This document shows, in pieces, positions 1-34,939 of a stretch of 34,939 nucleotides of DNA (the first letter of the stretch is position 1; every line of letters starts with the position of its first letter). The position numbers and the translations under genes were made by a program. The notes under the pieces are model-generated. The model searched no databases, was not told where the DNA came from, and was given only the letters and a program-made list of their open reading frames with translations. This DNA is from Hyphomicrobiales bacterium. Lineage in GTDB: Bacteria > Pseudomonadota > Alphaproteobacteria > Rhizobiales > Aestuariivirgaceae. Location of the stretch: assembly GCA_027051195.1 (NCBI GenBank), contig JALUAB010000223.1, positions 1-34,939 of the forward strand, written 5' to 3'.

Positions 1-5
1 GAAAA

Positions 6-113
6 GATTTTCGGCGATTTTCGAGCGAAAACCGGTGAGCCCTTTCGCAGGAATAGCAGCGCTATTTCAAGAAAGGGCACGCCGGTTTGCAGCTGAAAAG
101 CGCCGGAAAGATC
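6..113. repeat. Large imperfect palindrome (~108 bp) downstream of purH
   Basis: The two halves are near mirror images around position 59. AATAGC (52-57) faces GCTATT (61-66), GCCCTTTC (40-47) faces GAAAGGGC (71-78), AAACCGG (28-34) faces CCGGTTT (82-88), and GGCGATTTTC (13-22) faces GAAAAGCGCC (95-104), with short unpaired stretches between. It lies just past the purH stop and could fold as a long hairpin in the purH transcript. No tail of Ts is evident, so a dispersed palindromic repeat is at least as likely as a terminator. No second full copy was noticed in this window. Confidence 0.7.
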
Positions 114-143
114 CCCCGGACGACCCGTTCGCAAGGCCCGCCA

Positions 144-1724
144 TCAGTGCCGGAAATGGCGCATGCCGGTGAGCACCATCGCCAGCCCGTGCTCGTCCGC
201 CGCGGCGATGACTTCCTCGTCGCGGATGGAGCCGCCCGGCTGGATCACCGCCGTGCAGCCCGCGCCCGCCGCCTCCAGCAGCCCGTCGGCGAAGGGGAAG
301 AAGGCATCAGACGCCACCACCGAGCCCTTCACGTCAAGCCCCGCGTGTTCCGCCTTGATGCGGGCGATGCGCGCGGAGTTCACCCGGCTCATCTGCCCGG
401 CGCCGACGCCGATGGTGCGGTTGTCCTTCGCATAGACGATGGCGTTGGACTTCACGAACTTGCACACCTTCCAGGCGAACAGCAGGTCACGCATCTCCTC
501 TTCCGTCGGGGCACGCTTCGTCACCACCTTCAGCTCCTTGTAGAGGTCGAGGTCGGCATCCTGCACCAGCAGGCCGCCGTTCACCCGCTTGAAGTCCAGC
601 CGCGCCCTTGGCGCCTCCTCCCACATCCCCGTCCGCAACAGGCGCACGTTCTTTTTCTTCGCCACCGCGGCACGCGCCTCTTCCGTCACCTCCGGCGCGA
701 TGATGACCTCCACGAACTGCCGCTCCACGATGGCCTGCGCCGTTTCGCCGTCCAGCGGCCGGTTGAAGGCGATGATGCCGCCGAAGGCCGATTCCGGATC
801 GGTCTCGAAGGCTTTATCATAAGCCGCGAGCAGGCTGTCGGCCACGGCCACGCCGCATGGGTTGGCGTGCTTGACGATGACGCAGGCCGCCTCCTCGTCG
901 AACTGCTTCACGCACTCCAGCGCCGCGTCGGCATCGGCTATGTTGTTGTAGGAAAGCTCCTTGCCCTGCAATTGTTCGGCGGTGGAAATGCACGGCTCGC
1001 CCGCACCCTCGCGGTCGGTGTAGAAGGCAGCCCTTTGGTGCGGGTTCTCGCCGTATCGCATTTCCTGCTTCTTCACGAACTGGGCGGTGAAGGTGACGGG
1101 CCAGGCCTCTTCTGGCGCTTCCAGGTCGGCCACCACGCGGCCCAGCCAGTTGGAGATGGCGGCGTCATAGGCGGCGGTGCGGGCAAACGCCTTCTGCGCC
1201 AGCTTGCGGCGGAACTTCGCGCAGGTGCCACCGCCATGCTGTTCCATGTCGCCCAGCACCTTGCCGTAATCGGCGGGATCGACCACCACCGCCACGGCGG
1301 CGTGATTCTTCGCCGCGGCGCGGATCATCGCCGGGCCGCCGATGTCGATGTTCTCCACGATGGTGTCATAGTCCGCCCCCTTCGCCAGCGTCTCCTCGAA
1401 CGGGTAGAGATTCACCACCACCAGGTCGATGGGCGCGATGCCGTGCTCTTCCATCGCCGCCTCGTGCTCGGCGTTGCCACGCACCGCCAGGATACCGCCG
1501 TGCACCGCCGGGTGCAGCGTCTTTACCCTTCCGTCCATGATTTCGGGAAAGCCGGTGATGTCGGAAACGTCCTTCACCGCAATACCCGCCTCTTTCAACG
1601 TGCGGGCGGTGCCGCCGGTGGAGATGATTTCCACCCCGAACTTTTCCGCGAGGGTTGTCGCGAAATCGACGAGCCCCGTCTTGTCGGAAACGGAAATGAG
1701 CGCGCGGCGCACCGGCTGGGCCAT
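144..1724 (-). CDS. purH: Bifunctional AICAR formyltransferase / IMP cyclohydrolase
   Basis: PurH carries out the last two steps of purine synthesis: formylation of AICAR by 10-formyl-THF, then ring closure to IMP. It is cytosolic. The protein is 527 aa, the usual family size. An MGS-like cyclohydrolase domain ([14 protein letters not shown] at the start) is followed by the transformylase domain with the KHANPCG motif, MRYGENPHQ and [10 protein letters not shown]. The ORF track starts 15 codons upstream, but the ATG at 1724 has AGGAG about 9 bases ahead of it and gives the normal [11 protein letters not shown] beginning. It lies downstream of the heparinase-like gene on the same strand with a 93-bp gap, an alphaproteobacterial arrangement. 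A large palindrome follows the stop codon. No missing residues were noticed. Confidence 0.97.
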
Positions 1725-1817
1725 GGCGAAATCTCCTGCTGCGATGAATGAGAGTCCCGTCCGAGGCAATAGCAGAGGCGGGCGGCAGGAAAAAGCGCCG
1801 TGGCATGAACGTGTGGA

Positions 1818-3593
1818 TTATTCCAACGGCAGCGATGGCGCGGCCTCGGCCCGGGCGCGCGCCCTGCGCATCCGGCCGGATGTGGCGATGCGCGCAAGTT
1901 TCCACTGCACGGCGGCACCGGCTTCCGGACATGCTCCGCGCAGCACGATCTGACTGGTGCGGCGCAGACCATGCGGGTCGGCCATGAACAGGCTTTCTTC
2001 CAGCGCCAGAGTGGCGTTGCGGGCGGTGAACGTCCAGCCGGAACGGTCCGGCAACCTCAGCATCACCGAGCGGCCATCGCGCGAAAGCGTGGCGGTAACC
2101 GCCGGATGCAGATGAAAACGGATGATGAAGGTGCTGGCCTGCGCCCGCGTCCCGTCCACCGGCACAAAGGCGTCTTCTCCGCGCAGATCCTCGCCATCAG
2201 CGGCGAGAAAGAGACGCCTTCTGGTCTCGAAGCCGGGAAAGCGCGCCCAGGCGTCGTGCTCTGCTTCCAGCAGCGCGCCCATCCGCGATCCGGTCAACTC
2301 GGCTGCCACCCTCGGCCCACACGCCGGCGGCGTATCGAACAACCGCCGCGCCAGCGCGGTGTCCATCAGCTCTCCGGCATCCGCACCACCCAGCACCGGC
2401 ATGGAATGCGCCGCGCTCATGCGCGCCGCCAGATCCAGTTCCGGCTCCGGAGTGAACGGTGCGCCGCATCCCGTGACGATACGGTGACCATTATGGGAAA
2501 ATTCGAATGCCAGCGCGGAAAGTGTGGCGGCCGGATTGTCACTTGCGGGCGGTGCGCTGCCGACATCGGCGATGAGCACGCTCCTGCCCCTCGCCATCCG
2601 GGCGAAGCCGGAGTGTCTGGCATGCTCCAGCGGTGCGCCGGCGGCGGCATCCAGCTCCAGCACCGAATGCAGCAGGCGGTAATGCGGCTCTCGCACGCCC
2701 TGAAACAGCGCCAGGCCACCATCGGCATGGCGCAACAACCGAAGCATCGGCAGTCCCTTCTCAATGGCCTCCTGCAGTGGCATGGGCACCGCCAGCCCGG
2801 CCTGCTCCACCGCCGTGCGCAGGGGCACCAGCGTGGCCAGCGCATCCAGCAGCATGGCCGGACTGCGCGAAACATGCCCGCCGTCGGGCAGGAACTGTCG
2901 TTGCAGCTCTTCCGCCAGCGCCTGCAGCATCGGCTCCCGCAGGCGCTCAAAGCCCATCACCCCCAGCGCCAGCCACGCCCGCGCCATGCAGGCCTCCAGC
3001 CGTTCCTGCGCCGGGCAGGCGGCTAGCGTCGCCCGCAGCAACAACCGCGCCTGCACCGTGATGCCATGATGAAACTGCCGGACGAACTCCCGGTCAGCCT
3101 CGTCCAACAGCGCCGGCGCCGCCGCAACCATGTTCACCAGCCGCCGCCCCAGCACACCCGGACGCAACGCCAGCGCCTCCAGCCCCCTGTTGCGCAACCG
3201 CGCCATCCAGTCCAGCACCAGCGTCCGCGCCGCCATGCGCCAGAGTTGGCGGCGGGAGCCGAGCAGCACAAACAGCCAGTCGAAGCGATGCAGCTCCTCC
3301 CGCCAGCTGGACGGCGCATCGGCAATGTCGAAGACCACCCGCCCCGCTGTGCGCACCTCGCACCCCGCCAGCCGCCAGGCGCCGCGGTAGAGATCGTCCG
3401 CCTCCGCCCGCACGTGGCGCACCGGCCAGGGCATGCGCATGGCCAGCCCCTGCGCCCGCGCCCGCACCGGCTTGCGCGCCACGGTGCGAAACGGCTGCCC
3501 GGCGCGTGCCACGGCACGCGGCAGCCACAACCGCAGCAGCGATGCGTGCGTCGCGCCACCGGTCGGCAGAAATTGCGCAGGTTGCGAAAGCAT
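1818..3593 (-). CDS. Heparinase II/III family protein
   Basis: A 591-aa protein of the family usually found upstream of purH in alphaproteobacteria. The N-terminal half is helical (repeated Leu/Ala/Arg helices, e.g. FVRQFHHGITVQARLLL), as in the alpha/alpha toroid of heparinase-type lyases. The C-terminal half has the beta-rich Hepar_II_III character (SVLIADVGSAPPASDNPAATLSALAFEFSHNGHR in outline, then FIIRFHLHPAVTATLSRDG). No signal peptide is clear, which is odd for a polysaccharide lyase, and the real substrate of this subgroup is unknown. The start at 3593 is the first ATG of the ORF and lacks a strong ribosome site. In many relatives an rsmB-type RNA methyltransferase precedes it; here the upstream neighbour is the phytase-like gene instead. 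The family call is firm and the function is not. Confidence 0.85.
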   Translation of the reverse strand: MLSQPAQFLPTGGATHASLLRLWLPRAVARAGQPFRTVARKPVRARAQGLAMRMPWPVRHVRAEADDLYRGAWRLAGCEVRTAGRVVFDIADAPSSWREELHRFDWLFVLLGSRRQLWRMAARTLVLDWMARLRNRGLEALALRPGVLGRRLVNMVAAAPALLDEADREFVRQFHHGITVQARLLLRATLAACPAQERLEACMARAWLALGVMGFERLREPMLQALAEELQRQFLPDGGHVSRSPAMLLDALATLVPLRTAVEQAGLAVPMPLQEAIEKGLPMLRLLRHADGGLALFQGVREPHYRLLHSVLELDAAAGAPLEHARHSGFARMARGRSVLIADVGSAPPASDNPAATLSALAFEFSHNGHRIVTGCGAPFTPEPELDLAARMSAAHSMPVLGGADAGELMDTALARRLFDTPPACGPRVAAELTGSRMGALLEAEHDAWARFPGFETRRRLFLAADGEDLRGEDAFVPVDGTRAQASTFIIRFHLHPAVTATLSRDGRSVMLRLPDRSGWTFTARNATLALEESLFMADPHGLRRTSQIVLRGACPEAGAAVQWKLARIATSGRMRRARARAEAAPSLPLE

Positions 3594-3612
3594 GAAGACC
3601 GCCGCCAGTTAA

Positions 3613-3628
3613 GCCCGCGTGCGCGGGC
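3613..3628 (-). terminator. Short GC hairpin between the phytase-like and heparinase genes
   Basis: GCCCGCG (3613-3619) and CGCGGGC (3622-3628) form a 7-bp stem with a two-base loop. This is tight, so the closing pairs probably open. On the minus strand it is followed by CTTAACT, a poor U tract. It may slow or partly end transcription coming from the phytase-like gene, but it also lies immediately ahead of the heparinase start, so the call is weak. Confidence 0.3.
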
Positions 3629-3695
3629 CGGATTGCCGATGTGCAGGGGGATTCTCCGCCGCCCTCATTCAACGGCAGTCATGGTTAACAAAGGC

Positions 3696-4841
3696 CTAAC
3701 GAATGGCCTTCGCCGCCGGCGGTTCCATTTCCTCCAGCAGCGCCCGCAGGCGCGCTTTCGGCAGCGCGAACTCGAATAGCAGCGTGCTTTGCAGGCTGCG
3801 GTTGAAGTTGTCGTCGGAAATGACCAGCAACCGCAGCTCTCCGTCGCGTTCGTAAAGCGCCAGCCCTTCCATGTTGTCAATGGCCTGCAGGGGCCACGAG
3901 GCCTGCATCAGCACCCGTCCTGTCAGCACCACGCCCGGTCTGACGGCATCCGCCCGGAACAGGCGCAGAGCGAAGGCCGGCGGGTTGGTGAGCGACCTGG
4001 AGAACTGCCGCTCCAGCGTGATGAAGCCCGATCCGTCCGCCAGCACGGCGGCATCGGTGATGCGGAAGTCGTCCCGGCTCTCGATGAAGAAGGAAATGCC
4101 CCTCCCGTCCTGCCCATCCTTCCACAGGAAAGCCCGGCGCTGGCCATTCGCCGCGCGGCCCTTTTCGATCACGCCCAGCGCATGCCCTGCCAGCGGCCCG
4201 CTCCAGAACCGCGCGATGGCCTCTATCTCGCCGTTCTCCCGCGCCTGGCGGATGGCCACGGGCAGGAACAGGTAGCGCGCCCGCGCCTGCGCACCCTGCC
4301 GCCCCCAGTCATAGAGCGCCAGCCGCGCCTGGCGCTCGAAGGCCACCAGCAGCGGCCCGTCCACTCCCCGCCCGTCGAACGGCGCCAGCGCCTCGGCATC
4401 ACGCCAGGAACCGGAAAGCGGCCGTCCCTTGCTGCTGAGCATGGGCGCCAGCGTGGTCTGTTCCGCCAGCCCCGCCAGCATGCCCCGTTCATCGTGCACC
4501 AGCCGCGCCCGCCACCACACGCCACGGTCGGAAACCGCCAGCAACCGGGCGCCGTCGGCGCTGACGGCAAGACCGGAAAAACCGCCGAACGAAGGATGCT
4601 CCGCGGAAACAACCAGCCCCCCGCGCCAGGAAAGCTCGCCGAATCGCACGCCACCAATGCGCGACAGCGTGGCCGGCCCGGCCCGCACGGAAAGCGCAAT
4701 CGCCTGTTGCAGCCGTGGCGGCTGGCCGGCCGCCCCGGCCGGCGGTGAGAGCGGCGCCGCCACCGCGAACACGACCGCCAGCGCCGCCAATGCCGCATGG
4801 CGCGCCCACATTCGTCTCTTCCTGTGCTTTTCGCGCGACAT
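3696..4841 (-). CDS. Secreted esterase-like activity of phytase family protein
   Basis: A 381-aa predicted exported protein. The N-terminus is very basic ([15 protein letters not shown]), followed by a hydrophobic stretch rich in Ala/Val and an Ala-rich cleavage region near residue 38. The body matches the phytase-like beta-propeller family (PF13449 type): FGGFSGLAVSADGARLLAVSDRG near the start, a DAEALAPF segment, VLADGSGFITLERQF, and NMEGLALYERDG near the end. The substrate is unknown in this family; phytate hydrolysis should not be assumed. The ATG overlaps the cobT stop by one base (TGATG), so the gene is probably translationally coupled to cobT, although nothing in the sequence ties it to cobalamin. 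Confidence 0.85.
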   Translation of the reverse strand: MSREKHRKRRMWARHAALAALAVVFAVAAPLSPPAGAAGQPPRLQQAIALSVRAGPATLSRIGGVRFGELSWRGGLVVSAEHPSFGGFSGLAVSADGARLLAVSDRGVWWRARLVHDERGMLAGLAEQTTLAPMLSSKGRPLSGSWRDAEALAPFDGRGVDGPLLVAFERQARLALYDWGRQGAQARARYLFLPVAIRQARENGEIEAIARFWSGPLAGHALGVIEKGRAANGQRRAFLWKDGQDGRGISFFIESRDDFRITDAAVLADGSGFITLERQFSRSLTNPPAFALRLFRADAVRPGVVLTGRVLMQASWPLQAIDNMEGLALYERDGELRLLVISDDNFNRSLQSTLLFEFALPKARLRALLEEMEPPAAKAIR

Positions 4842-6721
4842 CAGGCCACCTGTGGCTGCGCGCCTCGCTGATGCCGCCGGCGACGCTGGCGTGCGGGCAG
4901 GGCGCCTTCCTCGGCGAACAGCTCGGCCAGCTTTTCCATCATCGCCTGCCCCAGCCCTTCCACGTCGTGGATGGTCAGGGCGCGGCGGTAATACCGCGTC
5001 ACGTCATGACCGATGCCGATGGCCACCAGCTCCACCGGCGAGCGCGCCTCTATGTCGGCGATGACCTCCTTCAGATGCCGCTCCAGATAGGCGGTATCGT
5101 TCACCGTCAAGGTCGAATCGTCCACCGGCGCGCCGTCGGAAATGACCATCAGGATGCGCCGCTGCTCCGGCCGCGCCAGCAGCCGCTGATGCGCCCACAG
5201 CAGAGCCTCGCCGTCGATGTTCTCCTTCAGCAGCCCCTCGCGCAGCATCAGCCCGATGCTGCGCCGCCCCCGCCGGTAGGGCACGTCCGCCGGCTTGTAG
5301 ACGATGTGGCGCAGATCGTTCAGCCGCCCCGGATTCGGCGGCCTGTTCTCCGCCAGCCATTTCTTGCGCGCCCGGCCGCCCTTCCACTCGCGCGTGGTGA
5401 AGCCGAGGATCTCCACCTTCACCCCGCAACGTTCCAGTGTGCGCGCCAGAATGTCCGTGCAAATGGCGGCGATGGTGATGGGCCGCCCGCGCATGGAACC
5501 GGAATTGTCGATGAGCAGCGTGACCACCGTGTCGCGAAAGTCCGACTCCTTCTCCTGCTTGAAGGACAGCGGCTGCAATGGATCCACCACCACCCGCGCC
5601 AGCCGCGCCGCGTCCAGCATCCCTTCCTCCAGGTCGAACTCCCACGCCCGGCTCTGCTGCGCCAGCAGCAGCCGCTGCAGGCGGTTGGCCAGCCGCCCGA
5701 CCACTCCCTGCAGAGGCCCCACCTGCTTGTCCAGCTGCATGCGCAGGCGGTTCAGCTCCTCCGGCGTGGCCAGCTCCTCCGCCACCACCACTTCGTCGAA
5801 CTCGGTGGTGAACACCCGGTAGCCTTCCGGCTGCTCGTTGGACATGGGCATCGGTGGCGCGGTCATCAGCCCGTCGGCATCACCGGCATCCTGCGCGTCG
5901 TCCATGCCCTGATCCACGAACTGCGCGTCCACTTCGCCACGATCGGCGGATTCCTGTTCACCTCCGCCGGCTGCACTCACGTCCTCGCTGGCGGCGTCTT
6001 CCATCTCGTTGGGCTCGCCCTCGCCCACGTCGCCGGCCTCTTCGCTCTCCTCGTCCGGGCGCTGGCCCACGTCCTGTTCGTCCGTTTCCGCCGCGCCCGG
6101 GTCGAGAGCATGGATGATGTCGCGCACCATGTCGGCGAAGGCGGCCTGATCGTGCAGCATATCACGCAGGCGTTCCAGCCGCTCGCCGGCGTGTTTCTCG
6201 ATGTGATCGCGCCAGCGCGCCACCAGCGCCTGTGCCGCTGCGGGCACCGGCAATCCGGCCAGCCGCTCGCGCGCCAGCAGGCCCAGCGCCAGCGCCAGCT
6301 CGTCCACATCGGAAGCCAGCGGAGAGACGGTCTTCAGCTGCCGCGTGATGCGCTCCTCCAGCTCCGCCTGCATGTTCGCCGCCATGCCCGGCATGGCCAG
6401 CGCCCCGATGGCCTCGATGCGCGCATCCTCCAGCGCCTCGAACAAAGCGATGCCGTGCAGCGTGCGCGGCAGGCGTTCGTTGTGCAACCGTTCGTCGTGG
6501 TAGGCCAGCCTGAGTGCGAAGCGGTCGGCCACGCCGCGCACGAAGGCGATGTCCTCCGCCTCCGGTTCGTGCGGCAGCTGCGGCAGGCGGGCGCGATCGT
6601 CCGTCAGCATGGCCTTGCGCGGACCATACTGCACCACCATGTCGGCGCGCCCGGCCACGGTCTTCAGACACACCGCGATGGCCCGCTCCAACTGCTCCAG
6701 CCGATCCTCCTGCTCGCTCAT
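4841..6721 (-). CDS. cobT: Aerobic cobaltochelatase subunit CobT
   Basis: CobT works with CobS (AAA+ motor) and CobN to insert cobalt into hydrogenobyrinic acid a,c-diamide in the late-insertion cobalamin pathway. The 626-aa protein shows the expected layout. An N-terminal helical region contains [18 protein letters not shown]. The middle is strongly acidic and low in complexity ([20 protein letters not shown], about residues 215-290). The C-terminal von Willebrand A domain has the metal-site motif DNSGS ([17 protein letters not shown]) and later [10 protein letters not shown]. The tail is Arg-rich. The start at 6721 has GGAATCTGGC ahead of it. CobS is encoded just upstream on the same strand, separated by a palindromic element. 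No cobN is in the window. Confidence 0.96.
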
Positions 6722-6781
6722 GCCAGATTCCGAAATACGGCTTTTCGCACGGATTACACCCGCAACGCGCCTTTACCACCT

Positions 6782-6850
6782 GTCATTCCCGCGAAAGCGG
6801 GAACCCGACCGAATCGGTTGGTTCTGGATCCCCGCCTTCGCGGGGATGAC
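6782..6850. repeat. Paired inverted REP-like palindromes between cobS and cobT
   Basis: Two related hairpins face each other. GTCATTCCCGCGAAAGCGGGAA starts at 6782, and on the other strand GTCATCCCCGCGAAGGCGGGGA starts at 6850. Each unit is itself a hairpin (CCCGC-GAAA-GCGGG type), and the pair forms a larger inverted repeat. This is the widespread GTCATTCCCGC...GCGGGAATCC class of intergenic repeat in proteobacteria. It could stabilise the cobS message or end part of its transcription before cobT. It was recognised by eye and was not searched across the genome. Confidence 0.85.
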
Positions 6851-6875
6851 GCGAACCGAAACGCGCCAGCATGTC

Positions 6876-7859
6876 TCATGCCACGGCGATGGTGGCCGCC
6901 GATTCGGGCAACTCCGTGCCGAAGCAGCGTTGGTAGAATTCCGCCACGATGGGCCGCTCCAGCTCGTCGCACTTGTTGAGGAAGCTCACCTGGAAGGCAA
7001 AGCCCACGTCACCGAAGATTTCCGCGTTCTGCGCCCAGGAAATGACCGTGCGTGGGCTCATCACCGTGGAAAGATCGCCCTGGATGAAGGCGTTGCGCGT
7101 GAGATCCGCCACCCGCACCATGCGCGAGACGACTTCGCGCCCGTGTTCCGTCGTGGCGTAGGACTTCACCTTGGCCAGCACGATGTCCACTTCCTCGTCG
7201 TGCGGCAGGTAGTTCAGGTTCACCACGATGCTCCAGCGGTCCATCTGCCCCTGGTTGATCTGCTGCGTGCCATGATACAATCCCGAGGTATCGCCCAGCC
7301 CGACGGTGTTGGCGGTGGCGAACAGGCGGAACGCCGGATGCGGATGGATCACCCGGTTCTGCTCCAGCAGCGTCAGCTTGCCCTGCACCTCCAGCACCCG
7401 CTGGATGACGAACATCACGTCCGGCCGCCCGGCGTCGTATTCATCGAACACCAGCGCCACGTTGTGTTGCAGCGCCCACGGCAGAATGCCCTCACGGAAC
7501 TCCGTTTCCTGCTTGCCGTCGCGCACCACGATGGCATCGCGGCCGATGAGGTCGATGCGCGAGATGTGGCTGTCGAGATTCACGCGCACGCACGGCCAGT
7601 TGAGCCGCGCCGCCACCTGCTCGATATGGGTGGACTTGCCAGTGCCGTGATAGCCGGTGATCATCACCCGCTTGTTGTGCTTGAAACCGGCGAGAATGGC
7701 CAGCGTCGTTTCCCGGTTGAACAGGTAGTCCTCGTCCAGCTCCGGCACGTATTCGTTCGGCTCGGAAAACGCCGGCACCGTCATGTCCGAATCGATGCCG
7801 AACACCTCGCGCACGGAGACTTCCCTGTCCGGCAGCAGGGCGCTTCTGGGATCGCTCAT
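6876..7859 (-). CDS. cobS: Cobaltochelatase AAA+ subunit CobS
   Basis: CobS is the ATPase of the CobNST cobaltochelatase. The 327-aa product has an N-terminal segment typical of the family ([18 protein letters not shown]), a Walker A motif GYHGTGKST, a Walker B motif [10 protein letters not shown], and [18 protein letters not shown] before the sensor region. The ORF track extends 62 codons further upstream, but that extension has shadow-like composition. [14 protein letters not shown] at 7859 is the natural start. It lies upstream of cobT on the same strand and is divergent from the binding-protein/HTH regulator, so the 254-bp gap probably holds promoters for both. I found no recognisable cobalamin riboswitch ahead of it. 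Confidence 0.97.
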
Positions 7860-8113
7860 GGTCTTTTCCGGTTGTTCGCGATGCACTTTCCGGGCGCAAC
7901 CACGCCCCTGCAAGACTCCGGCCCGTGCATAGCGTCTTTCATGGTCCGCTTGCAAGCGCCGCGGGTGGCGCGGCCAGCCTCTGCATGGCCCGGATATGGG
8001 CATTTCGGCCCGCCTTTTCGAGGTGCGGACAACCCGCCCCGGCAACTACCGCCTTTTCAGCCGCGGAAGACATGATAAGCTGAACCGGGCCGCAGAAACC
8101 ATCCGGGGAAAGG
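7860..8113. promoter_or_regulatory. Divergent intergenic region between cobS and the PhnD-LuxR gene
   Basis: This 254-bp gap has no credible gene. It must hold the cobS promoter (minus) and that of the regulator (plus). It includes a short palindrome CTTGCAAG and a GCGCC/GGCGC hairpin around 7950-7975, and GGGGAAAGG just before the regulator ATG as its ribosome site. No clear -35/-10 pair or vitamin B12 riboswitch box was recognised. Confidence 0.45.
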
Positions 8114-9484
8114 ATGAACGCCAAATCCGTCTTCTGGCACGTTGCCCGAAGGGGCTGGTGGAACGCGCCGGCATTGCTGTTGCTGGCCGTGATGCTGGCG
8201 CTGGCGCCCGCCGCACGGGGACAGGAGGCCGGCATGGCCCGGCCGGAGGTGCGCATCGGCGTGCTGGCCTTTCGTGGAGAAGACCACGCCCGCAGACAGT
8301 GGGAGGGCCTGGTGCGCTGGCTCAACCGCAGCCTTCCGCAGCGCCGGTTTCGGCTGGTTGCCGTCACGCTCGATTCCGCCGGCGGCATGCTGGCGCGCGG
8401 TGATGTGGATTTCCTCCTCACCAACCCCGGCCATTACGTGACGCTGGCGGAAAGATACCCCGTTTCCGTTCTGGCCACGCTGGTGCGCATCACTCCGGAC
8501 GGATACGAGGTGATGCGCTTCGGCAGCGTCATCTTCACCCGCGCCGACGCGGCCGGCATTCGCGGTCTGGCGGATGTGAAGGGACGCCGGGTGGCGGCGG
8601 TCAGCGACAAGGCCTTCGGCGGCTTTCTCGTGGGGTGGCGGGAGTTCCGCGCGCTTGGCATCGACCTGCTGGACGGCGACGTGGAGATGTATTTCACCGG
8701 CTTTCCGCAGGATCGCATCGTGCAGGCGGTGCTCGCCGGCAAGGCGGACGTGGGCATCGTGCGCACCGGCCTGCTGGAAAGCATGGCGCGCGAAAGACGG
8801 CTGGACCTGCGCAAGGTGCGCATCCTGAACCCCGTGCCACATCCGGGCTTTCCCTGGCGTACGTCCAGCCGCCTTTATCCGGAATGGCCGTTCGTCGCGC
8901 GCGATGGTGTGGACAGGATATTGGCGGAACAGGTGCTGAGCGCGCTGCTGGCCTTGCGCGCCGGCTCGCTGCGCACGGCCAATGGCCTGCGCCTTGCCTT
9001 CACCGCGCCTCTTTCCTACCGGGAAGTGAGCGCCCTGGTGCGTGAGTTCCGCCACGCGCGACAGGAGCGTGAAACCGGCAATACGCTGTTGGTGATCCTG
9101 ACCATGCTGGCCGTGGCCGCGGCCGCCTTCGCCGCCGCCTGGGCCTGGCGCAGCCGGCAGACGGAAAGAACGCTGGCCGCCGCCATTCCCGGCAGCCTGT
9201 CGAAAGAGGAACGCAAGCGCTTCACCGATCTCACCCGGCGCGAGCTGCAGGTGCTGGCCTGCCTTTGCGAGGGCCTGTCTTCCAAGGAGATCGCCCAGCG
9301 GCTGGGCATCGCGCCCAAGACGGTGGAATTCCACCGCGCGAATCTGCTGAAGAAGACGGGCTTTTCCTCCACCACGCGCATGGTTTCCGTGGCCGCCAGG
9401 CTGGGCCTGGATACTTGCCCGGGGAAAACCCGGGGAAAAACAGGTGAAGCGCCCGATGGCGCCGGAGCGCCGCCTGCCGCATGA
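8114..9484 (+). CDS. Membrane one-component regulator: PhnD-like binding domain fused to LuxR HTH
   Basis: This 456-aa protein joins a periplasmic sensor directly to a DNA-binding output. Residues 1-37 form a signal or anchor sequence (hydrophobic 18-35, then AARGQEA). Residues about 45-300 resemble PhnD/SsuA-type substrate-binding proteins: VRIGVLAFRG, GDVDFLLTNPGHYV, GLADVKGRRVAAVSDKAFGG, GFPQDRIVQAVLAGKADVGIVRTG. Residues about 324-346 form a transmembrane helix followed by Arg. Residues about 372-432 are a LuxR-type helix-turn-helix: TRRELQVLACLCEGLSSKEIAQRLG then TVEFHRANLLKKTG. There is no histidine kinase or receiver domain. Family knowledge: tetrathionate/thiosulfate sensor kinases of the TtrS type use a similar periplasmic domain and pair with LuxR-family regulators, so this looks like a fused, kinase-free version. 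The ligand is unknown. The gene next to it, on the same strand, encodes a secreted DsrE protein, the likely target. Confidence 0.88.
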   Translation: MNAKSVFWHVARRGWWNAPALLLLAVMLALAPAARGQEAGMARPEVRIGVLAFRGEDHARRQWEGLVRWLNRSLPQRRFRLVAVTLDSAGGMLARGDVDFLLTNPGHYVTLAERYPVSVLATLVRITPDGYEVMRFGSVIFTRADAAGIRGLADVKGRRVAAVSDKAFGGFLVGWREFRALGIDLLDGDVEMYFTGFPQDRIVQAVLAGKADVGIVRTGLLESMARERRLDLRKVRILNPVPHPGFPWRTSSRLYPEWPFVARDGVDRILAEQVLSALLALRAGSLRTANGLRLAFTAPLSYREVSALVREFRHARQERETGNTLLVILTMLAVAAAAFAAAWAWRSRQTERTLAAAIPGSLSKEERKRFTDLTRRELQVLACLCEGLSSKEIAQRLGIAPKTVEFHRANLLKKTGFSSTTRMVSVAARLGLDTCPGKTRGKTGEAPDGAGAPPAA

Positions 9485-9492
9485 TGCGACTC

Positions 9493-9567
9493 GCTCCGGC
9501 CTGCACCTTCCAACCCGTCAGAACAGACGGATGCGGCCCTTCCCTCTAGGCAGGCGCAGGCCGGAGC
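9493..9567 (+). promoter_or_regulatory. 12-bp perfect inverted repeat enclosing a second hairpin, upstream of the DsrE gene
   Basis: GCTCCGGCCTGC (9493-9504) is the exact reverse complement of GCAGGCCGGAGC (9556-9567). The 51-base spacer carries a smaller hairpin, CCGTC-AGAACA-GACGG. The left arm begins 8 bases after the regulator stop codon and the right arm is followed by TTTCCCC. It could be the regulator's terminator, a structured leader for the dsrE message, or paired operator sites for the upstream LuxR-type protein. The sequence alone does not decide between these. Confidence 0.6.
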
Positions 9568-9646
9568 TTTCCCCGTATCAGGAAAAGGGCCGGCCTCGCA
9601 GAAAAACCGGGGGCACAACCGGTATCTGAAAATGGGAGGAAACAAC

Positions 9647-10138
9647 ATGATCAGGAGGGGGAACGCGACAGCAGGACTGTTCATGGCCTTTGCCCTGGCG
9701 CTGATGGCCGTGGGTCTGTTTGCCGTCACGCCCATGACAAGCCTGGCGCAAGCGAGCGAACGCTATGGTAAGCAGAAGGTCGTATACCACATAAACTACA
9801 ACGGCGGAGAGAAGAACAAGCGTTACCGCGGCGCGATGCGCAACATCCAGAACCACATCAACGCCGTGGGCGCGGACAACATGGACATCAAGGTGGTGCT
9901 GCACGGCAATGGCGTGAACCTGCTGAAGGAGGCGCTGAAGGACGACGGCCTGAAGACACGCGTGACGGCGCTGAAGTCGCAGAACGTCGCCTTTCTGGTG
10001 TGCGCGAACACCCTGCGCGGCCGCAAGATCGACTACGAGAAGGACCTGTTCGACGTGTTCAAGGAGGACATCGTGCCTTCCGGCGTGGCCGAACTGGGCC
10101 GTCTGCAGCTGATGGGATACGCCTACATCAAGCCGTGA
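9647..10138 (+). CDS. Secreted DsrE-family protein
   Basis: A 163-aa protein with an N-terminal signal peptide (MIRRGN then a long hydrophobic run to about residue 30, likely cleaved after SLAQA) and a DsrE/DsrF-like alpha/beta domain: KVVYHINYNGG, DIKVVLHGNGVNLL, FLVCANTL, and the closing GVAELGRLQLMGYAYIKP. It has one cysteine, Cys119, at the position where DsrE/TusD-type proteins often carry their sulfur-binding cysteine. The track starts 5 codons earlier, but GGGAGGA sits about 6 bases before the ATG at 9647, and this start leaves a clean signal peptide. DsrE proteins handle sulfane sulfur in the cytoplasm; this one is predicted to act in the periplasm. It probably depends on the adjacent regulator. 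The exact reaction is unknown. Confidence 0.88.
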   Translation: MIRRGNATAGLFMAFALALMAVGLFAVTPMTSLAQASERYGKQKVVYHINYNGGEKNKRYRGAMRNIQNHINAVGADNMDIKVVLHGNGVNLLKEALKDDGLKTRVTALKSQNVAFLVCANTLRGRKIDYEKDLFDVFKEDIVPSGVAELGRLQLMGYAYIKP

Positions 10139-10204
10139 GGCGCAAGTGACGAACGACGGTTGCCCGTGGCGCGGGCCCAAGCCCCCGAGGGACGGCGCCA
10201 CGGA

Positions 10205-10240
10205 AAGGGGCGGCGGCGGAATTGCACCGCGCCGCCCCTT
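10205..10240 (+). terminator. Probable terminator of the regulator/dsrE unit
   Basis: AAGGGGCGGCG (10205-10215) pairs perfectly with CGCCGCCCCTT (10230-10240) across a 14-base loop, 66 bases after the DsrE stop codon. The strong 11-bp stem is followed by GCCTTGTGTT, a modest U tract. The position suits an end to the plus-strand transcript. Confidence 0.55.
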
Positions 10241-10479
10241 GCCTTGTGTTCCGGCGCCATTGCGGCGTCCATCACGCCGGTCCCAGGGGCACCACACGAC
10301 ACGATGTTGCCAGCGGGGGCTTCCTCCGCCATGCCGGCCTGAAAACCGGCGCCCCGCGCAACGATTCGCACCCGCCCCAAACCCCGGCTTTCGTGAAATG
10401 GCGGTGGAATTTGGCATGACACAGCGCAGCACGCTCCGCCTCACCGGCCCCGGCCGGGTCGAGGCGAAAACGGCCTGGG

Positions 10480-10501
10480 CCTTGCCCCATGCAGGGCAAG
10501 G
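10480..10501 (-). terminator. Probable terminator of rplU-rpmA
   Basis: CCTTGCCC (10480-10487) pairs with GGGCAAGG (10494-10501) around a 6-base loop, 41 bases beyond the rpmA stop. On the minus strand the stem is followed by CCCAGGCCGTTTTCG, so the U run is delayed and termination may be incomplete. Confidence 0.5.
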
Positions 10502-10542
10502 AGCGGTTTGCGCCGGTCAGTCGTCACGCAAACCGATCTGGG

Positions 10543-10800
10543 TCACTCGCCCGGAACGACCGAGACGAACTTGCGCCCACCGCGGCCGGTGTGGAACTTC
10601 ACCGAACCTTCCACCAGCGCGAAGATGGTGTGATCCCGGCCCATGCCGACGCCATTACCCGGATGCCAGCGGGTGCCACGCTGGCGAATGATGATATTGC
10701 CCGGAATCACCTTCTCGCCACCGAACTTCTTCACACCCAGCCGCTTGCTCTCGGAATCGCGACCGTTGCGCGAGGAACCGCCAGCCTTCTTGTGTGCCAT
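10543..10800 (-). CDS. rpmA: 50S ribosomal protein L27
   Basis: An 85-aa L27, normal length. [20 protein letters not shown] opens the protein as in nearly all bacteria that do not process L27; its basic N-terminus reaches toward the peptidyl transferase centre. The core [18 protein letters not shown] and the closing region [14 protein letters not shown] fit the family. It is cotranscribed with rplU, which lies upstream with an 81-bp gap. Downstream, the usual obgE gene is missing and transcription runs toward the convergent DsrE gene. The upstream spacer offers GGAGTG close to the start. Confidence 0.98.
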
Positions 10801-10881
10801 CGTTCCACTCCTTCAATACGTTTGGTGCCCGCAAGACAGGCGCGCCTCCAGGGCGGCGCGCAAGGCATGCGGTGCACGCCG

Positions 10882-11580
10882 TCACTTGTCCTTCTTCGCG
10901 TTCTGCGCGGCCTTCTTCTGGTCCACCTTAGCACGCGGCGCCTTGCCGGCCATCAGCTCCCTGGCCTGCTCGATCCAGTCCTCGCGCTCGATGCGCCCGC
11001 GCAGATTCAGCTTCTCGTCCAGCTCTTTCGCCTGCTCCGGAGTCAGCTCGGCGATCTGCCTGAAGGTGGTAATGCCGGCCTCGCGCAGCTTCTTTTCCAG
11101 CACCGGGCCGACGCCGGAAAGCAGCGACAGGTCATCCTCGCCACCAGCGGTCTTGTTGGCCGCGGCCACTTCCTTCTTCGCGGCCGGTTTCTCCGCCTTC
11201 TCTTCGGTCTTGGCCGCAGCCTTCTTGGCCTCGGCCTTCTTGGCCGGCTTCGCCTTCGGCTTGGCGCCGCCGGTCAGGATCTCCAGCACCTTCAGCACCG
11301 TGTAGTGCTGCCGGTGGCCACGCTTGCGACGATAGTGCTTGCGGCGCTTCTTCTTGAAGATGACGATCTTCTTGCCGCGGATCTGGTCCACCAGCTCACA
11401 GGATACGGAAGCGCCTTCCACCAGCGGGGCGCCCACTTCCAGCCCCTTGTCGGTGGCCACCATCAGCACCTGATCCAGCACCACCACATCGCCGGGCTCG
11501 CCGTCGAGTTTCTCCACCTGCAGAATGTCGTTGGGGGCGACGCGATACTGCTTGCCGCCGGTCTTCACGATGGCATACAT
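10882..11580 (-). CDS. rplU: 50S ribosomal protein L21 with helix-hairpin-helix C-terminal extension
   Basis: The first 103 residues are a normal L21 (MYAIVKTGGKQYRVAPND, then KKRRKHYRRKRGHRQHYTVLKV), which binds 23S rRNA. The 232-aa product then continues well past the usual end. A Lys/Ala/Glu-rich linker spans about 105-147. A compact domain spans about 150-212 with a helix-hairpin-helix look (LLSGVGPVLEKKLREAGI, then TFRQIAELTPEQAKELDEKL). A basic tail follows. Such extensions are known in some alphaproteobacterial L21 proteins; their role is not established. The track starts 21 codons too early; the ATG at 11580 has AAAGGAG about 8 bases upstream. rpmA follows on the same strand. Confidence 0.96.
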   Translation of the reverse strand: MYAIVKTGGKQYRVAPNDILQVEKLDGEPGDVVVLDQVLMVATDKGLEVGAPLVEGASVSCELVDQIRGKKIVIFKKKRRKHYRRKRGHRQHYTVLKVLEILTGGAKPKAKPAKKAEAKKAAAKTEEKAEKPAAKKEVAAANKTAGGEDDLSLLSGVGPVLEKKLREAGITTFRQIAELTPEQAKELDEKLNLRGRIEREDWIEQARELMAGKAPRAKVDQKKAAQNAKKDK

Positions 11581-11757
11581 CGGCTTTTCTCCTTTCTTTC
11601 TTGTCCCCGTGCCGTGCGGCGCCGCCTGATCGCGGACTTTCATTCCTTCTTGTCGTTATTGGGCCTGAACGGAATCGCCATGCCCGGCATCAGGCCGGCA
11701 AGCGCCGGAAAGAGCCTTCGGACAACCCCGCACGATGCCCCAGCCTTGGGCAACGGG

Positions 11758-11786
11758 AAAAGCGGGCAACGCACGTGGCTGCCCGC
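11758..11786 (-). terminator. Intrinsic terminator after tyrC
   Basis: GCGGGCA (11762-11768) pairs with TGCCCGC (11780-11786). Read on the minus strand the stem is followed directly by TTTTCCC. It lies about 80 bases past the tyrC stop and ahead of the rplU promoter region, so it plausibly separates the hisC-tyrC transcript from the ribosomal genes. Confidence 0.65.
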
Positions 11787-11866
11787 CCTTGCCATTCAGG
11801 TGGCGCAGATATGCCGCGCATGCGCCTTCATGTCAAGCACGAGACACCGCGCGTGGCGCGAAAATT

Positions 11867-12808
11867 TCACCTTCTGCCAAACCCCGGCGCCGCCGTGTCC
11901 TGCCCGGCCTCGATGATCTCGCGACGGATGCGGCGCGACCGCTTGAACAGCTCGTGGAGCTTCTCGCCCTCACCCCAGCGAATGGCCCGTTGCAGCGCCG
12001 ATAGATCCTCCATGAACCGCCCCAGCAGTTCCAGCACCGCCTCGCGATTGTTCAGGAACACGTCGCGCCACATCACCGGGTCGGAGGCCGCCAGCCGCGT
12101 GAAATCGCGAAAGCCGCCGGCGGAATACTTGATGACCTCCGATTCCGTCACCTCCTCCAGGTCGGCGGCGGTGGCCACGATGTTGTAGGCGATGAGATGC
12201 GGCAGATGCGAGGTGATGCCCAGCACCAGGTCGTGATGCTCCGCCGGCATGGTGTCCACGTGCGCACCCGTTGCCTTCCAGAAGGCGGTCAGTCTGTTCA
12301 GCGCTTCCTCATCGGTCCCCTTCAACGGCGTGAGAATGCACCAGCGGTTCTCGAACAACTCGGCGAATCCGGCATCTGGCCCGGAGTGCTCCGTTCCGGC
12401 GATGGGATGGCCGGGAATGAAATGCACCCCCTCCGGTACATGTGGCGACACGTCGCGAATGACCGATCCCTTCACCGAACCCACGTCGGTGAGAATGGCC
12501 CCCGGCTTCAGCGACGGCGCGATGCGCTCTGCCACCGGCCCCATGGCCCCCACCGGCACGTTCAGGAACACGAGATCCGCATCCTTCACGGCTTCGGCGG
12601 CATCGAGATGGTAGCTGTCGCACAGCCCCAGCTCCTCCGCCCGCCTCAGCGTGCTTTCGCTGCGCGTCGCCCCGGCGATGTGTCCGGCGAGATTCTCCCG
12701 CCGCATCACCTGCGCCAGCGACGAGCCGATCAGCCCCAGCCCGATAAGCGCCACCTTGTCGAACATGGGGCGCCCTGCGGCATTCGTATTGTCCGCCACG
12801 TCGTTCAT
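11867..12808 (-). CDS. tyrC: Prephenate/arogenate dehydrogenase (cyclohexadienyl dehydrogenase)
   Basis: A 313-aa NAD(P)-dependent dehydrogenase making the tyrosine precursor from prephenate or arogenate. The Rossmann nucleotide-binding loop GLGLIGSS sits at residues 23-30, and the family signatures [25 protein letters not shown] and [10 protein letters not shown] follow. The C-terminal helical domain contains [21 protein letters not shown]. No chorismate mutase or ACT domain is fused. Its ATG overlaps the hisC stop in an ATGA tetramer, which fixes the start and indicates translational coupling. A good terminator follows. Which substrate is preferred cannot be read from sequence. Confidence 0.95.
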
Positions 12809-13920
12809 GACCGCTCCAGGAATTCGCGCAAGCTGTCCACCAGCAGCCGGTTGGCCTCCTCCGTGCCCATGCTCACGCGCAACGCGTTGGGAAAGCCGTA
12901 ACCCCCCACACGCCGCAGGATCAGCCCGCGGGATTTCAGAAAGGCATCGGCGTCTTCCGCCCGCTTGCCTTCCTCATCGGGAAAGTGCACCAGCAGGAAA
13001 TTGGCCACCGATGGCGTCACCTCCAGCCCCAGCGCGGAAAGCTCCCGCGCCAGCCAGTCACGCCAGCGCTCGTTGTGCTCAACCGCCTTCTGCAGGTGCG
13101 CCACATCGTGCATGGCCGCCGCGCCCGCCGCCAGCGCCACGGCACTCACGTTGAACGGCCCGCGGATACGGTTGATGATGTCCACCACGTGCGCCGGCGC
13201 ATACATCCAGCCGATGCGCATGCCCGCCAGCCCGTAGGCCTTGGAGAAGGTGCGTGTCATGACCACGTTGTCGCTGGAGGACACCAGTTCGATACCCGCC
13301 TCGTAATCGTTGCGCCGCACGTATTCGGCATAGGCCGCGTCGATGACCAGCAGCACCCGCGGCGGCAGTTCCGTTCGCAGGCGCTTCAGTTCGTCGATGG
13401 GCAGATACGTCCCCGTGGGATTGTTCGGATTGGCCAGATACACGAGCTTCGTGCGCGGGCTCACCTTTTCCAGTATCGCGTCCACGCTGGCCGTCAGGTT
13501 CTCTTCCCGCGCCACCACCGGCACCCCGCCCGCCGCGCGGATCGCGATGGGATAGACCAGAAAGCCGTGCTCGGTGTGAATTGCCTCGTCGCCGGGCGAG
13601 AGATAGGCCTGCGCCAGCAGGGTGAGCAGCTCATCCGACCCGTTGCCGCAGACGATATTGTCCGGATTCAGCCCATGGCGCTCGGCGATGGCGGCGCGCA
13701 GATCTTGGGCCGTGCCATCCGGATACTCGGTCACACCCATCACCGCCCTGCGCATGGCCTCCACCGCCTCCGGCGAAGGCCCCAGAGGGGATTCGTTGGA
13801 AGCCAGCTTGAACACCTTCGCGACACCCGGCACATGGCTTTCACCCGGCACATAGGGCTCGATGTCCAGGATGGACGGGCGCGGGCGGGGAATGTCGGCG
13901 CTATCGGTCATCGGAGTCAT
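12805..13920 (-). CDS. hisC: Histidinol-phosphate aminotransferase
   Basis: A PLP enzyme (fold type I) of 371 aa that transaminates imidazole acetol phosphate in histidine synthesis. In gene groups like this one it may also serve aromatic amino acid synthesis. Visible motifs are [10 protein letters not shown] near the start, GNGSDELL, the [10 protein letters not shown] substrate/PLP region, DAAYAEY and the PLP lysine K227 in [14 protein letters not shown]. The ORF track adds 151 shadow codons; the true start is ATG 13920 or the in-frame ATG three codons later (13911), and neither has a clear ribosome site. It overlaps tyrC by 4 bases. The pairing with tyrC supports a shared role in tyrosine/phenylalanine metabolism. 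Confidence 0.95.
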
Positions 13921-13982
13921 TGCCCAGAGATAAAGCGGAAAACCTTCACTGGCGCTGCTTGTGCGCGTCTGTGGCCGCTTCG

Positions 13983-14720
13983 TCAAGCGCCATCGCGCGG
14001 CGCCCCGGCCGGCGCGGCGGGAACCGGATGCAGCGCCGGCACCAGCACCGGCCGCGACCGCTGCGCACGCCGCGCATATACCTGCTTCACCGCCTCGGCC
14101 AGAATGAGCCCCGAAAACCCGGGCCAAAACAGCCTGCCGAGACGTTCCCACGTAGCCGGCGCCCCTCGCAGCAGGCGATTCTTCCACGGCGGCATGAACA
14201 GCACCGGCTCCAGACGCACCGGAGTGAACATGGCCTCCTGCAGCAACCGTTCCAGCTGGCGGCGGGAAAACGGCCTGCCATGGCCGAAGGGCACGCTGTC
14301 CGATCCCGCCCACAGTCCCGTGCGGTTGGGCACAATGAACACAGCATGCCCGGAGGGGGCCAGCACCCGCCACAGCTCGCGCATCATGGCCTCGCGCGCC
14401 GGGGTCAGTTCCAGCGCGTGCACCACCAGCGCCATGTCAATGCTGGCATCCGGCAGCGGCAGCGCCGCCTCATCCACCAGCGCCGTCGCCGCCGCGCCGT
14501 CGGCCGGCCAGCGAGAGGCTCCCTGGTGCGCCGGCATGAAGGCGAAGGTCGCACGCGCCCGTTCGCGCCAGGCGTCCAGCCACGGCGCCGCGAAGCCCAG
14601 CCCCAGCACCCTCGCGTCCACCGGCGGCGCGGGCAATGCCGCCAGCCGGCGCGCCAGCATCCGGCGCACCTGCCGCCCCAGCGGGCTTGCGTAAAACTGC
14701 CGCAGCTCCAGAACGTCCAT
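13983..14720 (-). CDS. Class I SAM-dependent methyltransferase
   Basis: A 245-aa protein from the ATG at 14720, preceded by GGAGGGGCGGA; the track uses an ATG seven codons upstream. It has a degenerate SAM fold. [12 protein letters not shown] stands in the glycine-rich motif [21 protein letters not shown] is a typical motif II/III, and [21 protein letters not shown] is the post-motif. It resembles the Methyltransf_11 proteins found beside gloB in alphaproteobacteria. The substrate is unknown. It is divergent from gloB and lies 62 bp upstream of hisC on the same strand, so it may head the hisC-tyrC transcript. Confidence 0.85.
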
Positions 14721-14831
14721 TCCGCCCCTCCGGCCATTCATGCGGGCCCATGGCGGCCCTATATTACACCGTGAGGCAGCCTTTCTCCTGCGTCATTCTC
14801 GTGCAGGAGGTCAACACAGGGAGTGACAGCC

Positions 14832-15644
14832 ATGGGTGCGAAAGCCGCCGTCTGCGACCCGACCACAGAACCGCAATCGAAGTTCGATTTCCGCCTCGTC
14901 CGGTGCCGCACGGACAATTACGCCGTGCTGATGCACGACCCTGAGAGCGGCGAAACGGCGGTGATCGACACCCCCGAGTTCGCCCCCATCGACACGGCGC
15001 TGAAGGCCGAGGGCTGGAAGCTTACCCATATCCTGAATACCCACCACCACCGCGACCACGTGGACGCCAACGAGGCGCTGAAGGAGAAATACGGCGCCAC
15101 CGTCATCGCCCCGGAGAAGAACCGCGGGCAGATACCGGCCCTGGACAGGGGCGTGAAGGACGGCGACAAGATCGAGTTCGGCGGCGAGATAATCGACGTG
15201 CTGGCCGTGCCCGGTCACACGCTCGGCCACGTGGCCTATTACCTGTGCAATTCCAAGGTGGTGTTCACCGGCGACACGCTTTTCTCGCTGGGCTGCGGGC
15301 GCATCTTCGAGGGTGATGCGGAGATGATGTGGCACTCGCTGGACATGCTGCGCCACCTGCCCGAGGACACGCTGATGTATTGCGGCCATGAATACACGCT
15401 GAACAACGGCGAATTCGCGCTCACCGTGGAGCCGCACAACGAGGATCTGCAAAAGCGCGTTGAAGAGGTGCGCACGCTGCTGCGCCAGGGCAAGCCGACC
15501 ATTCCCGTCACGATCGGGCTGGAGAAGAAGACCAACCCGTTCCTGCGGCCGGATTCCATGGAGATCCGCGATGCCGTGAACATGCACGGCGTGGAGAACT
15601 GGCGCGTTTTCGGCGCCCTGCGCGAACGCAAGGATCGCTTCTGA
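14832..15644 (+). CDS. gloB: Hydroxyacylglutathione hydrolase (glyoxalase II)
   Basis: A metallo-beta-lactamase-fold enzyme that hydrolyses S-D-lactoylglutathione to D-lactate and glutathione, the second step of methylglyoxal detoxification. The 270-aa protein has the metal motif THHHRDH (70-76), VLAVPGHTLGHVAYY, VVFTGDTLFSLGCGR, YCGHEYTLNN and the C-terminal HAGH domain with KKTNPFLR. The track starts at a GTG (14823); the ATG at 14832 is better placed 8 bases after GGGAG. The GTG remains possible with AGGAGG about 12 bases upstream. The gene is divergent from the methyltransferase. Confidence 0.95.
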   Translation: MGAKAAVCDPTTEPQSKFDFRLVRCRTDNYAVLMHDPESGETAVIDTPEFAPIDTALKAEGWKLTHILNTHHHRDHVDANEALKEKYGATVIAPEKNRGQIPALDRGVKDGDKIEFGGEIIDVLAVPGHTLGHVAYYLCNSKVVFTGDTLFSLGCGRIFEGDAEMMWHSLDMLRHLPEDTLMYCGHEYTLNNGEFALTVEPHNEDLQKRVEEVRTLLRQGKPTIPVTIGLEKKTNPFLRPDSMEIRDAVNMHGVENWRVFGALRERKDRF

Positions 15645-15662
15645 TACCAGTCCGCGCAATGT

Positions 15663-15683
15663 CTGACCGGTGCCAGCGGTCAG
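15663..15683 (+). terminator. Weak hairpin after gloB
   Basis: CTGACCG (15663-15669) pairs with CGGTCAG (15677-15683) across a 7-base loop, 18 bases past the gloB stop. There is no U tract. The rest of the 162-bp convergent gap to the DUF4167 gene shows nothing else I can name. Confidence 0.35.
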
Positions 15684-15806
15684 GCCCATGCCGTCTGCCA
15701 CCCGCAACCCGGCCGGGCGCACTGGATGCGAGCGTGATTCTTCATGCGTGCCTGATGCCCTCCGGCATGCGGCGAGCACCGGGAACGCCGGCGGAAGAGT
15801 CGCGAC

Positions 15807-16514
15807 TCAGGCGTTGTCCGCGGCGGGAGGCTGTTCCTCGCCAGCGGCATCACCGGCCTTCGCGGCGTCGCCATTGCTCTTCTTCGCACGTGTGGTGCGC
15901 CGCCGCCGCGTGGTCTTGCGGGGGGGCGGAACGGCTTCTTCCTGTTCCTCCGCCGCCACCGGTTCCGCCGCCGCTTCCGCTGCCGCGTCTTCCGCGCTCA
16001 CCGAGCGGGCCAGAAAGGACGGCGGCTCACCGTCCCATGCGGGCGCCTCCGCTGCACCTTCGGCTGCCGCGGTGCCGCCCCCTTCCGCGCCCGGCTGTTC
16101 GGCCGTCGCCTCCGTGGGCAGCACCACCACTTCGGCCACTTCGGGCTGCGGCTGACTGGCCGGATCATCGCTCGCGGCGGGCGAGACTTCCGCCTCCGCC
16201 GCGCTGTTGCCCTTGCGCCGCTCCGCCGCCTCCTGCCGGCGTTGCTCCTGCTGCTGGCGGCGCGCCTGCATCTGTTCCTGCGCGGCGGAAATGATGCGCA
16301 GATAATGCTCGGCGTGCTGGAAGTAGTTTTCCGCCTTCACCGCATCACCGGAGGAAAGGGCATCGCGCCCCAGCTGCATGTATTTGTCCACGATCTGTTG
16401 CGGGGTGCCGCGCACCTTAACGTCCGGCCCGTTGCTCTCGTACACCTTGTTGACCGGATTCGGCTGGCGGCGCGTGCGCATGCGCGCCCGGTTTCTGTGC
16501 TGTGGCTGTCTCAT
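15807..16514 (-). CDS. DUF4167 domain-containing protein
   Basis: A 235-aa protein. The N-terminal 80 residues form the DUF4167 domain: a basic start rich in Arg/Asn/Gln, NKVYESNGPDVKVRGTPQQIVDKYMQL, GDAVKAENYFQHAEHYLRI. A Gln/Arg-rich helix follows (about 85-105), then a long low-complexity Ala/Glu/Pro acidic region and a basic patch KTTRRRRTTRAKK near the C-terminus. The basic ends suggest nucleic-acid contact, but no function is known. Its position next to prmC and prfA is typical of alphaproteobacteria. A gap of about 400 bp separates it from prmC, so it likely has its own promoter. Confidence 0.9.
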   Translation of the reverse strand: MRQPQHRNRARMRTRRQPNPVNKVYESNGPDVKVRGTPQQIVDKYMQLGRDALSSGDAVKAENYFQHAEHYLRIISAAQEQMQARRQQQEQRRQEAAERRKGNSAAEAEVSPAASDDPASQPQPEVAEVVVLPTEATAEQPGAEGGGTAAAEGAAEAPAWDGEPPSFLARSVSAEDAAAEAAAEPVAAEEQEEAVPPPRKTTRRRRTTRAKKSNGDAAKAGDAAGEEQPPAADNA

Positions 16515-16915
16515 CTCATCTCACTGGTTGTGCCGTGCCCTGTTCGTGATGATGCTGCAATCCGACCGTCAGGCAGAACGCGTTCCCTGCCATCTCCTGT
16601 TTCCTGTCGGGTATTGCCTGGCGAAAGAACTTCGTGGGCCTTTTTCAGGGAGCCTGCCGCTCCGTCCGCCCCGTCATGCGCTCCTCGTGCCGCAGGTAAT
16701 CACCCGCCGTTCGCATTTCCCCTTGCTCGTGCGGCCTTTTTCAGCCCCCTTGGCCGCCAGCCCCACGCAGGAATCAATCATCATCATTGGCGCACACCGC
16801 CTATTTACTCCGTTGCCCGGCGTTTTCCAAGCACGGAATCCACACTTCTTCGCAATTTGCCCGCGCAGGCTGCATGTTCCCATGATTTGGGTGAATTTTC
16901 CCCTGAAAATTGCAT
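16515..16915. other. 401-bp intergenic region between prmC and the DUF4167 gene
   Basis: This stretch is noticeably richer in A/T than its surroundings and has no convincing gene. The 81-codon ORF at 16674-16919 (minus) overlaps the end of prmC and has no ribosome site or family likeness. The region holds an AT-rich hairpin next to the prmC stop, and probably the DUF4167 promoter and a long leader. Repeated CTTTTTCAG (near 16638 and 16737) is visible. Confidence 0.5.
16894..16911 (-). terminator. AT-rich hairpin just after prmC
   Basis: AATTTTC (16894-16900) pairs with GAAAATT (16905-16911) around CCCT, starting 4 bases past the prmC stop. There is no following U run apart from the arm itself. 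It could be a weak terminator or 3'-end stabiliser. Confidence 0.4.
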
Positions 16916-17827
16916 TCAATTGTTTCTTTTCAGCGCCACCACGCGCTCCATACCGGCGAGGTCGGGCAATATGGACGGCAGAACGCCTTCATCCGCCAGC
17001 AGCCCCGCCGCCGCCAGTAGCGCCCGCACCGGCTCCGCCTGCCCGGCCCCCACTTCCACAAGCAGCCAGCCGCCCGGGCGCAGCACCGCCCGTGCCCGCC
17101 GCGCGATGGCCCGATAGGCCTTGAGACCATCGACACCGCCGGCAAGCGCCAGTCGCGGATCGTGCTCCCGCACCTCCCGCTGCAAGCCGTTCATGTCCGC
17201 TTCGGGGATGTAGGGCGGGTTGGCCAACAGCAAGTCCACCGGACCGCCCACTGCATCCAGCCAGCTTCCCCGCACGCACAACAGACGGCAATCCACTCCG
17301 TGCCGCGCCGCGTTGCGCCGCGTCACACCAAGCGCCGCCGACGAGATGTCCACCGCCAGCCCCTTGAGCGCCCGCCATTCCGCCAGCAGCGAAACAATGA
17401 TGGCGCCGGACCCCGCGCCCAGGTCGCAGGCCACCGGCGCATTCTCCGCACGGGATTCCAGGCTCGGGCGCAGCAGCAACGCCGCCTCCACCAGCAGTTC
17501 CGTTTCCGGCCGCGGGTCCAGGACATCAGGCGTGATTTCAAAGGTGCGACCGAAGAATTCCCGCCGCCCCAGGATGCGCGACACCGGCTCCCGGGCCAGC
17601 CGCCGCCGGGCATATTCCTCGAGCCTCGCCGCTTCTTCCTCGCCCAGCGGCATCTCCGCGTTCGCTATCAGCGCCGTGTGCGACACCCCGGTGGCTTCCT
17701 GCACCAGCAACCGCGCATCCAGCGCCGGCGTCTCCATTCCGGCATTCCGGAATGCCCGCGCCAGCAGCATTCGCGCCTCGCGCAGCGCCAGCCCGGCCCG
17801 CAGTCGTGCCATGTCAGTCTTCGCCAT
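16916..17827 (-). CDS. prmC: Release factor glutamine N5-methyltransferase
   Basis: PrmC methylates the glutamine of the GGQ motif in release factors, including the RF1 encoded just upstream. From the ATG at 17827 the protein is 303 aa. The N-terminal helical domain contains the substrate loop [11 protein letters not shown] and [11 protein letters not shown]. The SAM loop DLGAGSGAI is at about 135-143 and the catalytic [10 protein letters not shown] is at about 203. The track starts 20 codons earlier inside prfA. ATG 17827 overlaps the prfA end by 14 bases; an ATG at 17812 just after the prfA stop is an alternative. prfA and prmC form an enzyme-substrate operon, as in many bacteria. Confidence 0.95.
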
Positions 17828-18911
17828 GACGCGCGTTCCGGCCGGATTCGGTCGCGGCCGCCAGCAGCAGCGCCTGTTCCTCGGCAATAAGCGGCTCGAT
17901 GATCTCGTCCAGCGCCTCGCCGGCCAGCACCTCGTCCAGTTTGTAGAGCGTCAGGTTGATACGGTGATCGGTCACCCGCCCCTGCGGAAAGTTGTAGGTG
18001 CGGATGCGCTCGGAACGATCGCCGGAGCCGATCTGCCCGCGCCGCTCGGCCGCGCGCTTCTCCTGCTGTTCGCGCCGCTGCCGCTCGAACAGGCGCGCGC
18101 GTAGCACCTGCATGGCCTTCGCCCGGTTCTTGTGCTGGCTGCGCTCGCTCTGCTGGCTCACCACGATGCCGGTGGGAACGTGCGTGATGCGCACCGCCGA
18201 ATCGGTTGTGTTCACATGCTGGCCACCGGCGCCGGAAGCTCGAAAGACGTCAATGCGCAAGTCCTTTTCCTCGATGTGCACGTCCACCTCCTCCGCCTCT
18301 GGCAGCACCGCCACAGTGGCGGCGGACGTGTGGATGCGCCCGCCGGTCTCCGTTTCCGGCACCCGCTGCACCCGGTGCACGCCGGACTCGTATTTCAACC
18401 GCGCGTAGGCGCCGCGCCCGCGAATGGCGGCGATGACCTCCCTGTATCCACCGAGCTCCGTCTCGGAGGTGGAAAGCACTTCCACCCGCCAGCCGCGCGC
18501 CTGTGCATAGCGCTGATACATGCGGAACAGATCGGCGGCGAACAGGGCCGCTTCCTCGCCGCCCGTTCCGGCCCTGATTTCCAGGATCGCGCCCTTCTCG
18601 TCCGCCGCGTCCTTCGGCAGCAGCAGCAGTTGCAGCTCGCGCTCCAGCACTGCGATCTTTTCCTTCAGCGCCGCCAGCTCGGCCCGCGCCATGCCACCCA
18701 GCTCCGGATCGTCCAGCAACGATTCCAGCTCCGCCTGTTCCGCCACCGCTGCGCGCAACTCCCGCGCCTTTTGCGCTACCGGCTCCAGCTCCGCGTATTC
18801 GCGCGAAAGACGCACGTATTCCTCGCCGGAGACACCGGCGGCCAATGCCCGTTCCAGCTCCGAGAATCGCTTCAGGATTTCCTCGATGCGCCCGGAATGA
18901 GCCAATGACAT
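17814..18911 (-). CDS. prfA: Peptide chain release factor 1
   Basis: RF1 reads UAA and UAG stop codons and triggers peptide release. The 365-aa protein shows the codon-recognition PxT motif as PET ([17 protein letters not shown]) and the universal GGQ in [17 protein letters not shown]. The N-terminal coiled domain and the [15 protein letters not shown] stretch are normal. The track ORF begins 38 codons too early, in sequence that includes the upstream terminator; the start at 18911 gives [16 protein letters not shown]. prmC overlaps its 3' end. A terminator separates it from the RodZ-like gene upstream, so prfA probably has its own promoter within 18912-18970. Confidence 0.97.
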
Positions 18912-18971
18912 GACGGTTCCACCGGATTGTTCCTGCCTGCCGCCGGAATAGACCGCCCGCCTCGACGGCGC

Positions 18972-18997
18972 AAGAAGAAGGCGGCCCGAAGGCCGCC
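18972..18997 (-). terminator. Intrinsic terminator after the RodZ-like gene
   Basis: On the minus strand GGCGGCC-TTCG-GGCCGCC forms a perfect 7-bp stem with a stable UUCG tetraloop, followed by TTCTTCTTG. It lies about 50 bases after the RodZ-like stop and upstream of prfA, and separates the two genes. Confidence 0.75.
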
Positions 18998-19045
18998 GGG
19001 AGGGAGGAGGGAAGAAGAAGAGCACTCAGCCCGGCTTCTTCGGCT

Positions 19046-20179
19046 TCAGCCACCGTTTGGCGTCGTTTTCATCGCCAGGCCGGCCTGCTGATAGAAACGA
19101 TCCAGCGGCTCGCTGAGGAAATCCGCGCCCTGCCGCGCCAGCCGGCCCATGTTCCGGCCATTGGCGAACCATTCCATCCGGTGCACGTCGCCGGCGGTCA
19201 GCCGCAGCCGCACCTCCTGTGGCAGAACCAGCACCTCGCCCGGATTCAGGAAGCCGGCAAACCAGGTCTTGCCGGCATCATCCTCCAGCCGCAGGAAAAT
19301 CTGCTCCGCCGCACGCAGCGCCAGGCCGCTTTCGGACACGCTCTTCACGGGCCTGATGGCGTTTTCATGCAACCGCGGTTCCGGTTGCATCCGCGCCGCC
19401 TGCGGCGGCTGCTCCTGCAGCGCTGGCGCGGCGTCATTCCGATCCGTGGCCGCTTCATGCACGGCGACCGCTTCCTCGTCCATGGTGCTGGCGATCAGCG
19501 CACCGATGGGATCCTCCGATTTCGCCGCCTTCACCGCCACGCGATCCGCGGCAGCCGCCGGCCTGTCGTCGGTCAGCGGCTCTTCTTTCGCACTGGCAGT
19601 GGCGCCCACCATCCGACGCCCCTCGCCCGCCGCCGGTTTTGCGTCGGTCTTTTCCGCGGCGGCCACCACGGGAACCTTCACCGCCTCGTCGCCGGCAGGC
19701 CATACGGCCCACGCCAGCCCGCCGAACAGCAGCACCGCCGCCAGCACGGAAGCCGTCACCCCGCCCGGCGTGCGCGCCATCTCGCGCAACCGCTCGACCA
19801 GCGGAAAGGCGACGATGCTGGCGGAGGAAAACGCCTGCGCCCGGCTTTCTTTCGGCATGCAGTTCTCGAAATGCGCCACCAGCGGCTGAGGGTCGAACCC
19901 GAGATATTTGGCGTATTCCCCGATCATGCGCAGCGCCAGCGCCCGCTCCGGCAGGTTTTCCAGCATGCCCAGCTCTATGGCGCGCAGATGGTGCGTATGC
20001 ACGCCGGTGGCCTGGCTCACCACCTGCAGCGAAAGTCCGCGACGTTCGCGCTCCCGTTCCAGATACCAGCCCGCCTCTCCGGCCGGGTCGGTATTGCCAT
20101 CGGGCTTGGGGCGAAAGAAGGCGCGCGGCGCGCCGGCCTGTTCGCTGTGCTGCACGTGCTCGTTCATGACCATGTCCAC
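19046..20179 (-). CDS. rodZ: RodZ-like helix-turn-helix membrane protein
   Basis: RodZ links the MreB cytoskeleton to the cell-wall synthesis machinery. The 377-aa protein has the RodZ layout. A cytoplasmic HTH at about residues 38-105 (GWYLERERERRGLSLQVVSQATGVHTHHLRAIE) is followed by one transmembrane helix at about 141-161. A long Ala/Asp/Lys-rich periplasmic linker then leads to a C-terminal DUF4115 domain (FLRLEDDAGKTWFAGFLNPGE, then ANGRNMGRLARQGADFLSEPLDRF). The start is uncertain: GTG 20179, ATG 20173 and ATG 20167 are in frame and none has a good ribosome site. It is downstream of ptsP on the same strand with a gap of about 146 bp containing small palindromes. The name rests on architecture. 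Confidence 0.85.
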   Translation of the reverse strand: MDMVMNEHVQHSEQAGAPRAFFRPKPDGNTDPAGEAGWYLERERERRGLSLQVVSQATGVHTHHLRAIELGMLENLPERALALRMIGEYAKYLGFDPQPLVAHFENCMPKESRAQAFSSASIVAFPLVERLREMARTPGGVTASVLAAVLLFGGLAWAVWPAGDEAVKVPVVAAAEKTDAKPAAGEGRRMVGATASAKEEPLTDDRPAAAADRVAVKAAKSEDPIGALIASTMDEEAVAVHEAATDRNDAAPALQEQPPQAARMQPEPRLHENAIRPVKSVSESGLALRAAEQIFLRLEDDAGKTWFAGFLNPGEVLVLPQEVRLRLTAGDVHRMEWFANGRNMGRLARQGADFLSEPLDRFYQQAGLAMKTTPNGG

Positions 20180-20244
20180 GGGCGATTACTGACGACCTTG
20201 GCGGCTCGTCCACGAGGGCGCACACGCCGCCGACAATTCCATTC

Positions 20245-20278
20245 GGTACAATTGTGCCAATCATTGGTTAGCGAATGA
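20245..20278. promoter_or_regulatory. Palindromic sites upstream of the RodZ-like gene
   Basis: GGTACAATTGTGCC (20245-20258) is a 14-bp palindrome with one mismatch centred on ACAATTGT. It is followed by TCATT...AATGA (20261-20278). This AT-rich stretch lies about 65-100 bases upstream of the RodZ-like start and stands out from the GC-rich surroundings, which suits an operator or promoter. No matching regulator is identified. Confidence 0.35.
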
Positions 20279-20325
20279 TGAACGCCCGGTCCCGCCCGCG
20301 GCCCGCATGAAGGAAGGCGGACGAT

Positions 20326-22656
20326 TCACGCGCGCAGGATGTCCACGCCGTGTGCACGGGCGAAGCGCGCCGCCGGTTCGCGCAGGGAACAGGCGCCGCC
20401 CGCCTCCGCCAGCCAGCGGTGCAGTTCTCCACGCAACCGCCCCACGTCCAGCGACCGGATCATCGCCTTCACCGGACCGATGCCCGCCGGCGGCATGGAA
20501 AGCCGCGTGAACCCCAATCCTGCCAGCACCATCGCTTCCAGCGGATCACCCGCCATGTCGCCGCACACGGAAACGCGCACGCCCCCACGGCCGCCCGCCA
20601 CCGCCGCCACCTCGCGCAGCAGACGCACCATGGCCGGATGCAGCGGGTCATAGCGCCGTGCCGTGCGCGGGTTCGCACGATCGGCGGCGAACACGAACTG
20701 CATCAGGTCATTGGTGCCAATGGAGATGAAATCCGCTTCTCCCAGCAGCGTTGACAGCTGCCACAGCAGCGCCGGCACCTCCAGCATCACCCCCACCAGC
20801 ACACGTTCCGGCAGCGGCCGCCGCATGCGCGTGAACAGCCGCACCTGCTCCTCCAGCAGCGACCGCGCTGCCCTCAGCTCAGCCGTATCCGCCACCATCG
20901 GAAACATCACGTGCAGCGTCCGCCCTTCCGCCGCCGCCAGCAACGCCCGCAGTTGCAGTTTCAGCAGCCCCGGCCTGTCCAGCCCGATGCGGATGGCGCG
21001 CCAGCCCATGGCCGGGTTCGGTTCGCGCGCATTGGTCATGAACAACGGCACCTTGTCCGCGCCGATGTCCAGCGTGCGAAACAGCACCGGCTTCTCGCCC
21101 GCCGTTTCCAGCACCGAGCGGTAGAGCGCCTCCTGCTCACCGCGCCGTGGCAGGCGGCGGCGCATGAGAAAATCCATCTCCGTGCGGAACAGGCCGATGC
21201 CGTCCGCCCCCAGCGTGTGCAGATGCTCCAGGTCGGACGGCAGCCCGGCGTTGATGAGCAGATCGAACCGCACCCCGTCCCGCGACACCGCCGGTTCATC
21301 CTTCAACCGCGTGAAGCGCCGCCGCACATCCTCGCGCAGCGCCAGCCTGTTGCGGTATGAATCGAGCAGGTCGGCTTGCGGGCGGATGTGGACCTCGCCG
21401 GAACGTCCGTCGATGATGACGGCATCGCCGTTCTCCACGTAGTCGGTGGCGCCCTCCACCCCAGCCACCAGCGGCACGCCCAGTGCCCGCGCCACCAGCG
21501 TCACATGCGCCAGCCGCGCTCCTTCTTCCAGCACCAGCCCGGCCAGCCGCCGGTGATCGTATTCCAGCAGCTCCGCCGGCCCCATGGACCGGGCGAACAG
21601 GATGGCGTTTTCCGGCAGCGGCCTGTGTGCCGCTTGCGGCTCTGCCACGCCATCCTGACCACGCGCCAGAATGCGCAGCAGCCGCCAGGAAAGATCATCC
21701 AGATCGTGCAACCGCGCCCTCAGATATGGGTCGGGCTGGCGCAGCATGCGTGCGCGGTTGTCCGACTGCACGCGCGCCACCGCCGCATCCGCCGTCAGCC
21801 CCAGCCGGATGTAGTCCTCCATGCGGCGGATCCAGCCGGCGTCGGCGGCGAACATGCTCATGGTTTCCAGGATGGCATCATGCCCGGAGCCGGCGAGCCC
21901 CGGATGGCGGCGCAGGCGTTCCAGCTCCGCCCGCAGTCCGCCCAGCGCCTCGTGCAGCCGGTCGCGCTCCGCCTGCGGATCGCTGGCCTCGAAGCGGCGG
22001 ATGGGAATGCGCGATTCGTGCAGCACCGCCTCGCCGATGGCGATGCCCGGGTGCAACCCCTCGCCATGCAGATGATGGCTGCGCAGCCGTCCCGCTCCCA
22101 GCGCCTCGCGCAGGGCCAGCACTTCCGGCGAGGCCAGGAACTCCGCCAGCACCATGGCGATGATCTCCAGCGCCTCGCGTTCCTCTTCCGAGTAGCGCCG
22201 CGGCTGCCGGTTCTGCACCACCAGCACGCCGGAAACGGCGCCACCACGCAGGATGGGCACGCCGAGGAAGGACTGATAGATCTCCTCGCCCGTTTCCGGA
22301 AGATAGTGAAAGGCCGGGTGCTTCTGCGCCTGCGACAGGTTCAGAGGCTCCGCCGTGGCAGCGATGACGCCGACCAGCCCCTCGCCCACGGCAAGCCGCA
22401 CCCGGTGCACGGCCTGCGGGTTCAGCCCTTCCGTGGCGAACAGCTCCAGCGTGTCCTCGTCCACCAGCACGTAGAGCGAGCACACCTCCGCCACCATGTT
22501 GGCGGCGATGAGCTGCACGATGCGGTCTAGTTTCTGCTGGGCCGGTTCCTGCTCCGCCATGACCGCGCGCAACCTGCGGAGCAGGACGCGCGGGCCCGGG
22601 GCGGCGAAAGTCATGAGCCGGCGTCCTGCCTTTTGCGGGGTTTTCGCCATGCGCAT
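20326..22656 (-). CDS. ptsP: Phosphoenolpyruvate-protein phosphotransferase of the nitrogen PTS (EI-Ntr)
   Basis: EI-Ntr passes phosphate from PEP to NPr and EIIA-Ntr, a regulatory relay tied to nitrogen and potassium status. The 776-aa protein starts with a GAF domain (about 35-175, ATEGLNPQAVHRVRLAVGEGLVG), which is the hallmark separating PtsP from sugar EI. The EI N domain follows (LHGEGLHPGIAIGEAV onward). The swivelling domain has active-site His384 in GARLAHVTLVARALGVP. The PEP-binding barrel contains GLFRTEMDFL, FPMVADTAELRAA, SIGTNDLMQFVFAADRAN and SVCGDMAGDP. All key elements are present. It lies between lysC upstream and rodZ downstream on the same strand, as in many alphaproteobacteria. 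Confidence 0.96.
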   Translation of the reverse strand: MRMAKTPQKAGRRLMTFAAPGPRVLLRRLRAVMAEQEPAQQKLDRIVQLIAANMVAEVCSLYVLVDEDTLELFATEGLNPQAVHRVRLAVGEGLVGVIAATAEPLNLSQAQKHPAFHYLPETGEEIYQSFLGVPILRGGAVSGVLVVQNRQPRRYSEEEREALEIIAMVLAEFLASPEVLALREALGAGRLRSHHLHGEGLHPGIAIGEAVLHESRIPIRRFEASDPQAERDRLHEALGGLRAELERLRRHPGLAGSGHDAILETMSMFAADAGWIRRMEDYIRLGLTADAAVARVQSDNRARMLRQPDPYLRARLHDLDDLSWRLLRILARGQDGVAEPQAAHRPLPENAILFARSMGPAELLEYDHRRLAGLVLEEGARLAHVTLVARALGVPLVAGVEGATDYVENGDAVIIDGRSGEVHIRPQADLLDSYRNRLALREDVRRRFTRLKDEPAVSRDGVRFDLLINAGLPSDLEHLHTLGADGIGLFRTEMDFLMRRRLPRRGEQEALYRSVLETAGEKPVLFRTLDIGADKVPLFMTNAREPNPAMGWRAIRIGLDRPGLLKLQLRALLAAAEGRTLHVMFPMVADTAELRAARSLLEEQVRLFTRMRRPLPERVLVGVMLEVPALLWQLSTLLGEADFISIGTNDLMQFVFAADRANPRTARRYDPLHPAMVRLLREVAAVAGGRGGVRVSVCGDMAGDPLEAMVLAGLGFTRLSMPPAGIGPVKAMIRSLDVGRLRGELHRWLAEAGGACSLREPAARFARAHGVDILRA

Positions 22657-22762
22657 ACGGCCACGCCCGCGCCGCGGACGGCGGCGATGGGGCGCGTATG
22701 TGCGGCATGGCGGAGCATGGGTTTCCCTCTTTCTCCCTGCCTGTGATACCTAGCGCAGGCGA

Positions 22763-24013
22763 TCACGCCGCGTCCAGCCCATAGGCCGAATGCAGCGCGC
22801 GGATGGCCAGTTCCAGCCAGGCCTCGTCGATGAGCACCGAAACCTTGATCTCGGAAGTGGTGATGGCCTCGATGTTCACGCCCTTCTCCGAAAGCGTGCG
22901 GAACATTTTCGCCGCCACGCCGGCATGCGAGCGCATGCCGATGCCGACGATGGACACCTTGGCCACGTTGTCCGCCGTGTCCAGACCTTCGAAGCCGATG
23001 TTGATCTTCTCGCGTTCGAGCACTTCCACCGCCCGGCGCAGCTCCTTGCGCGGCACGGTGAAGGTGATGTTGGCGAACCCGTCGGTGGAAACGTTCTGCA
23101 CGATCATGTCCACGGAGATGCCGGCCTCCGCCAGCGGCCCGAAGATGGACGCCGCGATGCCGGGCTTGTCCTTCACCCGGCGCACGGCCACCTGCGCCTC
23201 GTCGCGCGAATAGGCAATGCCGGTAACGACCTGCTCTTCCATGACCTCGTCCTCGTCGCAAACCAGGGTACCCGGGCCTCTGCCGTCCTCCATCACCTGC
23301 AGCGGCGAGTCCGGGGCGTCGAAACTGGAGCGCACGCGCAAGGGAACCTTGTGCACCATCGCCAGCTCCACCGAGCGCGTCTGCAACACCTTCGCGCCAA
23401 GGGAGGCGAGCTCCAGCATTTCCTCGTAACTGATGCGCTCTATGCGCCGCGCCTTGCTCACGATGCGCGGATCGGTGGTGTAAACACCGTCCACATCCGT
23501 GTAGATGTCACACCGGGCGTTCAGCGCCGCCGCCACCGCCACCGCGGAAGTATCCGATCCGCCGCGCCCCAGCGTGGTGATGCGCCCTTCCGGCGAAATG
23601 CCCTGAAAACCGGCGATGACGTTCACCCGCCCCTCGTCCCAGGACTTCAGCAGGTTCTCCGGCGGAATGGCGGAAATGCGCGCCGCCGCGTGCATGCCGG
23701 TGGTCCGTATCGGCACCTGCCAGCCGCACCAGGAGCGCGCGGGCACACCCATTTCCTGCAGCACGATGGCCAGCAGGCCGGAGGTCACCTGCTCGCCGGA
23801 AGACACCACCATGTCATATTCGGCACGGTCGTAGTCCGGGCTGGCGTCTTCCACATAGCCCACCAGCTCGTCCGTCTTGCCCGCCATGGCGGAAACCACC
23901 ACGGCCACCTGATGCCCCGCCTCCACCTCGCGCTTCACGTGCCGCGCCACGTTGCGGATGCGGTCCAGGTCGGCCACCGAAGTGCCGCCGAATTTCATCA
24001 CCAGCCGGCCCAT
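22763..24013 (-). CDS. lysC: Aspartate kinase
   Basis: A 416-aa monofunctional aspartokinase, the first step of Lys/Met/Thr and diaminopimelate synthesis. The kinase domain begins MGRLVMKFGGTSVADLDRI and includes VVVSAMAGKTDEL, VSSGEQVTSGLLAI and TLGRGGSDTSAVAVAAAL. Two ACT domains follow from about residue 265 (VTGIAYSRDEAQVAV, VSTDGFANITFTVP, VSIVGIGMRSHAGVAAKMF), so feedback inhibition by end products is expected. No fused homoserine dehydrogenase. ptsP follows on the same strand after 106 bp. It is divergent from the carboxypeptidase-like gene with 166 bp between them. Confidence 0.97.
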   Translation of the reverse strand: MGRLVMKFGGTSVADLDRIRNVARHVKREVEAGHQVAVVVSAMAGKTDELVGYVEDASPDYDRAEYDMVVSSGEQVTSGLLAIVLQEMGVPARSWCGWQVPIRTTGMHAAARISAIPPENLLKSWDEGRVNVIAGFQGISPEGRITTLGRGGSDTSAVAVAAALNARCDIYTDVDGVYTTDPRIVSKARRIERISYEEMLELASLGAKVLQTRSVELAMVHKVPLRVRSSFDAPDSPLQVMEDGRGPGTLVCDEDEVMEEQVVTGIAYSRDEAQVAVRRVKDKPGIAASIFGPLAEAGISVDMIVQNVSTDGFANITFTVPRKELRRAVEVLEREKINIGFEGLDTADNVAKVSIVGIGMRSHAGVAAKMFRTLSEKGVNIEAITTSEIKVSVLIDEAWLELAIRALHSAYGLDAA

Positions 24014-24179
24014 GTTCTGCCCGTGCCTCTGCCGGAATTGCTCACGCGCAAGAAAAAAGACGGCCCCTCTTAGCCCCTCTCCCGCGCGCGGGCAAGGCCT
24101 GCCTTATTCACGCCACGCCCGGGATGGATTGAACGGATGACGGGATTCGGATAAGGCTGCGCTCATCCGCGGCCAAAAC

Positions 24180-25760
24180 ATGGAACATTCGCCCATGCGC
24201 GCATTGCATTCCGCCCTGCGCCGCGCTGTGCTGGCGCTGGTGACGATTTTCGCGCTGACGCCGGCTGCGTCCTGGGCGCAGCCCTCGGTGCAATCCTCCG
24301 TGACCACCACGCCGGAGTCCGCCGCCACCCAGCGCCAGATTCCCATGCCGGCGCTGGTCTTCGACCTCGACACCGGCCGCGTGCTGCTGGCGCACGACGC
24401 CGGGCGACGCTGGTATCCGGCCTCGCTCACCAAGCTGATGACCGCCTGGCTCGTCATGGATGCCGTGGATCGCGGGCTGCTTTCCTTCGATGCGGAGGCC
24501 ACCATCTCGAAACAGGCGGTGATGCGCATCAAGCGCGGCGCCGCCGTCTATGGCGCGAAACCGGGGCAGAAGATGCGCATCGGCGACATGCTGGCCTTTC
24601 TCATGGTGCGTTCGGACGCCGACATGGCCAACGCGCTGGCCGAAGCCGTGGCCGGCAGCCAGGAGGCTTTCGTGGAGCGCATGAACCGCACCGCCGCCCG
24701 CCTGGGCATGACCGGTACCAGCTTCGCCAACCCGCACGGCATGCACAGCCCGGATCAATTCACCACCGCCCGCGACATGGCGGTGCTGGCGCGCTCCATC
24801 TACGCCCGCTTCCTGAAAAAGCATCCGCGCTGGTGGCGCTTCTTTGCCACCCGGCGCATAGCCAAGACGGTGGTGAAGAAGAACGGCAAAACGAAGACCT
24901 ATCACCTGAAGAACCGCAACCACCTGCTGTTCATGATGCCGGAGGCCGACGGCATGAAGACGGGCTTCCTCTGCACCTCCGGCTTCAACCTGCTGGCCAC
25001 CGCCCGGCGCGATGGCGCGCGGCTGGCGGCGGTGGTGTTCGGCCGCCGTTCCGCCTACAACCGCGCCAGCGTCGCCCGCATCCTGCTGGAGGAGGGCTTC
25101 CGCCGCAAGCGCGCCGGCGAAGGCCTGCGCCTGCGCGTCGTGCAACTGCGCAACGGGCTGGACTCGGCCGTCAACATGCGCCCGCACGTGTGCAACAAAC
25201 GCGTCATTCCGGAAGTCTGGGACAGGCTGAACACGCTCGCCGGCTGGGGCGTGCTGCTGGGGCCGTTCAAGACTTCGTTGCGCGCGCTGGGCGTGGCGGA
25301 AGCGGAACTGCTGGCCGCTGACATGGCCGATACCGGCAGGCCCTATGGCACGCTGGTCATTCCGGCGAAGGAAGCCGCGCAGGTGGGCCTGCCCCGCATC
25401 TGGCAGGTGGGGGCGGATGCGCGGGGCCGTCCGCGCAAGCCGCGCCGCCGCTACGGCTACGGTGCGCTGATCTGGCGGCTGACGGAACCTGAGGCGCTCA
25501 CCATCTGCAGTCGGGCCAGCGCCCACGAGGTGGGCTGCGCGGTGATGTCTCAGACGGCGCTGAACCGGCTGGCGGCGGAGCTGCGTGCCATCAGGGAGAA
25601 GCGCGGAAACGCGAAACGCAAGGCCGTCAAGCGCCGCGCGAAGATGCGCCCCACCACCCGCGAGGAACGGCTGCGCCGCCTGCGCAAGCTGGCCCAGGCG
25701 CAGAAAACCGCGCGCGAGAAGCGCCGGCGCCTGCACAAGCGCACGGAAACGGCGAAGTAA
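24180..25760 (+). CDS. D-alanyl-D-alanine carboxypeptidase-like protein (peptidase S11) with basic C-terminus
   Basis: A 526-aa exported protein. A signal peptide spans about 1-33 (ALRRAVLALVTIFALTPAASWAQ). The S11 domain follows, with the nucleophile in SLTK (Ser82, Lys85) and KTG at 260-262 (DGMKTGFLCTSGFNLLATARRDG). The second catalytic motif, normally SxN, reads Ser-Asp-Ala (145-147) in MVRSDADMANALAE, so the expected Asn is missing. After about residue 300 there is a region possibly related to SPOR domains (GWGVLLGPFKTSL, WQVGADARG), then an extremely Arg/Lys-rich tail of about 65 residues. It may trim peptidoglycan or bind it without normal activity. The start could be ATG 24180 or 24195. 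It stands alone on its strand and converges with thiQ. Confidence 0.85.
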   Translation: MEHSPMRALHSALRRAVLALVTIFALTPAASWAQPSVQSSVTTTPESAATQRQIPMPALVFDLDTGRVLLAHDAGRRWYPASLTKLMTAWLVMDAVDRGLLSFDAEATISKQAVMRIKRGAAVYGAKPGQKMRIGDMLAFLMVRSDADMANALAEAVAGSQEAFVERMNRTAARLGMTGTSFANPHGMHSPDQFTTARDMAVLARSIYARFLKKHPRWWRFFATRRIAKTVVKKNGKTKTYHLKNRNHLLFMMPEADGMKTGFLCTSGFNLLATARRDGARLAAVVFGRRSAYNRASVARILLEEGFRRKRAGEGLRLRVVQLRNGLDSAVNMRPHVCNKRVIPEVWDRLNTLAGWGVLLGPFKTSLRALGVAEAELLAADMADTGRPYGTLVIPAKEAAQVGLPRIWQVGADARGRPRKPRRRYGYGALIWRLTEPEALTICSRASAHEVGCAVMSQTALNRLAAELRAIREKRGNAKRKAVKRRAKMRPTTREERLRRLRKLAQAQKTAREKRRRLHKRTETAK

Positions 25761-25779
25761 CGTTGCCGGCCACGGTCTT

Positions 25780-26526
25780 TCATCCGGCGTTTCCCAGATA
25801 GGCCGCCAGCTCCGGAAGGCGCTCGGCCGTTTCATCCAGCTTCCGCATGTCCGCCTGCGCCAGTATGCGTCCGGCGTGCACGAAGGCGAATGCATGCGCC
25901 AGCACCCGCACGTCTTCCAGCTGATGGCTCACAAGCAGCATCGTGCAGCCGAGTTTCCGCTGGATGTCTGCCACCAGCGCCAGCATCTCCCGCTTCAACG
26001 CCGGGCCGAGCGCCGCGAACGGCTCGTCCAGCAGCATCACCGGCCGCCGCCGCAGCAGGGCGCGGGCCAGCGCCACCCGCTGCCGTTCGCCGCCGGAGAG
26101 CGTGCCGGCGATGCGTGATTCGAAATCACCAAGCCCCACCTGCTCCAGCGCCCGGAAAACCTGTTCCCGCTCCCGCGTCGAAAAACGCCCGGCGGGATTG
26201 ATGCCCAGGCCCACGTTGGTGGCCACGTCCAGATGCGGAAACAGGTTGTTTTCCTGAAAGATCATGGTCAGCGGCCGCTCCGCCGGCGGCGTGCAGGTCA
26301 TGTCGTCATCGCCGAAGAGAATACGCCCCGAGTGTGGCGGCAGGAACCCTGCCAGCAGTTGCAGCAGCGTCGTCTTGCCGGCACCGGAAGGGCCGATGAG
26401 CGCGGTAATGCGCCCGGCCTCGAATGTGGCGTCGTAATACACCTCCCAACCATCGCCGTTCACGTGATGAAACGCCACCCGCTCCATACACACCGGCAAA
26501 CCGCCCCGTTTCTTCACCTCACCCAT
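25780..26526 (-). CDS. thiQ: Thiamine-type ABC transporter ATP-binding protein ThiQ
   Basis: A 248-aa ABC ATPase. Walker A is GPSGAGKTT (45-53), the Q-loop is IFQENNLFPHLDVATNVGLG, the signature is LSGGERQR, and Walker B is VMLLDEPFAALGP followed by a switch His in LVSHQLEDV. The NLFPHL...NVGLG wording and the CTPPAERPLTMIFQE stretch fit ThiQ. It overlaps the thiP stop by 8 bases, so it is translationally coupled. No thiB binding-protein gene is adjacent. The substrate (thiamine, its phosphates, or a related pyrimidine) is inferred from family likeness. Confidence 0.88.
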   Translation of the reverse strand: MGEVKKRGGLPVCMERVAFHHVNGDGWEVYYDATFEAGRITALIGPSGAGKTTLLQLLAGFLPPHSGRILFGDDDMTCTPPAERPLTMIFQENNLFPHLDVATNVGLGINPAGRFSTREREQVFRALEQVGLGDFESRIAGTLSGGERQRVALARALLRRRPVMLLDEPFAALGPALKREMLALVADIQRKLGCTMLLVSHQLEDVRVLAHAFAFVHAGRILAQADMRKLDETAERLPELAAYLGNAG

Positions 26527-28171
26527 ACCGTGCGTTCTCCCGGCCCAGCCATTCGGCGACGGCGAACAACGCCACGATGAGCACCAGCAGGAAGAACGCC
26601 AGCCCCGCCGCCTCGTCCGTGCGATAGCTGCCCAGCTTCACGTAGAGCAGATACGGCAACGTGCGGAAGTCCTCCGCCCCGAACAGGGCGATGGCCCCAA
26701 GATCCCCCAGCGACAGGGCCAGCGCCAGCACCGCCGCCAACAGGAGCGGCCGCCACAGCAGCCGCCCTTCCACCAGCCGCCAGCGCGCCAGCCCGGCGAT
26801 GCCCAGCGCCGCGCACAGCCGCCCGTGCCGCAGCTGCGCCTCCGCCGCCGGCGAAACGAGGATCCGCCACACGAACGGCAGACTCATCATCGCGTTGAGC
26901 ATGGCCACCACCAAAGGCGCACCCGGAGCCACCGCGTCCAGCCGGTGCAGCAACACGAACCAGCCCGCCGCCAGCATCACCGGCGGCAACACCAGCGCCA
27001 TGGTGGCCGGCAACTCCAGCCGCTGCGCCCAGCCATGCCGCCATTCCCCGCGCGGCCCGCGCAATGCCGCCACCAGCGCCAGCGTCATGCCCATGGCCAG
27101 CACCATGGCCAACATCCCGATGCGCAGCGAGGTCATGGCCGCACGCCACACCTCCTCTTCCAACAACATCGCCCACGGTCGCGCGGCCAGCCCCTGCGCC
27201 ACCACCCCGGCCACCGGCAGCGCCACGAACGCCGCCGCCAGCGCGATGAGCGTGGCATCCAGCATGCGCGCACCGGACAGATGCTCGTGAGGATGCGGCA
27301 CCACGCCCGCCAGTGCCCCGGCTGTCACCGGCGGCATCCTGGCAAACCGCCGCAAGGACCATTGTAGCGCTACCAGCAGCGCCAATTGCAACCCTGCCAG
27401 CGCCATCGCCCGCGGCGGGTCGAAATCGAAGCGAAGCGCCTGAAATACAGCCACTTCCAGCGTCGCCCGCGCCGGCGAACCGCCCAACACCAGCACCACC
27501 GTGAAGCTGGTGGCGCACAACAGGAACACCAGCAGCGCCACACCGGGCAGCAACGCCCGCAAGGCCGGCCACTCGAGGAATCGCCACGCCGCGCCGGGCG
27601 GCATGCCGAGCTGCGCCGCCTGCCGCCAGTATTCCGCCGGCAGCCGCTCAAGCGCCGCCGCGAACAGGCGTGTCGCCAGGGGCAGATTGAAGAACACGTG
27701 CGCGATCAGAATGCCCCCCAGGCCATAGACGTTGAGCCGCCAGTCGAAGCCCGCCGCTTCCGCCAGCCGCGCCAGCCAGCCGTTGCCTCCCCACGCCGCC
27801 AGCACGCCGAACACCACCACGATCTGCGGCAGTGCCAGCGGCAGGGCGAACAACAGCATCAGCCAGCGCCGCCCGGCAAATGCGCCGCGACGCACGATGG
27901 CGCGCGCCAGCGCCAACGCCGGCACCACGGAAAGCAATGTGGAAAGCGCCGCCTGCCACAGCGTGAAGACGATGACCTGGCGGATGTAGGCATCCGCCAG
28001 CGGATTGCCCGGCCTTTCGCCCCACTGCAATCCGGCGATGACGAGACCGCCCAGCGCCAACAGCGGGAAGCCGCCCGCCAGCACCAGTGCGAGCGCCATG
28101 GAAAAGGGCGGGCGGCCCCTTTCCCGGCAGGGTGTCATGGCGGAAACGGAAAGACCGGACATCCCCGCCAT
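26519..28171 (-). CDS. thiP: Thiamine-type ABC transporter permease ThiP
   Basis: A 550-aa inner-membrane protein made of two fused permease halves, each with about six transmembrane helices and an EAA-type loop (LPAEYWRQAAQLGMPPGAAWRFLEWPAL in the first half; an equivalent AALGIAGLARWRLVEGRLLWRP in the second). ThiP proteins have this fused form. The FTVVLVLGGSPARATLEVAVFQALRFDFD region is characteristic. It starts 6 bases after the stop of the membrane protease gene and overlaps thiQ, so the four genes rhomboid-protease-thiP-thiQ look like one unit. The binding protein ThiB must be elsewhere or replaced. Confidence 0.9.
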   Translation of the reverse strand: MAGMSGLSVSAMTPCRERGRPPFSMALALVLAGGFPLLALGGLVIAGLQWGERPGNPLADAYIRQVIVFTLWQAALSTLLSVVPALALARAIVRRGAFAGRRWLMLLFALPLALPQIVVVFGVLAAWGGNGWLARLAEAAGFDWRLNVYGLGGILIAHVFFNLPLATRLFAAALERLPAEYWRQAAQLGMPPGAAWRFLEWPALRALLPGVALLVFLLCATSFTVVLVLGGSPARATLEVAVFQALRFDFDPPRAMALAGLQLALLVALQWSLRRFARMPPVTAGALAGVVPHPHEHLSGARMLDATLIALAAAFVALPVAGVVAQGLAARPWAMLLEEEVWRAAMTSLRIGMLAMVLAMGMTLALVAALRGPRGEWRHGWAQRLELPATMALVLPPVMLAAGWFVLLHRLDAVAPGAPLVVAMLNAMMSLPFVWRILVSPAAEAQLRHGRLCAALGIAGLARWRLVEGRLLWRPLLLAAVLALALSLGDLGAIALFGAEDFRTLPYLLYVKLGSYRTDEAAGLAFFLLVLIVALFAVAEWLGRENARYG

Positions 28172-28177
28172 GCCGGA

Positions 28178-29026
28178 TCAGGGCTGATCGCCACGCCATG
28201 ACGGCGCGGGCTTGGCTCCGCCGCGTCGCTCCGGCAGGTATTCCACCGAAGGCGACATGCGGGTGGGCTGCGGATACAGCGTCATGAGCTCCAGAACCTG
28301 CTGCGGCATGGCGGTGTTCACCGGCAACCCCAGCTCCCGCGCCTCGTCGGGCAGGATCGGGTAATCGTGCGTCCAGCGCCCCTCGGAGAGGGTTCTCGCC
28401 AGCTCCTTCGCCTTCTTCTCTCCCATGTGGCCGGAAAGCAGGTATTCCGCCGTCCGCTGTACCTGCGCAATGGCCTTCTTCGACACGTCGGCGAGGATCA
28501 GCGTTTCGTCGTTGATGTCCTTGGCCTGCTTCTTCTCCAGCACCTTCAGGATGGAGGCCGCCGGCTGCTGCCCCAGCTGCGGGTCGATGGGCCCCAGCAC
28601 CGCGTGCTTGCTCATGCAGATCTCGTCCGCCGCCAGCGCGATCAGCGTGCCGCCGCTCATGGCGTAATGCGGCACGAATACGGTGGTCTTCGCCGGATGC
28701 TCCTTCAGCGCCCGGGCGATCTGCGTAGCCGCCAGCACCAGCCCGCCCGGCGTGTGCAAAATCACGTCCAGCGGAACGTTGTCGTCCGTCATCTGGATGG
28801 CGCGGATGACCTCTTCGGAATCCTCGATGTTGATGAAACGCATCAACGGAAAGCCCAGCAGGCTCATGGTTTCCTGCCGGTGCACCAGCAGGATCACCCG
28901 CGAACCGCGCGCCTTCTCTATCTCGGAGATCTTGCGCTGGCGCATGGCGTCCAGCATCTTGCGCTGGATCACCGGCTGCAGCATGGACAGGATGAAGAAC
29001 AGCCAGAAGATGTCCATCACGTTCAT
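28178..29026 (-). CDS. SDH-family Clp-fold serine protease, membrane tethered
   Basis: A 282-aa protein of the PF01972-type group (called SDH or serine dehydrogenase proteinase), related to SppA/ClpP folds. An N-terminal transmembrane segment (MDIFWLFFILSMLQPVIQ) is followed by a Clp-like core: VILHTPGGLVLAATQIA, the probable nucleophile Ser124 in HYAMSGGTLIALAADEI, and VLGPIDPQLGQQPA. Later helices include KKAIAQVQRTAEYLLSGHMG. The track starts 24 codons too early; ATG 29026 has AAGGAG about 8 bases ahead. It sits between a rhomboid protease gene (61 bp upstream) and thiP (6 bp downstream). Substrates are unknown. Confidence 0.9.
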   Translation of the reverse strand: MNVMDIFWLFFILSMLQPVIQRKMLDAMRQRKISEIEKARGSRVILLVHRQETMSLLGFPLMRFINIEDSEEVIRAIQMTDDNVPLDVILHTPGGLVLAATQIARALKEHPAKTTVFVPHYAMSGGTLIALAADEICMSKHAVLGPIDPQLGQQPAASILKVLEKKQAKDINDETLILADVSKKAIAQVQRTAEYLLSGHMGEKKAKELARTLSEGRWTHDYPILPDEARELGLPVNTAMPQQVLELMTLYPQPTRMSPSVEYLPERRGGAKPAPSWRGDQP

Positions 29027-29087
29027 GCCGGCGTCTCCTTCCTTGTGCGCGTGCCGATGAAGAGCATGAAGCCTGCCTCCTCCCGCG

Positions 29088-29852
29088 TCAACCGACACGA
29101 TGGTTTCGCCGTCCGTCCGGACAGCAGCCGAATTTGCCCTCGTCCGGTTGCAATGGCCGATGGCGCGGACGCCTGAGCCAGTGCGTGGCGATCAGCCAGC
29201 CGAAGATGAAACCGCCGATGTGCGCCCACCAGGCCACGCCACCCACGTTCGGTGGCAGAAACAGCGCCGTGATTCCGGAAGCAAGCTGCGTCACCAGCCA
29301 GATGGTGGCGAAGGCGAGCGCATGCAGTTCGAAGAAGAACGGAAAGAAGAAAACCGGAATCATGATGATGATTCGCGAATGCGGAAACAGCCGGATATAG
29401 GCGCCGGAAACGCCGGCGATGGCCCCGGAGGCACCAATGGCCGGCAGCACCGAATCGGCGTTCATGATGGCATGCGCGAACGAGGCGCCAAGCCCGCAGG
29501 CCAGGTAGAACAGGGCGTAGTTCACCGCTCCCAGGCGGTCTTCCACCGCCGGGCCGAAGATGTAGAGCGTCCACATGTTGAACAGCAGGTGGGCGAACCC
29601 GCCATGCAGGAACGTGTTGGTGATGAAGGGCAGGATGTCCTGATCCAGCCCGTGCGCCTGCGCCCAACCGGGCACGAAATAACGCGCCGGCACCAGCCCC
29701 CATTCCGTCAGGAAAGCGCGCAGCGCCGCTTCCCCGCCGCTCTTGGCGATGGGCACCTGAACGAAGAAGAAGATGAAGACGTTGAGCGCGATGATGGCCC
29801 ACGTGACGAACGGCGGATGCCGCAACGCGACGGTGGTGGATATGGGCAGCAT
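29088..29852 (-). CDS. Rhomboid-family intramembrane serine protease
   Basis: A 254-aa polytopic membrane protein. The catalytic Ser142 is in GASGAIAGVSGAY and the catalytic His211 is in WWAHIGGFIFGW; the HGGFAHLLFNMWTLYIFG segment is the conserved early loop/TM2 region (His83, His88, Asn92). All catalytic elements are present, so it should be active. The start at 29852 has GGGGAG close upstream; the longer ORF from 29918 would add an unlikely basic leader. A Cys-Cys pair is in the C-terminal tail (FGCCPDG). It heads the cluster with the Clp-fold protease, thiP and thiQ. Confidence 0.95.
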   Translation of the reverse strand: MLPISTTVALRHPPFVTWAIIALNVFIFFFVQVPIAKSGGEAALRAFLTEWGLVPARYFVPGWAQAHGLDQDILPFITNTFLHGGFAHLLFNMWTLYIFGPAVEDRLGAVNYALFYLACGLGASFAHAIMNADSVLPAIGASGAIAGVSGAYIRLFPHSRIIIMIPVFFFPFFFELHALAFATIWLVTQLASGITALFLPPNVGGVAWWAHIGGFIFGWLIATHWLRRPRHRPLQPDEGKFGCCPDGRRNHRVG

Positions 29853-29989
29853 GGCGGCTCCCCTGCCGCTGTGGAAAACATGTTTTCCGGATGGCCCGGG
29901 CTTTTTCCATGTTTTCATATCACGCGGCCGCGAACCACCACAACACGCCAGCCCGCATCATGGCGCATCTGGCCGTTCCGCAGTGCAAA

Positions 29990-30151
29990 TCACTGCCAGC
30001 TGCTGACGAGAGTGCTGAACGTCTCCTGCAGCTTGCTCTTCACCCCGGGCATTACCGCAATCAGCGCCATGGCCGTGGCCGAGATGATGAGCGCGTATTC
30101 CACCACGGTGGCGCCGGATTCATCTTTGAGGAAGTTGGAAAAAGCACGCAT
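29990..30151 (-). CDS. Flp-type (type IVb) pilin, short ORF absent from the track
   Basis: Translation of the minus strand gives 53 aa: MRAFSNFLKDESG, then ATVVEYALIISATAMALIA, ending TLVSSWQ. This is the Flp/Fap pilin pattern: a short basic leader ending in Gly13, a Glu18-Tyr19 pair at +5/+6 and a hydrophobic helix. A CpaA-type prepilin peptidase would cut after Gly13. AAGGA lies 8 bases before the ATG. Flp pilins build Tad pili for surface attachment. No tad/cpa assembly genes are nearby, so assembly proteins must come from elsewhere. It is flanked by ccdA and the rhomboid gene on the same strand. Confidence 0.92.
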   Translation of the reverse strand: MRAFSNFLKDESGATVVEYALIISATAMALIAVMPGVKSKLQETFSTLVSSWQ

Positions 30152-30277
30152 GAAACAGGTCCTTCCCTTCTGGCCTCACTCGACTTGCCGTCAAGGTTAG
30201 GTGCCATGTTTTAACGTTTGGTTGCACGGCAGGCGCGATTTCGCACTCTCCGGGCGTTTTTTTCGTGCAAAGCGGCG

Positions 30278-31039
30278 TCAGCCGACATTGGCCAACCCCG
30301 GGAACGTCTCGATGAGCCAGACGGAGATGCGCTGGATGCTGCCCGTGAGGAACATCACACCGGTGATGACGAGAAACGTGCCCATGGCTTTTTCCACCAG
30401 CTCCATGTGTCTGCGGAAGCGCTTGATAAACGCCATGAACGGCCCCATCATCGCCGCCGCCAGCAAGAACGGCACCCCCAGCCCGGCGGAATAGACCGAC
30501 AGCAGCAGCGCCCCTTTCTGCACGCTCTGTTCCTGCGCAGCGATGGCGAGGATGGTGGCCAGCACCGGGCCGATGCAGGGCGTCCACCCCAGCGCGAAGG
30601 CCAGCCCCATCACGTATGCACCCAGTACCGTGGCCGGCTTGGCGTCCACGTTCAGCCGGTATTCGCGCATCAGGAAGGACAGGCGGAAAATCCCCAGGAA
30701 GTGCAGGCCCATGATGATGATGAGCACGCCCGCCACCTTGGAAAGGGTATCCATGTATGCTCTGAGCAGCTGGCCGATGGCCGAGGCAGAGGCGCCCAGG
30801 ATCACGAACACGGTGGAAAAGCCGAGCACGAACACCAGAGCGATGAGCAACACCCGGCCCATCATGGGTTTTGCGGCTGCCGCCTCACCGCCGTTCGTAC
30901 CGCCCTGCCCCGCCAGCTGTTGCAGGTTCACGCCCGCGATATAGGCCATGTAGGGCGGCACCAGCGGCAGCACGCAGGGCGAAATGAAGGAAAGAATGCC
31001 CGCGGTGAAGGCGGCCCAGAAGGAAACGTCATACGCCAT
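30278..31039 (-). CDS. ccdA: Cytochrome c biogenesis / thiol-disulfide transmembrane protein CcdA
   Basis: A 253-aa membrane protein with about six transmembrane helices that carries electrons from cytoplasmic thioredoxin to periplasmic thiol proteins. The redox cysteines are Cys22 in SFISPCVLPLVPPY and Cys155 in GWTPCIGPVLATIL, both in family context. An Ala/Gly-rich loop (about 42-58) follows the first helix. It lies 109 bp downstream of tlpA on the same strand, which suggests that TlpA is its partner. The start at 31039 has CAGGAATTCCGGGAGCC ahead of it, with GGGAG close by. Confidence 0.95.
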   Translation of the reverse strand: MAYDVSFWAAFTAGILSFISPCVLPLVPPYMAYIAGVNLQQLAGQGGTNGGEAAAAKPMMGRVLLIALVFVLGFSTVFVILGASASAIGQLLRAYMDTLSKVAGVLIIIMGLHFLGIFRLSFLMREYRLNVDAKPATVLGAYVMGLAFALGWTPCIGPVLATILAIAAQEQSVQKGALLLSVYSAGLGVPFLLAAAMMGPFMAFIKRFRRHMELVEKAMGTFLVITGVMFLTGSIQRISVWLIETFPGLANVG

Positions 31040-31148
31040 GCCCGGCTCCCGGAATTCCTGTTTGCATCTTCATTCGCGCCGCGCCCTCCCCGGCGGGAAG
31101 ATGCCTCATGCCGACGCCGCGGGCAAGCGTGCGCGCCGCGCGCGCCGC

Positions 31149-31826
31149 TCACTTTTGCGCCAGCAGCCTGTCGATGATGGCGTGCGCCTCTTTCGCGTTC
31201 CAGTCGGCCGGCCCGATGAGACGGGCCACCTCGCGCCCCTGCCTGTCCACCAGCAGCGTCACCGGCAGCCCCTGCACGCCGATGGCTTTCAGCGCCGCGT
31301 TGCCCTTGTCCCACAGCATGGTCAGCCCCTGCCCGCCCATCACCTTCAGCGCCGAGTAGGCCCAGTCATACCCCTTGTAGTCCTCCGAGATCGCGATCAC
31401 GCGGAAGTCCTTGCCCTCGTAGGCCTCCTGCAGGGCGATGATGTCCGGCATCTCCTTGCGGCACGGCGGGCACCAGCTGGCCCAGAAATTCACCAGCAGC
31501 ACCTTGCCTTTCCACTCGGCGATGTCGCGCGTCCTGCCCTTGCCGTCCAGCGCCGTGATGCGCGGCAGGGGCTTCGGCTGCGGGTGGATGGTCAGCCGCT
31601 TCATCGCCCCGGTGGCCAGCGCCGGAGAAACCGCCGACTCGTCCTCGCCGACGGCCTTTTCCGCCTGCACCTGCGGCCCGGAAGCCGCGGCCGTTTCCTC
31701 TTCCGGCTTGCCTCCACCACCCTGAAAGGCGTAGATGGCGGCGAACGCCAACGCCGCCGCCAGCGCGATGAACAGCGGCAGGCGGCCCATGGAGGGCGGC
31801 ACGGGGTTGCCTTTCTCTGCCGTCAT
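31149..31826 (-). CDS. tlpA: TlpA-family membrane-anchored thiol-disulfide oxidoreductase
   Basis: A 225-aa thioredoxin-like protein. An uncleaved N-terminal anchor spans about 16-35 ([19 protein letters not shown]), followed by a Glu/Ala-rich linker. The thioredoxin domain has its active site WCPPC (Cys119, Cys122) in [18 protein letters not shown], and the cis-Pro is in [15 protein letters not shown]. Members reduce periplasmic disulfides in cytochrome c or copper-centre assembly. The track starts 9 codons early; ATG 31826 has AGGAG about 7 bases upstream. It is divergent from argH with only 44 bp between start codons, and upstream of ccdA. Confidence 0.94.
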
Positions 31827-31870
31827 GGTGCACTCCTGTTGCGCAATGTCCAACCACGGAGTCTTCGGTC

Positions 31871-33262
31871 ATGGCCAACCGCATGTGGGGCGGACGCTTT
31901 TCCTCCGGCCCGGACGAACTGATGGAGGAGATCAACGCCTCCATCGATTTCGACAAGCGTTTTTACCGGCAGGACATCGAGGCCTCGAAGGCCCATTGTC
32001 AAATGCTGGCCGCCCGCGGCATCATACCGCAGGCGGATGCGGAACAGATATTGGCCGGACTGGATGAAATCGCAAGGGAAATCGAGGCCGGCGACTTCAC
32101 GTTTTCGCGCGCGCTGGAAGACATTCACATGAACGTGGAAGCCCGCCTGGCCGAACTCATCGGCGATGCCGCCGGCCGGCTGCACACGGCGCGCTCGCGC
32201 AACGACCAGGTGGCTACCGACTTCCGCCTCTACGTGCGCGACGCCATCGACCACATCACCGGCCAGATCGAGGCGCTCATGCGCGCGCTGGCGGAAAAGG
32301 CGCGCGAACACCACGCCGTGGTCATGCCCGGCTTTACGCACCTGCAGGTGGCCCAGCCCGTCACCTTCGGCCATCACTTGCTGGCCTACGTGGAAATGTT
32401 CCATCGCGACGCCGGACGCTTCGAGGACGCCCGCAAGCGCGTGAACGAAAGCCCGCTGGGCGCCGCCGCGCTGGCCGGCACCGGCTTTCCCATCGACCGC
32501 GAGATGACGGCACGGGCACTGGGCTTTTCCGCGCCCATGCGCAACTCCATCGACGCCGTCTCGGCGCGGGACTTCGTGCTGGAAACACTGGCCGCGGCCG
32601 CCATCTGCGCCACCCATCTCTCGCGCTTCGCCGAAGAGCTGGTGATCTGGTCGTCCGCCCAGTTCGATTTCATCCGCCTCTCCGACCGCTTCACCACCGG
32701 CTCCTCCATCATGCCGCAGAAGCGCAACCCGGACGCAGCGGAGCTGATCCGCGCCAAGGCCGGGCGCGTCATCGGCGCGCTCGTGGCGCTCATGGTGGTG
32801 ATGAAGGGCCTGCCGCTCGCCTATTCCAAGGACATGCAGGAGGACAAGGAGCCGGCGTTCGACGCGCTGGACACCCTCTCGCTGGCGCTGGAGGTGATGC
32901 GCGGCATGGTGACCGACATGGAACCGAACCGCGAGGCCATGCGCGCCGCCGCGGCCACGGGCTTTTCCACCGCCACCGACCTGGCCGACTGGCTGGTGCG
33001 CGAGCTGAACATGCCCTTCCGCCAGGCCCATCACGTCACCGGCCGGCTGGTGGCGCTGGCCGAGGAGAAGGACGTCGATCTGCCCGATCTGTCGCTGGAG
33101 GAGATGCAGGCGGCGGAACCGCGCATCACGGCAGATGTCTTCTCCGTGCTGGGAGTGGAAAATTCCGTGGCCTCCAGAAAGAGCTTCGGCGGCACCGCGC
33201 CGGAGAACGTGAAAAGCATGGCCGAATGGTGGCTTCAGCGGCTTGGCGCGGAAAGGACCTGA
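31871..33262 (+). CDS. argH: Argininosuccinate lyase
   Basis: ArgH splits argininosuccinate into arginine and fumarate. The 463-aa protein has normal length and the fumarase/aspartase-superfamily signature [12 protein letters not shown] (with the catalytic Ser in the mobile loop). It also has [21 protein letters not shown] at the start, [28 protein letters not shown] and [19 protein letters not shown]. The start at 31871 follows GGAG by about 9 bases. It is divergent from tlpA, a typical alphaproteobacterial arrangement. lysA, often next in relatives, is not found downstream; the TSUP gene follows instead. Confidence 0.97.
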
Positions 33263-33287
33263 GGATACATTCGATAATCTGCATACC

Positions 33288-33353
33288 TGCCATGCAAGTT
33301 TACCCGCTGGTGCGGCAAAACTGTCGCATTGACCGCCACTTGCAGCTGTGGCA
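33288..33353 (+). promoter_or_regulatory. Structured element upstream of the TSUP gene
   Basis: TGCCA-TGCAAGT (33288-33299) pairs with ACTTGCA (33338-33344) and TGGCA (33349-33353), giving two stems of 7 and 5 bp with a 4-base bulge on one side. The loop holds a small hairpin CCGC-TGGT-GCGG (33304-33315). It lies in the AT-richer 222-bp gap between argH and the TSUP gene, about 130 bases before the TSUP ATG. It may be a leader structure, an operator, or part of argH termination. Confidence 0.4.
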
Positions 33354-33484
33354 TTTGCCATCTCGCAAGATGAAATTCCGGTAAGTTTCCTCAAGGGCAT
33401 CCGGGAATGCCGGGGCGGTGCAGGCTTCTTGTCTGCGGCCGTAGCCCGACCTTTCCGGTATTCAAGTTTCCGGAGCCTGGAACC

Positions 33485-34405
33485 ATGACCATCTATCTCC
33501 CGATTGCCGAGGTTTCGGTCAATCTCTTCCTGCTGCTCGGGCTGGGCGGCATCGTCGGATTTCTGTCAGGCATGTTCGGCGTTGGCGGCGGCTTTCTCAT
33601 GACTCCGCTGCTGATGATGATTGGCATCCCGCCCGCCGTGGCGGTGGCCACGGAAGCCAACCAGATCGTCGCCTCTTCCGCCTCCGGCGCGCTGGCGCAA
33701 TACCGCCGCGGCAACGTGGACGTGAAGATGGGCCTCGTCCTGCTCGTGGGCGGCATCATCGGCTCGGTGCTGGGTGTGCAGATCGTCAAGATCCTGCGCG
33801 AGATCGGGCAGGTGGATCTGGTCATCAAACTCACCTACGTGGCCATGCTCTCCATCATCGGCTCGCTGATGCTCGTCGAGTCGCTGAACGCCCTGCGCAA
33901 GCGCAAGGCCGGCAAGGCCGCTCCCGGCAGAAAACCGGGGTCGCACAACTGGATCCACGGCCTGCCGTTCCGCACCCGTTTCCGCCGCTCCAAGCTCTAT
34001 ATCTCCGTCATCCCGCCCATCCTGGTGGGCGTGCTGGTGGGTCTGCTGGCGGCCATCATGGGCGTGGGCGGCGGCTTCATCATGGTGCCGGCGATGATCT
34101 ACCTGCTGCGCATGCCCACGAACGTGGTGGTCGGCACCTCGCTGTTCCAGATCGGTTTCGTCACCATGGCCACCACCATCCTGCATTCGGTGCAGAACCA
34201 GACGGTGGATATCGTCATGGCCCTCATCCTCATGGCCTCCGCCGTCATCGGCGCCCAGCTGGGCGCGCGCGCCGGCGCAAAGCTGCCCGGCGAACAGTTG
34301 CGCGTTCTGCTGGCGCTGATGGTGCTGGGCATGTGCATCAAGCTCGGCTGGGGCCTGGTGGCCACGCCGGATGAATTCTTCTCCTTCGCGGCGGGAGGTG
34401 AATAA
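33485..34405 (+). CDS. TSUP (TauE/SafE) family anion permease
   Basis: A 306-aa membrane protein with about eight transmembrane helices. The two halves carry matching glycine-rich motifs, SGMFGVGGGFLMTPLL and AAIMGVGGGFIMVPAM, the usual internal duplication of the family. A basic cytoplasmic loop (RKRKAGKAAPGRKPG) joins the halves. Family members export sulfite, sulfoacetate, thiosulfate or related anions; the substrate here is not known. The ORF in the track begins 26 codons early; ATG 33485 has GGAG about 10 bases ahead. The TIGR02186-type gene follows after 3 bases, so the two are cotranscribed. A structured 222-bp leader region lies upstream. Confidence 0.92.
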   Translation: MTIYLPIAEVSVNLFLLLGLGGIVGFLSGMFGVGGGFLMTPLLMMIGIPPAVAVATEANQIVASSASGALAQYRRGNVDVKMGLVLLVGGIIGSVLGVQIVKILREIGQVDLVIKLTYVAMLSIIGSLMLVESLNALRKRKAGKAAPGRKPGSHNWIHGLPFRTRFRRSKLYISVIPPILVGVLVGLLAAIMGVGGGFIMVPAMIYLLRMPTNVVVGTSLFQIGFVTMATTILHSVQNQTVDIVMALILMASAVIGAQLGARAGAKLPGEQLRVLLALMVLGMCIKLGWGLVATPDEFFSFAAGGE

Positions 34406-34408
34406 GCC

Positions 34409-34939
34409 ATGATTCGCAGGATTTTCCAGACCATCCTCGGTCTTGCGCTGCTGGTCGGCGCCATCGCCGGCCCCGCCATGGCGCAGGAGCGCACACCGGC
34501 GGAACTCACCGCCAGCATCGGCAAGAGTGACGGAGAAGGCATCGGCATCGTCGCCGATCTGTCCACCCACACGGTGGCCATTCGCACCGACTTCGCCGGC
34601 ACCCGCGTGCTGCTGTTCGGCGCACTGGTGCGCTCCCGGGAAGAAGGCAAGGCCCGCCCCGGCATCGTGGTGGTCATCCGCGGCCCGGAAAACGAGTTCC
34701 GGATGCACCGCAAACGCCGCAAGCTGGGCGTTTGGGTGAATGCCGACGAACGCGTCTTTCCTCGGGCGCCGGGGTATTATGCCATTCTCGCCACCAGCCC
34801 GCTGGAGCGCACCGCGCCAGCGGAGGCCCTGCGCAAGGCCGGCATCGGGTTCGACCAGCTGAAGGAAGAGCTGATACGCACCGGCCAGGGGTTCGCCTCT
34901 CCGCAGGAGGCGGCGGAATATGCCGACGGCTTCATCCGC
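34409..34939 (+). CDS. TIGR02186-type membrane protein (cut by window end)
   Basis: The frame is open to the last base, giving the first 177 residues, so it is missing from the ORF track. A signal peptide (MIRRIFQTILGLALLVGAIAGPAMAQ) precedes a beta-rich domain: GIGIVADLSTHTVAIRTDFAGTRVLLFGAL, PGIVVVIRGPENEFRMHRK, GVWVNADERVFPRAPGYYAIL. This matches the alphaproteobacterial TIGR02186 family, which usually ends in a C-terminal transmembrane helix not visible here. The family's function is unknown, but it regularly follows a TSUP permease, and GGAGGTG overlapping the TSUP end gives it a strong ribosome site. It is likely an accessory to the permease. Confidence 0.88.
   Translation, partial: MIRRIFQTILGLALLVGAIAGPAMAQERTPAELTASIGKSDGEGIGIVADLSTHTVAIRTDFAGTRVLLFGALVRSREEGKARPGIVVVIRGPENEFRMHRKRRKLGVWVNADERVFPRAPGYYAILATSPLERTAPAEALRKAGIGFDQLKEELIRTGQGFASPQEAAEYADGFIR

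Follow-up and report, generated by a model that had tools for sequence, protein, structure and literature searches.

The window, by which we mean the whole stretch of 34,939 nucleotides analyzed here, carries a gene for a TtrS-like/LuxR-type regulator followed by dsrE, and the gap between the two holds an inverted repeat with an elaborate fold (Table 1). The regulator is 456 amino acids long and, by eye, has an apparent membrane span between its binding domain and its C-terminal helix–turn–helix (HTH) domain. We infer that it is a one-component membrane regulator, with both the span and the mode of action read from the protein sequence. Its periplasmic domain is matched by the NCBIfam model for TtrS at 4.7e-50, far below the family cut-off. 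The regulator thus shares with the TtrS/TtrR tetrathionate system a TtrS-like periplasmic domain and an HTH of the LuxR/NarL class, but it joins sensor and HTH in a single protein in which neither a kinase nor a receiver domain was found, and the neighboring gene is dsrE. The product of dsrE, a small, sulfur-related protein, has an apparent signal peptide, and its start is likely at 9647, behind a GGGAGG, rather than at 9632, a choice that follows the predicted ribosome-binding site. A scan of named genomes placed the same regulator directly ahead of dsrE at dozens of alphaproteobacterial loci, and our literature search found no paper on this TtrS-like/LuxR regulator–dsrE pair. At three of the loci (L071, L100 and L106), about 1.4 kb separates the sensor domain from the HTH, which gives the appearance of two proteins, a sensor and a response regulator, instead of a single fusion.

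Table 1. Features of the regulator–dsrE region, in window coordinates
Feature	Position	Strand	Basis
Regulator: TtrS-like periplasmic binding domain (Phosphonate-bd, PF12974) and C-terminal LuxR-type HTH (GerE, PF00196)	8114–9484	+	Pfam, NCBIfam
Predicted operator 1, CCCGGGGAAAACCCGGGG	9418–9435	.	Palindrome motif, 18.1 bits; within the 3′ end of the regulator gene
Predicted operator 2, AAAACAGGTGAAGCGCCCGA	9437–9456	+	15.2 bits with a 20-nt motif from loci outside the genus
Predicted −10 hexamer of the dsrE promoter, CATGAT	9480–9485	+	Operator 2 start + 43, where 43% of loci have A2 and T6
Predicted dsrE transcription start (about 1–2 bases either way)	9492	+	Operator 2 start + 55, inferred from the −10
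5′ arm of the long stem	9493–9511	+	Pairing and covariation
Inner hairpin, CCGTC-AGAACA-GACGG	9515–9530	+	Pairs identical in three species; another small hairpin in G006
Invariant core, GACGGATGCGGCCCTTCCCTCTAGGC	9526–9551	+	26 nt identical in 4/4 carriers; includes a C-rich single-stranded stretch
3′ arm of the long stem	9549–9567	+	Pairing and covariation
dsrE: exported-looking DsrE/DsrF-family protein (PF02635)	9647–10138	+	Pfam; start chosen by eye

The geometry of the repeat is as the preliminary description gave it: GCTCCGGCCTGC (9493–9504) and GCAGGCCGGAGC (9556–9567) are exact reverse complements across a 51-base spacer, the spacer contains its own hairpin of CCGTC (9515–9519) and GACGG (9526–9530), and 8 bases separate the repeat from the regulator stop codon, a TGA that ends at 9484. 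When mismatches are allowed, the arms reach 19 nt with 89% complementarity. By itself, a perfect 12-bp repeat is at chance level in this GC-rich window, which contains one such repeat with a spacer of 3–100 bases, the same as the average of about one in 30 dinucleotide shuffles. It is the comparison of four genomes, and not the repeat alone, that establishes this as a real, selected RNA element. Positions 9490–9570 fold with an energy of −43.3 kcal/mol (z −5.2). Against Rfam 15, the window has no match at the gathering score, and the element returns only sub-threshold, chance-like matches.

Besides the window, three of the ten same-genus relatives (Thermopetrobacter-like) carry the element, in one copy each (G002, G006 and G007). 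In all three, it follows an orthologous TtrS-like/LuxR regulator that is 65–71% identical to that of the window, and we did not find it in relatives with more distant regulators (41–49%) or without the regulator. Searching 199 genomes with the pattern GACGGATGCGGCCCTTCCCTCTAGG, three mismatches allowed, likewise returned four, with a single copy in each. The preliminary description had proposed a covariation analysis of the gap, with relatives lacking a conserved repeat or compensatory changes to count against it; the repeat is present in all three of these relatives and shows compensatory changes. Among the four carriers, none of the 26 core columns is variable, compared with 8 of 20 and 9 of 17 columns in the two stem arms, and six pairs of the roughly 20-bp stem show compensatory double changes. 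Stem cells are paired in 94.6% of cases, a figure that falls to 26–44% when the partner is slid by 1–3 columns, and the covariation score, computed from four sequences only, was reached by none of 500 shuffles. Read on the plus strand, the stem includes three G–U cells and one A–C cell, which weakly favors an RNA of that strand. Three species retain the inner hairpin; in G006, another takes its place.

Several functions can be set aside at this point. A terminator, one of those first proposed, finds no consistent T-run past the stem, where the four species read CTTTCCCC, CCGCCCATTTTT, CCAACTCG and CCCATTTG, and a terminator scan of the regulator–dsrE gap returned none on the plus strand. We also considered leader peptides. 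A 21-codon frame from the ATG at 9484 fails between species, as does one from the ATG of the core (MRPFPLG...), where the peptides diverge past the ATG. No frame is conserved through the element, being shifted by inner loops of 6, 5 and 7 nt and by a deletion in G006.

The comparison across loci also yielded a predicted operator for the regulator. Trained on the regulator–dsrE gaps of 35 alphaproteobacterial loci outside the genus, with the window kept out of the training set, the motif is a palindrome, CCTAGGGTATACCCTAGG, that falls in the gap or overlaps the final regulator codons. It scores at least 13 bits at 34 of the 35 loci and 10.4 bits at the remaining one, L106; longer upstream stretches yielded only the HTH helix codons. 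At the 38 dsrE loci that lack the regulator, the palindrome is absent (best score, 5.9 bits). In the window, operator 1 scores 18.1 bits, compared with 8.4 bits for the next best site and 14.9 bits for the best among 20 shuffles of the window, and a looser form of the pattern occurs once in its own genome, at 9418–9435. Because the palindrome scores there, without an equal elsewhere, we place the predicted operator within the last part of the regulator coding sequence and not in the repeat. Operator 1 is weaker in two other carriers (4.7 bits in G002 and below 3 bits in G006). Operator 2 lies downstream of operator 1, and the offset between their starts is 19 bp in all four carriers and 18–32 bp in most loci.

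These scores bear on the earlier suggestion that the arms of the repeat, which are palindromic and adjoin a LuxR-type gene, are two operator half-sites for a LuxR dimer. A LuxR-type operator would present a conserved, shared half-site; the arms instead covary, differing between species yet staying complementary, and the family palindrome sits at 9418–9435 and scores below 0 at the arms. We consider a DNA operator formed by the two arms very improbable.

Downstream of operator 2, the loci outside the genus share a further signal. Hexamers resembling a −10 element, often TGCGACACT or TGCGTCACT, cluster 43–45 bases past the operator 2 start, and 37–43% of loci have A2 and T6 at that spacing, compared with a mean of 4.6% over all offsets. 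The corresponding hexamers in the four carriers are CATGAT, CATGTT, CACACT and CAGGAT. Learned outside the genus, the spacing puts the predicted transcription start within one base of where the stem begins in each of the four carriers; in the window, the start is predicted at 9492 and the stem runs from 9493. We also tried the core as the dsrE promoter and rejected it: the −10 position learned elsewhere precedes the stem, and the covarying arms would stay unexplained. Predicted tandem operators with a predicted extended −10, of the type seen at 9418–9456, occur at about 35 related loci (L051–L125) belonging to an uncharacterized TtrS-like/LuxR regulator family. The operator motif offers a direct route to testing what this family senses and controls.

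Hairpins at the predicted 5′ end of the dsrE messenger extend beyond the four carriers. For 29 loci outside the genus, we folded each leader between its predicted start and its ribosome-binding site: the first paired base has a median position of +3, the mean z is −2.0, and z is below −1 in 22 of the 29, counts that come from related, non-independent genomes, so that their significance is overstated to some degree. With the same caveat, the mean z over the 33 nt ahead of the ribosome-binding site is −1.46 where the regulator is present and −0.53 where it is absent, with coding controls at about 0. Within the genus, Thermopetrobacter sp. TC1 (G003, L048 3746–3840) has in its dsrE leader a long, unrelated-looking 5′-terminal stem-loop whose sequence differs from that of the element (−47.5 kcal/mol, z −3.9), and G005 has only a weak 5′ stem (z −0.7). 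The element is most likely a lineage-specific, elaborate form of a 5′ leader hairpin common to many regulator–dsrE loci.

As a whole, we consider it probable, if far from certain, that the element is a plus-strand stem-loop at the 5′ terminus of the dsrE messenger that most likely slows its decay; the start and the stabilization are both predictions. The membrane-bound TtrS-like/LuxR regulator would bind the tandem operator at 9418–9456, within the end of its own gene, and would act at the promoter with its −10 at about 9480–9485. The transcript would begin at about 9492, and its first 76 or so nucleotides would fold into a stem of about 20 bp capped by a small hairpin and the invariant C-rich loop. 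With the 5′ end closed in a duplex, removal of the 5′ pyrophosphate and entry of RNase E would most likely be hindered, and the dsrE messenger would be longer-lived as a result. We propose stabilization as the most likely function because the place and the stability of the stem fit that role; the ribosome-binding site shares no strong conserved structure with the stem.

Protection of a messenger from decay by a stem-loop at its 5′ terminus is established, with ompA as an example (Emory 1992; Arnold 1998; as cited in PMC7509114 and PMC3997798). By its folding energy (−43.3 kcal/mol, z −5.2) and its covariation, the element is a stable stem-loop, as are those of the ompA type. As in the leaders of Escherichia coli ompA and papA and Bacillus subtilis aprE, it stands at or near the 5′ end, here a predicted one, and well upstream of the ribosome-binding site. 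It differs from them in that the stem is longer (about 20 bp) and covaries between species, in that stabilization is here a prediction, and in its invariant 26-nt core, which simple stabilizers do not need. This core, the retention of the element in G006 with no dsrE downstream, the weak 5′ stem of G005, the small number of carriers (four) and the low operator 1 scores in G002 and G006 count against our reading.

The G006 locus (L028 1505–1745) deserves a closer look. There, a terminator-like hairpin and dnaN come after the regulator and the element in place of dsrE, and the 26-nt core is still identical. No close dsrE was found in the G006 assembly, which is 84% complete. From about 60 bases past the element, the sequence directly ahead of dnaN matches the dnaN region of G002, so a rearrangement or an assembly join lies within those roughly 60 bases. 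In view of this retention and the invariance of the core, the RNA may have a function of its own, either as a 3′-untranslated region (UTR) element of the regulator or as a small RNA.

On the first of these possibilities, the element would form the 3′ end of the regulator messenger, with a stem that protects or ends the transcript and a core bound by a protein or an RNA. It does start 8 bases past the regulator stop, is present only behind close orthologs of the regulator, and in G006 remains with the regulator where dsrE is missing downstream. This placement leaves unaccounted for, however, the fixed distance of the stem from operator 2 and the predicted −10 in four species while the distance to the stop codon varies, and in dsrE leaders elsewhere, too, a hairpin sits at the predicted start. 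We regard a 3′-UTR element as unlikely.

Alternatively, the dsrE promoter could give rise to the element as a small regulatory RNA or a precursor of one, which would use the invariant C-rich loop, CCCUUCCCUCU, against the ribosome-binding sites of other messengers. Small RNAs of the alphaproteobacterial CcsR/cuckoo type expose a C-rich loop in a hairpin, as this element does, and are multi-copy. The core is invariant as well as C-rich, and in G006 the terminator-like hairpin within about 50 nt of the element would give a short RNA of about 130 nt. Unlike the CcsR/cuckoo type, the element is single copy, has a different motif and has no Rfam match at the cut-off. In addition, the window shows no terminator of the G006 kind after the element, and pairing of the loop with the ribosome-binding site of dsrE, the sole target compared, reaches up to 7 bp, no better than shuffles (in the window, the region before 9632 was used). 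A small RNA therefore also has a low probability in our view. In a related and still tentative proposal, to which we give a modest chance, the C-rich core would be the active part of a lineage-specific RNA, within the dsrE leader or released from it, that binds a specific protein or RNA partner and functions even where dsrE is missing, as G006 suggests.

The remaining alternative is a riboswitch or attenuator, in which the core would sense a ligand or protein and the stem would switch with another structure controlling dsrE. An invariant core with a covarying stem is typical of RNAs that bind ligands or proteins. Against a switch, the element occurs in four genomes only, the alternative pairings of the arms are within the shuffle range in three of the four species, the upstream arm of G006 reaching z −2.05, and we saw neither a terminator nor any obvious sequestration of the ribosome-binding site, which together make such a switch quite improbable. 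In the window, the competing pairings that we tried were 9461–9469 with 9492–9500 and 9558–9573 with 9581–9596. Of the attenuator-like leader proposed in the preliminary description, the leader holds up, as the repeat falls at the predicted +1 of dsrE, and the attenuator does not.

What looked like a terminator or an operator could thus become part of a unit in which an uncharacterized membrane regulator, a predicted tandem operator, an extended −10 and a hairpin-led messenger belong together, a unit kept across many alphaproteobacteria. If the stabilizing role is true, a 5′ hairpin has been kept across genera despite sequence change, with one lineage adding a fixed core. In G003, a second hairpin, AACCGCC...GGCGGTTTTC, follows the long 5′-terminal stem-loop and precedes the ribosome-binding site. 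In the dsrE leaders of L051, L052, L057, L071 and L100, GGAGG or GGGAGG often falls in a hairpin loop or arm, an arrangement that resembles a ribosome-binding site set within a hairpin.
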